The translations under genes were made by a program, and so were the position numbers. A stretch of 64,000 bases of DNA from Pectobacterium fontis (GTDB lineage: Bacteria > Pseudomonadota > Gammaproteobacteria > Enterobacterales > Enterobacteriaceae): contig NZ_JSXC01000024.1 in assembly GCF_000803215.1 (NCBI RefSeq), positions 62,001 to 126,000 on the forward strand. Reading direction: 5' to 3'. The notes beneath the pieces are model-generated. The model was not told the origin of the DNA and did no database searches. It saw only the letters and a list, made by a program, of their open reading frames with translations. Below are positions 1 through 64,000 of the stretch, one piece after another. Every line of letters starts with the position of its first letter. The stretch's first letter is position 1.

Positions 1-776
1 ATGCGCGTCAGGAACATTTTCATCTGCTCGATGGTGGTGTTCTGACTTTCATCCAGAATGATGAAAGCATCGTTCAGCGTGCGGCCACGCATATAGGCCA
101 GTGGCGCGACTTCAATCACATTGCGTTCAATGAGTTTCTCAACGCGCTCAAAGCCCAGCATTTCAAACAGCGCATCATAAAGTGGGCGCAGGTAAGGATC
201 GACTTTCTGGCTCAGATCGCCAGGCAGGAAACCCAGTTTTTCACCGGCTTCGACTGCTGGACGCGTTAACAGAATACGGCGGATATCCTGACGCTCTAGC
301 GCATCGACGGCGGCCGCAACGGCCAGGTAGGTTTTCCCCGTTCCTGCCGGGCCAACGCCGAACGTGATGTCGTGATCGAGGATGTTAGCGACATATTGTG
401 CCTGATTCGGGGTGCGTGGTTTGATTACGCCGCGTTTAGTGCGGATATTGACCACTTTGCCATAGTCAGGAACGTGTTCCGTCACCTGTTCCAGCACGCG
501 AGATTCTTTAATCGCAAGATGAATGTGCTCAGGATCGATATCACCGATGACACCACGTACCGGAGCGGTATCAACATACAGGCGTTGCAGGATATCGGCC
601 GCCGCTTGCGTCAGCAGATTTTTACCAACCAGTTTGAACTGATTATCCCGGCGATTGATCTCAATGCCTAAGCGGCGCTCTAACTGTTTAATATTGTCAT
701 CAAATGGACCGCAAAGACTGAGCAAACGTTGGTTATCTGCGGGTTCAAGGGCAATCTCTTTTGTCGTTAGGTTCAA
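1..776 (-). CDS. ybeZ: PhoH-family ATPase YbeZ (3' end outside window)
   Basis: PhoH-like P-loop ATPase, normally encoded with the rRNA-processing endoribonuclease YbeY. The product reads closely like E. coli YbeZ: an N-terminal stretch [14 protein letters not shown], a Walker A motif [11 protein letters not shown] near positions 325-360, and a Walker B motif IILDESQ near 40-60. The start is a TTG at 774-776, chosen because it gives the E. coli-like N-terminus and follows AGAGGAATAA; no ATG exists in this frame upstream. The last ~90 codons lie beyond position 1. miaB is the next gene upstream on the same strand, as in E. coli, but the miaB terminator separates them. Its exact cellular role is still poorly defined for the family. 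Confidence 0.93.
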
Positions 777-1093
777 ATTATTCCTCTTGAGCGTTACTGT
801 GCTGGCGTTATTCTGCCCGCACAAAGTGAACAGTTGTCAGACAGGGTGATGTGTCCGGCATATGAGTGAATTATTTATCGTGAATGCCCGATGACGCAAG
901 TCACAATAACCATATTGGGATTCTGCCTCGCAAAAGCAAATGTAAGCGCTATGAAATTGAAACCGATGATTAAGAGGGGCTGTCGCAAAAAATGCTGGCG
1001 TGCGCTTAATGTGGTCAAGGCAGGCACACCGTGGAGAACATAAAAAATGGGTGGCAAAGCCACCCACAATCAAGTCAGATGAATGATGGCTGG
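777..1093. other. miaB-ybeZ intergenic region
   Basis: About 320 bases between two minus-strand genes. It holds the miaB terminator at its right end and must contain the ybeZ promoter, but no convincing -35/-10 pair stands out. Short open frames here have no Shine-Dalgarno sequence and look random. Confidence 0.6.
1042..1065 (-). terminator. rho-independent terminator of miaB
   Basis: On the minus strand a perfect 7-bp stem GGGTGGC/GCCACCC with a 3-base loop is followed by ATTTTTTA. It lies about 30 bases after the miaB stop codon. Confidence 0.85.
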
Positions 1094-2518
1094 TTACGGT
1101 TGATAGAATCCGACGCCGATCTCGTTCTCTTTACGAGTACGAGCGATTACGGAAGAGGGGGATTCGTGTACGCGCAGATCCATTTGATCTTCGGTGCGCA
1201 CCACGATACCGCGCAGTGAGTTGGTATAAACATCAACGATTTCAACATCGACGAATTTACCGATCATGTCCGGTGTGCCCTCAAAGTTGACGACGCGGTT
1301 GTTTTCCGTACGGCCAGACAGCTCCATCACGCTCTTACGCGAGGTGCCTTCCACCAGAATACGCTGAATGGTGCCTAGCATGAGGCGGCTGAAGCGCATT
1401 GCCTGTTGGGTAATGCGTTCTTGCAGCAGGTAAAGACGCTGTTTTTTCTCTTCTTCCAACACGTCATCGACCATATCCGCAGCGGGGGTTCCTGGACGGG
1501 CGGAATAGACAAAGCTGTAGCTCATGTCGAAATTCACGTCGGCAATCAGCTTCATCGTTTGTTCAAAGTCAGCCTGTGTTTCACCAGGGAAACCGACGAT
1601 AAAGTCAGAACTGATCAGGATGCCTGGACGTGCATTGTGCAGCTTACGGATGATGGCTTTGTATTCCAACGCGGTGTGACGACGTTTCATCATCGTCAGC
1701 ACGCGGTCAGAACCACTTTGTACCGGCAAATGCAGGAAGCTGACCAGTTCAGGCGTATCTTCGTAAACGCTGATGATATCGTCCGTAAATTCAATTGGAT
1801 GGCTGGTGGTAAAGCGAATGCGGTCAATCCCGTCAATGGCGGCAACCAGGCGCAGCAGTTCAGCAAAAGAGCAAATTTCACCGTCATAGGTTGCGCCACG
1901 ATAGGCGTTGACGTTCTGCCCCAGAAGGTTAACTTCACGCACGCCCTGCGCGGCAAGTTGAGCGATTTCAAACAACACATCATCGCACGGACGGCTGACT
2001 TCTTCGCCACGGGTATAAGGCACAACGCAGAATGTGCAATATTTATTGCAACCTTCCATGATGGAAACGAATGCCGTAGGCCCTTCGGCACGCGGCTCTG
2101 GCAGGCGGTCAAATTTTTCGATTTCAGGGAAGCTGATATCAACGACAGGGCTGCGGGTGCCCTGAACGTGGTTAATCATTTCCGGCAGGCGATGCAAGGT
2201 TTGCGGGCCAAAAATCACGTCAACGTAGTGCGCGCGTTCACGAATATGCGCGCCCTCTTGTGACGCGACGCAGCCACCGACGCCAATAATCAGGTCTGGA
2301 TTAAGATCTTTCAGCGCCTTCCAGCGACCAAGTTGATGGAAGACCTTTTCCTGCGCCTTTTCACGGATCGAGCAGGTATTGAGCAGTAGGACATCGGCTT
2401 CTTCAGCGATTTCAGTTAGCTCATAGCCGTGCGTACTTCCCAGTAAATCAGCCATCTTTGATGAATCGTACTCATTCATCTGACAGCCCCAGGTTTTAAT
2501 ATGCAGTTTTTTTGTCAT
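1094..2518 (-). CDS. miaB: tRNA-2-methylthio-N6-dimethylallyladenosine synthase MiaB
   Basis: Radical-SAM methylthiotransferase that converts i6A37 to ms2i6A37 in tRNAs reading UNN codons. The 474-aa length matches the family. The N-terminal MTTase domain carries Cys12 (TWGCQMNE), a Cys near 49 (LNTCSIR) and one near 83 (GGCVASQEG), which bind the auxiliary cluster. The radical-SAM motif GCNKYCTFC follows near 155-165, and a TRAM-type domain closes the C-terminus. It is divergent from ubiF and upstream of ybeZ, the conserved enterobacterial arrangement. The start codon gives the typical [16 protein letters not shown]-terminus. Confidence 0.97.
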
Positions 2519-2745
2519 CGACTTGCCATTACTCAGTGCGGATAAGAAAGATTCCCCTCATTTGGGGCGGGTATTGTAATCGTTCGCTGGCGTTGTGACC
2601 AGTGCCGGAAACTGCGCTGAATTGATAACCCCTTACTTTCTATAAAAATGCGGCTTTTCTGAAAAACTACCCGTAAATCCAGTACACTATTTTCATGCAT
2701 TTTTACTGGTGTGAATAAACCACAACCAAAGAGGATAAAGCCAAT

Positions 2746-3912
2746 ATGCACTACGATGCGATTGTGGTTGGCGGTGGAATGGTCGGCGCGGCTGCAGCAC
2801 TTGGGCTGGCACAGAATGGATTTCAGGTCGCGGTGATTGAGCAGGAAATGCCAACGCCGTTTGATGCAGCCAGTTCGCCGGATTTACGGATCTCGGCGAT
2901 TGGCTATGCGTCGGTTACGCTATTGAAAGCGCTGGGCACCTGGCAGCGAGTGCAGCAGATGCGCAGTGCGCCTTACCGTCGACTGGAAACCTGGGAATGG
3001 GCGAATGCCCGGGTTGTTTTCGATGCTGCCGATATTCATCTGCCTGAGTTGGGTTTTATGGTGGAAAACCGCGTGCTGCAATTGGCGCTTTGGGACAGTT
3101 TGCAGGAAGAAGAACGTTGCCAATGTTATTGCCCGGCTACCCCGCAGAGCCTGCAACGCTTGGGGGATGATTGGTGTTTACAGCTTGCTGATGGGCAACA
3201 ATTGACGGCTTCGCTGGTGATTGGTGCCGATGGCGCGAACTCTCTGGTTCGCCAGTGGACGGGAATGGGTATTAGCGGCTGGCAGTATCGTCAGTCTTGT
3301 CTGTTGATCGGCGTTGAGACGTCGCAACCCCAGCAGGATGTGACCTGGCAGCAGTTCACGCCGAGCGGCCCGCGCGCCTTTCTACCGTTGTTTGACCAAT
3401 GGGCCTCGCTGGTATGGTACGACAGCCCACAGCGTATTCGCCAGCTTCAGGCGATGCCGCTTGCGCAGTTGGATAAAGAGATTGCGGCTGCATTTCCTGA
3501 GCGATTGGGTGCGGTCAAGGCGCTATCCGCTGGCTCATTTCCGCTGGTCAGACGCCATGCGCAAACCTATATCAAGCCCGGTTTGGTACTGCTAGGTGAT
3601 GCCGCGCATACCATTAATCCGCTGGCGGGGCAGGGGGTTAATCTGGGGTATCGTGACGTTGAGGCGTTGCTGGACGTGCTAATCAACGCACGTAATGCGG
3701 GGGAAGCGTGGGCATCTGAGCGTGTTTTACGTCGCTATCAATGCCGCCGCATGCCGGATAACCTAATGATGCAAAGCGGGATGGATCTCTTCTATAACGC
3801 ATTCAGCAACGCGTTACCGCCTCTGAGTTTTGCACGCAATATGGCGCTGATGGTTGCGCAGCGCGCTGGCGTGTTAAAGCAGCGCGCATTGAAATATGCC
3901 ATTGGTGTTTGA
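2746..3912 (+). CDS. ubiF: 3-demethoxyubiquinol 3-hydroxylase UbiF
   Basis: FAD-dependent monooxygenase that carries out the last ring hydroxylation of ubiquinone synthesis. The 388-aa protein begins with a Rossmann FAD motif (VVGGGMVGAAAALG, residues 7-20). It has the second FAD motif LLGDAAHTINPLAGQGVNLG near residue 285 and a DG motif (VIGADGANS) near 158. It aligns over its whole length with E. coli UbiF, including the LETWEW and WQQFTPSGPRAFLPLFD segments. It is divergent from miaB as in E. coli. AAAGAGGATAAAG upstream supplies the ribosome binding site. Confidence 0.96.
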   Translation: MHYDAIVVGGGMVGAAAALGLAQNGFQVAVIEQEMPTPFDAASSPDLRISAIGYASVTLLKALGTWQRVQQMRSAPYRRLETWEWANARVVFDAADIHLPELGFMVENRVLQLALWDSLQEEERCQCYCPATPQSLQRLGDDWCLQLADGQQLTASLVIGADGANSLVRQWTGMGISGWQYRQSCLLIGVETSQPQQDVTWQQFTPSGPRAFLPLFDQWASLVWYDSPQRIRQLQAMPLAQLDKEIAAAFPERLGAVKALSAGSFPLVRRHAQTYIKPGLVLLGDAAHTINPLAGQGVNLGYRDVEALLDVLINARNAGEAWASERVLRRYQCRRMPDNLMMQSGMDLFYNAFSNALPPLSFARNMALMVAQRAGVLKQRALKYAIGV

Positions 3913-3934
3913 TGAATAATGGGGACGCCGTTCC

Positions 3935-4549
3935 CTACAGCATAGGCTCGGCGGTGAAAATAATGTCGGTGTCCTTGTTAGTTTTTGCTGTAAAGCGAAC
4001 GTTTCCTACCTGCCGAACGCCTTTGCCTGAGGTCTGGCTATCCTGAAGCAGGCCGAACATCATCTCGCTTATCTCAGGGCTTTCAAGATTGTTCTCGCCC
4101 AATAGCGCAGAAAACGCGGCAGTAACGATTTGCAGATTCTGCCGCGTTGCTTCGGTGGATTCTGACGCAGCGTTGAGTATCACGAGCCCATTAAGCTGTT
4201 GGCTTTTATTCTCTACCGATCCAATTAATCCGACATGCTCGTTAAAAATGTGCTGAAAGTCATCGACGGATGTTCCCTTTTCCAGCTTAACGATCAACGG
4301 GAGAGGGATATTGAGTTTCTTCAGATTGGCATTCATCCGGTCAGCGAACGTTTGCGATGATATCTTGAAAGAAGCGACGCCAGCGGCATACGTTGGCGTG
4401 ATGAAGCAAAACAGCAAAGCTACACCGAGCAACAGTGTGGCTAGCGGTACACGCATGATAGATCGCCACGATTGGTTGACGTCATCCTGTCGTGGCACCA
4501 CAACATGGCTGAAATCATGAGTAACAGAGGATGTTGATAAAACCTTCAT
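3935..4549 (-). CDS. Unrecognised exported or membrane-anchored protein
   Basis: Not recognised. The 204-aa product has a hydrophobic segment at about residues 34-54 (PLATLLLGVALLFCFITP) ending in PTYAAG, which looks like a signal peptide cleavage site or a signal anchor, then a soluble domain of ~150 residues. Two starts are possible. Met1 follows AAAGGGCAGGC and is used here. Met32 would give a textbook signal peptide (MRVPLATLLLG) but has no clear Shine-Dalgarno. The mature part has no Cys and contains FADRMNANLKKLNIPLPL. The gene is convergent with ubiF, and the tRNA cluster follows upstream on the same strand. E. coli has no counterpart at this position. Confidence 0.7.
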   Translation of the reverse strand: MKVLSTSSVTHDFSHVVVPRQDDVNQSWRSIMRVPLATLLLGVALLFCFITPTYAAGVASFKISSQTFADRMNANLKKLNIPLPLIVKLEKGTSVDDFQHIFNEHVGLIGSVENKSQQLNGLVILNAASESTEATRQNLQIVTAAFSALLGENNLESPEISEMMFGLLQDSQTSGKGVRQVGNVRFTAKTNKDTDIIFTAEPML

Positions 4550-4616
4550 GCCTGCCCTTTTTGGGAAAATCGAATGATTAAGTATGCTAGCACCAGACTA
4601 TGTTAATACCAGACAT

Positions 4617-4655
4617 AACAAAACGGGGCGACATCTTTCGATTGTCGCCCCGTTT
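4617..4655 (-). terminator. terminator of the Met/Leu/Gln tRNA operon
   Basis: A perfect 13-bp stem AAACGGGGCGACA/TGTCGCCCCGTTT with a 9-base loop follows the last tRNA on the minus strand and runs into TGTTATG. Confidence 0.85.
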
Positions 4656-4679
4656 CTTTGCTGTTTTACCAGCTTTGTT

Positions 4680-4754
4680 TGGCTGGGGTACGAGGATTCG
4701 AACCTCGGAATGCCGGAATCAGAATCCGGTGCCTTACCGCTTGGCGATACCCCA
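4680..4754 (-). tRNA. tRNA-Gln (anticodon CUG)
   Basis: 75-nt cloverleaf on the minus strand with acceptor TGGGGTA/TACCCCA, discriminator G and encoded CCA. The anticodon loop TTCTGATT reads CUG. It is the last gene of the six-tRNA operon. E. coli has two CUG genes here (glnV, glnX); only one is present. Confidence 0.97.
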
Positions 4755-4760
4755 AAAATA

Positions 4761-4837
4761 TGGTGGCTACGACGGGAATCGAACCTGTGACCCCAGCATT
4801 ATGAGTGCTGTGCTCTAACCAGCTGAGCTACGTAGCC
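4761..4837 (-). tRNA. tRNA-Met, elongator (anticodon CAU)
   Basis: 77-nt tRNA with acceptor GGCTACG/CGTAGCC, anticodon loop CTCATAA and encoded CCA. It matches the metT/metU class of elongator tRNAs, not the initiator. It appears identical to the copy at 5223-5299. Confidence 0.97.
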
Positions 4838-4890
4838 AAACTTACTGCTATTATTACTTCACTTCAACAAAATCTTCTACATCAAGTAGA

Positions 4891-4965
4891 TGGCTGGGGT
4901 ACCTGGATTCGAACCAGGGAATGCTGGTATCAAAAACCAGTGCCTTACCGCTTGGCGATACCCCA
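4891..4965 (-). tRNA. tRNA-Gln (anticodon UUG), second copy
   Basis: 75-nt tRNA with anticodon loop TTTTGAT and encoded CCA. It differs from the neighbouring copy at 5001-5075 only by a compensated base pair in the anticodon stem (CTGG/CCAG instead of CCGG/CCGG). Confidence 0.97.
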
Positions 4966-5000
4966 ATAGCACAACGAATTTTTCGGCATAAATCTTGAAA

Positions 5001-5075
5001 TGGCTGGGGTACCTGGATTCGAACCAGGGAATGCCGGTATCAAAAACCGGTGCCTTACCGCTTGGCGATACCCCA
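5001..5075 (-). tRNA. tRNA-Gln (anticodon UUG), first copy
   Basis: 75-nt tRNA with acceptor TGGGGTA/TACCCCA, anticodon UUG and encoded CCA. It corresponds in order to E. coli glnU. Confidence 0.97.
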
Positions 5076-5129
5076 ATCACTACAAAACACTAACAAGCTT
5101 CAAAAAGCGATGTCAGACCGAGAAGATAA

Positions 5130-5214
5130 TGGTGCGGGAGGCGAGACTTGAACTCGCACACCTTGCGGCGCCAGAACCTAAATCTGGTGCGTCTACCAAT
5201 TTCGCCACTCCCGC
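5130..5214 (-). tRNA. tRNA-Leu (anticodon UAG)
   Basis: 85-nt class II tRNA with acceptor GCGGGAG/CTCCCGC, anticodon loop TTTAGG, a long variable arm (TGGCGCCGCAAGGTG region) and encoded CCA. It corresponds to E. coli leuW. Confidence 0.97.
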
Positions 5215-5222
5215 AAAAAAGA

Positions 5223-5299
5223 TGGTGGCTACGACGGGAATCGAACCTGTGACCCCAGCATTATGAGTGCTGTGCTCTAACCAGCTGAGCTACGTAGCC
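5223..5299 (-). tRNA. tRNA-Met, elongator (anticodon CAU), first gene of operon
   Basis: 77-nt elongator tRNA-Met with CAU anticodon and encoded CCA. It corresponds to E. coli metT and is the promoter-proximal gene of the operon Met-Leu-Gln-Gln-Met-Gln. Confidence 0.97.
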
Positions 5300-5337
5300 A
5301 TCCTTTCCGCGTCACCTTCATCGGCGTTGCGGGGCGC

Positions 5338-5366
5338 ATTATGCGTAGTTGGCCTAATTGCGTCAA
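5338..5366 (-). promoter_or_regulatory. promoter of the Met/Leu/Gln tRNA operon
   Basis: On the minus strand TTGACG (5361-5366) and CATAAT (5338-5343) are separated by exactly 17 bases. The -10 is followed directly by the GC-rich discriminator GCGCCCCGC, the hallmark of stable-RNA promoters under stringent control. The first tRNA begins 38 bases downstream. Confidence 0.8.
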
Positions 5367-5470
5367 CTAGTTTTTTCCCGAAAAGTGCCCTCAATGTATC
5401 GTTTGTTTGGGTTGTGAACAGTATGGTGAGAAAAGCGCCAAAAAGCACGCATTTCTCCCCCGTTGAGCAT

Positions 5471-5496
5471 AAAAAAACGGGCCAATTAAGGCCCGG
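5471..5496 (-). terminator. terminator of asnB
   Basis: A 6-bp GC stem CGGGCC/GGCCCG with a 6-base loop is followed on the minus strand by seven T residues, 23 bases after the asnB stop. Confidence 0.88.
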
Positions 5497-5518
5497 TGAC
5501 TGATGAAAATACAGCAGG

Positions 5519-7183
5519 TTATTGGTAGGCTGATTGGTGTACACCAACCGCACGGCCTGATGGATCGTCCAGTTTCTTGAAGGATTCGTCCCACTCAATC
5601 GCTTTCGCAGACGAACAGGCGACGGATGGGCCGCCAGGCACGCATTCTGCGGCGCTGGGAACCGGGAACAGCTCCTCAAAGATTTCACGGTACAGATACG
5701 CTTCTTTAGAGCCTGGCGTGTTGTACGGGAAGCGGAAGCGAGCCGTTTCCAACTGTTGATCGGTAACCTGATTAGCTGCCACTTCTTTCAGTGTGTCGAT
5801 CCAACTGTAGCCTACGCCGTCAGAGAATTGTTCTTTCTGACGCCACGCAACGCTGTGCGGCAGATAGGATTCAAAGCATTCGCGCAGGATGTGTTTTTCC
5901 ATCTTACCGTTGCCACACATTTTGTCGCGCGGGTTGATGCGCATGGCAACATCGAGGAAGTTTTTGTCCAGGAAAGGCACGCGAGCTTCTACCCCCCAGG
6001 CTGACATCGCTTTGTTGGCACGAGCGCAGTCATACTGGTGCAATGCCAGCAACTTACGCACCGTTTCTTCGTGCAATTCTTTGGCGTTTGGCGCTTTGTG
6101 GAAATAGAGGTAGCCGCCGAACACTTCGTCGGATCCTTCGCCTGACAGTACCATTTTGATGCCCATCGCTTTGATTTTGCGCGACATCAAATACATTGGC
6201 GTTGAGGCACGAATCGTCGTGACGTCATAAGTTTCGATGTGATAAATCACGTCGCGAATTGCGTCTAACCCTTCCTGCACGGTGAAGTGAATCTCGTGGT
6301 GTACGGTGCCCAAATGGTTAGCCACTTCCTGTGCGGCTTTCAAATCTGGCGCACCTTCTAAACCGACCGCGAAAGAGTGCAGTTGAGGCCACCAGGCTTC
6401 ACTGCGTTCGTCATCTTCTACGCGACGTGCGGCATATTTTTTGGTGATCGCGGAAATAACGGAAGAATCCAGACCGCCAGAGAGCAACACGCCGTAGGGC
6501 ACGTCAGACATCAGGTGGCTTTTTACCGCTTCTTCCAACGCATCACGCAACGCCTCTTTATCCGTTTCATTGTCTTTTACTGCATCGTACTCAAACCAGT
6601 CGCGTTGATAATATTCACGGATTTCGCCGTCTTTGCTCCACAGGTAGCTGCCAGCCGGGAACTCTTTGATGGTGCGGCAAACAGGAACCAGCGCCTTCAT
6701 TTCAGAAGCGACGTAGAGGTTGCCGTGCTCATCGTAACCCATATACAGCGGGATAATGCCGAGATGGTCACGACCAATCAGGTAGGCATCTTTTTCGCTG
6801 TCATACAGCGCAAAAGCGAACATGCCACGCAGTTCATCCAGGAATTCAGCGCCTTTTTCCTGATACAAGGCAAGGATGACTTCGCAGTCGGAACCTGTCT
6901 GAAACGCGTAACGGTCACCGTATTGCTGACGCAATGCCTGGTGGTTATAAATTTCACCGTTAACGGCCAGAATGTGGGTGCGCTTGGCGTTGTAAAGCGG
7001 CTGGGCACCCGTGTTGACGTCAACGATAGACAGACGTTCATGAGCCAGAATCGCTTTGTCGCTGGCATAAACGCCGGACCAGTCTGGCCCGCGGTGACGC
7101 ATTAAACGAGATAACTCCAGTGCTTTCTTACGCAGTTCAACAGGATCGCTTTTCAGATCAAGCACACCAAAAATAGAACACAT
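5519..7183 (-). CDS. asnB: Asparagine synthetase B (glutamine-hydrolysing)
   Basis: Makes asparagine from aspartate, ATP and glutamine. The 554-aa protein starts MCSIFGV, so Cys2 becomes the N-terminal nucleophile of the class II glutaminase domain (about residues 2-190). The synthetase domain has the ATP pyrophosphatase P-loop LLSGGLDSS near residue 232 and the SGEGSDEVFGGY motif near 345. In E. coli the nucleotidase gene umpH (nagD) lies between asnB and nagC. Here only 203 bases separate asnB from nagC and no umpH remnant is visible. It has its own terminator. Confidence 0.97.
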   Translation of the reverse strand: MCSIFGVLDLKSDPVELRKKALELSRLMRHRGPDWSGVYASDKAILAHERLSIVDVNTGAQPLYNAKRTHILAVNGEIYNHQALRQQYGDRYAFQTGSDCEVILALYQEKGAEFLDELRGMFAFALYDSEKDAYLIGRDHLGIIPLYMGYDEHGNLYVASEMKALVPVCRTIKEFPAGSYLWSKDGEIREYYQRDWFEYDAVKDNETDKEALRDALEEAVKSHLMSDVPYGVLLSGGLDSSVISAITKKYAARRVEDDERSEAWWPQLHSFAVGLEGAPDLKAAQEVANHLGTVHHEIHFTVQEGLDAIRDVIYHIETYDVTTIRASTPMYLMSRKIKAMGIKMVLSGEGSDEVFGGYLYFHKAPNAKELHEETVRKLLALHQYDCARANKAMSAWGVEARVPFLDKNFLDVAMRINPRDKMCGNGKMEKHILRECFESYLPHSVAWRQKEQFSDGVGYSWIDTLKEVAANQVTDQQLETARFRFPYNTPGSKEAYLYREIFEELFPVPSAAECVPGGPSVACSSAKAIEWDESFKKLDDPSGRAVGVHQSAYQ

Positions 7184-7344
7184 ACATGACTCCCAGTAAT
7201 GACGAATTCGAACTTAGTGCTACTGATTTAGCATCAAAGTGCTATAAGAATTCAATATTATTTAATGAAAAAAGCTAATGATGTGGTATTTCGTTAATTT
7301 ATTCGGTTATTCAGTGTTGATTCGCTAAATTCATGGCGAGGAAA

Positions 7345-7376
7345 GGCCGGATTTTTAGTGATTACATAATCCGGCC
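7345..7376 (-). terminator. possible terminator after nagC
   Basis: A 9-bp stem GGCCGGATT/AATCCGGCC with a 14-base loop lies 10-40 bases after the nagC stop. The following T tract on the minus strand is only TTT, so it may be an RNA-stabilising hairpin rather than a strong terminator. Confidence 0.5.
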
Positions 7377-7386
7377 GGAAAGGGAA

Positions 7387-8610
7387 TCAGGCGTTTTCGA
7401 GCAATTGTTGTAGCAATACGCCGTTTAGCATCGCACGTTTGACCAAGGCGAATGCACTGATAGAAGAAAGATGGTTGAGGCTGGAAATCTCAATCGGCAG
7501 GTTATGACGAAACTCTTTCAGCACTTGTGCGTTGATGCAACGTTGAATGGCGGGAAGCAACGTTTTCTCTGCTTCGGTGATTTCACCCGCAATCACAACT
7601 TTCTGAGGGTTGAACAGGTTAATCGCGATGGAAAGCGCTTTACCGAGATTGAGTCCGGCCTGTTCGATCACCTCACGGGCGAGGGCATCGCCCCGGTTTG
7701 CTGCCCTGCAAATTGCTGAGATGGGACTATTATTCACCGAGAGTTTGCTGGGGTAACCCTGGCTTAGCAGATGCTGCACGCGCTGTTCAATCGCCCCGTT
7801 GGCGATGACGGTTTCCAGACAACCGAAGTTACCGCAGTGGCAGCGATCGCCGAGTGGATCGATCTGAATATGGCCAATCTCGCCCACATTGCCGTTACTG
7901 CCAAGAAAAATTTGCCCGTTGACGAGAATACCTGCCCCCGTGCCGCGATGGACACGCACCAGAATAGAATCCAGTGAGTCTTGGGTAACGCCGAAATAGT
8001 GCTCTGCCAGCGCCAGGCTACGGATATCGTGGCCAACAAAGCTGGTGACGTTGAAGTGGCGTTGCAGGTTTGCAACCAGTTGCCAGTTATTCACGCTGAT
8101 GTGCGGCATATAGTGGACGATGCCTGCAACCGGATCGACCAGCCCCGGTAGCGCCACTGAGATTGCAATAAGCTCGCGAATACGGCGCTGGTGGTTGGCA
8201 ATAAAGCTGCCAATCGCCTGAAAGAGCGCCGTTTCCAACATCTCCTGCGTTTTTTCTTGCAGCTCGCAGTGCGCTTCCTCCAGTACTTTTCCCTGTAAGT
8301 CATATAGCCCAATGGTGGCGTCATTACGACCGAGACGTACGGCGATAGAATGGAAAGGGCGATTTTCGGTGATAATTGAAATGGCGCGTCTGCCGCCAGT
8401 GGAAGCCTGCTGGTCGACTTCTTTGATTAACCCACGTTCCAGAAGCTGCCGGGTGATTTTCGTTACGCTGGCGGGAGCAAGCTGACTTTGTTCTGCTATC
8501 TGAATGCGTGAGATCGGGCCTTGTTGATCAATCATGCGGTAGACTACCGCGCTGTTTAATTGCTTAACCAGATCGATATTCCCTATCTGCGCCTGTCCAC
8601 CTGTGGTCAT
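7387..8610 (-). CDS. nagC: GlcNAc-responsive transcriptional repressor NagC
   Basis: ROK-family regulator of the GlcNAc regulon, released from DNA by GlcNAc-6-phosphate. The 407-aa protein has an N-terminal winged helix-turn-helix (PISRIQIAEQSQLAPASVTK, about residues 31-50). The ROK sugar-kinase-like domain carries the zinc and signature motif CHCGNFGCLE near residue 255. It is the third gene of nagB-nagA-nagC, 94 bases after nagA. Length and N-terminus agree with E. coli NagC (406 aa). Confidence 0.96.
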   Translation of the reverse strand: MTTGGQAQIGNIDLVKQLNSAVVYRMIDQQGPISRIQIAEQSQLAPASVTKITRQLLERGLIKEVDQQASTGGRRAISIITENRPFHSIAVRLGRNDATIGLYDLQGKVLEEAHCELQEKTQEMLETALFQAIGSFIANHQRRIRELIAISVALPGLVDPVAGIVHYMPHISVNNWQLVANLQRHFNVTSFVGHDIRSLALAEHYFGVTQDSLDSILVRVHRGTGAGILVNGQIFLGSNGNVGEIGHIQIDPLGDRCHCGNFGCLETVIANGAIEQRVQHLLSQGYPSKLSVNNSPISAICRAANRGDALAREVIEQAGLNLGKALSIAINLFNPQKVVIAGEITEAEKTLLPAIQRCINAQVLKEFRHNLPIEISSLNHLSSISAFALVKRAMLNGVLLQQLLENA

Positions 8611-8704
8611 TAAGAAGTTGCTCGCTTAGATTTAACTCAACGCAGGGAAAACCTGCTTGCGGTTTGCCCCGCGAATTTCTGCTTTACCCCAAGACGTTTT
8701 TTAT

Positions 8705-9850
8705 TTATCCCCAAACGAGGTTACCGTTAACAAACGTCTTGAGAATGTGATAATCACGGTTAAAGGCGGTCAAATTTGCCACTTTACCGCTTTCAATAGT
8801 GCCTAATTGCTTATCGATACCGATGGCACGAGCGGGATAAAGTGTTGCCATTCTAATGGCTTCATCCAGTGCGATGCCAGCGTGTTCGATACTATTTCGC
8901 ACGGCGTCGATCATGGTCAGTGCCGAACCGCTCAGGGTGCCGTGTTCATCGACACAGATACCATCACGGTAGTATATGGTTTTACCAGCAAAAATGAACT
9001 GGTCAATCTCTGCGCCCGCGGGTGCTGTGGCGTCAGTCACCAACACCAACTTATCGCCCTTGATGCGCTTACTGTTGCGAATATTCGCCCAATCGACATG
9101 TCTTCCATCCGCGATAATGCCGCAATAAATTTCCGGAGCATCGTAAATCGCGCCGACCAAACCGGGTTCGCGGCCAGTGAGATAGGGCATCGCGTTGAAC
9201 AGGTGGGTAGCAAAGCGGATACCTGCGGCAAATCCTTGCTTTGCCTGTTCCCAGTTGGCGTTGGAATGCCCGGCGGAGACGATAATACCGGCAGCCGTTA
9301 ACTGGCGGATAACCGACGGCTCGACTTCTTCCGGTGCCAGCGTGATTTTCGTAATAGCATCCGCATTGGCGCATAGAAAATCGACCAGATCCTGAGTTGG
9401 CTTACGGATAAAAGCGGGATCATGCGTGCCTTTCTTGATCACATTCAGCCACGGACCTTCGAGATGCAGCCCCAGTGCCTGATGCTTATTTTGCGCCAGC
9501 CAGTCTCGCATGACGCTGATACTGTGCTTCATGAAGGCATCGCTGGAGGTAATCAACGTAGGTAAAAAACTGGTGCAACCTGAACGTTGGTTCGCCTGCT
9601 GCATGATCTCCAGCGTTTTGACGGAGATGGTGTCCAGTGAGTCGTTAAACTGCACGCCGCCGCAGCCGTTCAATTGAAGGTCGATAAACCCCGGCGCGAG
9701 GAACGCACCGTTCAGGTCGTGTTGTTGAATACCGGCAGGAAGCGCGGCAAGTGGGCAGACTTGCTCGATCAGCCCATTGGCAATCACGACGGCGTGATTG
9801 TCCAGAATCTGATGGCCGGTAAAAATCCGGCAGTGGGTTAAGGCGTACAT
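8705..9850 (-). CDS. nagA: N-acetylglucosamine-6-phosphate deacetylase NagA
   Basis: Converts GlcNAc-6-phosphate to glucosamine-6-phosphate plus acetate; amidohydrolase superfamily. Visible motifs are HLEGPW (metal site region, near residue 129), SAGHSNA near 193, HLFNAMP near 215 and VTDATAPAG near 272. Two ATGs stand in tandem. The second (9850) is chosen because GGGAG then lies at 6 rather than 3 bases and because it gives the MYALT start of the family. Its start follows the nagB stop by about 20 bases. Confidence 0.95.
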
Positions 9851-9869
9851 CATCGACTCCCGCGATCGG

Positions 9870-10670
9870 TTAGAGGTTTTTCATATTTTCCGTTTCTAAC
9901 TCACGGAAATATTTAACGGTTTTTATCTTCAATTCCATCGTTGATGGTTCGTCGCACACCATGATGGCTTTGGCATGAAGTTGCAGACAACTGATAGTCC
10001 ACATATGGTTGACGTTGCCTTCTACCGCAGCTTGTAGCGCCTGCGCCTTGTTGCGACCGGTCACCAGAATCATGACTTCTTCGGCATCCAGCAACGTACC
10101 GACGCCAACGGTCAGCGCAAATTTAGGCACCAGATTGACGTCTCCACCGAAGAAACGGGAATTCGCGATACGGGTTTCTTCTGTCAGCGTTTTAATGCGA
10201 GTACGGGAAGCCAGAGAAGAAGCAGGTTCATTGAAGGCGATATGTCCATCATTGCCCACGCCCCCCATGAAGAGATGAATTTTCCCGTAGGACGTTATTT
10301 TCTCTTCATAGCGACGACATTCTGCTGTGATGTCTTCTGCGTTGCCGTTCAACAGGTTAATGTTTTCACGCGGAATATCAACGTGATTGAAAAAATTCTG
10401 GTGCATGAAACTATGATAGCTTTCCGGGTGATCGGTTGGCAGGCCGACATATTCATCCATATTGAACGTCACAACATGTTTAAAGCTCACCAACCCCGCC
10501 TGGTGCATGGCAACCAGCGATTTGTAAGCCTCAAGCGGTGAACTGCCTGTTGGTAGCCCAAGAAGAAAAGGGCGTTCTGCGCTGGGATTGAACGCGTTAA
10601 TTTTCTCTACGATGTGGCGTGCAGCCCATTTTCCAACGTCTGCGGCAGTGGTTAGGGGAATCAGTCTCAT
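9870..10670 (-). CDS. nagB: Glucosamine-6-phosphate deaminase NagB
   Basis: Isomerises and deaminates glucosamine-6-phosphate to fructose-6-phosphate plus ammonia, linking amino-sugar use to glycolysis. The 266-aa length is exactly that of the enterobacterial enzyme. Motifs include [11 protein letters not shown] near residue 35, [10 protein letters not shown] with the catalytic Asp near 72, and [16 protein letters not shown] near 137-152 carrying the Asp/His/Glu catalytic set. It is the first gene of nagBAC, divergent from nagE. Confidence 0.97.
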
Positions 10671-11031
10671 CAGCGATCTCCTGCTTTTCGCGTGGAATTA
10701 AATACGTTATTGCGCCAACCGCGCCAGTTGCGCACTTGGCCTATACAGTAAAATTAGTCTACTCCGTTTTTTTTAGTCTTGAAATAAGTTAGGGTTTTTA
10801 TTCAGGTATAAAATTTTTGTATGCGGTTTTTTGGTGATTTTTATCACATAATTATGGGGTTTAATTTGTGTGACGAATTATTTTTCTTACACTCTCAAAC
10901 AGAACCATTGCGGATCACGTTTTTGACAATAGTGTTTTCGATAGTGACGTTGTTTTTCGGCAGTGAAATTTATTGGCAGGTTTTTTGCCCCACAACATTT
11001 CATTTACCTCGTAAAGGTAAGAGAGGGAAAA
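10671..11031. promoter_or_regulatory. nagB-nagE divergent control region
   Basis: 361 bases between divergent nagB and nagE. It contains a good CRP site at 10832-10849. A NagC-like interrupted palindrome GAAATAA/TTTTATTC spans 10781-10803; in E. coli NagC bridges operators at both genes across this region, so a second site is expected nearer nagE. A single TTGACA at 10923-10928 has no matching -10 at normal spacing. The operator call is inference. Confidence 0.45.
10832..10849 (+). promoter_or_regulatory. CRP-binding site
   Basis: GGTGA-TTTTTA-TCACA matches the TGTGA-N6-TCACA consensus in nine of ten positions. Its place between nagB and nagE fits the known cAMP-CRP activation of the E. coli nag regulon. 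Confidence 0.65.
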
Positions 11032-12528
11032 GTGAGTATTCTTAACTATTTACAGAAAGTTGGTCGGGCATTGATGGTGCCTGTCGCGACGCTGCCTGCC
11101 GCTGCTATCCTGATGGGGGTAGGTTACTGGATTGATCCGGTTGGCTGGGGAAGCGAGAACGCGCTGGCGGCACTCCTCATCAAGTCGGGTGAGGCGATTA
11201 TCGGGCATATGGCGGTGCTATTTGCTGTTGGCGTCGCTTACGGCATGTCGAAAGATAAGGATGGCGCGGCGGCGCTGACCGGGTTTGTCGGCTTTTTGGT
11301 GCTGACCACGCTGTGTTCTCCGGCTGTAGTCGCCATGATCCAACGGATCCCTGTGGAACAGGTGCCCGCAGCGTTTGGCAAAATTGAAAACCAGTTCATC
11401 GGGATTCTGGTCGGTGTAATATCTGCCGAACTGTATAACCGTTTCAGTCAGGTTGAATTGCCTAAAGCGCTGTCGTTCTTCAGTGGACGTCGTTTGGTGC
11501 CGATTTTGGTTTCTTTCCTGATGATTCTGGTGGCGTTCATTTTAATGTACGTCTGGCCAGTGATTTACAATGCGCTGGTATCGTTTGGTGAGCACATTCA
11601 ACAGTTGGGGTCGGTGGGGGCTGGTGTTTATGCGTTCTTTAACCGTTTGCTGATTCCTGTTGGGTTGCACCATGCACTCAATTCCGTGTTCTGGTTTGAT
11701 GTTGCGGGTATCAACGATATTCCCAATTTTCTGGCTGGTCAGCAGTCTATCGATTCTGGTAAAGCTGTGGTGGGGATCACCGGACGCTATCAGGCAGGCT
11801 TCTTCCCGATAATGATGTTCGGCCTGCCGGGCGCGGCGCTGGCGATTTACCACTGCGCGCGCCCTGAGAACAAAAGCAAAGTGGCTGGGATCATGCTGGC
11901 GGCGGCATTTGCCTCCTTCTTCACCGGGATCACCGAGCCGCTGGAGTTCTCCTTCATGTTTGTGGCGCCAGTGCTGTATTTCCTGCATGCGTTACTGACC
12001 GGTTTTTCCGTCTTTATTGCCGCGAGCATGCATTGGATCGCTGGCTTTGGTTTCAGCGCCGGTTTGGTAGACATGGTGCTGTCCTCACGCAATCCGCTTG
12101 CCACTCAGTGGTACATGCTGTTTGCACAGGGGCTGGTGTTCTTCATCATTTATTATGTGGTGTTCCGTTTTACCATCACGCGTTTCAATCTGTTAACGCC
12201 GGGACGCGAGCTGGCGGTGAGCGGTAGCGAGGCCGATGGTTATGACGTGAATACCGTGTCTGTGGGCAAAAAATCAAGCGATACGGCGACGTTGGCGCGT
12301 GGCTATTTGCAGGCGCTGGGTGGCAAAGGCAACCTGATTGGGATCGATGCCTGTATCACGCGTTTGCGTTTGAATGTTGCTGATTCCTCTTTGGTTGATG
12401 ATGCGCAGGCGAAACGGCTGGGTGCAGCGGGCGTGATTCGTCTGAATAAGCAAAGCGTACAGATCGTTGTTGGTACGCAGGCTGAGTCAATCGCCACTGC
12501 ACTGAAAGCGGAATATAACAAGGCGTAA
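11032..12528 (+). CDS. nagE: PTS GlcNAc transporter, EIICB only (no IIA domain)
   Basis: Membrane permease of the glucose-superfamily PTS that imports GlcNAc as the 6-phosphate. The GTG at 11032 is chosen as start because GAGAGGG lies just upstream and the product then begins MSILNYLQKVGRALMVPVA; the frame extends 23 codons further up without a ribosome site. The IIC part spans residues 1 to ~390 with about ten membrane segments and the GITEPLEF motif. The IIB domain follows, with the phosphorylated Cys in IDACITRLRL near residue 442. The protein stops after IIB at 498 aa, whereas E. coli NagE carries a C-terminal IIA domain. Phosphate must therefore come from a separate IIA, probably Crr. 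Substrate is inferred from its place in the nag divergon. Confidence 0.88.
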   Translation: MSILNYLQKVGRALMVPVATLPAAAILMGVGYWIDPVGWGSENALAALLIKSGEAIIGHMAVLFAVGVAYGMSKDKDGAAALTGFVGFLVLTTLCSPAVVAMIQRIPVEQVPAAFGKIENQFIGILVGVISAELYNRFSQVELPKALSFFSGRRLVPILVSFLMILVAFILMYVWPVIYNALVSFGEHIQQLGSVGAGVYAFFNRLLIPVGLHHALNSVFWFDVAGINDIPNFLAGQQSIDSGKAVVGITGRYQAGFFPIMMFGLPGAALAIYHCARPENKSKVAGIMLAAAFASFFTGITEPLEFSFMFVAPVLYFLHALLTGFSVFIAASMHWIAGFGFSAGLVDMVLSSRNPLATQWYMLFAQGLVFFIIYYVVFRFTITRFNLLTPGRELAVSGSEADGYDVNTVSVGKKSSDTATLARGYLQALGGKGNLIGIDACITRLRLNVADSSLVDDAQAKRLGAAGVIRLNKQSVQIVVGTQAESIATALKAEYNKA

Positions 12529-12577
12529 TATGACTGCGTGACTTGTTTAACGCGATGTTATATCGATGAAAGTGATG

Positions 12578-12608
12578 GGGCGAGAGAGCAATCTTGCCCT
12601 TTTTTTTC
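12578..12608 (+). terminator. terminator of nagE
   Basis: Stem GGGCGAGA/TCTTGCCC (one G-T pair) with a 6-base loop is followed by an eight-T run, 50 bases after the nagE stop. Confidence 0.85.
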
Positions 12609-12703
12609 GTTCTGAATAATTAAATGAAACTAACGGTTGTTTCCCAGCGTGGCTTGTTGGATCATTGCTAGTTATACGTCGTTTTAGCATTGAGGAATGA
12701 AGA

Positions 12704-14362
12704 ATGAGTGAGGCTGAAGCCCGCCCAACTAACTTTATCCGTCAGATTATTGATGAAGATCTGGCGTCCGGTAAGCATGACCATATTCAGACGCGTTTCC
12801 CGCCAGAGCCGAACGGCTATCTGCATATTGGACATGCCAAGTCTATTTGCCTGAATTTTGGGATCGCGCGTGATTATCAGGGGCAATGCAACCTGCGTTT
12901 TGACGACACCAACCCGGTAAAAGAAGATATCGAATACGTTGAGTCGATCAAACGTGACGTCGAGTGGTTGGGTTTTTCATGGAGCGGCGATGTTCGCTAT
13001 TCTTCTGATTATTTCGATCAACTGCACGCTTATGCGGTTGAACTGATCGGTAAAGGTCTGGCTTACGTTGATGAGCTGACACCCGAGCAGATTCGTGAAT
13101 ACCGTGGCACGCTGACGGCGCCGGGGAAAAATAGCCCTTATCGCGATCGCACCGTGCAGGAAAACCTGGCGCTGTTTGAAAAAATGCGCAACGGCGGGTT
13201 TGCGGAAGGGACGGCCTGTCTGCGTGCAAAAATCGATATGGCGTCGTCTTTTATCGTAATGCGTGATCCGGTGCTGTATCGTATTAAATTTGCCGATCAC
13301 CACCAAACGGGCAATAAGTGGTGCATCTACCCGATGTATGACTTCACCCACTGCATTTCCGATGCGCTGGAAGGAATCACCCATTCGCTGTGTACGCTGG
13401 AATTCCAGGATAACCGTCGCCTGTACGACTGGGTGCTGGATAATATCACGATTCCTTGCCACCCCCGTCAGTACGAGTTTTCTCGCCTGAATCTCGAATA
13501 CGCGATTATGTCCAAGCGTAAGCTGAATCAACTGGTAACGGAAAACATCGTTGAAGGATGGGACGATCCGCGTATGCCTACCATCTCTGGCCTGCGTCGC
13601 CGTGGTTATAGCGCGTCCTCTATTCGTGAATTCTGTGTACGTATCGGCGTAACGAAGCAGGATAACAACGTGGAAATGGCTGCTCTTGAATCCTGTATTC
13701 GCGACGATCTGAATGAAAATGCCCCGCGTGCGATGGCGGTGTTGGATCCGGTTAAAGTGGTGATCGAGAATCTGCCTGTCGAGCACGAAGAGTTTGTCGC
13801 GATGCCAAACCACCCGAATAAGCCAGAAATGGGCTCACGTCAGGTGGCATTCAGCCGTGAAGTTTATATCGATCGGGCTGACTTCCGTGAAGAGGCCAAC
13901 AAGCAGTACAAACGGTTGGTGCTGGGTAAAGAAGTGCGGCTGCGTAATGCTTACGTGATCAAAGCCGAGCGCATTGAAAAAGACGAGCAGGGCGCTATCA
14001 CTACGATTTACTGTCGCTATGATGCGGAAACGCTGAGCAAAGATCCGGCGGATGGCCGTAAAGTGAAAGGTGTGATCCACTGGGTTTCTGCGGCACACGC
14101 GGTGCCAGCGGAATTCCGTTTGTACGATCGTCTGTTTAGTGTGGCCAATCCTGGTGCGGCGGAAGATTTTCTGTCGACGATTAACCCGGATTCACTGAAA
14201 GTCACGCAGGGCTTTGTGGAAGCGAGCCTGGCGCAGGCGGAAGTAGAAAAAGCGTATCAGTTCGAACGAGAAGGGTACTTCTGTGCCGATCGTGTTTACT
14301 CCAGTGCGGAACATCTGGTGTTTAACCGTACGGTTGGGCTGCGCGATACCTGGGCTGGCTAA
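12704..14362 (+). CDS. glnS: Glutaminyl-tRNA synthetase GlnS
   Basis: Class I aminoacyl-tRNA synthetase that charges tRNA-Gln. The 552-aa product has the HIGH-type signature [11 protein letters not shown] near residues 38-48 and the MSKRK form of the KMSKS loop near 269. The RFDDTNP motif (near 66) and the C-terminal beta-barrel anticodon-binding domains are also present. Length agrees with E. coli GlnS (554 aa). It stands alone between the terminators of nagE and glnS/fur. Three of its tRNA substrates are encoded 8 kb upstream. Confidence 0.97.
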
Positions 14363-14381
14363 CACTATCCGGTAAAAAGAC

Positions 14382-14415
14382 AAAAATAAAACCGCCTCGG
14401 CGGTTTTATTTTTTG
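14382..14415. terminator. bidirectional terminator between glnS and fur
   Basis: A perfect 9-bp stem AAAACCGCC/GGCGGTTTT with a 2-base spacer is flanked by A-rich sequence on the left and ATTTTTT on the right, so it works for both convergent genes. Confidence 0.88.
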
Positions 14416-14426
14416 GTGCGGTCGAT

Positions 14427-14876
14427 TTATCGTGTGGATTCGTGCAGGGTTTCATCTTCTCGACAATCCCCTTCACTGCAATGCCCATAGAGATACAAAC
14501 TGTGGTTAGTCAATTTAATACCGTGTCTTTCGGCGATTTCGCGCTGACGTGCTTCGATAGACTCATCGCGGAATTCAATGACTTTGCCGCAGTCGAGGCA
14601 AATTAAGTGATCGTGATGATGCTGTTGCGTCAGCTCAAAGACGGATTTACCACCTTCGAAGTTGTGACGGGTGACGATACCAGCATCATCAAACTGGTTG
14701 AGGACGCGATAGACAGTCGCAAGACCAATTTCTTCGCCCATATCAATCAGTCTCTTATATAAATCTTCCGCACTGACGTGATGACAGACAGGATCCTGTA
14801 ACACTTCCAGAATTTTCAGTCTTGGAAGAGTGACTTTCAGGCCGGCCTTCTTTAATGCGGTATTGTTGTCAGTCAT
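14427..14876 (-). CDS. fur: Ferric uptake regulator Fur
   Basis: Iron-responsive DNA-binding repressor and global regulator of iron uptake. The 149-aa product begins MTDNNTALKKAGLKVTLPRL, has the winged-helix recognition region (EEIGLATVYRVLNQF) near residues 48-62, and the metal-binding cluster HHHDHLICLDCG near 86-97. A second Cys pair (HCSEGDC) lies near the C-terminus. Downstream of fldA as in E. coli. The short leader ORF uof that couples E. coli fur to RyhB was looked for upstream and not found. Confidence 0.98.
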   Translation of the reverse strand: MTDNNTALKKAGLKVTLPRLKILEVLQDPVCHHVSAEDLYKRLIDMGEEIGLATVYRVLNQFDDAGIVTRHNFEGGKSVFELTQQHHHDHLICLDCGKVIEFRDESIEARQREIAERHGIKLTNHSLYLYGHCSEGDCREDETLHESTR

Positions 14877-14961
14877 GCGGGTTTAGTCCTGTTGCTTACT
14901 TATCAATGGAGGCTGCCTAGCCTATGACATCGGTCGGAGCAAAACATGTAATGGCGTTCCA

Positions 14962-14990
14962 ATTATAGAACCGCACATACAAAATGAAAA
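14962..14990 (-). promoter_or_regulatory. fur promoter
   Basis: On the minus strand TTTTCA (14985-14990) and a perfect TATAAT (14962-14967) are 17 bases apart, about 90 bases ahead of the fur start codon. Confidence 0.65.
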
Positions 14991-15168
14991 CAAGGGAATG
15001 TTAACAATATTGTCCCCATTCATATTACTGATATACAACGCAATCCGTTGTTGATGAATGAAGAAATGGTGAAGCACGTATAAAACCGATGGGATTATTG
15101 TACAGGTTTACTGATAGAAGTTAAAAAAATGTATCAATCATTATGAAAGGTTTTACCTATCAATGCTG

Positions 15169-15201
15169 TTTCGGCTCTGATAAGGATTATCAGAGCCGAA
15201 A
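15169..15201 (-). terminator. long perfect hairpin after fldA
   Basis: A perfect 15-bp stem TTTCGGCTCTGATAA/TTATCAGAGCCGAAA with a 3-base loop begins 6 bases after the fldA stop. It lacks a downstream T tract on the minus strand, so it may protect the mRNA 3' end rather than terminate by itself. Confidence 0.55.
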
Positions 15202-15206
15202 TGAGT

Positions 15207-15734
15207 TTAGCCAACCAGTTCTTTCAGATTCAGTTCATCGCTAATCTGCTTCACCCAGGTGGTTACACGTTCGCTGGTCAGTTCAGGCTGACGGTCTTCA
15301 TCGATAGCCAAACCAATGAAGTGATTATCGTCGGCGAGCCCTTTAGACGCTTCAAAGTAATAGCCTTCTGTTGACCAGTGACCGACGATCGTCGCACCGC
15401 GAGGTTCAATGATGTCACGGATGGTTCCCATGGCATCACAGAAGTATTCTGCGTAGTCTTCCTGATCGCCACAACCAAACAAGGCAACCAATTTTCCTGT
15501 GAAATCAATTTCTTCCAGTGAAGGGAAAAAATCATCCCAATCACACTGGGCTTCACCGTAATACCAGGTTGGAATACCCAACAACAAAATATCGAAACCT
15601 TCGAGGTCTTCTTTGCTGCTTTTGGCGATGTCATGAACATCCGCAACGTTGGTGCCTAACTGCTGTTGGATCGTTTTGGCGATGTTTTCAGTGTTGCCCG
15701 TATCACTGCCAAAGAATATTCCGATGAGTGCCAT
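15207..15734 (-). CDS. fldA: Flavodoxin 1 FldA
   Basis: FMN-containing electron carrier that serves radical-SAM enzymes, methionine synthase and pyruvate formate-lyase activation. The start at 15734 gives MALIGIFFGSDTGNTE, the exact family N-terminus; the frame runs 17 codons further upstream without resemblance to flavodoxin. The phosphate-binding loop GSDTGNTE spans residues 9-16, and FMN-stacking regions PTWYYGE and GCGDQEDYAEYFCDA follow. Length 175 aa (E. coli 176). AAGAGG lies upstream at slightly long spacing. It precedes fur on the same strand, which ties it to iron control. Confidence 0.97.
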   Translation of the reverse strand: MALIGIFFGSDTGNTENIAKTIQQQLGTNVADVHDIAKSSKEDLEGFDILLLGIPTWYYGEAQCDWDDFFPSLEEIDFTGKLVALFGCGDQEDYAEYFCDAMGTIRDIIEPRGATIVGHWSTEGYYFEASKGLADDNHFIGLAIDEDRQPELTSERVTTWVKQISDELNLKELVG

Positions 15735-16241
15735 GAATTGAATAACCTCTTGATTCCTAATGGTATGGTGTAATGTTTCACCCACTTATCTGTTAATAAT
15801 AACAGACACTCACATCAGGAGAAACTCGTATCGGTAAGTAAGGATGCGTAAATCGAGAGCGTGTGGCTGACAGAGGTAAAGAAGGGAAACGAACCATGTT
15901 GCTGTTGGCTCCTAATCGATAGGAAGAACCAGTCTATATTGTCGTCTGCAATTAAGCACCTGCCTCTTCAATATCCTCAGTTATTTAAAGTGTTGTTTCA
16001 TTTTTTATGAATATGTTTTTTGTTTTCATGCTTTCTCGGCTGTAATTAAAAATAGGTTTTTGTTTTTAAAAAATAAAAATCACGAGGCATTACATGGCTA
16101 CTCAGAAGAATTAAAATACATCAAAGGGAAAGAGTCTTATCGAATTAAAAATGTGTAACATTTATCGGGAGTATTCCTAATAAAAGGGTTGGGTTATAAT
16201 GATTTCCCGCTAAAAAAATACGAAGGTATGAGTGAGGATTT
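15735..16241. other. AT-rich region upstream of fldA
   Basis: About 500 AT-rich bases between fldA and the small ORF at 16242. A well-spaced GAGG precedes a five-codon ORF (ATG at about 16094) that ends at once, possibly the start of a lost gene. TATAAT at 16195-16200 may be the -10 of the small ORF but has a poor -35. Nothing else was recognised. Confidence 0.5.
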
Positions 16242-16379
16242 ATGTTTAAGAATAAAATGGAAACTCATCTTAAATTGACTTACTGCCAGAGATCATATCT
16301 ATGTCAGCGTACAGACTACAAGGAGTGCAGCGAATTTTTTGGCAACCCTCTGATTAAACGCCTTATATCTATAAAATAG
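16242..16379 (+). CDS. Small Cys-containing protein upstream of chemoreceptor (45 aa, predicted)
   Basis: Not recognised. ATG at 16242 follows GTGAGGATTT, a well-placed Shine-Dalgarno. The 45-aa product is basic and has Cys at 15, 21 and 29 within YCQRSYLCQRTDYKECSEFF, followed by GNPLIKRLISIK. Its composition looks coding although it lies in AT-rich DNA: the third positions vary and residues are not repetitive. The three-Cys spacing could hold a metal or be redox active, but that is speculation. It sits 225 bases ahead of the chemoreceptor gene, with that gene's own FliA-type promoter in between, so the two may be transcribed separately. Confidence 0.5.
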   Translation: MFKNKMETHLKLTYCQRSYLCQRTDYKECSEFFGNPLIKRLISIK

Positions 16380-16431
16380 GTGAATTTATTTTCAGTGTGA
16401 AAAATCATATTAATAAATATAGCGGGGATGC

Positions 16432-16458
16432 TAAATGTTCTCTATGTTTAGCCGATGA
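16432..16458 (+). promoter_or_regulatory. FliA (sigma-28) type promoter of the chemoreceptor gene
   Basis: TAAATGTT - 11 bases - GCCGATGA matches the flagellar class 3 consensus TAAAGTTT-N11-GCCGATAA in 13 of 16 positions with perfect spacing. It lies 145 bases before the chemoreceptor start codon. Confidence 0.75.
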
Positions 16459-16603
16459 ACTAGCGTGGTTTTTTGTGTTTTCAACTCGGTGAAATGTGAA
16501 TGCTAGGGAGAAGTGGCCCGTTTCATGATGTGAATTTTCTTATTCATGTCGGTTGATGAGCGATAAAAATCTTTTTAACCTTTTTCCTGATTTGGAGTGA
16601 TCT

Positions 16604-18271
16604 ATGAGACTTATAAAAAATATTGCCATCAGAACCGCTATGCTATGGGTACTGGGCATTTTTTGTGTTCTTTGGGGAGGGGTATCGATATATACCATGT
16701 TCTCTTTTAAAGAGATGACGATGACCTCGAAAACCAGCACCCTGCTGGTCCAGAACATGAATTTTATCAACCAGGGCAACGATCAATACTTCCGTATGGT
16801 AACCCGTCTGGCGCGTGCTGTTGACGCTCGCCGCAATGGCGATAACGCTACCGCAGATAAAGAGCAAGCTTCTGCGCTCGTCGCATTGGATAAACTGAAG
16901 TCTGATTTGGTGGCGTTTAATACTATCGATCATGCGAGTCTGGATGCAGCGTTGGTACAGGCCGTCAGCCGTGACTGGAATAATCTGGTTGTTCAAGGCG
17001 TTGAGCCGCTTTACCAAAAGGCTGTTGCCAATGCGTTGGATGATTATCAAAATCAGGCCAAGAATGTGGTGCCGCCACTGAGCCGCCAGTTTGGCGCCTC
17101 TCTCTCCGCGTTCAGTAACGCCAGCGCGGAAAAATTCGATGCGGCGGGTGTGCGTTTTGAACACATTACTATGATTGGGCAAAACATTTTGCTGAGCGGA
17201 TTGATTATCGGCCTGATCATGCTGTTCCTGACCGATCGTTATCTGGTGGTGTGTTTGGTTCGCCCATTAGATGATCTGCGCGAGCACTTTAGCGTGATTG
17301 CTTCTGGTCATCTGGGTAAACCGATTCTGGACTTTAGTAATAACTGTGTGGGTCGCTTGTTCCCGCTGCTGCGTGAAATGCAGGAGAGTCTGGCCACCAC
17401 CGTTAGCACGATCAGAAACAGCACGGACTCCATTTATCAGGGCGCGTCTGAGATTGCGGCGGGCAACAACGATCTGTCATCACGCACCGAAGAGCAAGCT
17501 TCAGCGTTGGAAGAGACGGCTGCCAGTATGGAGCAACTGACGGCGACGGTGAAACAAAACGCCGAAAACGCCAATCACGCCAGCCAACTGGCGTTGCAGG
17601 CTTCGACAACGGCGAAGAAAGGCGGTGAAATCGTTGAGAACGTGGTGAAAACCATGGTGGAAATTTCCGGTAGCTCAAGGAAAATCGCAGAAATTACCAC
17701 CGTTATTAACGGCATCGCGTTCCAGACCAACATTCTGGCGTTGAACGCGGCGGTAGAAGCGGCACGAGCAGGTGAGCAAGGGCGCGGGTTTGCTGTGGTC
17801 GCAGGAGAAGTGCGCAGTCTGGCGCAGCGCAGTGCGCAGGCAGCGAAAGAGATTGAAGGTCTGATTTCTGAATCGGTTCGCTGTGTAGACACTGGCTCTA
17901 ATCTGGTTAGCGATGCTGGTGATACGATGCAGGACATCGTCCGTGCGGTGACTAACGTGACGGATATCATGGGGGAAATTGCCTCAGCGTCGGAAGAACA
18001 GAGCAAAGGGATTGCGCAGGTCGGTCAGGCCGTGGCGGAAATGGACAGCGTAACTCAGCAAAACGCCGCGTTGGTTGAACAGGCCTCGTCAGCAGCCTTG
18101 TCGCTGGAAGAACAGGCGGCGCTGTTGAATCAGACTGTGTCGCTGTTCCAACTGTCCGACACGCAGTCAGGTGTGCAAGTGGTAGCAAAACCGGTGCAGA
18201 AAGCACGGGCAATTGCCCCGCGTGCAAGCAAAGCGCTGCCGGCCAGCAATGATAACTGGGAAAAATTCTGA
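16604..18271 (+). CDS. Methyl-accepting chemotaxis protein
   Basis: Transmembrane chemoreceptor of 555 aa. Membrane segment 1 is at about residues 10-33 and segment 2 at about 192-212, framing a periplasmic four-helix-type domain of ~155 residues. A HAMP region follows (RPLDDLREHFSVIASGHL), then a coiled-coil signalling domain with the conserved hairpin NILALNAAVEAARAGEQGRG near 376-395. The last five residues are NWEKF, which fits the NWxxF tether for CheR/CheB. GGAG at good distance sets the start. A FliA-type promoter upstream puts it in the flagellar regulon. The ligand cannot be read from the sequence. E. coli has no receptor gene at this position. Confidence 0.93.
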   Translation: MRLIKNIAIRTAMLWVLGIFCVLWGGVSIYTMFSFKEMTMTSKTSTLLVQNMNFINQGNDQYFRMVTRLARAVDARRNGDNATADKEQASALVALDKLKSDLVAFNTIDHASLDAALVQAVSRDWNNLVVQGVEPLYQKAVANALDDYQNQAKNVVPPLSRQFGASLSAFSNASAEKFDAAGVRFEHITMIGQNILLSGLIIGLIMLFLTDRYLVVCLVRPLDDLREHFSVIASGHLGKPILDFSNNCVGRLFPLLREMQESLATTVSTIRNSTDSIYQGASEIAAGNNDLSSRTEEQASALEETAASMEQLTATVKQNAENANHASQLALQASTTAKKGGEIVENVVKTMVEISGSSRKIAEITTVINGIAFQTNILALNAAVEAARAGEQGRGFAVVAGEVRSLAQRSAQAAKEIEGLISESVRCVDTGSNLVSDAGDTMQDIVRAVTNVTDIMGEIASASEEQSKGIAQVGQAVAEMDSVTQQNAALVEQASSAALSLEEQAALLNQTVSLFQLSDTQSGVQVVAKPVQKARAIAPRASKALPASNDNWEKF

Positions 18272-18391
18272 CCTGTGTTTTAATCAGAAAATAGCGCTGT
18301 TTTAATCCGGGATGGTGTTTTCGTCTTGGGTAAATGTTCAGACGGCGTCAGATATGACGCCGCCGAAGAGGTGAAGACCGTGCTACATCAA

Positions 18392-18673
18392 CTAGGGCTG
18401 TTGTCCAGCCAACTGCGCCAGCAGCATTTCTTCAATCAATTCACTGCGGCTAATGTTCCGCTCTTCAGCAAGGCTGTTCAGGATATCGACGGCATCGCTG
18501 TTAATCTTTAATTCAACACGACGCAACCCACGAACTTTATCGCGACGTAGTTGATTACGCTTGTTAATTCTTAGTTGTTCGTCACGCGTGAGCGGGTTGG
18601 TCTTGGGGCGGCCCGGACGACGCTCGTCTGCGAACAGATCCAAGGTGGTGCGATCCGTTTGTTCTTTTGCCAT
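18392..18673 (-). CDS. ybfE: LexA-regulated-type small protein YbfE
   Basis: 93-aa basic protein close to E. coli YbfE. The start MAKEQTDRTTLDLFADERRP matches E. coli; the reading frame continues 28 codons upstream without similarity. The middle (RVELKINSDAVDILN then ISRSELIEEMLLAQL) has the pattern of a ribbon-helix-helix DNA-binding fold. In E. coli the gene belongs to the LexA regulon; no CTGT-N8-ACAG box could be found upstream here, so that control may be lost or unrecognised. Function unknown. Confidence 0.9.
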   Translation of the reverse strand: MAKEQTDRTTLDLFADERRPGRPKTNPLTRDEQLRINKRNQLRRDKVRGLRRVELKINSDAVDILNSLAEERNISRSELIEEMLLAQLAGQQP

Positions 18674-18962
18674 AAGTAATGATATTGCAAGGTATTCGGA
18701 CCAAAATACACCGCGAGTCCTGTCTGTTCTACCGCTAAAACCGATGTCTGCTCTCATCCTACAGAAGGATTGCCAGATTGCGGTTTCCTATGTGTGGAAC
18801 ATACCGGGAAATGATGCGTGCATTTTGATGAAGTGGTTACAACGCTTGTGGCTGAATCAGCCGTCCCTCTACTGCGAGCGCCATCATACCTTAGCCACAC
18901 TGGCGGCGACAACGGTTAACTGCCGCTGTTACCATGAATCCGCCAGTGTCGGTGTCGTCTGG

Positions 18963-19742
18963 TTAATTCGCATCCAGAAAACGGTGGATAGCGCGTAGAA
19001 CGGCCTCGGGTTTTTCTGAGTGAACCCAGTGACCAGCGCCGCTGACCACATGTGCGCGCGCGGCGGGGAACTGGCGTAGCAGTGAATCGCGGTAGCGATC
19101 GTCCAGATAGGGGGAGTCGCCACCCCGGATGAACAGTATTGGCCCTTGCCAGGCCGGAATGTCCTGCCAGCCAACGATGTTTTCGTATTCATCCCACAAC
19201 ACTGGCACGTTAAAACGCCATTCGCCCTGTTGGAAAGATTTCAGCAAAAACTGAATCACGCCTTCTTCTTTTATATGCTGACGCATAAGTGCTGCTGCGT
19301 CTGCGCGTGATGTCAGCCCGGCTTCCGTGACAGCACGTAGCGCCGCGAAAATAGTGTCGTGGCGGCGTACCTGATAATCCACTGGAGCGATATCAATCGC
19401 AACCAGCTTGTCCAGCCGTTCGGGAATGAGCGCGCTGAGCGCCATGGCGACTTTTCCGCCCATGGAATGGCCAATAACGATAGCGCGCTCGATGTTCAAT
19501 TCATCCAACAGGGCGAGCACGTCCTGTGCCATCACGGAATAGTTCATCTGCGATGAACGGGGCGACAAACCGTGATTGCGTAAATCGATTTGCAGGATGT
19601 CATGCGTGTTTTGCAAATCTCTGCCTAACACACCAAGGTTATCCAGAGTGCCAAACAGGCCATGAATCAGGACGACAGGGAGATTATTTGTGGGCTGGTG
19701 CGCATTTTGCCAGCGATGATTCAATTTCATGGTGAAGTTCAT
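18963..19742 (-). CDS. ybfF: Alpha/beta-hydrolase esterase YbfF
   Basis: Esterase of the alpha/beta-hydrolase fold acting on short-chain acyl esters in E. coli. The 259-aa product has the oxyanion-hole motif HGLFG near residue 28, the nucleophile elbow GHSMGG near 92-97, and the catalytic His in GAGHWVH near 238. It aligns through its length with E. coli YbfF (254 aa). A second start at MKLN (four codons in) is possible, as no strong Shine-Dalgarno decides. Divergent from seqA as in E. coli. Confidence 0.93.
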   Translation of the reverse strand: MNFTMKLNHRWQNAHQPTNNLPVVLIHGLFGTLDNLGVLGRDLQNTHDILQIDLRNHGLSPRSSQMNYSVMAQDVLALLDELNIERAIVIGHSMGGKVAMALSALIPERLDKLVAIDIAPVDYQVRRHDTIFAALRAVTEAGLTSRADAAALMRQHIKEEGVIQFLLKSFQQGEWRFNVPVLWDEYENIVGWQDIPAWQGPILFIRGGDSPYLDDRYRDSLLRQFPAARAHVVSGAGHWVHSEKPEAVLRAIHRFLDAN

Positions 19743-19995
19743 TCAGAGAGACATGGGCTTAGGGTATCATGACTTGAGAATGAATGTGGTCGCTGAGGGG
19801 CATGTATCGCCATGCGAAGAAAGGCATTGGGGCATAGTCTGACTTTTGCTATTGTCCCGTTATGCCGCTGTTCGATAATGTTTGAACGCCTGTATAATCC
19901 TTTTGATTTGAGTCATCTACCCATAGAGGTCGGGTTACGGAAGGAAGCGTCTCTGTAATTTGCACAATAATGGGTAAAAACAGCACTGGATAAAG

Positions 19996-20532
19996 ATGAA
20001 AACTATTGAAGTCGACGAAGAGCTTTATCGTTATATTGCCAGCCACACACAGCATATCGGTGAGAGTGCATCGGATATTTTACGGCGCATGCTGAAATTT
20101 ACTGCGGGTCAGCCTGTCGCCACGTCTGCGGTAGCGACTGTCGTAACGGCGACATCCCAGCCTGCTGCTGCGCCGAACCCACGCGATCGCGTACGAACCG
20201 TGCGTGAACTGCTGCTGTCGGATGAATACGCTGAACAGAATAAGGCCATCAACCGCTTTATGCTGGTGTTGTCTACGCTGTATACCTTATCGCCGCAGGA
20301 GTTTGCTGCCGCGACAGAATCTCTTCATGGCCGCACCCGAGTCTATTTCGCGGGCGACCAACAGACATTGCTTCAGCATGGCACACATACCAAACCTAAG
20401 CATATTCCGGGCACGCCATACTGGGTGATTACCAACACCAATACCGGTCGTAAACGTAGCATGGTTGAACACATCATGCTGACGATGCAGTTCCCAGTGG
20501 AACTGACAGAGAAAGTGTGCGGCACGATTTAA
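19996..20532 (+). CDS. seqA: Replication initiation negative regulator SeqA
   Basis: Sequesters newly replicated hemimethylated GATC sites, delaying re-initiation at oriC. The 178-aa product has the N-terminal multimerisation domain (MKTIEVDEELYRYIASHTQ), a flexible Ala/Pro-rich linker at about 38-60, and the C-terminal DNA-binding domain with TPYWVITNTNTGRKR near 140-154, which contacts methylated GATC. Length close to E. coli (181 aa). It lies 112 bases before pgm, the usual seqA-pgm pair. Confidence 0.97.
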   Translation: MKTIEVDEELYRYIASHTQHIGESASDILRRMLKFTAGQPVATSAVATVVTATSQPAAAPNPRDRVRTVRELLLSDEYAEQNKAINRFMLVLSTLYTLSPQEFAAATESLHGRTRVYFAGDQQTLLQHGTHTKPKHIPGTPYWVITNTNTGRKRSMVEHIMLTMQFPVELTEKVCGTI

Positions 20533-20644
20533 TCATCTATCCCCTCAATCATTCGAGTGGCGTGATCGTAACGCCTAAACAGCTTGAACGGTGAGGGCAT
20601 AACATTAACCCTTTATCTAACTACAGCGTTAGGGAGAAGCGCCA

Positions 20645-22288
20645 ATGGCTAATCACCCAAGAGCCGGACAGCCTGCACGGCAGAGCGATTTGATTAATGT
20701 GGCACAGTTAACGTCACAATATTATGTACTGCGCCCTGAAGTCGGCAACACCGCACATGCGGTGAAATTTGGTACATCGGGTCATCGTGGTAGCGCGGGA
20801 CGCCATAGCTTTAATGAACTCCACATTCTGGCGATTGCACAAGCGATTGCGGAAGAGCGTAAAAAGCAAGGTATCAGCGGTCCGTGCTATGTAGGCAAAG
20901 ATACTCACGCGCTCTCTGAACCGGCGTTTATCTCAGTGCTGGAAGTGCTGACAGCCAACGGCGTGGATGTCATCGTACAGTTGGATAATGGTTTTACCCC
21001 AACACCAGCGGTGTCTAACGCGATTCTGGTTCACAATCGTCAGGGCGGTGCGCTGGCAGACGGCATTGTGATCACGCCTTCTCATAACCCGCCGGAAGAT
21101 GGTGGCATCAAATATAATCCGCCGAACGGTGGCCCGGCAGATACCAATCTGACCAGCGTGATTGAGAAGCGTGCGAATGCGCTGCTGGCAGATGAACTGC
21201 GCGACGTGAAGCGTATTACGCTGGATCAGGCGTGGGAAAGTGGCCATCTTCATGAGCAGGATCTGGTTCAGCCGTATGTCGAAGGGCTGGCTAGCGTGGT
21301 GGACATGGCGGCAATTCAGCGCGCCGGGCTGAAACTGGGCGTTGACCCGTTAGGGGGTTCTGGTATTGCTTACTGGCAGAGGATTGCCGAGCACTACAAA
21401 CTGGATCTGACATTGGTGAATGATTCCGTTGATCAAACATTCCGCTTTATGTCGTTGGATCACGACGGGGTGATCCGTATGGATTGCTCATCAGAGTCGG
21501 CGATGGCGGGTTTACTGGCGTTGCGTGACAAATTCGATCTGGCGTTTGCTAACGATCCTGACTATGACCGTCACGGTATCGTCACCCCCGCAGGGTTGAT
21601 GAATCCGAACCACTATCTGGCGGTGGCGATCAACTATCTGTTCCAGCATCGTCCACAGTGGGGACAGTCTGTTGCTGTCGGCAAAACGCTGGTATCCAGC
21701 GCGATGATCGACCGCGTGGTGGCAGATTTGGGTCGTAAGCTGGTGGAAGTGCCGGTTGGCTTTAAATGGTTTGTTGACGGCCTGTATGACGGCAGCTTTG
21801 GCTTTGGTGGTGAAGAGAGTGCAGGGGCCTCTTTCCTGCGCTTCGACGGCACGCCGTGGTCGACCGACAAAGACGGTATCATCCTGTGTCTGCTTGCGGC
21901 GGAAATTACCGCGGTAACCGGCAAAAACCCGCAGCAGCACTATGATGAGCTGGCACAACGTTTTGGTGCGCCGAGCTACAACCGTATTCAGGCTTCTGCG
22001 ACGCATGCGCAAAAAGCGGTGCTGTCTAAGCTGTCGCCTGAGCAGGTATCGGCCAGCACGCTGGCGGGCGATCCGATCACTGCACGCCTGACCGCTGCGC
22101 CGGGCAATAGGGCGTCGATTGGCGGCCTGAAAGTGATGACGGAAAACGGCTGGTTTGCTGCGCGTCCTTCCGGTACGGAAGAGGCCTACAAGATTTACTG
22201 TGAAAGTTTCCTCGGCGCGGAACATCGCGAGCGTATCGAGAAAGAAGCGGTAGAAATTGTCAGTGCGGTACTCGCCACGGCGAAATAA
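20645..22288 (+). CDS. pgm: Phosphoglucomutase (alpha-D-glucose specific) Pgm
   Basis: Interconverts glucose-1-phosphate and glucose-6-phosphate, supplying UDP-glucose for envelope sugars and glycogen. The 547-aa protein has the catalytic phosphoserine in [11 protein letters not shown] near residues 143-153, the Mg-binding loop NDPDYDRHG near 303-311, the sugar-binding loop GGEESAGAS near 390, and the phosphate-binding [11 protein letters not shown] near 511. GGGAGAAG upstream provides the ribosome site. Follows seqA as in E. coli. Confidence 0.97.
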
Positions 22289-22290
22289 GT

Positions 22291-22314
22291 GAAAAGGCGC
22301 TGCGTGCAGCGCCT
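22291..22314 (-). terminator. minus-strand terminator hairpin between pgm and kdp scar
   Basis: A perfect 9-bp stem AGGCGCTGC/GCAGCGCCT with a 2-base spacer. The T tract (TTTT) follows the stem on the minus strand only, so it fits a minus-strand operon, although none is left to its right. It lies 6 bases after the pgm stop. Confidence 0.6.
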
Positions 22315-22416
22315 AAAACGACTAAACCCATGACGGCGTATCCCTGAAGAAAGGGCTGGCGCATATCGGGTAGACATTACCGACAGCAGGCCGCCTAAGA
22401 CGATGCTAAGCGTCAC
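22315..22416 (-). pseudogene. kdpF: possible kdpF start and operon remnant
   Basis: GTG at 22414-22416 follows GGAGG by 6 bases and opens a short hydrophobic stretch, MTLSIVLGGLLSVM, like the N-terminus of the tiny K+-ATPase subunit KdpF. The frame then turns polar (STRYAPALSSGIRRHG) and runs on into antisense pgm without a KdpF-like end. This suggests a deletion joining the kdpF start to sequence near the 3' end of the operon. Identification rests on position, ribosome site and the KdpE-like box; the protein similarity itself is weak. Confidence 0.4.
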
Positions 22417-22494
22417 AATATACCTCCAGAACAACATCGACCACGTCAGAGTAGGAAAACGCAGGAAAAGAAGGTGCAAATTTCCCGTCGATGG

Positions 22495-22515
22495 GCGCAA
22501 AAAAGTATAAAAATG
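22495..22515 (-). promoter_or_regulatory. KdpE-box-like sequence
   Basis: On the minus strand CATTTTTATACTTTTTTGCG resembles the T-rich KdpE-binding sequence of the E. coli kdpFABC promoter (TTTATACTTTTTTTACA, from memory). It lies about 80 bases upstream of the GTG at 22416, and divergent ybfA is 310 bases the other way. In E. coli kdpF and ybfA are also divergent around this operator. Confidence 0.55.
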
Positions 22516-22823
22516 GGATGGAAAGTAGGCGGTGGCAGCGGTGTTAACGTTTGTTTGTTAACAAACCCGAATGCGGTGAGAAGCTAGGGGTTAATTGATC
22601 TAATCTGGAAACCATAAATTAACTAATGGTAAGTTTATTTTTAACGTTATTGTAACTTAATAACGGAATGGCGCATAAGGTGGCGATTATTTCATCTTTT
22701 TCTGGTCCGATGAGTAGTAAACTTTCAGAAAAGGCGGTAAAATTTTAACCAATATCACAGTTCTTAGTTTATCGTTCTGAAAGCGTCGCTGAACCTGGGC
22801 GCTTATCTCCGAGGAGGATCGTT

Positions 22824-23030
22824 ATGTCGCTTTATACTACTTATCCCTTGCACCGAATTCTCCTGCGTCGCGCTGCCGTGGTTGCCCTCGGCGTACTGGC
22901 GTTACCCGTGATGCTGTTCCGCCGCGATCGGGCGCGTTTTTACAGCTATTTACACCGCGTCTGGCTAAAAACCAGCAATAAACCGGTATGGATGGCGCAG
23001 TCCGAAGCCGCTGCCTGCGATTTCTATTAA
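22824..23030 (+). CDS. ybfA: YbfA family membrane protein (DUF2517)
   Basis: 68-aa protein closely like E. coli YbfA. It has one hydrophobic segment at about residues 15-33 ([16 protein letters not shown]), then the highly conserved [20 protein letters not shown] and a C-terminal CDFY. GAGGAGG just upstream of the ATG is a very strong ribosome site. In E. coli the gene is divergent from kdpF; here it remains beside the kdp scar. Function unknown; inner membrane location is inferred. Confidence 0.92.
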
Positions 23031-23042
23031 GGTTCGGAAGCA

Positions 23043-23074
23043 AAAATGGCCGAAAACTATCCGGCCATTTTGAA
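23043..23074 (+). terminator. terminator of ybfA
   Basis: Stem AAAATGGCCG/CGGCCATTTT (10 bp) with a 9-base loop begins 13 bases after the ybfA stop; the right arm itself supplies the T run. Confidence 0.75.
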
Positions 23075-23224
23075 ATTAATACGATCCAATTTCTGGATCA
23101 ATTGTTAGGTTAAAATAGATATACTTAGTTAATATAATAGCGGTTAAGCATAACTAGATTAACTTTACTTTATTGAGATTATCTTGGATCTTATATTGGG
23201 AGTGTAAAAACGATAACTTTCTCA

Positions 23225-24097
23225 TTACTTAAAGCAGAATTTGATATTTTTTGCATCATCTGATTCTGGCGTAGTCGTGTCGTTTAACCAGTCATCCCAA
23301 CTTTTTGCAAATTTCTCAGCCAATTTCTCAGCAGCGCTTTTTGTCCAAATATCTCCTTGAAATGTTAATTCTAATACCTGAACAATGATTTCTGTCTTAT
23401 ATTTATCTTTAGGTGCCCCTTTTCCTGAAGTATGGCTACGCTCCATCATCATAAATGTTTGCTGTAATTGAACAACGATATTTTTGTTAGAGGCGTTCAA
23501 TGTATTTTGAACGAAAAGTGTTTTTGTATTTTTAGTGTTGACTCGACTCGTACATGCTTTTGCTAAATTTACAATGCTTGTTTTTATTTTAGATTTATCT
23601 TTTTCTTCTATACCGCTGTATAAATCAACAACTTTACTAATTAGAGAATCATAGTTTTCTTCTTCATAGTTAACGGTTGTTCTTTCTGATTGAGTTGTAT
23701 TAAAATAAGGCACTTTTAATAAACTTTCGACAAATCGAGTAAAACCTTTACTATTGCTATCATTATCTGGGTCTAAGGGGTTCCAGCCGGAACGACTCTG
23801 TGACAAGCCCAAAATACTGGATACGGCATTACCCGTCGAGCTTGTCAAAACTTTTGTAATCTCATCTTTATCTCCGCGAGCTATCGCATTATCAAGAATC
23901 TTTCCTTGTGCAGATTCTTGAGATGCCAGTGTACCCGTTGATATGGAATTTTGACCTGATACACTGCTATCCCCTTCGGCTGATAATGCGAAGAGTTGGT
24001 GTGTGTTTATTGATGATTCACTTAATTTAATATTTTTATCATCATCAAGCCATGAGCTAAATGTAGCTAATGCGTTATCATGTTTAATATCAGACAT
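23225..24097 (-). CDS. Unrecognised 290-aa soluble protein
   Basis: Not recognised. The product is hydrophilic with no signal peptide or membrane segment. The N-terminal ~60 residues are rich in Ser, Asp and Gly (LSAEGDSSVSGQNSIS). A middle part contains ILGLSQSRSGWNPLDPDND near 95-113. The C-terminal half has long helical and strand-like stretches (VQNTLNASNKNIVVQLQQTF, then EIIVQVLELTFQGDIW). Only Cys182 and Cys288 are present. AT content is clearly higher than in neighbouring genes and E. coli has nothing here, which suggests horizontal acquisition. AGAGAG upstream is a modest ribosome site. An effector or insect-interaction protein is conceivable in this genus, but no motif shows it. Confidence 0.75.
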   Translation of the reverse strand: MSDIKHDNALATFSSWLDDDKNIKLSESSINTHQLFALSAEGDSSVSGQNSISTGTLASQESAQGKILDNAIARGDKDEITKVLTSSTGNAVSSILGLSQSRSGWNPLDPDNDSNSKGFTRFVESLLKVPYFNTTQSERTTVNYEEENYDSLISKVVDLYSGIEEKDKSKIKTSIVNLAKACTSRVNTKNTKTLFVQNTLNASNKNIVVQLQQTFMMMERSHTSGKGAPKDKYKTEIIVQVLELTFQGDIWTKSAAEKLAEKFAKSWDDWLNDTTTPESDDAKNIKFCFK

Positions 24098-24735
24098 AAA
24101 ACTCTCTCTTAATAAAATTGATAAATATCAGTGGAGTGATGTTGGTTTAGGCGAGAATTAATCTCGCCAAATAAAAGAATAGTGTTTTTTATAAGAACGG
24201 CAAGCTCATTACTCGTTTTTTATAAATGCGTCATCAATAATTAGATTGGATATAATGTTTTTTAAATCTATTTTAATCTATCTTGTTGAATTCATTCCTG
24301 TGTCATGTTTAATTAGCTGGCTTTTTATTTTTATGATTTTCATTTTTTATTTTAAGTTAATTGATGGGGTCGTTCCACTCTGTATCTAACATTGATATTA
24401 CGAAATATTCGTATTTTTATACGCCTTGTTTTTTGATAATGATTTACAAAACTCTTTCAGCCCTGTGATGTGAATAACTTGATATACGACTTTCGCATCG
24501 TCAACTGTCAAAACACGGTATCCGATCTCAATAGATGATGAGATTTCCATATAGAGTAGAGATAAAATAACTTCATAAGTTGGGTGTTTTTACAACAATT
24601 CCTCTCCAATCTCATGATTTATTACTTTATTCTTCACTGCGGCTGCACTGCATTGTGGTGAAATCCGCTATGCTGGTCAGAGGGTTTGTAGAATGCCATC
24701 GAGGCAAACCCTCTTGACAAGCGTAAGGATAAATC
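24098..24735. other. AT-rich accessory interval upstream of ybgA-like gene
   Basis: 638 AT-rich bases. It holds a hairpin GGCGAGA/TCTCGCC at 24150-24168, a 44-codon plus-strand ORF at 24255-24389 that is almost wholly hydrophobic (possible by chance in T-rich DNA), a coding-like fragment on the minus strand at 24398-24592, and a 10-bp stem hairpin AGAGGGTTTG/CAAACCCTCT at 24679-24714 just ahead of the next gene. No mobile element ends were seen. Confidence 0.5.
24398..24592 (-). pseudogene. coding-like fragment, possible gene remnant
   Basis: The minus-strand frame from a stop near 24593 to the TAA at 24398 reads HPTYEVILSLLYMEISSS, then IEIGYRVLTVDDAKVVYQVI and HITGLKEFCKSLSKNKAY. Composition is typical of a folded protein, unlike the AT-rich DNA around. 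There is no upstream start with a ribosome site; the only ATG (24548-24550) lacks one and would give 50 aa. It looks like the 3' end of a lost gene, or a very small gene expressed from an unusual start. No family recognised. Confidence 0.35.
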
Positions 24736-25695
24736 ATGACGTCAAAACTCATCCCTGTTGGTATCAGCGCCTGTCTGCTCGGTAATCCCGTGCGGTTTGA
24801 TGGTGGACATAAGCGTTTAACGTTTGCCGTCGAGCAACTGGCTCCCTATTTTCGTTTTGAACCTGTCTGCCCGGAAATGGCGATTGGTTTACCTGTGCCG
24901 CGTCCGGCACTTAGACTGGTACGAGAAGGAGAAAGCCACATCACGCTACGTGCCAGTAATGGTTCGTCGCTGGATGTTACTGAGCAGATAACGGCGTTTT
25001 CTGCGGATAAAGTCAGCCAGCTTCAGCACTTATGCGGCTATATCGTCTGTGCCAAATCGCCAAGCTGCGGGATGGAGCGGGTGAAGGTTTACGATGAAGC
25101 GCAAAAGAATGCGCGTAAAAGCGGAATCGGCCTGTTTACGCAAGAGCTGCTGCGGCAAATGCCCTGGCTGCCTGTTGAGGAAGATGGACGCCTGCACGAT
25201 CCTGGCTTGCGGGAAAATTTCATTGAGCGCGTTTATGCGCTGCATGAACTGAATCAGCTATGGCAAAACGGGCTGAGCCGTGGCGCGCTCATTGCCTTTC
25301 ATAGCCGCTATAAATTACTGCTGCTGGCGCATTCCCAGCCGGAATACCGTGAGTTGGGGCCGTTTGTGGCGGCGATCGATAAATGGGAATCGCTGGAAGA
25401 TTACATTGTGGAATATCGGAAGCGGCTCATGAAACTGCTATCGACGCCCGCGACGCGGCGTAACCACACCAATGTGCTGATGCATGTGCAGGGGTATTTC
25501 CGACGCCAGCTAAATTCTCAACAGCGACAGGAACTGGCACAGCTTATCGATCGCTATCGACAAGGTTTGCAACCGTTATTGGCACCGATTACGCTGCTGA
25601 AACATTACATGGCGGAATATCCTGATGCGTATCTGGCTCAGCAGCGTTACTTTGAGCCGTACCCGGAGGCATTGCGCCTGCGTTACGGACACTAG
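24736..25695 (+). CDS. DUF523-DUF1722 fusion protein
   Basis: 319-aa protein with two parts. Residues 1 to ~150 are a DUF523 domain, the family that includes thiouracil desulfurase TudS: ISACLLGNPVRFDGGHK, FEPVCPEMAIGLPVPRP and CAKSPSCGME place Cys residues as expected for an Fe-S cluster. Residues ~180-319 are DUF1722, equivalent to E. coli YbgA, with FHSRYKLLLLAHS and NVLMHVQGYFRRQL. E. coli YbgA has only the second part. It lies 21 bases before phrB, as ybgA precedes phr in E. coli. Function unproven; the DUF523 part suggests sulfur or thio-base chemistry (inference). Confidence 0.88.
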   Translation: MTSKLIPVGISACLLGNPVRFDGGHKRLTFAVEQLAPYFRFEPVCPEMAIGLPVPRPALRLVREGESHITLRASNGSSLDVTEQITAFSADKVSQLQHLCGYIVCAKSPSCGMERVKVYDEAQKNARKSGIGLFTQELLRQMPWLPVEEDGRLHDPGLRENFIERVYALHELNQLWQNGLSRGALIAFHSRYKLLLLAHSQPEYRELGPFVAAIDKWESLEDYIVEYRKRLMKLLSTPATRRNHTNVLMHVQGYFRRQLNSQQRQELAQLIDRYRQGLQPLLAPITLLKHYMAEYPDAYLAQQRYFEPYPEALRLRYGH

Positions 25696-25716
25696 CATTA
25701 TCGCCCGAGGAATTTC

Positions 25717-27210
25717 ATGACCACGCATGCCGTTACACATCATGCTGTTACACATATCGTGTGGCTGCGCAACGATCTGCGCATCACCGATAATCTGGCA
25801 CTGTCTGCGGCCTGTGAGGATTCACGCGCAACCGTGCTGGCGGTCTTTATCGCGACGCCCGCACAGTGGGAAAAGCATGATATGGCACCGCGTCAGGCGG
25901 CCTTTTTGCTGAAGAACCTGAAGCAGGTGCAGCAGGCGCTGGCCGAGAAAGGTATCCCTTTGCATTATCATGAATGTGCTGACTTTGCGGCCTCGGTTGA
26001 CTGGCTGGTACAATTTTGCGCGCAGCAGCAGGCCACCGACCTGTTCTACAACCATCAGTATGAAATCAACGAGCGGCGGCGTGATAAGCAGGTAAAAGAT
26101 CGGTTGGCAGATAGCGTGGTTTGCCACGGTTATCATGACAGCTTGCTGTTGCCGCCAGGCAGTGTGCTAACGGGCAATGGCGAGATGTATAAAGTGTTTA
26201 CGCCATTTCGTCAGGCGTTTATCAAACGTCTGTTAGAGGCGGAGACGACGTGTGTACCGGCACCGGACGCGCGTGGCGAACCGCTCAATAACACCGTGGC
26301 ACTGGCACCGTTCAGCTACCCGCAACGCGAGGTGGATAGCGACGATTTCCCCTGTGGCGAACGGGCAGCACTGCAACAACTGCGCCGCTTTTGCCGTGAG
26401 CAGGTACAGGATTACGGCCAGCAGCGGGATTTCCCGGCATTACCCGGCACCAGCAAGCTTTCGCCGTATCTGGCGCTTGGCATCGTGTCGCCGCGCCAAT
26501 GTTTCAACCGTCTGCGCGCAGAGTGCCCGGATATGCTGGAACGGCGTGAGGGGGGCGAGTTTACCTGGTTTAACGAACTGGTCTGGCGTGAATTTTACCG
26601 TCACCTGATCGTATTCTGGCCGTCGTTGTGTCAACACCGCCCGTTTACTGCGTGGACGCAGTGGGTGAAATGGCGGGAAGCACCGGAGGATTTAGCCGCC
26701 TGGCAACAGGGAAAAACCGGCTACCCCATCGTGGATGCGGCGATGCGCCAACTAAATGAAACGGGGTGGATGCACAATCGCCTGCGTATGATTTGCGCCA
26801 GTTTTCTCGTCAAGGATTTACTGATCGATTGGCGTGAAGGTGAACGCTATTTTATGTCGCAACTGTTGGATGGCGATCTGGCGGCGAATAACGGCGGCTG
26901 GCAGTGGGCGGCATCCACGGGCACCGACGCGGCACCCTATTTTCGTATTTTCAACCCGACAACCCAGGGCGAGCGCTTCGATCCTGAAGGGCGGTTTATC
27001 CGTCATTGGCTACCTGAATTGGCGGCGGTGCCGGATAAAGATATTCATCAGCCCCATCGCTGGGCTGGCAAACAACACCATCAACTGCACTATCCGCTGC
27101 CGATCGTTGATCATAAAACCGCGCGTCAGAACACGCTGGCGGCGTTTGAGGCGGCAAAACATATCGGCATGGCGGATAACGATCGAGAAGAGAACAGTAA
27201 GTATGCGTAA
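25717..27210 (+). CDS. phrB: Deoxyribodipyrimidine photolyase PhrB
   Basis: Light-driven repair of cyclobutane pyrimidine dimers. The 497-aa protein has the N-terminal antenna domain (IVWLRNDLRITDNLALSAAC). The C-terminal FAD domain carries GTSKLSPYLALGIVSPRQ near 240, the RMICASFLVKDLLIDWREGE segment near 353 and the signature NNGGWQWAASTGTDAAP near 390. The N-terminus contains a tandem HAVTH-HAVTH from a 15-base duplication that other photolyases lack. Shine-Dalgarno GAGG upstream. It overlaps the start of ybgI by 8 bases. Confidence 0.96.
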   Translation: MTTHAVTHHAVTHIVWLRNDLRITDNLALSAACEDSRATVLAVFIATPAQWEKHDMAPRQAAFLLKNLKQVQQALAEKGIPLHYHECADFAASVDWLVQFCAQQQATDLFYNHQYEINERRRDKQVKDRLADSVVCHGYHDSLLLPPGSVLTGNGEMYKVFTPFRQAFIKRLLEAETTCVPAPDARGEPLNNTVALAPFSYPQREVDSDDFPCGERAALQQLRRFCREQVQDYGQQRDFPALPGTSKLSPYLALGIVSPRQCFNRLRAECPDMLERREGGEFTWFNELVWREFYRHLIVFWPSLCQHRPFTAWTQWVKWREAPEDLAAWQQGKTGYPIVDAAMRQLNETGWMHNRLRMICASFLVKDLLIDWREGERYFMSQLLDGDLAANNGGWQWAASTGTDAAPYFRIFNPTTQGERFDPEGRFIRHWLPELAAVPDKDIHQPHRWAGKQHHQLHYPLPIVDHKTARQNTLAAFEAAKHIGMADNDREENSKYA

Positions 27211-27946
27211 TGTGGAACTGGAAAGCATCATTAACGAGAAACTGAACACGGAGACGTTTCAGGACTATGCGCCGAATGGTTTACAGGTTGAAGGGCGTGC
27301 AGAGGTAAAACGTATTGTGACGGGCGTCACCGCCTCGCAGGCACTGCTGGACGCGGCGGTAGAAAAGCAGGCCGATGCGATTCTGGTTCATCACGGCTAC
27401 TTCTGGAAAAACGAACCGCAGATTGTCTGTGGAATGAAGCGTAACCGGCTGAAAACGCTGCTGCTCAATGATATCAACCTGTATGGCTATCACCTGCCGC
27501 TGGATGCACATTCAGAACTGGGAAATAACGCCCAACTGGCGGCACTGCTGGAGATTCAGGTGCAAGGGGCGATTGAGCCGCTGGTGCCGTATGGCGAACT
27601 GGCGCAACCCATGACGGCAGAGGCATTTTGCCGCCGTATAGAAAAGCGTTTGGGGCGTAACGTGCTGCATTGTGGGGATAATGCACCGCAACAGATACAG
27701 CGTGTGGCCTGGTGTACTGGCGGTGGTCAGGGATTTATCGAACAGGCGGCTCGCTTCGGCGTCGATGCGTTTATCACGGGTGAAGTGTCTGAGCAAACTA
27801 TCCACATCGCGCGCGAGATGGGGTTGCATTTCTTCGCTGCCGGACACCACGCCACCGAGCGCGGCGGTATTCGCGCATTAGGGGAATGGCTGGCGGCACA
27901 GCACGGTTTTGATGTGACATTTATTGATATTCCTAACCCCGCTTGA
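27203..27946 (+). CDS. ybgI: NIF3-family metal-binding protein YbgI
   Basis: 247-aa protein of the NIF3/GTP cyclohydrolase I type 2 family, same length as E. coli YbgI. It starts MRNVELESIINEKLNTETFQ at an ATG inside the end of phrB. The same frame is open for 370 codons upstream, but that part only shadows phrB. Metal-binding residues occur in LVHHGYFWKNEP (near residue 62), LPLDAHSELGNNAQL (near 98), and FAAGHHATERGG (near 213). Translational coupling to phrB is likely. Biochemical function is not firmly settled for the family. Confidence 0.93.
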   Translation: MRNVELESIINEKLNTETFQDYAPNGLQVEGRAEVKRIVTGVTASQALLDAAVEKQADAILVHHGYFWKNEPQIVCGMKRNRLKTLLLNDINLYGYHLPLDAHSELGNNAQLAALLEIQVQGAIEPLVPYGELAQPMTAEAFCRRIEKRLGRNVLHCGDNAPQQIQRVAWCTGGGQGFIEQAARFGVDAFITGEVSEQTIHIAREMGLHFFAAGHHATERGGIRALGEWLAAQHGFDVTFIDIPNPA

Positions 27947-28101
27947 CGGGGGAAAATATCGGTATCGCACATAAACGGTGCCGCATGGCTTATGTTGGCA
28001 TCGTTGTTGCTTAACTATTGAGAAGAAAATATATCGGTAAGCAGTGCTAATCATTTGGCCATGTTCATCATGACGGATAAAACGCGATTCAGGAGGAAAA
28101 A

Positions 28102-28758
28102 TTGCAACGAGCACGGTGTTATCTTCTGGGCGAGAGGGCTGTCGTACTGGAACTGGATCCGCCCATGTCGCTGGAGAGCCAGCAGCGGATATGGGGGCTT
28201 ACCGAACGCCTGAATCACCATGAAGAGGTGCTGGAGGCGATTCCGGGCATGAATAATCTCACTGTGCTACTGGCGCATCCGCAGCGGGTGGCGCTGGATG
28301 CCATTGAACGTTTGCAGCGCTGGTGGGAAGAGAGTGAATCGCTGGTGTTTGATCCACGCGATATCGACATTCCTGTTATCTATGGCGGAGAGGCGGGGCC
28401 GGATCTGGCAGACGTTGCGGCGCACAGTGGCCTGACGGTCAGTCAGGTGGTGGAAGTACATGCGACTGCACAGTATGTCGTCTACTTTCTGGGTTTCCAG
28501 CCGGGCTTTGCTTACCTCGGCGGATTACATGAGAAATTGCATATGCCGCGCCGCGCTGAACCGCGTGTGCGAGTACCAGCAGGGTCGGTGGGGATTGGCG
28601 GTGCGCAGACGGGAATTTATCCGCTGGCGACGCCGGGCGGCTGGCAACTGATTGGTCGTACCTCGCTGAAATTGTTTAATCCACAAATGATGCCACCCAC
28701 GTTGCTGCGCCCCGGTGATAACGTTCGGTTTCTGCCACAGCAGGAGGGCGTATGCTGA
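28102..28758 (+). CDS. pxpB: 5-oxoprolinase subunit B PxpB
   Basis: Subunit of the ATP-dependent 5-oxoproline hydrolase that returns cyclised glutamate to metabolism. The 218-aa KipI-like protein has the family motif [14 protein letters not shown] near 130-143 and [19 protein letters not shown] near 152-170. The start is a TTG at 28102 with an ideal AGGAGG 6 bases upstream; no ATG fits. It overlaps pxpC by 7 bases, beginning the operon pxpB-pxpC-pxpA. Confidence 0.94.
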
Positions 28759-29696
28759 ACGTTATCCATGCCGGATTGCATACGTCGGTACAGGACGGTG
28801 GTCGTGTTGGCTTTCGCCGTTTGGGGATCAGCCAGTCAGGTGCGCTCGATCTACCTGCCCTGAAAATGGCTAATCTGCTGGTGGGCAACGCGGAGAATGC
28901 TGCCGCGCTGGAGATTACGCTGGGCAAATTTAGCGCAACATTCACTACCGCCTGCTGGGTAGCGCTGACGGGGGCAGACTGCCATGCTGATCTCGATGGA
29001 AAGCCGCTCTGGACAGGCTGGCGTTTCGCCGTGAAGCCGGGGCAAACCCTGAAAATGCGTATGCCGCGTAATGGCATGCGCAGCTATCTGGCCTTGTCCG
29101 GCGGTGTGGAGGTGCCAGAAGCGCTCGGTTCGCGTAGTACCGATTTGAAAGCCGGTTTTGGTGGGTTTAACGGTCGTTTATTGGTGGATGGCGATGAGAT
29201 TCCGCTGGGAACGCCAACGCGCGAGCTGACACGGGAAGTGGGCATTAAGCAGTTGTTGTTCAGCAATCGCGTACGGGCATTGCCAGGGCCGGAGTATCAA
29301 GAGTTCAGCGAAGAGATGCAGGAATTGTTTTGGCGTACATCCTGGCAACTCAGCCCGCAAAGCAACCGTATGGGTTACCGTTTATTGGGGGCTGAATTAC
29401 AGCGTACAACATCTTCAGGCAACAAACCGCGCGAACTGCCATCGCATGGGCTGCTGCCGGGTGTCGTACAGGTTCCGCACAATGGTCACCCTATCGTACT
29501 ACTGGCGGATGCGCAGACAACGGGGGGTTACCCACGTATTGCGACGGTGATCGAAGCCGATTTATTCCATCTGGCGCAAATCCGGCTCGGTGAGCCCATC
29601 CATTTTATTCACTGCACGCAGGCACAGGCGCAAAAAGCAGCCGACGAACAGCGACGTTACCTCGAACAACTGGCGTGGAGGCTGCATGATTATTGA
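28752..29696 (+). CDS. pxpC: 5-oxoprolinase subunit C PxpC
   Basis: KipA/biotin-dependent-carboxyltransferase-like subunit that works with PxpB in 5-oxoproline cleavage. The 314-aa protein begins [18 protein letters not shown] and has [20 protein letters not shown] near residues 25-44, the usual family signature, and [17 protein letters not shown] near 255. GGAGGGCG inside the end of pxpB is the ribosome site. It overlaps pxpB by 7 and pxpA by 11 bases, so the three are translationally coupled. Confidence 0.95.
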
Positions 29697-30423
29697 TCTA
29701 AATGCCGATTTGGGTGAAGGCGGCGAGCACGACGAGGCGCTACTGAAGCTGGTGACGTCTGCCAATATTGCCTGTGGCTTCCATGCGGGTGACGCACAAA
29801 CCATGCGTCAGTCAGTACGTTGGGGGATCGGTTATGGGGTCGCGCTCGGCGCACATCCGAGTTTTCCCGATCGTGAGAATTTTGGTCGTAAGGCGATGAA
29901 TGTACCTGCTGAAATTGTCTTTGCGCAGATGGTGTATCAACTTGGTGCGCTCAGTGCGATCGTCGCTGCCGAAGGGGGAAGGTTGTCGCATGTCAAGCCT
30001 CACGGCATGCTTTACAACCAGGCAGCATGTGAACCCGCGCTGGCTGATGCGATAGCCAAGGCGGTGAAGGTCGTCAATCCCGCGCTGCGTCTGGTTGGGT
30101 TGGCGGGCAGTGAGTTGATCCGCGCCGGGCAGCGTCTGGGGCTGGAAACGCGTCAGGAGGTGTTCGCCGACCGCTGCTATCTGCCTGACGGAACGCTAGT
30201 GCCGCGCACGCAGGCAGGGGCGTTGATTAACAGCGATGAACTGGCGCTGGCGCAAACGCTGGAAATGATTCAACGCCAGCGGGTCAGGGCAGTCGATGGT
30301 TCCTGGATTAACGTGCAGGCGGATACGGTGTGTATTCATGGCGACGGACAACATGCGCTGCTGTTTGCCCGCAAGCTGCGTCATTGCTTTAGCCAGCATC
30401 AGATAGCCGTCGCGGCGGCATAG
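29686..30423 (+). CDS. pxpA: 5-oxoprolinase subunit A PxpA (LamB/YcsF family)
   Basis: Catalytic-domain subunit of the three-part 5-oxoprolinase. The start ATG at 29686, within the end of pxpC and preceded by GGAGG, gives the family N-terminus [13 protein letters not shown]; upstream codons in frame are a shadow of pxpC. Further motifs are [16 protein letters not shown] near 26-41, [18 protein letters not shown] near 54-71 and VKPHGMLYN near 105. Length 245 aa, as E. coli YbgL (244). Confidence 0.95.
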
Positions 30424-30525
30424 TCCTTATTTTTGTATCATGGGCAAACCTGATGAAAGCCGTTACCTGCACGAGTTTGGTTCAACGCGCAACATGCAGA
30501 GCGTCTGATTTTCAGGGAGCAAGGT

Positions 30526-31317
30526 ATGCCGGAAGGGCCGGAAATTCGTCGGGCGGCCGATAAGTTGGTCGACGCTATAGTGGGAAAAACGCTGACGTAC
30601 GTCTGGTTTGCGTTTCCCGAATTGAAACCGTATGAGACAGAGTTGGTCGGGCAGCAGATCAGGCAGATTGAAACGCGCGGGAAGGCGTTGTTGACCTATT
30701 TTAGCAACGATCGGGTGTTGTATAGCCACAACCAACTGTATGGCGTGTGGCGAGTCGTGAATGCGGGTGAGTCGCCGGAAACGAAGCGAGATTTACGCAT
30801 TCGGCTGGAGACGCAGGATCGCGCGATTCTGCTTTACAGCGCGTCAGATATTGAAATGCTGACGTCGGAGACGATCTCAACGCATCCTTTTCTGCAACGT
30901 ATTGGCCCTGATGTTCTGGATCTCTCACTAACGCCGGAACAGGTGTGTGAGCGTTTGTTATTACCGCGCTTTCGCCGTCGTCAGTTTAGTGGGCTGTTGT
31001 TGGATCAGGCTTTTCTCGCCGGGCTGGGAAATTACCTGCGCGTCGAGATTCTGTGGCAGGCACGGTTGGCGCCACAACACACGGCTGCACAGTTGAATGA
31101 GGAACAGTTGCAGACGTTAAGTCAGGCGCTGCTAGATATTCCCCGTTTGTCCTACCACACGCGCGGCACCGTTGATGAGAATCGGCATCATGGCGCGATT
31201 TTCTCATTCAAGGTTTTTCATCGTGAAGGGAAGTGCTGTGAGCGCTGCGGTGGCATTATTGAAAGAACGATGCTGTCATCACGTCCGTTTTATTGGTGCC
31301 CGGGTTGCCAGAGTTAA
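30526..31317 (+). CDS. nei: Endonuclease VIII Nei
   Basis: DNA glycosylase/AP lyase that removes oxidised pyrimidines. After Met removal the N-terminus is Pro-Glu-Gly-Pro-Glu, providing the catalytic Pro2 and Glu3. The helix-two-turn-helix ([20 protein letters not shown]) lies near 163-182. The C-terminal zinc finger CERCGG...WCPGC near 238-262 is intact. The 263-aa length matches E. coli. It follows pxpA by 100 bases, the same order as in E. coli. Confidence 0.96.
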
Positions 31318-31359
31318 AGGGCGCTGTGCAGCTTTTAGATTAATTGAAAAGGATTTCGT

Positions 31360-32073
31360 ATGAGTAATAGAAGTGACATTAGGGATGGTTCTCTCTTTGA
31401 TATGCTCAAATCAGGTATTGTTTATACCGAATTGCTGGGCTGGGTTGATATGGGCCATGCAAGGGGAGACGATATTGTTGAATTAAAACAGCAGTTTTTG
31501 GCCGGCGAAAGCTCTGGAGAACAGAGCTATCGCGTTATGTATCGCCAAGATATGCGATACAAAAAATTCGGTAATAACGTTGGTATAGGAAAGTTCAATC
31601 GATGGGAAATCAAGAGCGAGAGAAGCCGAGACGATATCAATAGCATAATGCTTGCGATGCTTATGAATATTGCCCCTCGATTTGAAAAACAGCAATATGA
31701 TCTATTCTCATGGTATACAGATAGTGGATTCAGTGGTGAGGATTTGGTTTCAGATCTGTTGGGATTTTATCGCGCATTAATTCCCGGCCAATATTCTTAT
31801 CGTGTTCGCCCTGTAAGCCGTGATGCGGCGCTTAGGCGTTGGGATTTTTATGGTGCCATTGGCTCCCATAAGAATCAGGGCTTCCGCCCTATTATTTTTC
31901 CTGATCCGCAAGATGCTTGTATACGACATACACCTTATATAGCAGATCTACCTCACTTTATGACTTGGGTTCGACCATGGAATGATTTTACTTCTGGCGT
32001 AGTTAACATTCTAACGGATGACGGTACAACACTAGAATTTAACAAACCCAAAGGTGGAAGAATTCGGGCATGA
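31360..32073 (+). CDS. Unrecognised 237-aa protein, first gene of a coupled pair
   Basis: Not recognised. The product has no signal peptide. It carries the distinctive stretch YTELLGWVDMGHARGDD near residues 22-38, possibly part of an active or metal site because His and Asp are clustered, and the C-terminal half is rich in aromatic residues (RRWDFYGAIGSHKNQGFRP, MTWVRPWNDFTSG). GGAT upstream gives a weak ribosome site. The stop overlaps the next start as ATGA, so the two genes are translationally coupled. Lower GC than nei or gltA and absence from E. coli here suggest an inserted module. Confidence 0.75.
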   Translation: MSNRSDIRDGSLFDMLKSGIVYTELLGWVDMGHARGDDIVELKQQFLAGESSGEQSYRVMYRQDMRYKKFGNNVGIGKFNRWEIKSERSRDDINSIMLAMLMNIAPRFEKQQYDLFSWYTDSGFSGEDLVSDLLGFYRALIPGQYSYRVRPVSRDAALRRWDFYGAIGSHKNQGFRPIIFPDPQDACIRHTPYIADLPHFMTWVRPWNDFTSGVVNILTDDGTTLEFNKPKGGRIRA

Positions 32074-32492
32074 AAGTAATCAAATATCTATTACTGCTTT
32101 TGGTTCCTGCGGCGATGGTTGGGATGTTATTTGTATTTATTGTGGTGTCGGGTTCCACGGAGATAAGAACGTATACTGAAAGTGAGTATTTTACCTACTA
32201 TGCGTTCACCGATGAAGATATCCGCAACGCCCCAAGGATATCGAGCGATTACGCTTTTGAATATGTGCCCGGTGATGGTTATGCGCCATCAAATGCCATC
32301 ATCTTTAATGATACCTCTGACACGACTCTGCTAAAAACGTACCTCACAACATTAGGATATGAGCAGCAGAAACGTAAGCAGGGGGAGGAAGATGTGTGGA
32401 AAAAGCATACTGAAATTGAAGGGGCAACCTTCTATATCTGGGTTAATAAAGACGCTAAACAGGTTTACCTTACGAAAGTATTCCAGGACTAA
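32070..32492 (+). CDS. Unrecognised 140-aa membrane-anchored protein, second gene of the pair
   Basis: Not recognised. One N-terminal membrane segment (YLLLLLVPAAMVGMLFVFIV, about residues 5-24) is followed by a ~110-residue periplasmic domain with many Tyr and acidic residues (TEIRTYTESEYFTYYAF). There is no lipobox, so it is probably a single-pass anchor. It overlaps the upstream gene by 4 bases (ATGA). A large soluble protein coupled to a small anchored partner could be an enzyme with its inhibitor or immunity protein, but nothing in the sequence proves that. Confidence 0.72.
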   Translation: MKVIKYLLLLLVPAAMVGMLFVFIVVSGSTEIRTYTESEYFTYYAFTDEDIRNAPRISSDYAFEYVPGDGYAPSNAIIFNDTSDTTLLKTYLTTLGYEQQKRKQGEEDVWKKHTEIEGATFYIWVNKDAKQVYLTKVFQD

Positions 32493-32546
32493 CTGCAACT
32501 GCGCTGATTATCCGTATTTCAATCACCATTGAAAATCAGTGTAGTG

Positions 32547-32583
32547 CAAAAAAACAAAGGCCAGATATGATATCCGGCCTTTT
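32547..32583 (-). terminator. terminator of gltA
   Basis: Stem AAAGGCC-GATAT/ATATC-GGCCTTT (one mismatch) is followed on the minus strand by TGTTTTTTT, 17 bases after the gltA stop. Its symmetry may also stop transcription of the gene pair coming from the left. Confidence 0.85.
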
Positions 32584-32599
32584 GCATAGACTGAATGGA

Positions 32600-33880
32600 T
32601 TATTTCAGATTGGACGTAAAGTCACGTTTGTCGTAGCCGGTATACAACTGACGAGGACGGGCAATCTTGATGCCGTCGTCGTGCATTTCGTTCCAGTGTG
32701 CAATCCAGCCCACGGTACGTGCCATCGCGAAGATAACGGTAAACATGGAAGAGGGAATCCCCATCGCTTTCAGGATGATACCGGAGTAGAAATCCACGTT
32801 CGGATACAGTTTCTTCTCAATGAAGTACGGGTCGTTCAGCGCGATATGTTCCAGCTCCATCGCTACTTCCAGCAGGTCGTCTTTTCTGCCCAATTCTTTC
32901 AGCACTTCATGACAGGTTTCACGCATGACTTTGGCGCGTGGATCGTGGTTCTTGTACACGCGGTGGCCAAAGCCCATCAGGCGGAAGGAGTCATTCTTGT
33001 CTTTGGCTCGTTCGATAAACGCCGGAATGTGTTCCACGCTGCTGATTTCTTCCAGCATACGCAAACAGGCTTCGTTCGCACCACCGTGCGCCGGTCCCCA
33101 CAGCGAGGCGATCCCCGCGGCGATACAGGCAAACGGGTTTGCGCCAGATGAACCCGCGGTACGCACGGTAGAGGTTGACGCGTTTTGTTCGTGATCGGCA
33201 TGCAGGATCAGAATGCGATCCATCGCACGTTCCAGCACCGGATTCACGACATATTCTTCACAAGGCGTGGAGAACATCATATGCAGGAAATTACCCGCAT
33301 AGGACAAGTTGTTTTTCGGGTATACGAACGGCTGACCGAGTGAGTATTTGTAGCACATTGCCGCGACGGTCGGCATTTTAGACAACAGGCGATAGGCCGC
33401 AATTTCGCGGTGACGCTCAATATTGATGTCCAATGAATCGTGGTAGAACGCGGCCAGTGCGCCCGTTACGCCGCACAAAACAGCCATTGGGTGCGAATCG
33501 CGACGAAAACCGTGGAACAGACGGGTAATCTGTTCGTGGATCATGGTGTGGCGAGTCACGGTCGTCTTGAAAGTCTCATACTGTTCTACGGTCGGAACTT
33601 CACCGAACAGCAGGATGTAACACACTTCAAGATAATTAGATTTTTCAGCGAGTTGGGCAATCGGGAAGCCACGGTGTAGCAGAATGCCTTCATCACCGTC
33701 GATATAAGTAATCTTGGATTCACAAGATGCAGTAGAGGTAAAGCCGGGGTCAAATGTGAAGTAACCTTTAGAGCCGAGGGGACGAATATCGATCTCATCA
33801 TGTCCTAGTGTGCCGGATAGGACATTTAGCTCAATGGGGTCTTTACCTTCTAGGGTAAGTGTTGCTTTTTTATCAGCCAT
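32600..33880 (-). CDS. gltA: Citrate synthase GltA
   Basis: Condenses acetyl-CoA and oxaloacetate, the entry step of the TCA cycle. The 426-aa product is the NADH-sensitive type II enzyme. Catalytic regions are [13 protein letters not shown] (near residue 261), [15 protein letters not shown] with the second catalytic His (near 303) and [14 protein letters not shown] with the catalytic Asp (near 360). [20 protein letters not shown] is also conserved. AAGGAGAC is a good ribosome site. Divergent from sdhC as in E. coli. Confidence 0.97.
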
Positions 33881-34535
33881 TTACAGTCTCCTTAGCGCTT
33901 TAATTTTAAAATTTTCACTGAAGAAATACCGTCATGCCTGTACACCGAACGAATAAATAGCCGGTGAAACTCTGTCGTGACACAGTCGTCAAATAGGATA
34001 CAGAGTAAGGCGGATTGCCGCATTCAGGATGAAAAATTCGTTCTCCAGGTAATGAACCATCTCCAGGTAATTAACAACGATCTGAATAAATAGATTGTAG
34101 TCATTACCTATGATTTTTACGTGGACTCTCTTCACTGTTACATAAGTTACGTCAGTGTGGAAGTGTCGCCGTTATGCTTTAACACATCATAAGAAATGTA
34201 ATCCCCTAGTTGTAATAGAAATGTTGAACTTTTGTCAAATCAGATAATTAATTTTATATAAATTGTGAAATCCGTGATCGGAATCACTGTTCGGGGCAAA
34301 TGTCACCAAACAGTTTGTATGGGAATTGTAATAGGAATGTGAAGGACCTATACTGCCGCCAGGTCTCCGGAATCACCCTGCAGTAGGAGCACCCAGTATG
34401 AAAGGATCATGCGCTGTTTAGACACCGGAATGTCGATGTTTGAGCGCGTATCGTAAACCCACTTTTCAGGGCTGTAACTTTCATACTGTCTGACCCCACA
34501 TCAGGCCCGGAGGAAGAAACAATAATAAAAGCTGT
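33881..34535. promoter_or_regulatory. gltA-sdhC divergent control region
   Basis: 655 AT-rich bases with a CRP-like site at 34272-34289. In E. coli ArcA, Fnr and CRP act in this interval; ArcA sites are too degenerate to call by eye. No further gene was seen. GCCCGGAGGAAG at 34505-34516 is the nearest ribosome-site-like sequence to sdhC. Confidence 0.5.
34272..34289 (+). promoter_or_regulatory. possible CRP site upstream of sdhC
   Basis: CGTGA-TCGGAA-TCACT is a palindromic match to TGTGA-N6-TCACA (eight of ten). It lies about 260 bases before sdhC. cAMP-CRP is known to activate E. coli sdh and gltA. Confidence 0.45.
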
Positions 34536-34925
34536 GTGGGCAAATTTGTGAAAAAACAAAGACCTGTCAATCTGGAATTGCAGACGATCCAGTTTCCCGT
34601 TACTGCGATAGCCTCTATTCTTCACCGCGTCTCCGGCGTTATCACTTTTGTCGCTGTCGGCATTTTACTGTGGCTGTTAGGGACTTCTCTTTCTTCAGAA
34701 GAAGGGTTCCTGCGTGCTGCGGAAATGATGGATAGCTTCATCGTCAAGTTTATCGTTTGGGGCATCCTCGTTGCGTTGGCTTATCACATTGTTGGTGGTT
34801 TACGTCATCTATTGATGGATTTTGGTTATATAGAAGAAGACCTTGCCGCAGGTAAGCGTTCTGCAACTCTCTCCTTTATTATTACTGTCGTGCTTTCAAT
34901 TTTGGCTGGAGTCCTCGTATGGTAA
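34536..34925 (+). CDS. sdhC: Succinate dehydrogenase cytochrome b556 subunit SdhC
   Basis: Membrane anchor of succinate:quinone oxidoreductase (complex II), binding heme b and quinone. The 129-aa protein has three membrane helices and the heme-ligand region [18 protein letters not shown] near 80-97. [20 protein letters not shown] near the N-terminus is strongly conserved. The GTG at 34536 aligns with the E. coli start. The Shine-Dalgarno GGAGGAAG lies about 20 bases upstream, unusually far; a second GTG at 34548 is possible but is further still. Overlaps sdhD by 7 bases. Confidence 0.93.
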
Positions 34926-35266
34926 GCAATGCTTCTGCGTTAGGACGCAATGGCGTACACGATTGGTTACTGATTCGCGCTTCCGCCATCGTCATTGTTC
35001 TGTATGTAATTTATATTATTGGTTTTGTTGCTACGGCTGGCGACATCACGTATGACATCTGGCGTGGTTTCTTCTCCATGGCCCTCACCAAAGTATTCAC
35101 ACTGCTAACGTTATTTTCCATTCTGGTTCATGCCTGGATAGGGATGTGGCAAGTGCTGACCGACTACATTAAACCGCTAGCCTTACGCCTGACGTTACAG
35201 TTGGCGATTGTGGTCGCGCTGTTGGTGTACGTCATTTATGGAACTATTGTAGTGTGGGGTGCGTGA
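34919..35266 (+). CDS. sdhD: Succinate dehydrogenase membrane anchor SdhD
   Basis: Second membrane subunit of complex II. The 115-aa protein has three hydrophobic helices, the heme ligand His in [18 protein letters not shown] near residue 71, and the quinone-site Tyr in the same motif. Same length as E. coli SdhD. It overlaps sdhC by 7 bases and shares one base with the sdhA start (TGATG), so the operon is translationally coupled. Confidence 0.96.
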
Positions 35267-37032
35267 TGAATTTGCCAGTCAGAGAATTTGATGCTGTTGT
35301 TGTTGGTGCGGGTGGCGCAGGTATGCGCGCCGCGCTGCAAATCTCCCAAATGGGCCTGTCCTGTGCCCTGTTATCAAAAGTTTTCCCAACCCGTTCCCAT
35401 ACCGTGTCTGCGCAGGGCGGTATTACCGTTGCGCTGGGTAATACCCATGAGGACAACTGGGAATGGCACATGTATGACACCGTAAAAGGGTCTGATTACA
35501 TTGGCGATCAGGACGCGATCGAATATATGTGTAAAACCGGCCCGGAAGCGATTCTGGAACTGGAGCACATGGGGTTACCGTTCTCCCGTCTGGACGATGG
35601 CCGCATTTATCAGCGTCCGTTCGGTGGGCAGTCCAAGAATTTTGGTGGCGAGCAGGCCGCACGTACCGCGGCGGCGGCTGACCGTACGGGCCATGCACTG
35701 TTACATACGCTGTATCAGCAGAACCTGAAAAATCACACCACTATTTTCTCCGAGTGGTATGCCCTCGATCTGGTGAAGAATCAGGATGGTGCCGTTGTTG
35801 GCTGTACGGCTATCTGTATCGAAACCGGTGAAGTTGTCTACTTCAAAGCAAAGGCAACCGTGCTGGCAACGGGGGGGGCGGGGCGTATTTACCAATCCAC
35901 GACCAACGCGCACATTAATACAGGTGACGGCGTGGGTATGGCATTGCGTGCTGGTGTGCCATTGCAGGATATGGAAATGTGGCAGTTCCACCCGACCGGT
36001 ATTGCCGGTGCGGGTGTGCTGGTCACCGAAGGTTGTCGCGGTGAAGGTGGCTACCTGCTGAACAAGCACGGTGAACGTTTCATGGAGCGCTATGCGCCGA
36101 ACGCGAAAGATCTGGCAGGACGTGACGTGGTTGCGCGCTCCATCATGATTGAAATCCGTGAAGGCCGTGGCTGTGATGGTCCATGGGGGCCACACGCTAA
36201 GTTGAAACTCGACCATCTGGGTAAAGACGTACTGGAATCCCGCCTGCCGGGTATTTTGGAGCTGTCACGCACCTTTGCTCACGTCGATCCGGTTAAAGAG
36301 CCGATTCCAGTTATCCCAACCTGCCACTATATGATGGGCGGTATTCCGACCAAAGTGAGCGGTCAGGCGTTAACAGTGAATGAGAAGGGTGAAGATGTGG
36401 TGATTCCTGGGCTGTTTGCCGTAGGGGAAATTGCCTGCGTCTCGGTTCATGGCGCTAACCGTCTGGGCGGTAACTCACTGCTTGACCTGGTGGTATTTGG
36501 TCGTTCGGCGGGTATTCATCTGCAAGAATCTCTGGAAGAGCAGGGCGCCAGTCGTGATGCCAGCGATTCCGATATCGACGCGTCGCTTGACCGTCTAAAT
36601 CGCTGGAATAATACCCGCTCTGGGGAAGATCCGGTTGAAATCCGTAAGGCGCTGCAATCCTGCATGCAGAATAACTTCTCGGTATTCCGTGAAGGTGATG
36701 CGATGGCGAAAGGGTTGGAAGAGCTAAAAGTGATCCGTGAGCGTTTGAAAAATGCGCGTCTGGATGACACCTCAAGCGAGTTCAATACTCAGCGTATCGA
36801 GTGCCTTGAACTGGATAACCTGATGGAAACCGCCTATGCGACAGCGGTTTCTGCCAACTTCCGTACCGAAAGCCGTGGCGCACACAGCCGCTTCGACTAT
36901 CCTGAGCGTGACGATGAGAATTGGCTGTGCCATTCGTTGTATCTGCCGCAAACCGACAGCATGACACGCCGTGAGGTGAACATGCAGCCTAAACTGCGTC
37001 CGGCGTTCCCGCCGAAAATACGTACTTATTAA
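35266..37032 (+). CDS. sdhA: Succinate dehydrogenase flavoprotein subunit SdhA
   Basis: Oxidises succinate to fumarate using covalently bound FAD. The start ATG at 35266 overlaps the sdhD stop by one base and gives [19 protein letters not shown]; four further upstream codons are in frame but do not belong to the family. The dinucleotide motif [14 protein letters not shown] is at 14-27, the FAD-linked His in [13 protein letters not shown] near 45, and substrate-site regions [10 protein letters not shown] and [14 protein letters not shown] are intact. 588 aa, as E. coli. Confidence 0.97.
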
Positions 37033-37048
37033 TTGCGGAGATCAAACG

Positions 37049-37765
37049 ATGAAACTCGAATTTTCTATTTATCGTTACAACCCGGATGTTGACGATGTTC
37101 CGCGGATGCAGGATTACCAGTTAGAAGCGGAAGAAGGTCGCGACATGATGCTGCTGGACGCGCTGATGCTGTTGAAGGAGCAAGACCCGACGCTTTCATT
37201 CCGTCGTTCCTGCCGTGAAGGCGTCTGTGGTTCCGATGGCGTTAACATGAACGGTAAAAACGGGCTGGCCTGTATTACCCCCGTTTCCACGTTACGGCGT
37301 GGAAATAGCAAAATTGTTATCCGTCCTTTACCTGGATTACCGGTTGTACGTGATTTGGTAGTGGACATGGGACAGTTCTATGCTCAATATGAGAAAATAA
37401 AGCCTTACCTGTTGAATAATGGGAAAAATCCACCAGCGCGTGAGCATCTGCAAGCGCCGGAACAACGTGCCAAGCTGGATGGGTTGTATGAATGCATTAT
37501 GTGCGCCTGTTGTTCAACGTCTTGTCCATCGTTCTGGTGGAACCCGGACAAGTTTGTGGGGCCAGCGGGGCTGTTGGCGGCGTACCGTTTCCTGATCGAC
37601 AGCCGTGATACGGAAACGAAGCCACGATTGGACGATCTGGACGATGCGTTCAGCGTGTTCCGCTGCCACGGCATCATGAACTGCGTCAACGTCTGTCCGA
37701 AAGGGCTGAACCCGACGAAGGCGATCGGTCATATTAAATCGATGTTGCTGCACCGCAGTGCGTAA
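37049..37765 (+). CDS. sdhB: Succinate dehydrogenase iron-sulfur subunit SdhB
   Basis: Carries electrons from SdhA to the quinone site through three Fe-S clusters. Cys motifs are complete: SCREGVCGSDGVNMNG with a later Cys (2Fe-2S) near 54-75, CIMCACCSTSCPS (4Fe-4S) near 149-161, and CHGIMNCVNVCPKGLNP (3Fe-4S) near 206-222. 238 aa, same as E. coli. It lies 16 bases after sdhA and is the last sdh gene before the hairpins that precede sucA. Confidence 0.97.
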   Translation: MKLEFSIYRYNPDVDDVPRMQDYQLEAEEGRDMMLLDALMLLKEQDPTLSFRRSCREGVCGSDGVNMNGKNGLACITPVSTLRRGNSKIVIRPLPGLPVVRDLVVDMGQFYAQYEKIKPYLLNNGKNPPAREHLQAPEQRAKLDGLYECIMCACCSTSCPSFWWNPDKFVGPAGLLAAYRFLIDSRDTETKPRLDDLDDAFSVFRCHGIMNCVNVCPKGLNPTKAIGHIKSMLLHRSA

Positions 37766-37802
37766 TGCGTTATTGCATAAGAATTAAGTCGTAAAGCATG
37801 TT

Positions 37803-37891
37803 GCTCCCTCTGACGTTGCTATGCTTCAGAGGGAGCGCAGGAAACCTTTAAAAACCGGCTTACGCGCCAGAACCGGTTTTTAAAGGTTCCT
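37803..37891 (+). repeat. two strong hairpins between sdhB and sucA
   Basis: Hairpin 1 is a perfect 11-bp stem GCTCCCTCTGA/TCAGAGGGAGC (37803-37813 and 37826-37836). Hairpin 2, starting 3 bases later, is a 19-bp stem of arms 37839-37858 and 37873-37891 with one bulged A and a 14-base loop. Neither is followed by a clear T tract. They probably stabilise the sdh mRNA 3' end and reduce, without abolishing, read-through into sucA. Confidence 0.75.
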
Positions 37892-38025
37892 TAGGGGGAT
37901 GGATACTCTAAGTAGCGCGTACCGAGGTACGGCGAGTGAACCGTTTGTATGGCACACTTATATACGGACACTAATTACGTGTTAACCACGGCGAAAACTG
38001 AAGCTTATTAGCTTAAGGGATCATA

Positions 38026-40833
38026 ATGCAGAACGGCGCGATGAAGGCCTGGCTGGATTCCTCCTATTTGGCGGGTGCGAATCAGTCCTACATAGAGCAA
38101 CTCTATGAAGATTTTTTAACCGATCCTGACTCGATCGAACATAGCTGGCGCTCGATCTTCCAGCAACTGCCTACGAGTGGGGTCAAACCGGATCAACTCC
38201 ATTCTAAAACGCGTGATTATTTCCGCCGTCTGGCGAAAGATGCTTCGCGCTTTACCTCCTCTGTCACCGATCCCGATATTGATGCTAAGCAGGTCAAGGT
38301 ATTGCAGCTCATCAATGCGTTCCGTTTCCGTGGGCATCAGCAAGCCAACCTGGATCCGATCTTCCTGCGCCCTCAAGAACCTGTTGCAGAATTGGATCTG
38401 GATTACCACAACCTGACGCAGGATGATTTACAGGAATCCTTCAATGTGGGGTCTTTTGCTATCGGCAAAGACACCATGAAGCTGGAAGATCTGTATGAAG
38501 CCCTGAAGCGCACCTATTGCGGCTCTATCGGTGCGGAATACATGCATATCACCAGCACGGAAGAGAAACGTTGGATCCAGCAGCGTATCGAATCCGTGAT
38601 GGGGCAGCCGTCGTTTTCTTTAAAAGAGAAACGCCGTTTCCTGCAAGAGTTAACCGCAGCCGAAGGGCTGGAACGCTATCTGGGTGCCAAGTATCCGGGT
38701 GCTAAGCGCTTCTCGCTGGAAGGCGGTGACGCACTGGTGCCGATGCTGAAAGAACTGATTCGCCATGCGGGTGCGAATGGCACGCGTGAGGTTGTATTGG
38801 GGATGGCGCACCGTGGCCGTCTCAACGTACTGATTAACGTATTGGGTAAAAAATCACAGGATCTGTTTGACGAATTTGCCGGTAAACATAAAGAGCATTT
38901 GGGCACGGGTGATGTGAAATATCACCAGGGTTTTTCGTCTGAATTCGAAACTGCTGGCGGTCTGGTGCATTTAGCGCTGGCCTTCAACCCCTCGCATCTG
39001 GAAATCGTTAGCCCGGTTGTCACGGGGTCGGTTCGTGCCCGTCTCGATCGTTTGAATAGCCAAAGTGGCCCGCGCGTTCTGCCGATCACCATTCACGGCG
39101 ATGCGGCAGTCAGTGGTCAGGGTGTTGTGCAGGAACTGTTGAATATGTCAACAGTGCGCGGTTATGAGGTGGGCGGCACGCTGCGTATTGTGATCAACAA
39201 CCGCATCGGTTTTACCACGTCTAATCCGTTGGATATTCGTTCAACCGAGTACTGTACCGATATCGGTAAAATGGTGCAGGCACCTATTTTCCACGTTAAC
39301 GCCGACGACCCTGAAGCGGTAGCGTTTGTCACGCGTCTGGCGTTGGATTTCCGTAATGAGTTTAAGCGTGATGTATTCATCGATCTGATCTGTTATCGCC
39401 GCCATGGCCATAACGAAGCCGACGAGCCGAGTGCCACGCAGCCGATGATGTACCAAAAGATCAAAAAGCATCCAACCCCGCGTAAGGTCTATGCCGATCG
39501 TCTGGAGAAGGAAAAATCCATCACGTTGGAAGATGCGACGGAGATGGTTAACCTGTACCGCGATGCATTGGATGCGGGTGAATGCGTGGTGGAAGAGTGG
39601 CGTGAAATGGATATGCAGTCCTTTACCTGGACGCCGTATCTGAACCATGAGTGGGATGAGCCTTATCCGCACGCGACGGAAATGAAGCGCTTACAGGAAC
39701 TGGCCAAGCGTATCAGCGAAGTGCCAGAAGGGATTGAGGTGCATCCGCGTGTTGCCAAAGTTTATGCTGACCGTGCTGAAATGGCCGCGGGCAATAAACC
39801 GTTTGACTGGGGTGGAGCCGAAACGCTGGCTTATGCGACGCTGGTTGATGAAGGTATTCCGATTCGCCTGTCTGGTGAGGACAGCGGTCGCGGTACGTTC
39901 TTCCACCGTCACGCCGTCGTGCACAACCAAAAAAATGGTTCCAGCTATACGCCGTTGAGCTATGTTCATAACGGGCAGGGTGAGTTCAATGTGTGGGACT
40001 CCGTATTGTCTGAAGAGGCGATTCTGGCGTTCGAATACGGCTATGCAACCGCAGAACCCCGTACGCTAACCATCTGGGAAGCGCAGTTTGGTGACTTTGC
40101 CAACGGGGCGCAGGTGGTGATCGACCAGTTCATCAGTTCCGGTGAGCAGAAGTGGGGGCGGATGTGTGGCCTGGTGATGCTGTTGCCGCACGGTTATGAA
40201 GGACAAGGTCCAGAGCACTCGTCTGCCAGACTGGAACGTTATCTGCAACTGTGCGCTGAGCAAAATATGCAGGTTTGTATTCCGTCAACGCCTGCACAGG
40301 TGTATCACATGTTGCGTCGTCAGGCGCTGCGCGGTATGCGCCGTCCACTGGTGGTCATGTCGCCGAAATCCCTGTTACGCCATCCGCTGGCGATCTCTTC
40401 ACTGGAAGAACTGGCGAACGGCGCCTTCCAACCCGCGATTGGTGAAATAGAAGAATTCGATCCGGCTGGCGTGAAGCGTGTCGTGCTTTGCTCCGGTAAG
40501 GTCTACTATGATTTGTTGGAACAGCGTCGTAAGAACGAGCAAAAAGATGTCGCGATCGTCCGTATCGAACAGCTTTATCCGTTCCCGCATCAGGCTGTTC
40601 AAGCGGCACTGGAACCGTTTGCCCATGTTCATGATTTCGTGTGGTGTCAGGAAGAGCCGCTGAATCAGGGAGCCTGGTATTGCAGTCAGCACCATTTCCG
40701 TGAAGTGATTCCGTTTGGGGCTTCTTTACGTTACGCAGGACGCCCGGCGTCTGCATCACCCGCCGTTGGCTATATGTCCGTACACCAGAAACAACAGCAA
40801 GATCTGGTCGATGACGCGCTGAACGTTGATTAA
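38026..40833 (+). CDS. sucA: 2-oxoglutarate dehydrogenase E1 component SucA
   Basis: Thiamin-diphosphate decarboxylase of the 2-oxoglutarate dehydrogenase complex. 935 aa (E. coli 933). Visible motifs: GMAHRGRLNVLINVLGKK near 262-279, ThDP-binding IHGDAAVSGQGVVQE near 360-374, and YRRHGHNEADEP near 459-470. The C-terminal transketolase-like domain has LSGEDSGRGTFFHRHAV. AGGGATCAT precedes the ATG, a modest ribosome site. Begins the sucABCD group; E2 is next, and E3 (lpd) is encoded elsewhere. Confidence 0.97.
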   Translation: MQNGAMKAWLDSSYLAGANQSYIEQLYEDFLTDPDSIEHSWRSIFQQLPTSGVKPDQLHSKTRDYFRRLAKDASRFTSSVTDPDIDAKQVKVLQLINAFRFRGHQQANLDPIFLRPQEPVAELDLDYHNLTQDDLQESFNVGSFAIGKDTMKLEDLYEALKRTYCGSIGAEYMHITSTEEKRWIQQRIESVMGQPSFSLKEKRRFLQELTAAEGLERYLGAKYPGAKRFSLEGGDALVPMLKELIRHAGANGTREVVLGMAHRGRLNVLINVLGKKSQDLFDEFAGKHKEHLGTGDVKYHQGFSSEFETAGGLVHLALAFNPSHLEIVSPVVTGSVRARLDRLNSQSGPRVLPITIHGDAAVSGQGVVQELLNMSTVRGYEVGGTLRIVINNRIGFTTSNPLDIRSTEYCTDIGKMVQAPIFHVNADDPEAVAFVTRLALDFRNEFKRDVFIDLICYRRHGHNEADEPSATQPMMYQKIKKHPTPRKVYADRLEKEKSITLEDATEMVNLYRDALDAGECVVEEWREMDMQSFTWTPYLNHEWDEPYPHATEMKRLQELAKRISEVPEGIEVHPRVAKVYADRAEMAAGNKPFDWGGAETLAYATLVDEGIPIRLSGEDSGRGTFFHRHAVVHNQKNGSSYTPLSYVHNGQGEFNVWDSVLSEEAILAFEYGYATAEPRTLTIWEAQFGDFANGAQVVIDQFISSGEQKWGRMCGLVMLLPHGYEGQGPEHSSARLERYLQLCAEQNMQVCIPSTPAQVYHMLRRQALRGMRRPLVVMSPKSLLRHPLAISSLEELANGAFQPAIGEIEEFDPAGVKRVVLCSGKVYYDLLEQRRKNEQKDVAIVRIEQLYPFPHQAVQAALEPFAHVHDFVWCQEEPLNQGAWYCSQHHFREVIPFGASLRYAGRPASASPAVGYMSVHQKQQQDLVDDALNVD

Positions 40834-40848
40834 ATAAAAGGATAGATA

Positions 40849-42078
40849 ATGAGTAGCGTAGATATTCTTGTACCCGACCTGCCTGAATCCGTCGCTGACG
40901 CCACTGTTGCTACCTGGCATAAAAAACCAGGCGATAGCGTTCAGCGCGATGAAGTACTGGTTGAAATTGAAACTGACAAAGTTGTACTGGAAGTGCCAGC
41001 CTCTGAAGCAGGCATTCTGGATGCGGTGCTGGAAGAGGAAGGCGCAACGGTCACGTCTCGCCAACTGCTGGGCCGCATCCGTCGTGGCGACAGTTCTGGC
41101 AAAGAAACCAGCGAGAAGTCACAGAGCAAAGAATCGACACCCGCACAGCGTCATACCGCTGGGTTGGAAGAAGAGAGCAGCGATGCGCTTAGCCCGGCGA
41201 TCCGTCGCCTGATTGCAGAGCACGATCTCGATGCGTCTGCGATTCAAGGCAGCGGCGTTGGTGGCCGAATTACCCGTGAAGACGTCGATAAGCATTTGGC
41301 GGCGCAGAAGAAAGAGCCTGGCAAAGCAGCGGCTAAGTCTGAGGCACCGGCGGCTTCTCCGGCTCCAGCATTGGGGGCGCGCAGTGAAAAACGTGTACCG
41401 ATGACGCGTCTGCGTAAGCGCGTTGCAGAACGTCTGCTGGAAGCGAAAAACAGCACGGCGATGTTGACGACGTTCAATGAAATCAACATGCAACCTATCA
41501 TGGATCTGCGCAAGCAGTACGGTGAGGCGTTTGAGAAACGCCACGGTGTGCGTCTGGGCTTCATGTCCTTCTACATCAAAGCCGTAGTTGAAGCGCTGAA
41601 GCGCTACCCAGAAGTGAATGCCTCCATTGATGGCGAAGATGTGGTTTATCACAACTATTTCGATGTGAGCATTGCGGTGTCTACTCCGCGTGGTCTGGTA
41701 ACGCCAGTGCTGCGCGATGTGGATGCGTTGGGGATGGCCGATATCGAGAAACGTATCAAAGATCTGGCAGTGAAAGGCCGTGACGGCAAACTGACGGTGG
41801 AAGAATTGCTGGGTGGTAACTTCACGATTACCAACGGCGGTGTCTTTGGTTCTCTGATGTCCACCCCGATCATCAACCCGCCGCAGAGTGCGATTCTGGG
41901 CATGCATGCCATTAAAGATCGCCCAATGGCGGTGGATGGTCAGGTGGTTATTCTGCCGATGATGTATCTGGCGCTGTCTTACGATCACCGCTTGATTGAC
42001 GGCCGTGAGTCCGTTGGCTTCCTGGTGACGGTGAAAGAGATGCTGGAAGATCCAGCGCGTCTGCTGTTAGACGTCTAG
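40849..42078 (+). CDS. sucB: Dihydrolipoyl succinyltransferase (E2) SucB
   Basis: Core of the 2-oxoglutarate dehydrogenase complex. Order of domains: one lipoyl domain with the lipoylated Lys in [16 protein letters not shown] near 39-54, an E3/E1-binding domain ([14 protein letters not shown]) near 114-127, an Ala/Pro-rich linker near 155-180, and the catalytic domain with [11 protein letters not shown] near 375-385 that holds the active-site His and Asp. 409 aa. GGATAG upstream; 15 bases after sucA. Confidence 0.97.
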
Positions 42079-42099
42079 TCCGACAGACAGACACATTCC

Positions 42100-42135
42100 T
42101 TTTGGGCGGATGACCCTGACGGTTTCCGCCCAAAA
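42100..42135 (+). terminator. hairpin between sucB and sucC
   Basis: Perfect 11-bp stem TTTTGGGCGGA/TCCGCCCAAAA with a 14-base loop, 21 bases after sucB. No T tract follows, so partial termination or mRNA end protection inside the suc operon is more likely than full termination. Confidence 0.55.
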
Positions 42136-42287
42136 CGGTGTACCCGATTAAGTGCTATGCATGCCGTGTTATCTCAGCGGCGTTATCCAAATATATCAGA
42201 GAGTTATTGGCGCTTTTCTCTACCAAAAGACTCGGTAATGAAAAACCGTCTGCCGACTTATCTCCAAACCTAAATGGATAGAACATC

Positions 42288-43454
42288 ATGAATTTACACG
42301 AGTATCAGGCAAAACAACTCTTTGCTCGATATGGTTTACCGGCACCGACCGGCTATGCCTGTACCACTCCGCGTGAAGCGGAAGAAGCTGCGTCCAAGAT
42401 TGGCGCGGGGCCGTGGGTCGTCAAATGTCAGGTTCACGCAGGCGGTCGCGGTAAAGCAGGCGGCGTTAAGGTCGTGAGTAATAAAGAAGATATTCGCGCT
42501 TTTGCTGAAAACTGGCTGGGTAAAAAGCTGGTGACTTATCAAACGGATGCGCAGGGTCAGCCGGTTCATCAAATTCTGGTTGAAGCGGCAACGGATATCG
42601 ACAAAGAGCTTTATCTGGGCGCGGTTGTTGACCGTGGCTCGCGCCGCGTGGTGTTCATGGCATCCACCGAAGGTGGCGTAGAAATTGAAAAAGTGGCGGA
42701 AGAGACGCCGGAGCTGATTCATAAAGCGGCGATCGATCCACTGGTCGGCCCGCAACCTTATCAGGGGCGTGAGCTGGCCTTTAAACTGGGCTTGAGCGGT
42801 AAGCAAGTGGCTCAGTTCACCAAGATCTTCATGGGGCTGGCGACGCTGTTCCTTGAGCGAGATCTGGCGCTGGTCGAGATCAACCCGCTGGTTATCACCA
42901 AGCAGGGCGACTTGGTGTGTCTGGATGGCAAACTGGGGGCGGATGGCAACGCGCTGTTCCGTCAGCCTGAGTTACGTGAAATGCGTGACCCAAGCCAGGA
43001 AGATTCCCGTGAGGCGCATGCGGCGCAGTGGGAGCTGAACTATGTCGCGCTGGACGGCAACATCGGCTGCATGGTGAACGGTGCCGGTCTGGCGATGGGC
43101 ACGATGGATATTGTGAAGCTGCACGGTGGTTCTCCTGCGAACTTCCTTGATGTCGGCGGCGGCGCGACGAAAGAACGTGTGACGGAAGCGTTCAAAATTA
43201 TCCTGTCTGATGATAAGGTAAAAGCTGTGTTTGTTAACATCTTTGGTGGCATCGTGCGCTGCGATTTGATCGCTGATGGCATCATCGGCGCGGTCGCCGA
43301 AGTGGGCGTTAACGTACCGGTTGTGGTACGTCTGGAAGGAAACAATGCGGAGCTGGGTGCCAAGAAACTGGCGGATAGCGGCCTGAATATCATCGCCGCG
43401 ACCAGTCTGACAGGTGCTGCTCAGCAGGTTGTCGCAGCCGTGGAGGGGAAATAA
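42288..43454 (+). CDS. sucC: Succinyl-CoA synthetase beta subunit SucC
   Basis: Nucleotide-binding subunit of the substrate-level phosphorylation step of the TCA cycle. 388 aa with an ATP-grasp fold: [18 protein letters not shown] at the N-terminus, [12 protein letters not shown] near 46-57, and the C-terminal CoA-ligase domain with [17 protein letters not shown] near 314-330. The stop and the sucD start overlap by one base (TAATG), matching the equimolar need of the two subunits. About 210 bases separate it from sucB. Confidence 0.97.
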
Positions 43455-44326
43455 TGTCCATTCTGATTAATAAAAATACCAAAGTGATCTGTCAGGGTTT
43501 TACCGGTAGTCAGGGGACATTCCACTCTGAGCAAGCGCTTGCTTACGGTACGCAAATGGTGGGGGGCGTGACGCCGGGTAAAGGCGGCACAGAACATTTG
43601 GGGCTGCCCGTATTTAATACGGTGCGTGAAGCGGTAGAAGCGACAGGCGCAACCGCCTCTGTTATTTACGTTCCTGCACCGTTCTGTAAAGACTCTATTC
43701 TGGAAGCGATTGACGCTGGTATCGAACTGATTATCTGTATCACCGAAGGTATCCCGACGCTGGATATGCTGACGGTGAAAGTGAAACTTGACCAGAGCGG
43801 CGTGCGGATGATCGGTCCAAACTGTCCAGGCGTGATCACGCCGGGCGAGTGCAAGATCGGGATCATGCCGGGTCATATCCACCTGCCGGGTAAAGTGGGT
43901 ATTGTTTCTCGTTCTGGCACGCTGACGTATGAAGCGGTGAAGCAAACGACCGATGCCGGCTTGGGTCAGTCTAGCTGTGTTGGTATCGGCGGCGACCCGA
44001 TCCCTGGCTCTAACTTCATCGATATTCTGAAGCTGTTTGAACAGGATCCGCAGACAGAGGCCATCGTGATGATCGGTGAAATCGGCGGTACAGCGGAAGA
44101 AGAAGCGGCGGCGTACATTAAAGAGCATGTGACGAAACCCGTTGTTGGTTATATCGCGGGTGTGACGGCGCCGAAAGGCAAACGTATGGGTCACGCTGGT
44201 GCAATCATCGCGGGTGGTAAAGGGACGGCTGACGATAAATTTGCAGCGTTAGAAGCGGCAGGTGTTAAAACTGTTCGCAGTCTGGCGGATATCGGTGATG
44301 CTGTAAAAGCGATATTAGCGCGTTAA
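43454..44326 (+). CDS. sucD: Succinyl-CoA synthetase alpha subunit SucD
   Basis: CoA-binding, phosphohistidine-carrying subunit partner of SucC. 290 aa with [20 protein letters not shown] (CoA site) near 15-34, [20 protein letters not shown] near 120-139, and the phosphorylated His in [14 protein letters not shown] near 245-258. GGAGGGGAAATA, inside the end of sucC, supplies the ribosome site. The operon terminator follows 24 bases later. Confidence 0.97.
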
Positions 44327-44350
44327 TCGGTTATTCAATTAAATACGCAG

Positions 44351-44373
44351 GCCACCTTCGGGTGGCTTTTTTT
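44351..44373 (+). terminator. terminator of the suc operon
   Basis: Stem GCCACC/GGTGGC closed by the stable TTCG tetraloop and followed by seven T residues. Confidence 0.92.
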
Positions 44374-44551
44374 GTTCAAATTTGACGCTGAGGCCAATCG
44401 GCGCAATTGAATTACGCATGACTTTTTTAGGGATTTATTGGATAATTCGTGCGCCTAAAAGGGCAATTAGTGATAAGCAGAAATGATGATTATCTCATTG
44501 AGTTCATATGAGCAGGGAATGATTAATTAATTTGCCTTAAGGGGATGTTGT

Positions 44552-45736
44552 GTGAAAGGAAATATAAAAGCGCTGATCTTGGCATTATCTGCATTTACCT
44601 GTGCGGCCAGCGCGCAGTCTATTAATATCGAAGTGCTAAGTGCGACAGTAAAAGATAAAAAAATTGATGATGCCGCTGTTATTATACAGAAGAACGGTGC
44701 ACAGTCCGTGACCGCACGCTCTGATGTCACAGGCCGCGCGGCACTCAACGTGCCGTTCGATGTCGATCAGGATAGCTTGCTGATTATTAAAAAAGAGGGA
44801 TATTCCGATCTGGTGGTTAAATGCCCATGTGATGGAATGACCTATGCGATTAGCCCAGTAATGAAAAATCTGGATGGCATGCGGATCGTATTAAGCTGGG
44901 GTGAAACACCTTCCGATTTGGATTCCCACCTTATTTATTCGGATAATCATATTTATTTCAGTCATAAAAATGGACGCGATGCTAATCTTGATGTTGATGA
45001 CACCGATAGCTTTGGTCCGGAAACGATCACCATTGATAAAAAGCACTTAGGCGAAAGTTATATTTATGCCGTTCAGGATTATTCGAACCAAAATAGCGTT
45101 AATTCATTAGCGCTTTCGGCAAGCAGGGCTAAAGTATTTGTTTATGTCGGGAGTTCACTGGTGCGAACGTATTCCGTTCCATTGAATAAGTCGGGGAATA
45201 TCTGGACGGTTTTCCGCCTTAACCCTAACGGTGATTTTGAGGATATCAACAGTGTCACCGGAACCGATTTCAGGCAAGTGAATTCAGGCGTTGACGCTTT
45301 GCCAGCGGTACTGAATTCAACGCAAACGGCGCTTACTGCAGATACATCCGTTACGGGAAATTCTACGCTGGCAAAAACGCTCAACCGTGACGGCGAAGCT
45401 GCCTATGGACGCGGTGAGTTAGAGCAGGCCACATCGCTGTTCCTGGCCGCGATCGATCAGGATAGTACATTTGGTCAGGCATACAGCAACCTGGGGCTGG
45501 TTTATCACAAGCGGGGCAATATTGCCGAAGCGATTTGGGCCAACCGTAAGGCGATTGCGCTAGCGAATGGTAGCAACGCAGCAACCACGCGTGCCAGTTC
45601 GTACTACAACATCGCAAAAATCTACGAAAATGCAGGGCAATTCCGCGACGCACTTCAGCATTATGAGCTTGCGAGAAGCCAGAAAAGTAATACCGTTTAC
45701 GATAAGGCCATTGAACGCATGAAAGCGAAGATGTAA
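44552..45736 (+). CDS. Exported DUF2135-like/TPR protein, function unknown
   Basis: 394-aa protein that starts at a GTG 8 bases after AAGGGG. A signal peptide (IKALILALSAFTCAASAQS) ends near residue 22. Residues ~23-110 look like a carboxypeptidase-regulatory-type beta sandwich (TARSDVTGRAALNVPF). Residues ~110-215 contain LSWGETPSDLDSHL, the pattern seen in YfaP/DUF2135-type domains. The C-terminal ~110 residues hold two to three tetratricopeptide repeats (FGQAYSNLGLVYHKRGNIAE, ASSYYNIAKIYENAGQFRDA). It is presumably periplasmic and protein-binding. It has its own terminator and stands alone between suc and cyd, where E. coli has the mngRAB genes. Family assignment is by pattern only. Confidence 0.8.
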   Translation: MKGNIKALILALSAFTCAASAQSINIEVLSATVKDKKIDDAAVIIQKNGAQSVTARSDVTGRAALNVPFDVDQDSLLIIKKEGYSDLVVKCPCDGMTYAISPVMKNLDGMRIVLSWGETPSDLDSHLIYSDNHIYFSHKNGRDANLDVDDTDSFGPETITIDKKHLGESYIYAVQDYSNQNSVNSLALSASRAKVFVYVGSSLVRTYSVPLNKSGNIWTVFRLNPNGDFEDINSVTGTDFRQVNSGVDALPAVLNSTQTALTADTSVTGNSTLAKTLNRDGEAAYGRGELEQATSLFLAAIDQDSTFGQAYSNLGLVYHKRGNIAEAIWANRKAIALANGSNAATTRASSYYNIAKIYENAGQFRDALQHYELARSQKSNTVYDKAIERMKAKM

Positions 45737-45762
45737 TCGACGTTTTATTGCGGATACCGGTA

Positions 45763-45788
45763 AGCGGAGGCCTTTTGGCCTCCGCTTT
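45763..45788 (+). terminator. terminator after the TPR gene
   Basis: Perfect 10-bp stem AGCGGAGGCC/GGCCTCCGCT with a TTTT loop and TT following, 26 bases after the stop codon. Confidence 0.7.
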
Positions 45789-46331
45789 GGCATGTGGCGT
45801 AGCCAGCAGGCTATACTCAGGAGGGACGTACAAGGGAAATTCACCTGAAATTTGATAAAAAATGCGGCGCTTTTGCCCGTAAGAAAAACGAAAACGTTGA
45901 CGCCAATAGAAGATAAAAAATCATGTGAATAATCGATAATGGAAAGTAAAAATTATATTGCTGAGTTAATTTTAATTAAACCTAAAAGTCACATTACATT
46001 AACAATAGGTGTAATAAAGAAATTAATGCAACGCACTAATCACGAAAAAAACGTTAAATTGTTTTAGATCAAAAAACGCCTCTGGATATAATTTCTGAAA
46101 TAGGCTTAAATTGCGCGAGGTCAATTATCGCCTTCCCCAGCGTTTAGTTGGAAAGTTGATGTGAAGCCAAAAACCTAGTCTGTGTCACGTAAAAACCTAT
46201 TTATTGTAGGGGATTACAAGCGTAATATACAGTTACCTCCTTCTGGGGTACGCGATTTGTATTACTTGTTATTTATCTTGAACTTGCTGTCGGGGCGATT
46301 GCCCTGGTGAACGCTATCTCTGGCGTTTGTT
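45789..46331. promoter_or_regulatory. cydA upstream control region
   Basis: About 540 AT-rich bases, consistent with the long regulatory region of E. coli cydAB where ArcA and Fnr act. A good Fnr site lies at 46059-46072. Runs such as TTAATTTTAATTAAACC and GTTAAATTG could hold ArcA repeats but are too degenerate to call. No gene seen. Confidence 0.5.
46059..46072 (+). promoter_or_regulatory. Fnr-binding site upstream of cydA
   Basis: TTGTT-TTAG-ATCAA matches the TTGAT-N4-ATCAA consensus in nine of ten positions. It fits the known Fnr control of E. coli cydAB. Confidence 0.65.
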
Positions 46332-46454
46332 ATGGCTTGTGTGAAAGCAATTCTTGTTGTGTTCTTTTTGGGTGTAATGGCCGGATGTTTGGCGGCTTGT
46401 CAGCGTTTGCAAGCTAATCCCTTCCTGCGAGGAGCAAGGAGTCAAAATGTTTGA
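46332..46454 (+). CDS. Possible 40-aa hydrophobic/lipoprotein-like peptide overlapping cydA
   Basis: An ORF reading [20 protein letters not shown] then [20 protein letters not shown]. It has a basic start, a hydrophobic core and LAAC, which fits a lipobox with Cys23 as the modified residue. Its stop codon lies 8 bases inside cydA, a spacing typical of translational coupling. There is no clear Shine-Dalgarno before the ATG, so it may be a leader peptide, a true small protein or a chance frame. Nothing comparable was recalled from E. coli. Confidence 0.35.
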
Positions 46455-48015
46455 TGTAGTCGAACTGTCACGTTTACAGTTTGCCTTAACTGCAATGTAC
46501 CATTTTCTATTCGTACCATTAACGCTGGGGATGGCGTTTTTGTTGGCGATTATGGAAACGGTATATGTGCTGTCCGGCAAACAAATCTATAAAGATATGA
46601 CCAAGTTCTGGGGCAAGTTATTCGCTATTAACTTCGCACTGGGGGTCGCTACCGGATTGACTATGGAGTTTCAATTCGGGACCAACTGGTCATATTTCTC
46701 TCACTACGTCGGGGATATTTTCGGTGCGCCGCTGGCTATTGAAGGCCTGATGGCATTCTTCCTCGAATCGACCTTTGTTGGCTTGTTCTTCTTCGGCTGG
46801 GATCGTTTAGGAAAAGTGCAGCATATGGCCGTTACCTGGCTGGTTGCACTGGGTTCTAACTTCTCTGCACTGTGGATTCTGGTTGCCAACGGCTGGATGC
46901 AAAACCCCATCGCATCGGATTTCAACTTCGAAACTATGCGTATGGAAATGGTGAGCTTCGCCGATCTGGTGCTGAACCCGGTTGCTCAGGTGAAATTCGT
47001 TCACACGGTGGCAGCCGGCTACTGTACGGGCGCGATGTTCATTCTGGGTATCAGCTCTTATTATTTGCTGAAGGGTCGCGATATTGCATTTGCCAAGCGT
47101 TCATTCGCTATCGCCGCAAGTTTCGGTATGGCTTCTGTCTTGTCCGTTATCGTACTGGGTGATGAATCCGGCTATGAAATGGGCGACGTACAGAAAACCA
47201 AACTGGCAGCCATTGAAGCCGAATGGGAAACACAACCCGCGCCGGCATCCTTTACGCTGATCGGCATCCCGAACCAGGATACGATGGAAAATAACTATGC
47301 CATCAAGATTCCTTATGCTCTGGGTATAATCGCTACCCGTTCTACTGACAAAGAAGTCACCGGTCTGAAAGAACTGATGGTGATGCATGAAGTGCGTATT
47401 CGCAATGGTATGAAGGCTTACCACTTGCTGGAGGAGTTACGCGCTGGCAATACCGATCCGGCAGTAAAAGAAGCGTTCAACCAGTCTAAGCAGGATCTGG
47501 GCTATGGTCTGTTGCTGAAACGCTATACGCCGAAAGTCGCTGATGCGACAGAAACGCAGATTCAACAGGCGGTTAAAGACTCTATCCCGCGTGTTGCGCC
47601 GCTGTACTTCTCTTTCCGTATCATGGTGGGCTGCGGCATTTTGATGCTGTTGATCATCGGCCTGTCTTTCTGGACTGTTCTGCGTGGCAAAATTGGTCAA
47701 AAACGCTGGCTGCATCGCGTTGCACTGTATGGTATTCCGCTGCCGTGGATTGCTATCGAAGCAGGCTGGTTTGTGGCTGAATATGGCCGTCAACCTTGGG
47801 CCATCGGTGAGATTCTGCCAACGGCAGTTGCCACGTCATCACTGACAGCAGGGGATATCCTGTTTTCAATGGCGTTGATCTGTGGTCTGTATACGCTCTT
47901 CCTGGTCGCAGAGATGTATCTGATGTTCAAATACGCGCGTCTGGGGCCGAGCAGCCTGAGAACAGGGCGCTACCATTTTGAACAACCTATAGCGGCTGCG
48001 CAGGAAGCACGGTAA
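46447..48015 (+). CDS. cydA: Cytochrome bd-I ubiquinol oxidase subunit I CydA
   Basis: Quinol-oxidising, heme-bearing subunit of the high-affinity terminal oxidase used at low oxygen. The 522-aa length equals E. coli. Heme b595 ligand His19 lies in [16 protein letters not shown]; the His186 region is [19 protein letters not shown]. The periplasmic Q-loop follows ([20 protein letters not shown] near 250), and [18 protein letters not shown] near 448 is conserved. GAGGAGCAAGGAG upstream is a strong ribosome site. First structural gene of cydABX-ybgE. Confidence 0.97.
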
Positions 48016-48028
48016 ACAGGAGTCCACT

Positions 48029-49168
48029 ATGTTTGAATATGAAGTCTTACGTTTTATCTGGTGGCTGTTGATCGGTATTTTGCTGATTGGCTTCGCTATC
48101 ACCGATGGTTTTGACATGGGCGTGGGTATTCTGGTGCGCCTGATGGGGCGGGGTGATACCGAACGCCGTGTCATGATTAACAGTATTGCGCCGCACTGGG
48201 ACGGTAACCAGGTGTGGTTAATCACCGCTGGCGGTGCGTTGTTTGCCGCCTGGCCGATGGTTTACGCCGCTGCGTTTTCCGGTTTTTATGTGGCGATGAT
48301 CCTGGTGTTGGCCTCGCTGTTTTTTCGTCCTGTCGGTTTCGATTATCGCTCGAAAATTGAAGATCCACGCTGGCGTGGCATGTGGGATTGGGGCATCTTC
48401 ATCGGTAGCTTTGTCCCGCCGGTTGTGATTGGCGTGGCGTTTGGCAACCTGTTGCAAGGTGTGCCGTTCCATGTCGATGAATATCTGCGTCTGTACTACA
48501 CCGGAAACTTCTTCCAACTGCTGAATCCGTTTGGTCTGTTGGCGGGTGTGGTGAGTCTGACGATGATTCTTGCTCAGGGGGCGACCTACCTGATGATGCG
48601 AACCACGGGCGATCTGCATGTGCGTTCCAAATCTGCCGCGCAGATTTCCGCGTTGGTAATGATGGTAGCATTTGCTCTGGCTGGCGTGTGGGTAGTTTAC
48701 GGTATTGATGGTTATGTAGTGACATCGGCGATTAACACCGCTGCTGAATCTAACCCACTGCGTAAGGAAGTCGCTCATCAGGCCGGAGCCTGGTTGATCA
48801 ACTTCAATAACCATCCGATCTTGTGGGCTATTCCTGCGCTGGGCGTAGTACTGCCTGTACTGACTACCCTTATGGCACGCGCAGAGAAAGGCGCATGGGC
48901 ATTCCTGTTCTCTTCTCTGACTATCGCGTGTGTGATTCTGACTGCCGGGATTGCCATGTTCCCGTTCATCATGCCGTCAGTGACTGTGCCTAACGTCAGT
49001 TTGACGATATGGGATGCGACATCAAGCCTGCTGACGCTGAAAGTGATGACTGTCGTTGCGATTATTTTCGTTCCTATCGTGCTTTCTTATACCGCATGGT
49101 GCTACTACAAGATGTTCGGTCGCATTACCAAAGAGCAGATTGAGCAAAACACTCACTCACTGTACTAA
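48029..49168 (+). CDS. cydB: Cytochrome bd-I ubiquinol oxidase subunit II CydB
   Basis: Second integral subunit of cytochrome bd oxidase. 379 aa with about nine membrane segments. It begins MFEYEVLRFIWWLLIGILLI, contains the family hallmark GFAITDGFDMGVGIL near 21-35 and APHWDGNQVWLITAGGALFA near 53-72. ACAGGAGTCC gives the ribosome site, 13 bases after cydA. Same length as E. coli CydB. Confidence 0.97.
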   Translation: MFEYEVLRFIWWLLIGILLIGFAITDGFDMGVGILVRLMGRGDTERRVMINSIAPHWDGNQVWLITAGGALFAAWPMVYAAAFSGFYVAMILVLASLFFRPVGFDYRSKIEDPRWRGMWDWGIFIGSFVPPVVIGVAFGNLLQGVPFHVDEYLRLYYTGNFFQLLNPFGLLAGVVSLTMILAQGATYLMMRTTGDLHVRSKSAAQISALVMMVAFALAGVWVVYGIDGYVVTSAINTAAESNPLRKEVAHQAGAWLINFNNHPILWAIPALGVVLPVLTTLMARAEKGAWAFLFSSLTIACVILTAGIAMFPFIMPSVTVPNVSLTIWDATSSLLTLKVMTVVAIIFVPIVLSYTAWCYYKMFGRITKEQIEQNTHSLY

Positions 49169-49184
49169 GTAAGGAGCTTAATTT

Positions 49185-49301
49185 ATGTGGTATTTTGCCT
49201 GGATACTCGGAACGCTTCTTGCTTGCTCACTGGGGATTATTACCGCCCTGGCACTTGAGCAGAGTGAGGCAAGCAAAGTGGCTGAAGAAGATAAGCAATG
49301 A
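49185..49301 (+). CDS. cydX: Cytochrome bd-I small subunit CydX
   Basis: 38-aa single-pass membrane peptide required for stability and activity of cytochrome bd-I. It reads MWYFAWILGTLLACSLGIIT then ALALEQSEASKVAEEDKQ, with conserved Tyr3, Trp6 and the Glu near residue 25. AAGGAG lies 8 bases before the ATG. It begins 16 bases after cydB and its stop overlaps the ybgE start (ATGA). Length 38 aa versus 37 in E. coli. Confidence 0.94.
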   Translation: MWYFAWILGTLLACSLGIITALALEQSEASKVAEEDKQ

Positions 49302-49591
49302 GTGATCTGGTCGATAAACTCTATCGCCGGATGGATAAGAGCCCGATAAGGGCTCTTTCCCTCATCATGGCGTTGCTGCTGGCGGGCTGTGTGTTCTGGG
49401 ATCCGGCGCGCTTTGCGGCGCGTACCAGTGAACTTGCGGTTTGGCAGGGGCTGCTGTTGATTTGGGCTGTTTGTGCTGGCGTAGTTCACGGCGTGGGTTT
49501 CCGTCCACATCACCTGTTCTGGCGTGCGTTTTTTGCACCATTTCCTGCCTTTGTGATCCTGTGCGCAGGATTGTACTATTTCTTCGGCTAA
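49298..49591 (+). CDS. ybgE: Cyd operon membrane protein YbgE
   Basis: 97-aa inner-membrane protein encoded in cyd operons; role unknown. It has three hydrophobic segments (ALSLIMALLLAGCVFW, VWQGLLLIWAVCAGVVHGVG, AFVILCAGLYYFFG) and the conserved GVGFRPHH motif near 70-77. It overlaps cydX by 4 bases, so it is coupled to the oxidase genes. Confidence 0.93.
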   Translation: MSDLVDKLYRRMDKSPIRALSLIMALLLAGCVFWDPARFAARTSELAVWQGLLLIWAVCAGVVHGVGFRPHHLFWRAFFAPFPAFVILCAGLYYFFG

Positions 49592-49613
49592 ATTAGTCTC
49601 CTATTCCATTTAG

Positions 49614-49648
49614 TTATGGGTTGCTTGCAGCCCATAATTATTTTATTT
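49614..49648 (+). terminator. terminator of the cyd operon
   Basis: Stem TTATGGG/CCCATAA with a 10-base loop is followed by TTATTTTATTT, 23 bases after ybgE. Confidence 0.65.
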
Positions 49649-49724
49649 CCTCTGTCACAATCCATTCCAAACCTCATTTCTCTTGCGTATAGTAGCGAGG
49701 TTTAATGCATTACTGGGATGTAGA

Positions 49725-50812
<1,088 letters not shown>

Positions 50813-50824
50813 TCAGGGGGGATC

Positions 50825-51250
50825 ATGGCACGAGTACGCAGAGGCCGTCGTGAGCTGAAATCCGAGATCAACATCGTTCCGCTACTGGACGTGCTGTTGG
50901 TGTTGTTGCTGATTTTTATGGCGACAGCGCCGATTATCACGCAGAGCGTTGAGGTGGATCTGCCTGATGCGACCGACTCAAAAACGGTCTCCAGCAACGA
51001 CAATCCACCCGTGATCGTAGAAGTTTCAGGCATAGGGCAATACAGCCTGGTTGTTGAGCAAAACCGTATGGAACAGCTTCCGGCAGAGCAGGTGGTTGCT
51101 GAAGCGCAATCACGGCTGTCAACCAATCCCAAGACGGTCTTTTTGATTGGTGGCGCGAAGGATGTTCCTTATGATGAGATCATTAAAGCGTTGAATTTGT
51201 TGCATCAGGCTGGCGTGAAATCCGTTGGATTGATGACGCAACCGATTTAA
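50825..51250 (+). CDS. tolR: Tol-Pal system protein TolR
   Basis: ExbD-family partner of TolQ. 141 aa: short basic cytoplasmic N-terminus (MARVRRGRRELKSEIN), one membrane helix with the proton-carrying Asp in IVPLLDVLLVLLLIFMATAP (near residue 23), and a periplasmic domain ending PIT-like (SVGLMTQPI). GGGGGATC precedes the ATG, 12 bases after tolQ. Length as in E. coli (142 aa). Confidence 0.96.
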   Translation: MARVRRGRRELKSEINIVPLLDVLLVLLLIFMATAPIITQSVEVDLPDATDSKTVSSNDNPPVIVEVSGIGQYSLVVEQNRMEQLPAEQVVAEAQSRLSTNPKTVFLIGGAKDVPYDEIIKALNLLHQAGVKSVGLMTQPI

Positions 51251-51314
51251 ATGAGTGCATCACGGTAATGATCGTTAAGCCTATTTCTGGCAACACTGTT
51301 TTTGGGAATCGCTT

Positions 51315-52490
51315 GTGTTAAAGGCAAACGAACAAAACGATAAGCTGAAACGTGCCGTTATTATTTCGGCCGTTTTGCACATCATACTGATTGCTTTGCT
51401 GCTCTGGAGTTCGTCGACGCAAACGATGGATGCCAGCGGAGGCGGTGGAGGCTCGTCCATTGATGCCGTAATGGTCGATCCTAGTGCTGTGGTGGAGCAG
51501 TATAATCGTCAACAGCAGCAACAGACCGATGCGAAACGTTCTGAACAACTGCGTCAAAAGCAGGCTGAACGGCAGGCTGAAGAGCTCCAGCAGAAGCAAG
51601 CGGCTGAACAGCAACGTCTGAAAGAGCTGGAAAAAGAGCGCCTGCAAGCGCAGGAAGAAGCGAAAAAGCAGGCTCAGGAACAGGCTGAACAACGTAAGCA
51701 GTCTGAAGCGGCTGCACAGCAGGCGAAAGAACAGCAGAAGCAAGCCGAAGCCGCCGCTGCAAAAGCGAAGGCAGAAGCTGAACAGCAGGCGAAAGCGGCG
51801 GCGGATGCCAGAAAGAAAGCGGAAGACGAGGCGAAGAAACAAGCTGCTGCGGCCGCTGCTGCTAAGAAACAGGCGGAAGAAGAGGCGAAAGAAAAAGCCG
51901 CTGAAGCCGCCAAGCAGAAGGCAGCAGAAGCGGCTAAAGCAGAGGCCGCAAAGGCCGCCGCAGAAGCAGAGCAGGCTAAACAAAAAGCAGCGGCTGAAGC
52001 CGCAAAACAAAAGGCGGAAGCTGATGCTGCTAAGAAAGCAGAAGCAGCCGCAGCGGCGAAGAAAGCCGCAGATGATAAAAAGAAAGCAGCGGCAGAGGCG
52101 GCTAAGCAGGAAAGTGCTGTTGATGATTTACTGGGCGGGCTGTCTTCATCGAAAAATGCGCCGAAGTCCGGCGGTGGCGCGCCTGCGGGCGCGGGTAACA
52201 ATAAGAAGAGCGGTGCATCTGGTGCGGCGCTGGATAGTTATGGTAGCCAGGTGCGTTCAGCCATTCAGAGCAAGTTTTATGACTGGCAGCTTTACAAAGG
52301 GCGTACCTGTACATTACGGATTAAACTGGCGCCAGATGGTCTGCTGATTGATGTCACTGCTGAAGGGGGCGATCCGGCGTTATGTCAGGCGGCGATTGCG
52401 GCTGCCAAACAAGCCAGAATACCGAAGCCACCGAGTACAGATGTTTATGAGGCTTTCAAAAACGCGCCGATAGACTTTAAACCGCAGTAA
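51315..52490 (+). CDS. tolA: Tol-Pal system spanning protein TolA
   Basis: Inner-membrane protein that reaches across the periplasm to TolB/Pal; also an entry point for filamentous phage and colicins. 391 aa with a GTG start as in E. coli. Order: membrane helix near 14-34, Gly-rich hinge (SGGGGGSS), a very long Ala/Lys/Glu/Gln-rich helical domain at about 65-275, a Gly/Ser linker, and the globular C-terminal domain III with KGRTCTLRIKLAPDG. The low-complexity helix also makes long open frames on the other strand, which are shadows. Confidence 0.95.
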   Translation: MLKANEQNDKLKRAVIISAVLHIILIALLLWSSSTQTMDASGGGGGSSIDAVMVDPSAVVEQYNRQQQQQTDAKRSEQLRQKQAERQAEELQQKQAAEQQRLKELEKERLQAQEEAKKQAQEQAEQRKQSEAAAQQAKEQQKQAEAAAAKAKAEAEQQAKAAADARKKAEDEAKKQAAAAAAAKKQAEEEAKEKAAEAAKQKAAEAAKAEAAKAAAEAEQAKQKAAAEAAKQKAEADAAKKAEAAAAAKKAADDKKKAAAEAAKQESAVDDLLGGLSSSKNAPKSGGGAPAGAGNNKKSGASGAALDSYGSQVRSAIQSKFYDWQLYKGRTCTLRIKLAPDGLLIDVTAEGGDPALCQAAIAAAKQARIPKPPSTDVYEAFKNAPIDFKPQ

Positions 52491-52628
52491 CCGGGCTGTT
52501 TACCCAATAGATTTAAGATTATTACGATGGTAAATAAACCAGGTTATGTTGTTTTGTTGACATTGGTTTGTTTTTGTTAAAATTCTGCTAATTTATCGTA
52601 GACTTCGCGTCTGGATAAGGGAGATGAG

Positions 52629-53921
52629 ATGAAGCAAGTACTAAAAGTTGCAGTAGGCTTTTTAATGCTGTGGGCCGCGGTTCTGCACGCGGAAGTACGT
52701 ATAGAGATTACCCAAGGGGTTGATTCTGCACGTCCTATCGGCGTTGTTCCGTTCAAGTGGGCGGGGGCCGGCGCGGCACCAGAAGACGTAGGCGGTATTG
52801 TGGGAGCTGATTTGCGTAACAGTGGCAAATTCAATCCGATCGACGCAAACCGCATGCCGCAACAGCCCGCAACGGCATCTGAAGTGACGCCTGCCGCCTG
52901 GACGGCACTGGGCATTGATGCGGTTGTTGTTGGGCAGGTTCAACCGAGTGCCGATGGCAGCTATCTGGTTTCTTACCAACTGGTTGATACCTCGGGTAAC
53001 CCGGGTAGCGTTTTGGCGCAGAACCAGTTCAAAGTGACCAAGCAGTGGTTGCGCTATGCTGCACACACGGCCAGTGATGAAGTGTTTGAAAAACTGAGTG
53101 GTATCAAAGGTGCCTTCCGCACCCGTATTGCTTACGTTGTGCAGACCAACGGCGGGCAGTTCCCTTATGAACTGCGCGTTGCAGACTATGACGGCTATAA
53201 CCAATTTGTTGTGCACCGCTCACCACAGCCCCTGATGTCTCCGGCCTGGTCTGCTGACGGCAGCAAACTTGCCTATGTTACGTTTGAAAGTGGTCGTTCT
53301 GCTCTGGTTATCCAAACGCTGGCAAATGGTGCGATTCGTCAGGTCGCTTCTTTCCCTCGTCACAACGGCGCGCCTTCTTTCTCACCTGATGGTAGCAAAC
53401 TGGCGTTCGCGCTCTCTAAAAGCGGTAGCCTGAACCTGTATGTGATGAATCTGGGATCCGGGCAGATCAGCCAGGTGACTGACGGTCGCAGCAACAACAC
53501 CGAACCAACCTGGTTCCCTGACAGCCAGACCTTAGCCTATACTTCAGATCAGGCTGGGCGTCCTCAGGTTTATAAAGTTAATGCTAACGGCGGTGCGCCA
53601 CAACGTCTGACCTGGGAAGGTTCTCAGAATCAGGACTCTGATGTGAGCGCCGACGGGAAATTTTTGGTAACGGTTGGCTCTAATGGTGGAGCGCAACATA
53701 TTTCCAAGCTGGATCTGGTAACGGGTGCCGTACAAGTATTAACGGACACGTTCCTGGACGAAACGCCAAGTATCGCACCGAATGGCACGATGGTGATCTA
53801 CAGCTCCAAACAAGGACTGGGATCAGTGCTACAGTTGGTTTCGACAGATGGACGTTTCAAAGCGCGTCTTCCGGCTACTGATGGACAGGTTAAATTCCCT
53901 GCCTGGTCGCCGTATCTATAA
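52629..53921 (+). CDS. tolB: Periplasmic Tol-Pal protein TolB
   Basis: Soluble periplasmic beta-propeller that binds Pal and TolA. 430 aa; the signal peptide ends at VLHAE near residue 21. The N-terminal alpha/beta domain (to ~160) is followed by six propeller blades with repeated [32 protein letters not shown] and [16 protein letters not shown] motifs. GGGAGATGAG is the ribosome site. 139 bases separate it from tolA, room for the internal promoter known in E. coli. Confidence 0.97.
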
Positions 53922-53960
53922 GTACAGATATGTACAATAAACTCGTCAAAGGACAAAGAA

Positions 53961-54470
53961 ATGCAATTCAATAAAGTGCTGAAAGGCCTGATGTTGGCTC
54001 TGCCGGTACTGGCAGTGGCCGCTTGTAGCTCCAACAAGAATGCGGACAATGACCAATCTTCCATGGGCGCTGGCAGCAACGGCATGATGGACGGCGGTAA
54101 CATGTCTTCTTCTGAGCAAGCTCGTTTGCAGATGCAAGAATTACAGCGTAACAACATCGTTTATTTCGGTCTGGACAAGTACGATGTTAGCTCTGAATTC
54201 GCTCAGATGCTGGACGCACACGCTGCATTCCTGCGTAGCAACCCGTCTTACAAAGTGACTATCGAAGGTCATGCTGACGAACGTGGTACGCCAGAATACA
54301 ACATCGCTCTGGGTGAGCGTCGTGCCAATGCGGTACAAATGTACCTGCAAGGTAAAGGCGTTTCTTCCGATCAGATCTCTATCGTTTCTTACGGTAAAGA
54401 GAAACCAGCCGTTCTCGGTCATGACGAAGCGGCGTATGCCAAAAACCGTCGTGCCGTTCTGGTATATTAA
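53961..54470 (+). CDS. pal: Peptidoglycan-associated lipoprotein Pal
   Basis: Outer-membrane lipoprotein that binds peptidoglycan and TolB. 169 aa; lipobox LAVAAC with the acylated Cys near residue 22. A disordered linker with Gly and Met follows, then the OmpA-like domain with [16 protein letters not shown] near 68-83, the peptidoglycan-binding [20 protein letters not shown] near 101-120, and [27 protein letters not shown] ribosome site. It lies 40 bases after tolB. Confidence 0.97.
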
Positions 54471-54479
54471 GAGAATCGC

Positions 54480-55256
54480 ATGAGCAGTAACTTCAGACGT
54501 CACCTGTTGGGTCTGTCGTTACTGGTTGGCGTAGCGGTCCCCTGGGCCGCTACTGCCCAAGCGCCAATCAGTAATGTCGGCTCAGGCTCGGTCGAAGACC
54601 GTGTCACTCAATTGGAGCGTATCTCTAACGCTCACAGTCAGCTTTTAACTCAACTTCAACAACAGCTCTCTGATACCCAACGTGATATTGACAGTCTCCG
54701 AGGGCAGATCCAGGAAAGTCAGTATCAGTTGAATCAGGTTGTTGAACGGCAGAAGCAGATCTATCAGCAGATTGATGGATTAAGTTCGCAATCCTCTTCT
54801 ACACCGACGACAGACGGCGCACCTGCCTCTGCTGCGGGTACTGATACCGGTGCCGCCAATACGGCGGCACCGGCCAGTACGGGTGATGCGAATACGGATT
54901 ACAATGCCGCTGTTGCACTCGTGCTGGAGAAAAAACAGTACGATCAGGCTATCAGCGCATTTCAGGCATTCGTCAAGAAGTACCCGGATTCAACGTATCA
55001 GCCTAATGCCAACTATTGGCTTGGTCAGTTGAATTACAACAAGGGGAAAAAAGACGACGCGGCGTATTATTTCGCCAGTGTTGTCAAAAATTATCCCAAG
55101 TCACCTAAAAGTGCCGAGGCATTGCTGAAGGTTGGGGTGATCATGCAGGAAAAGGGTCAGGCTGATAAAGCTAAGGCCGTTTACCAGCAAGTTGTAAAAA
55201 TGTACCCCAATACAGAAAGTGCAAAGCAGGCACAGAAGCGTTTATCTGCCTCGTGA
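54480..55256 (+). CDS. cpoB: Cell division coordinator CpoB (YbgF)
   Basis: Periplasmic protein that links PBP1B activity to Tol-Pal-driven outer-membrane constriction. 258 aa: a signal peptide ending WAATAQA near 28, an N-terminal trimeric coiled coil (VEDRVTQLERISN then LRGQIQESQYQLNQVVERQK) to ~100, an Ala/Thr/Gly-rich linker to ~138, and a TPR domain with ANYWLGQLNYNKGKKDDAAY. It lies 10 bases after pal and is the last gene of the operon. Confidence 0.95.
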   Translation: MSSNFRRHLLGLSLLVGVAVPWAATAQAPISNVGSGSVEDRVTQLERISNAHSQLLTQLQQQLSDTQRDIDSLRGQIQESQYQLNQVVERQKQIYQQIDGLSSQSSSTPTTDGAPASAAGTDTGAANTAAPASTGDANTDYNAAVALVLEKKQYDQAISAFQAFVKKYPDSTYQPNANYWLGQLNYNKGKKDDAAYYFASVVKNYPKSPKSAEALLKVGVIMQEKGQADKAKAVYQQVVKMYPNTESAKQAQKRLSAS

Positions 55257-55269
55257 TTTTGTCTTAATT

Positions 55270-55306
55270 GGCACAAAAATCGCCCATCATGAGCGATTTT
55301 TGTGCC
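55270..55306 (+). terminator. terminator of the tol-pal operon
   Basis: Perfect 14-bp stem GGCACAAAAATCGC/GCGATTTTTGTGCC with a 9-base loop, 14 bases after the cpoB stop. The T run is inside the right arm. Confidence 0.75.
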
Positions 55307-55353
55307 TTGGCGTCTTAAGAGTAAGCAATTAAACAGTTTTTTAAGAAAATAGG

Positions 55354-55381
55354 TTGCGCTGAAAATTTAAATCAGTAATAT
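55354..55381 (+). promoter_or_regulatory. probable promoter of the tRNA-Lys genes
   Basis: TTGCGC (55354-55359) and TAATAT (55376-55381) are 16 bases apart, followed by the GC-rich discriminator GTGCCGCCG typical of stable-RNA promoters, about 50 bases before the first tRNA-Lys. Confidence 0.55.
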
Positions 55382-55431
55382 GTGCCGCCGTTGCCAAGGC
55401 AAACAGTAAGACGCTAAAGCAGCATGAAATT

Positions 55432-55507
55432 GGGTCGTTAGCTCAGTCGGTAGAGCAGTTGACTTTTAATCAATTGGTCGCAGGTTCGAATCCTGCACGA
55501 CCCACCA
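55432..55507 (+). tRNA. tRNA-Lys (anticodon UUU), first copy
   Basis: 76-nt tRNA with acceptor GGGTCGT/ACGACCC, anticodon loop CTTTTAA and encoded CCA. It sits downstream of cpoB, where E. coli has its Lys/Val tRNA cluster; no tRNA-Val gene is present here. Confidence 0.97.
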
Positions 55508-55511
55508 ATTT

Positions 55512-55658
55512 CAACTATGATAGTTGGTTTTGAATCGTGAAGGATGAGAACCATAAGGTTCGACAAAATCGGCAGTATCGATTTTGAACAACGCGAAAGC
55601 GTGGGCCCGAAGGGCGAGTCCGTAGGACGAGTAATCCTGCACGACCCACCAATTTCAA
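55512..55658 (+). repeat. tandem mini-hairpin array A plus tRNA-Lys 3'-end copy
   Basis: Between the two tRNA genes lies a chain of perfect small hairpins: CAACTA-TGA-TAGTTG (55512-55526), GAACC-ATAA-GGTTC (55548-55561), CAAAATCG/CGATTTTG (55564-55586), ACGC-GAAA-GCGT (55591-55602), GCCC-GAA-GGGC (55605-55615) and GTCC-GTA-GGAC (55618-55628). It ends in a 26-base exact copy (55633-55658) of the tRNA-Lys 3' end plus eight following bases (original 55489-55514). The design recalls the tRNA-3'-end repeats (rtT) after E. coli tyrT, but the hairpin chain is different. Confidence 0.85.
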
Positions 55659-55690
55659 GAGCAGCAAGTATCAAAGCAGTTCCGCATTGC

Positions 55691-55766
55691 GGGTCGTTAG
55701 CTCAGTCGGTAGAGCAGTTGACTTTTAATCAATTGGTCGCAGGTTCGAATCCTGCACGACCCACCA
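55691..55766 (+). tRNA. tRNA-Lys (anticodon UUU), second copy
   Basis: 76-nt tRNA apparently identical to the first copy, with UUU anticodon and encoded CCA. It begins 33 bases after repeat array A and is followed by array B. Confidence 0.97.
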
Positions 55767-56013
55767 CTCCCAGCAGTAGATTTCCTTTCTCAAATAATTT
55801 CATTTTAAATAGCATATAGCTCGTGTCGTGTGGGTGAGAACCTGCGCTCAGGTTCGAGCCGAGCGAAGCGAGACAGCAACGCGTTAGCGTTGACCCCGCA
55901 GGGGCGAGGCCGAAGGCCGAGTCATCCTGCACGACCCACCACTTCGGCAATAAATTTCCTTCCTCGAATAAATTCATTTTAAATCATATATCGCACGTGT
56001 CGTGTCGGTGAGA
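55749..56013 (+). repeat. direct repeat containing tRNA-Lys 3' end, with mini-hairpin array B between copies
   Basis: A ~90-base unit starting in the tRNA 3' end (55749-55839) recurs at 55924-56013. The first 20 bases are identical (ATCCTGCACGACCCACCACT); the rest is diverged but clear, ending GTGTCGTGTGGGTGAGA versus GTGTCGTGTCGGTGAGA. Between the copies lies GAACCTG-CGCT-CAGGTTC (55838-55855), AACGC-GTTA-GCGTT (55878-55891), CCCC-GCA-GGGG (55894-55904) and GGCC-GAA-GGCC (55908-55918). Three-base loops of the GNA type recur as in array A. Confidence 0.85.
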
Positions 56014-56164
56014 TAAAACCCATTATCGTTTTCTGCTTGTTAAGGCTTTGCGGTATATTAGGTGTTTTATCCCTCTACAGCCCGTCCGGGACGATTTTCT
56101 GATCCTATCGAGCAAGGGAATCATTGCCACAGGGCAGTGTGCGTAGCCCTGTTTAGGAAGATAT

Positions 56165-56881
56165 ATGATTGGTCCGTTGATTAATGGTGGCGCTATCTTG
56201 ATTGGTAGTGGTCTGGGCATTGCTTTACGTCGTTTTATCCCTCAGCGTTTGCAGGATGGCCTGCCCCCCGCGTTTGCGATGGTGTCGATTGCCATGGGTA
56301 TCACGCTGGTTGTTAAAGTCCAGCAGTTGCCTGCGGTGGCGTTGGCTATCGTGATTGGTGTGGCGCTAGGTGAGTTGCTACGTATGGAATCTGGCGTGCA
56401 GTGGGCTGGTACGATGATCCAGAAAGGGTTAAATCACGTTTTGCCTGCACAGGAGCACCGTTTACCGCAGGATGTTTACACTCAGAATTTTACTGCATTA
56501 ATTGTCCTGTTTTGTGCCAGCGGCACCGGTGTGGTTGGTGCGTTAACGGAAGGGCTAACTGGCGATTATCAACTGCTGATCATCAAATCGACCTTGGATA
56601 TCTTCACCGCGCTGATTTTTTCCATCACGCTCGGCCTTGCCGTGATGTCGATTGCGATACCGCAGATGATTGTCCAGATGCTATTGTTCTTCTCCGCCAA
56701 ATTGATTATGCCCTTTATGACCGAGGTTACGATGGGCGATTTTTCTGCATGTGGCGGGATTATCATGATTGCGGTAGGACTGCGGATCGCACAGATAAAA
56801 TCATTTGCGGTGGTTAACTTCCTTCCTGCTTTAGTCCTGGTTATTCCCATCTCGCTGTACTGGCATCGTTTTTTTGCTTAA
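56165..56881 (+). CDS. DUF554 family inner-membrane protein
   Basis: 238-aa polytopic membrane protein of the DUF554 (YqgA-like) family. It starts MIGPLINGGAILIGSGLGIA and has about seven hydrophobic segments. Conserved family stretches are FAMVSIAMGITLVVK near 38-52, VLFCASGTGVVGALTEGLTG near 116-135 and SACGGIIMIAVGLRI near 196-210. AGGAAGATAT supplies the ribosome site. No transported substrate is known for the family. It is not in E. coli at this position and stands as a single gene between the tRNA-Lys repeats and nadA. Confidence 0.85.
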   Translation: MIGPLINGGAILIGSGLGIALRRFIPQRLQDGLPPAFAMVSIAMGITLVVKVQQLPAVALAIVIGVALGELLRMESGVQWAGTMIQKGLNHVLPAQEHRLPQDVYTQNFTALIVLFCASGTGVVGALTEGLTGDYQLLIIKSTLDIFTALIFSITLGLAVMSIAIPQMIVQMLLFFSAKLIMPFMTEVTMGDFSACGGIIMIAVGLRIAQIKSFAVVNFLPALVLVIPISLYWHRFFA

Positions 56882-56966
56882 ATCTTTATCGCTTTTTAAG
56901 CATATTAAACAGATTGTCGGTATTCTAGAAAAAAAACCGCGACTTCAGGCCGTGTTTTCGGTATTT

Positions 56967-56984
56967 TGTTTAGGATAGAAAACC
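56967..56984 (+). promoter_or_regulatory. possible NadR operator upstream of nadA
   Basis: TGTTTA-GGATAG-AAAACC resembles the NadR box TGTTTA-N6-TAAACA; the left half is perfect and the right half matches in part. Position 65 bases before nadA agrees with NadR control in E. coli. Confidence 0.35.
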
Positions 56985-57047
56985 CCTTGGTGCTGGTGAT
57001 GAATCCGTATCAGGGGGTAACCCGAGTTGTCATCGCGGAAATCCATA

Positions 57048-58109
57048 ATGAGCATCCTTTTTGATAGCAATGAAACCATTTATCCGTTTCCGCCGAAGCC
57101 GCGACCCTTGTCTGCTGAGGCGAAACAGCACTACCGTAGCAGGATAAAAACGCTGTTACGGGAAAGAAACGCCGTTATGGTCGCGCATTATTATACCGAT
57201 CCTGAAATTCAGGCGCTGGCAGAAGAAACCGGCGGCTGCGTGGCAGATTCGCTGGAAATGGCGCGATTTGGCAGCACCCATTCAGCATCGACGCTGCTAG
57301 TGGCTGGGGTTCGCTTTATGGGGGAAACCGCCAAGATACTCAACCCGGAAAAGACGATTCTGATGCCTACGCTGGCGGCTGAATGCTCGCTCGATCTCGG
57401 TTGCCCTGTCGATGAGTTCAGCCGTTTCTGCGACGCACACCCAGATCGAACGGTTGTCGTTTATGCCAATACTTCTGCGGCGGTAAAAGCCCGTGCCGAT
57501 TGGGTAGTCACCTCCAGTATCGCTGTGGAACTGATTGAACATTTGGATAGTCTGGGAGAAAAAATTATCTGGGCGCCGGACCGTCATCTGGGAAGCTATG
57601 TCCAAAAGCAGACCGGTGCGGATGTTTTGTGCTGGCAAGGCGCGTGCATTGTGCATGACGAATTTAAAACGCAGGCGCTCAAGCACATGAAAATTCTGCA
57701 CCCGGATGCGGCCATTTTGGTACATCCAGAATCGCCTCAGAGTGTGGTAGAGATGGCGGATGCTGTGGGATCAACCAGCCAACTGATTCAGGCGGCGAAA
57801 ACGCTGCCGCAGCGCGAGCTGATTGTGGCGACCGATCGCGGTATTTTCTACAAAATGCAGCAGTCTTGCCCGGAGAAAACATTGCTGGAAGCGCCGACAG
57901 CGGGGGAAGGAGCAACCTGCCGCAGTTGCGCTCACTGCCCATGGATGGCAATGAATGGACTGGAGGCGATTGCTAACGGTTTGGAACAAGGTGGTAATGC
58001 TCATGAGATTCAGGTTGATGCTTCCCTGCGAGAAGGCGCGCTAATCCCGCTGAATCGCATGCTAGATTTTGCGGCGTCGCTAAAATTGCGTGTGAAAGGG
58101 AATGCCTGA
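57048..58109 (+). CDS. nadA: Quinolinate synthase NadA
   Basis: 4Fe-4S enzyme that condenses iminoaspartate with dihydroxyacetone phosphate in NAD synthesis. The start ATG at 57048 gives [18 protein letters not shown], as in E. coli; a frame of seven more codons upstream is not conserved. The three cluster Cys are in [11 protein letters not shown] (near 113), [11 protein letters not shown] (near 200) and [13 protein letters not shown] (near 294). 353 aa. 58 bases before pnuC; together they form the NAD operon. Confidence 0.96.
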
Positions 58110-58167
58110 CGGGGCTTCTGGGCATCTTAATAGAGACTTTTTACAATCATTGAGACAGGGTGGTGAG

Positions 58168-58893
58168 ATGGATTTTTTGAGTACCAGCAATATTTTAATT
58201 CATATCCCTTTAGGGGAAGGGGGCTACGCCCTTTCCTGGATTGAGGCGATAGGTACGCTGTTTGGCCTGCTGTGTATCTGGTTCGCGAGCCAGGAAAAAA
58301 CCATTAACTATCTGTTTGGGGTGATTAACGTCACGCTGTTTGCCGTGATTTTTTTCCAGATTCAACTTTACGCCAGTCTGCTGCTGCAAATTTTCTTCTT
58401 TGTTGCCAATATTTATGGTTGGTACGCCTGGACGCGCAAGACGGATTCGCAGGAAGTGGAATTGCGTATTCGCTGGCTACCGTTACAAAAGCTGATTGGC
58501 TGGTCGGTGGCCAGCGTGATCGCGATTGGTTTCATGACATTCTATATTGACGCAGTATTTGCTGTGCTGACGCGCATCGCCGTTTCTGGTTTGCAGGGAT
58601 TAGGCTTGATGGTACAAATGCCGAACCTCCAGCCGGACGCGTTTCCCTTCTGGGATTCCACCATGATGGTGCTGTCGATTGTGGCAATGATTCTGATGAC
58701 GCGTAAATACGTCGAGAATTGGCTGCTGTGGGTGGTCATTGATGTAATCAGCGTGGTGATTTTTGCTTATCAGGGGGTATACGCGATGGCGGTAGAATAC
58801 GCGATCCTGACGCTGATTGCCCTGAATGGCTCCTGGCTGTGGATTAAGAGCGCGCGGGAAAATCGTGCCAGCACGCCTTCAAACGGCATGTAA
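58168..58893 (+). CDS. pnuC: Nicotinamide riboside transporter PnuC
   Basis: Inner-membrane facilitator for nicotinamide riboside uptake. The start at 58168 (MDFLSTSNILIHIPLGEGGY), preceded by GGTGGTGAG, matches E. coli; the upstream part of the frame overlaps nadA and is not conserved. 241 aa with about seven membrane segments. Signature regions are YASLLLQIFFFVANIYGWYA near 69-88 and the substrate-binding NWLLWVVIDVISV near 188-200. Follows nadA, as in E. coli. Confidence 0.95.
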   Translation: MDFLSTSNILIHIPLGEGGYALSWIEAIGTLFGLLCIWFASQEKTINYLFGVINVTLFAVIFFQIQLYASLLLQIFFFVANIYGWYAWTRKTDSQEVELRIRWLPLQKLIGWSVASVIAIGFMTFYIDAVFAVLTRIAVSGLQGLGLMVQMPNLQPDAFPFWDSTMMVLSIVAMILMTRKYVENWLLWVVIDVISVVIFAYQGVYAMAVEYAILTLIALNGSWLWIKSARENRASTPSNGM

Positions 58894-59013
58894 TCAGAAC
58901 GTAATGCGCATGGTGATGGCCTTCTGCATCATGGCTTCCATGATGAAAAGCGCAGAGGCCATCATCGGTTGTTCGCCGACCTGCCATCGATCGCCCTGAA
59001 TGGCGATTTCATC
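58894..59013 (-). pseudogene. possible 3' fragment of a lost gene
   Basis: The minus-strand frame ending at TGA 58894-58896, directly against the pnuC stop, reads DEIAIQGDRWQVGEQPMMAS then ALFIMEAMMQKAITMRITF before meeting stop codons upstream. There is no start with a ribosome site. It may be the end of a gene that once stood convergent to pnuC, where E. coli has zitB, but the sequence does not resemble ZitB. Family not recognised; chance frame not excluded. Confidence 0.25.
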
Positions 59014-59274
59014 TCACCTTACTGAAATCTACAGTGGAAACCTATTCTGTGCTTTACCGGTTGAGCTATTTTCTGGTGAAAATAGGACGGATACGGCATC
59101 TTAGAGCATTTGATCGCGTAAATCCCGCTGATTTCAGCGCCCTGATAACAGCAGCTTGACATATAATAATCAATCTTCAATATGAAACATCCCGTTTCTC
59201 AGGCCACTCATACAGGCGGGATGGCGCGTATTAGATGGGGCTAATATACCGTTTCGGAACCGATGGATTTATTT
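59014..59274. other. aroG upstream region
   Basis: About 260 bases with no gene. It must hold the aroG promoter. A TyrR box (TGTAAA-N6-TTTACA) was sought because E. coli aroG is TyrR-controlled; only loose matches such as GGAAAC-CTATTC-TGTGCTTTACC near 59035-59060 were seen. Confidence 0.4.
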
Positions 59275-60330
59275 ATGAATTACCAAAATGATGATTTAAG
59301 AATTAAAGAAATTAATGAACTTTTGCCGCCGGTTGCTTTGCTAGAAAAGTTTCCAGCCACGGAGAAGGCCGCAGAAACGGTATCGTTTGCGCGTACAGCC
59401 ATCCACAAAATTCTTAACGGCAATGACGATCGCTTATTGGTGGTGATTGGTCCTTGCTCGATTCACGACACGAAAGCGGCGAAAGAGTATGCCGCGCGCC
59501 TGCTGACGCTGCGCAACGAGCTGAGTGCCGATCTGGAAGTAGTGATGCGGGTTTATTTTGAAAAACCACGTACCACGATTGGCTGGAAAGGCTTAATCAA
59601 CGATCCGCACATGGATAACAGCTTCCAGATCAATGACGGCTTGCGTATTGCGCGCCAACTACTGCTGGAAATTAACGATATCGGTTTGCCGGCTGCGGGT
59701 GAATTTCTGGATATGATCACCCCGCAATACATGGCGGATCTGATGAGTTGGGGCGCTATCGGGGCGCGTACGACGGAGTCTCAGGTGCACCGTGAATTGG
59801 CCTCCGGCCTGTCATGTCCGGTCGGCTTTAAAAACGGCACCGACGGTACGATCAAAGTCGCGATTGATGCGATCAACGCTGCCAGCGCGCCACACTGCTT
59901 CCTGTCTGTCACCAAATGGGGTCATTCGGCTATCGTTAACACCAGCGGTAACAACGATTGCCACATTATTCTGCGCGGCGGCAAAACGCCGAACTATAGC
60001 GCTGAGCACGTTAAAGACGTGAAAATGGGGCTGGAAAAAGCCGGTCTGGCACCACAGGTGATGATCGATTTCAGCCATGCGAACAGCAGCAAGCAGTTTA
60101 AAAAGCAGATGGATGTCTGTACTGATGTCTGTGGGCAGATCGCTCAGGGCGACAACGCGATTATGGGCGTAATGGTGGAAAGCCATCTGGTTGAAGGGAA
60201 CCAGAGTCTGGAAAGCGGTGAGCCACTGGTTTATGGCCGTAGCGTCACGGATGCTTGTATCGGCTGGGAAGATACCGAATCCCTGCTGCGTCAGTTAGCG
60301 TCTGCGGTACGTGAACGCCGTAGTAAGTAA
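59275..60330 (+). CDS. aroG: Phenylalanine-sensitive DAHP synthase AroG
   Basis: First enzyme of aromatic amino-acid synthesis, joining phosphoenolpyruvate and erythrose-4-phosphate. The ATG at 59275 gives MNYQNDDLRIKEINELLPPV as in E. coli; an ATG four codons earlier is possible but not conserved. Metal and substrate residues are in VVIGPCSIHD near 57-66, VYFEKPRTTIGWKG near 92-105, SVTKWGHSAIVNTSGNNDCH near 211-230 and GVMVESHLVEGNQ near 296-308. 351 aa (E. coli 350). Confidence 0.96.
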   Translation: MNYQNDDLRIKEINELLPPVALLEKFPATEKAAETVSFARTAIHKILNGNDDRLLVVIGPCSIHDTKAAKEYAARLLTLRNELSADLEVVMRVYFEKPRTTIGWKGLINDPHMDNSFQINDGLRIARQLLLEINDIGLPAAGEFLDMITPQYMADLMSWGAIGARTTESQVHRELASGLSCPVGFKNGTDGTIKVAIDAINAASAPHCFLSVTKWGHSAIVNTSGNNDCHIILRGGKTPNYSAEHVKDVKMGLEKAGLAPQVMIDFSHANSSKQFKKQMDVCTDVCGQIAQGDNAIMGVMVESHLVEGNQSLESGEPLVYGRSVTDACIGWEDTESLLRQLASAVRERRSK

Positions 60331-60420
60331 CGGAGAATGGCGTGCTAGTGGGTACGTCATAGAAACGCTTTCAACGTCGCTTGCGATAATTGGTCAGGAA
60401 GTACGTTGAATCACGCGCAT

Positions 60421-60448
60421 AGAAAACCCGGCACAGGCCGGGTTTTCT
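60421..60448. terminator. bidirectional terminator between aroG and gpmA
   Basis: Perfect 12-bp stem AGAAAACCCGGC/GCCGGGTTTTCT with a 4-base loop between convergent genes; each arm gives a T run to the transcript entering it. Confidence 0.85.
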
Positions 60449-60462
60449 CATTCAGCGGTAAA

Positions 60463-61215
60463 TTACTTCGCTTTACCCTGATTCGCTACTGCGGCAGCTT
60501 TTGCAGCGATTTCGTCTGCGTTGCCCAGATAGTAACGTTTGATTGGTTTGAAGTTCTCGTCGAACTCATACACCAACGGCACGCCCGTTGGGATATTCAG
60601 TTCCAGAATTTCGTCTTCGCCCATGTTGTCCAGGTATTTCACCAGCGCACGCAGGGAGTTACCGTGAGCCGCGATGATAACGCGTTCACCGCTCTTAATG
60701 CGTGGCAGGATGGTTTCATTCCAGTAAGGCACAACACGTTCGATGGTCAGCGCCAGACTTTCAGTCAGCGGCAGCTCTTTGTCGCTCAGCGCAGCATAAC
60801 GCGGATCGTGGCCAGGGAAACGTTCGTCATCGCGTGTCAACTCTGGAGGCGTAATCGCGAAACCACGACGCCATTGTTTAACCTGCTCGTCACCGTATTT
60901 CTCGGCGGTTTCGGCTTTGTTCAGCCCCTGTAACGCACCGTAGTGGCGCTCATTCAGTTTCCAGGATTTCTCCACTGGCAACCAGGCTTGATCCAGCTCG
61001 TCCAGTACGTTCCACAGTGTATGAATGGCACGTTTCAGCACGGAGGTATACGCGAAATCAAAGGCAAAACCTTCGTCTTTCAGTAGCTGACCTGCGGCTT
61101 TGGCTTCTGAACGGCCTTTGTCGGACAGATCGACATCGTACCAGCCTGTGAAGCGGTTTTCGTTGTTCCACTGGCTCTCACCGTGTCTTACCAGTACCAG
61201 CTTAGTTACAGCCAT
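60463..61215 (-). CDS. gpmA: 2,3-bisphosphoglycerate-dependent phosphoglycerate mutase GpmA
   Basis: Glycolytic enzyme interconverting 3- and 2-phosphoglycerate. The start at 61215 gives [20 protein letters not shown], the exact family N-terminus with phosphohistidine in LVRHGES near residue 11; 25 further codons upstream are unconserved. AAGGAG lies before it. The second catalytic His is in [13 protein letters not shown] near 183, and [14 protein letters not shown] near 87-100 is intact. 250 aa, as in E. coli. Confidence 0.97.
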
Positions 61216-61306
61216 AGCTAAACTCCTTCCTATCCTAAGATTTCTGTGATAACTGATTTCATTATAGGGGGGGAGAACGGTTATCGGCAATCGATAGTCG
61301 ATGGCA

Positions 61307-61346
61307 AGCGTGATTTATCCGCCGGTTATTTGCGTAAAATCACGCT
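61307..61346. repeat. inverted repeat after the cusA-like gene
   Basis: Perfect 10-bp arms AGCGTGATTT/AAATCACGCT with a 20-base loop lie just after the stop of the pump gene on the minus strand. No T tract follows, so a role as 3'-end structure is a guess. Confidence 0.45.
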
Positions 61347-61352
61347 CTGGCT

Positions 61353-64000
61353 TTACCGTTTCAGCCAACCGGATTCCTTCTTGTGCAATAACAAATAAAC
61401 CGCAGGGATCACCAGCATCGACAGTAGCGGGGCACTCACCATCCCGCCTATCATCGGCGCGGCAATGCGCTGCATGATTTCAGATCCGCTGCCGCCGCCC
61501 CACATAATGGGAAGCAGCCCTGCCATAATCGTTGCTACGGTCATCATTTTCGGTCGTACACGTAAAACCGCCCCTTCATGGATAGCATCCATCAACTGCT
61601 GGTGCGACAGCGCCTGGCCTGCCACCCGGTGTTTTTCTACCGCGTGGTTGAGGTACAGCAGCATGATGACGCCAAATTCTGCGGAGACGCCCGCCAGTGT
61701 AATAAAGCCCACCGCACCCGCGACAGAAAGATTATAGCCAAGGATATAGAGCAGCCAGACGCCGCCAATGAGCGCGAAGGGGAGCGTTGCCATAATCAGC
61801 AAGGCATCTTTGATGCGGTTGAAGGTGACATACAGCAGCACAAAAATGATCAGTAGCGTAAAGGGGATAACAATTTTCATTTTTTCCGTGGCGCGTTCCA
61901 GATACTCAAACTGACCGGACCAGCTCAACGAAACCCCTTGCGGCAGCGTGATCTGTTGGGCGACGGCTTGCTGCATGTCTTCAACGGCAGATTTCAGATC
62001 GCGACCGCGCAGATCGACGTAAATCCAGTCTGACAGGCGACTGTTTTCGCTTTTCAGCATAGGTGGCCCTTCAGTGACGCGAATATCAGCCAGTTCTGCC
62101 AGCGTCACTCTGCTACCGTTTGCCGTCACGATGGGCAGGTCACGCAACGTTTGTAGCGAATCGCGTAATTCACGCGGATAGCGGATGTTGATGGGATAAC
62201 GCTGACGGCCTTCAATGGTTTCTCCGATATTTTGCCCGCCGATGAGTGTTGTGACGACCGACTGAAGCTCCTCGACGGACACTCCGTAGCGTGCGGCGCG
62301 CTGACGGTCGATATCAATATCGATATAGCGCCCGCCCGCCAGCCGTTCCGCCAGCGCCGAGGTTACACCTGGAACCTGTTTGACTACCTGTTCAATTTGC
62401 TCGGCGGTGCGCTCGATGTCTGCCAGGTTATTGCCGTTAACTTTAATGCCTACCGGGCTTTTGATGCCGGTTGCCAGCATGTCCAGCCGATTGCGGATCG
62501 GCGGCACCCATACGTTGGCGATGCCCGGCAGGCTGACGGTGCGATCCAATTCTGCCACTAGCTTGTCCATAGTCATGCTTTCACGCCACTGGTCGCGCGG
62601 TTTCAACCGGATCGTGCTTTCCAGCATGGTGAGAGGGGCGGGATCGGTTGCCGTTTCGGCACGTCCTGCTTTACCGAAAACGGATTCGACTTCCGGCACG
62701 GTTTTAATCAACCGATCCGTTTGTTGCAGCAGTCGACCGGCTTCACGTACCGAGATGCCGGGCAGAGTGGAGGGCATATACAGCAGGTCGCCCTCATCCA
62801 GCGGCGGCATAAATTCGCTTCCCAGACGGCTGAGCGGGAAGAGTGTGAGCAGCAACAGCAGGCCGGAAACCAGCAGGGTGGTCTTTGGATAGCTCAAGAC
62901 TTTTTGCAGCACCGGGTGATAAAGGGCAATGAGCCAACGATTAATCGGATTTGCCTGTTCATCGGGAATGTTACCGCGAACGAAATACCCCATTAAGACC
63001 GGAACCAGCGTAATCCCTAATCCGGCGGCGACGGCCATGGCATAGGTTTTGGTAAAAGCCAGCGGTGAAAACATACGGCCTTCCTGTGCCTCCAGCGAGA
63101 ACACCGGCACAAACGACAGCGTAATGATCAGCAGGCTGCAAAACAGCGCGGGGCCGACTTCCATCGCAGCCCGTTCTGCTAACTGCCACCATTGATTATT
63201 CTGCGGCTGCTTGCCGGGGTTTTCATGCCGCCATTGTTCAATGACTTTATGCATGTTTTCTATCATCACAATCGCGGCATCCACCATTGCGCCGATGGCA
63301 ATCGCGATTCCGCCCAGCGACATGATATTCGCGTTAACGCCCTGATAGCGCATGATGATAAACGCTCCCAAAATCCCCAGCGGCAGGCTGATGATTGCCA
63401 CCAGCGCCGAGCGGAAGTGGAATAGAAACAGGGCGCAGATGACCGAGACGACGACAAATTCCTCTAACAGTTTGAAGCTCAGCGTATCGATAGCGTGCTC
63501 TATCAACTGTGAACGATCGTAGGTTGGCACGATCTCAACGCCCGCTGGCAGGCTTTTTTGTATGTCCTGTAACCGCGCTTTGACGGCATGCAGCGTATTC
63601 AGCGCATTTTTACCATAGCGCAGCACGATAATGCCGCCCGCGACTTCACCTTCTCCGTTCAGTTCGGCGATGCCGCGTCGCATCTCCGGCCCTTCTCTGA
63701 GCGTCGCCACATCCTGCAACAGCACGGGAATACCGTTGCGGGTGGTAATCACTACGTGGTTAAAGTCTTGTGCCGTTTTCAGGTAGCCAGTGGTGCGCAC
63801 CATGTATTCCGCTTCGCCTAATTCCAGCACCGAACCGCCATTTTCCTGATTTGCCGCCTGTACGGCACTGACAATCTGCTGATGGGTGATGCCCTGCGTT
63901 CGCATGCGTTCTGGATCGACGACAATCTGATACTGCTTGACCATGCCGCCCACGCTGGCAACTTCGGCCACGTCTGGCACGGTTTTTAGCTCATATTTCA
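61353..64000 (-). CDS. cusA: CusA-type heavy-metal RND efflux pump (5' end outside window)
   Basis: Inner-membrane proton-driven pump of the HME-RND family, normally in a tripartite Cus-type copper/silver efflux complex. 882 residues are visible; about 160 N-terminal residues lie beyond 64000, since the frame continues as KYELKT before [12 protein letters not shown]. The heavy-metal signature [51 protein letters not shown] and [19 protein letters not shown] all match the CusA subgroup. It contains the full second half of both membrane bundles. E. coli has no RND pump beside gpmA. The exact metal cannot be settled by eye. Confidence 0.88.

Follow-up and report, generated by a model that had tools for sequence, protein, structure and literature searches.

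The tRNA-Lys locus and its hairpin arrays

The window, i.e. the whole 64,000-nt stretch of Pectobacterium fontis DNA that was analysed, carries on its plus strand two tRNA-Lys(ttt) genes, at 55432-55507 (ARAGORN and the Rfam tRNA model) and at 55691-55766 (ARAGORN), which sequence comparison shows to be mutually identical. Behind each gene, on the same strand, lies a match to the Rfam family RF00391 (RtT RNA), at 55523-55651 and 55814-55941, respectively. The scores, 63.2 bits for the first array and 97.8 bits for the second, are both above the gathering threshold of 45, and both arrays align full-length to the model (positions 1-130). Each element sits just downstream of a tRNA gene in the same orientation, and its terminal 18-19 nt reproduce the end of the neighbouring tRNA without a mismatch: the first array ends in an exact 19-nt copy (55633-55651) and the second in an exact 18-nt copy (55924-55941) of the tRNA-Lys 3' end. 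Judged by these sequence features, both arrays are tRNA-linked repeats (TLRs; RtT in Rfam), a conserved element of a kind already named. Altogether, the genome from which the window comes contains five RF00391 matches. Upstream of the tRNA-Lys genes, 54371-54509 is a strong match (151.1 bits) to another Rfam family, the CpoB/ybgF RNA thermometer (RF02782).

In the first array, a trailer with a small predicted hairpin (55508-55534) leads from the tRNA gene to a 5' arm (55535-55545) which, according to the predicted fold and the pairing statistics of relatives, is antisense to the tRNA-Lys 3' end and forms the 5' side of a closing stem. Five predicted hairpins follow, namely, hairpin 1 (GAACC/GGTTC, 55548-55561; also among the consensus pairs), a long form of hairpin 2 (55564-55586), hairpin 3 (ACGC-GAAA-GCGT, 55591-55602), hairpin 4 with a GAA triloop (55605-55615; seen in the fold, the hairpin scan and the consensus), and hairpin 5 with a GTA triloop and CGAG on either side (55618-55628; fold, scan and two-sided changes). 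The copied tail then provides the 3' side of the closing stem and finishes with the CCA end. The minimum free energy (MFE) structure of this array is a closed six-way structure, consisting of the closing stem and the five hairpins, at -46.9 kcal/mol. The second array has the same parts: a 5' arm (TCGTGTGGGT, 55826-55835), hairpin 1 (55838-55855; fold and consensus), a short form of hairpin 2 that aligns as C-GA-GC-GAA-GC-GA-G (55860-55872) and probably contains tandem G-A pairs, hairpin 3 (CAACGC-GTTA-GCGTTG, 55877-55892; fold), hairpin 4 with a GCA triloop (55894-55904; scan), and hairpin 5 with a GAA triloop (55908-55918; fold and scan). Its single-sequence MFE structure differs from the family fold in that the closing stem is open, leaving the arm unpaired with the tail. 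Beyond the second tail, a truncated third unit (55947-56013), comprising trailer and arm, is 84% identical to 55773-55839 and stops before hairpin 1.

The locus had attracted attention in a sequence-only reading because of four perfect 4-bp hairpins with the triloops GAA, GTA, GCA and GAA, all of which were found where that reading had placed them. Of the 25 perfect 4-bp GNA-triloop hairpins on the plus strand of the whole window, four fall within 55512-55941; in 5000 mononucleotide shuffles of the latter segment, the mean was 0.11 and the maximum 2, so that four were never reached. The first spacer also folds better than its dinucleotide shuffles (z -3.70, 0/200 as good), as does the second (z -2.77, 2/200 as good). 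An intrinsic terminator was rejected, in line with the same reading, there being zero sites with a GC stem and a T run in 55200-56250; CRISPR, which it had likewise dismissed, was rejected on inspection, the sequence being devoid of a repeat-spacer pattern. Its statement that there is no constant repeat was not quite right, since recurring features do exist (fold, links and tRNA tail), and its suggestion of a replication or recombination mark received no backing from any test that was run.

The copied tail and the antisense arm

While the GNA hairpins are real, the more telling feature, a copied tRNA tail combined with an antisense arm, had been overlooked. The tail was surveyed in 150 RF00391 hits from the order among the matches listed, 132 of which have a same-strand tRNA gene upstream. 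These yielded 121 distinct sequences with an upstream tRNA; in 75 of them, the tail is identical to the tRNA 3' end at 18/18 positions. The tail of the element's own tRNA fits better than the best tail from another family in 105 of the 121, equally well in 2 and worse in 14. Of the 14 losing elements, 6 had been assigned to tRNA-Val (the one inspected covers a tRNA-Lys gene, and its tail fits Lys), and in one further element the tRNA tail is unreadable. The pattern extends beyond the order: a tRNA accompanies 64 of 73 hits from the class and the phylum (again among the matches listed), and its last 18 nt are copied exactly in 47 of the 64, most often from tRNA-Gln, -Ser or -Tyr; in a family outside the class (f225), 17 of the 19 hits examined have a tRNA and 11 of the 17 tails, as counted from the output, are exact. 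A pattern containing neither tail nor tRNA found 12 stretches, e.g. in Serratia, Erwinia, Kosakonia and Citrobacter; of its 13 matches, all but one are accompanied by a tRNA within the stretch, and each of these 12 carries an 18/18 copy of the tail. Three RtT matches from a single genome (G276), L085, L086 and L105, lack a tRNA-like tail, and the 312-950 nt fetched upstream of them contain no tRNA; a fourth match (L084) has a Lys-like tail at a contig end. These are possibly stray or decayed copies.

In both arrays of the window, the 5' arm is a near complement of the copied tRNA-Lys tail. The generality of this relationship was assessed with 94 of the 150 hits, the others having been set aside because they lacked a tRNA (18), had a tail match poorer than 16/18 (21), duplicated another sequence (11) or were assigned to Val (6); all arm tests were thus confined to elements with a tail match of 16/18 or more. 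Anchoring of the arm on a conserved GG left 85 of the 94 usable (9 could not be anchored), which gave 62 distinct arm-tail pairs. In these 62, 413 of 496 cells are paired between an arm and the tail of its own element; for positions 3-8, the paired fraction is 0.777 with the own tail versus 0.511 across families (2000 permutations with an sd of 0.018, none above 0.570; relatedness being uncorrected). An earlier anchoring, applicable to 75 of the 94, gave 7.57 of 10 positions paired as compared to a cross-family mean of 5.66; by this measure, the Pro-type arms, at 6.6 and 5.5 of 10, are weak. The longest contiguous runs of arm-tail pairs average 7.67 against 5.64 upon permutation in the order (95 elements, 60 permutations) and 8.71 against 6.05 in the class and phylum (55 elements, 60 permutations), the longest of all reaching 16 contiguous pairs with a tRNA-Gln tail. 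The mean duplex energy is -15.2 with the own tail and -10.8 with permuted tails (sd 0.26, 200 permutations), but the own tail beats the best other tail in only 46 of the 94, that is, a draw.

The tails that entered these comparisons derive from tRNA-Tyr, -Lys, -Pro, -Ser, -Arg, -Glu and -Gln, and include species variants within one amino acid. As far as the aligned sequences go, the arm is an antisense copy of its own tRNA 3' end that changes together with the tail, across seven amino-acid types and in the order, the class and the phylum. The consensus of the Rfam model has a Tyr-type tail, a picture that this rule refines. No earlier report of the rule was found in the open-access literature searched; older subscription papers may contain one. 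In the one 5S-linked element tested, the E. coli TLR RrB, a clear anti-tail arm is absent, the longest run being 6 bp. A distinct variant is represented by seven TLRs of tRNA-Arg(acg) (L058, L066, L074, L095 and others), in which hairpins 1 and 2 are, by eye, missing and a different 5' extension is present, with a short anti-tail arm retained.

Fold, array structure and predicted pairing with the tRNA

A consensus fold was derived with RNAalifold from 45 sequences, namely, 43 with less than 90% identity selected from 76 anchored ones and the two copies of the window. At least one two-sided change is seen in 12 of its 19 pairs, and one pair of hairpin 5 shows two-sided changes in 23 of the 45 sequences; the expectation of the sequence-only reading that the stem arms covary in relatives, whose failure was to count against it, is borne out. 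That reading also described CGAG joiners between the hairpins. They are present, but hardly as bare linkers: a C-G/U-A covariation in 13 sequences links the bases that flank the GA of CGAG, which fits tandem G-A pairs that close the hairpin. A tandem GA motif in RtT is noted in the CaCoFold paper (PMC7657543).

Changes that are tolerated differently in the two strands bear on the question of which strand is folded. In the closing stem, changes of the G-U type account for 36/174 and those of the A-C type for 26/267 (odds ratio 2.4 over 103 distinct pairs; p 0.002, relatedness uncorrected), which favours an RNA of the sense strand. The corresponding numbers for the stems of the body are 8 and 5. 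Among the predicted triloops on the sense strand of 129 bodies, GNA accounts for 170 of 264.

The arrays look, from the arrangement of their repeats, like tandem duplications, in which the unit begins within the T-loop of the tRNA and the trailer is often copied along. In 64 of 118 cases, the last tail is followed by a repeat of the tRNA trailer that exceeds the 99% background; by extension, a match is found for 44 of 91 last-of-array elements, with end points that vary from 63 nt before the arm to 149 nt after it. In many of the best 25 rows, the terminator of the tRNA is seen, by eye, in both places. Some TLRs (L119, L122, L130, L134 and others) lie, again by eye, between two identical terminator-like trailer hairpins, an arrangement that recalls the T1/T2 pair of rrnB. 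Such arrays could have a purely DNA-level origin, whereby tandem duplication, gene conversion and hairpin-templated repair would keep the tails and the stems alike and the RNA would have no role. The tandem arrangement with a partial last unit and the copied trailers with their scattered end points speak for this reading, as do the similarity of bodies at same-tRNA loci of one genome (0.73 to 0.99 alike) and the variation of annotated RtT copies from one to four among the 60 E. coli rows listed. It is less at ease with the tail being mostly retained where the trailer has diverged: of the 41 elements (kept at a tail match of at least 12/18) that lack the trailer repeat, 26 still have an 18/18 tail and 35 one of at least 16/18. 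The excess of G-U-type over A-C-type changes in the closing stem, the share of GNA among sense-strand triloops and the presence of matches in 57 of the 272 genera sampled from the class also speak against it, and we consider a DNA-level origin as the whole story unlikely, albeit deserving of some weight.

The direct repeat of the tRNA tail on both sides of the body might suggest a mobile element with insertion sites behind tRNA genes, and the three tail-less G276 hits with no tRNA in the upstream sequence fetched point the same way. The bodies, however, are closer to those behind the same tRNA family in other genera than to those of other families in 38 of 50 cases (9 opposite), or in 35 of 47 when three hits that run into a tRNA gene are set aside, whereas bodies from another tRNA family within the same genome are closest in only 7 of 49. 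The bodies thus keep to their tRNA family from genus to genus and give no indication of recent jumping; in addition, the ends of the repeat are imprecise. Insertion of a mobile element behind tRNA genes was rejected on these grounds, as the pattern of a recent spread was not seen, and it appears extremely improbable.

A further set of folds concerns the tRNA and the TLR together. The default energy model prefers a structure in which the tRNA acceptor strand is paired to the TLR tail in 57 of 57 cases, by 7.7 kcal/mol on average (1.3 and 7.0 kcal/mol for the two arrays of the window), and in the ensemble the partner of the arm is predominantly the tail of the tRNA itself (mean 0.77 versus 0.04 for the TLR tail, 60 cases). 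The notion of the arm as a cover that hides the spare tail is unsupported by this folding test, given the preference for the acceptor-TLR tail pairing. We do not take the computed fold as real, since the model includes neither the tRNA tertiary structure nor kinetics and the order of synthesis; yet the exchanged pairing leaves room for a strand-exchange role. The arm would pair with either the tRNA tail or the TLR tail, and the TLR tail could replace the tRNA tail, so as to tune or test pre-tRNA folding and maturation. In its most explicit form, four strands (the 5' half of the tRNA, its tail, the arm and the TLR tail) would swap partners in a checkpoint of pre-tRNA folding and maturation that is re-tuned by compensatory changes for each tRNA, a proposal to which we assign little credence. 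In addition to the energy preference, this switch would make sense of the antisense relation between the arm and the tRNA 3' end, which is seen in many families with runs of up to 16 contiguous pairs, and of a tail identity that extends over acceptor positions 70-76, where 26 mismatches were found in 693 cells (99 elements kept at a tail match of at least 14/18). Apart from what the energy model ignores, a terminator stands, by eye, between the tRNA and the element in many of the best 25 rows, and the sites at which the TLR tail deviates from the tRNA tail, 14 and hence few, show no clear preference: the arm is compatible with both tails in 7, with that of the TLR alone in 2, with that of the tRNA alone in 4 and with neither in 1. 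A strand-exchange switch seems quite unlikely.

A probable structured trailer RNA and its known relatives

The genome searches with RF00391 used strict filters and even draws, so that the following figures refer to samples; to judge from the E. coli-like relatives, the order and class sampled are presumably Enterobacterales and Gammaproteobacteria. Matches were found in 62 of 295 genomes and 27 of 99 genera of the order (43 genomes above the cut-off), in 66 of 369 genomes and 57 of 272 genera of the class (24 above), and in 47 of 398 genomes and 24 of 212 genera of the phylum (30 above); the one family outside the class mentioned above, f225, contributed 24 genomes to the phylum result. Within E. 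coli, a tyrV-TLR stretch is matched by 5375 of 5426 genomes, with at least 80% of the stretch covered in 4577; among the 60 rows listed, 8 show only tRNA-Tyr under the match. The element is annotated in RefSeq as 'RtT sRNA' in E. coli and as rttR in K-12. A small protein gene, tpr, is annotated inside K-12 rttR (L107, 1588-1677, minus strand).

TLRs were first described in 1978 and, according to a 2021 article, which still called their function unknown (PMC8144298), and which, citing Rudd 1999, counts 22 TLRs at ten loci in E. coli. RtT RNAs have been detected by Northern blots and RNA-seq in Actinobacillus pleuropneumoniae, where two of them are described as lying upstream of tRNA genes (PMC4986893), and some rtT-like sequences were linked to BIMEs in a 2010 paper (PMC2965389). 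The 5S-linked TLRs RrA, RrB and RrF are reported to bind CsrA and Hfq (PMC8144298), which gives some substance to the idea of a trans-acting small RNA, i.e. a sponge or a regulator, e.g. of CsrA or Hfq. By the same account, however, the remaining 19 E. coli TLRs, those of tRNA operons, score below 0.01 for CsrA binding, and the role in amino-acid starvation originally assigned to rtT was later retracted (PMC8144298). We therefore regard a trans-acting role as very doubtful.

The best explanation, which we favour with modest confidence, is that the TLR is a structured 3'-trailer RNA with a tRNA-like end that is cut by the enzymes of tRNA 3' maturation. The position of the element, its copied tail, the covariation of arm and of hairpins and the tandem structure are established by the sequences themselves; the steps that would connect them are as follows. 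Transcription would lengthen the tRNA precursor at its 3' end by the element, which would assume a multi-branched fold closed by the arm and the copied tail. Its tRNA-like 3' end would then be cut by the enzymes that mature the 3' end of the tRNA itself, RNase E followed by trimming exonucleases, with the putative cleavage releasing a discrete RNA. The identity of the tail would be maintained by selection for a tRNA-like end in combination with recombination within the array. In the sources cited here, a discrete processed TLR RNA is reported just for RrA, RrB and RrF of E. coli and for the RtTs of Actinobacillus (PMC8144298, PMC4986893); the RrB repeat has been proposed as an RNase E recognition site, and the 3' end of RrB maps 3 nt beyond its repeat (PMC8144298). 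Several observations weigh against the trailer-RNA explanation, namely, the weak Pro arms, the draw in duplex energy, the exchanged pairing in the default energy model, the MFE structure of the second window array, which lacks the closing stem, the lack of a clear arm in RrB, and the 8 of 60 E. coli rows with tRNA-Tyr only.

The closest known relative is the RtT RNA of the E. coli tyrT operon, rttR (RF00391), which the arrays of the window resemble in the full model match, in the location downstream of a tRNA, in the string of hairpins and in the closing stem made with a copied tRNA tail. The differences are that rttR sits behind tRNA-Tyr, whereas the window arrays sit behind tRNA-Lys and carry the Lys version of arm and tail, and that the first window copy has the long form of hairpin 2. 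With the E. coli TLRs in general, the arrays share an 18-19-nt 3' end identical to that of the upstream RNA gene and the occurrence of one to several TLRs per locus; the window, from a different genome, has two tRNA genes with one TLR apiece and a truncated third unit. In RrB, the short hairpins follow one another, by eye, as they do here, and the 3' end is likewise a copy, but in RrA, RrB and RrF the copied end is that of 5S rRNA and in the window that of tRNA-Lys.
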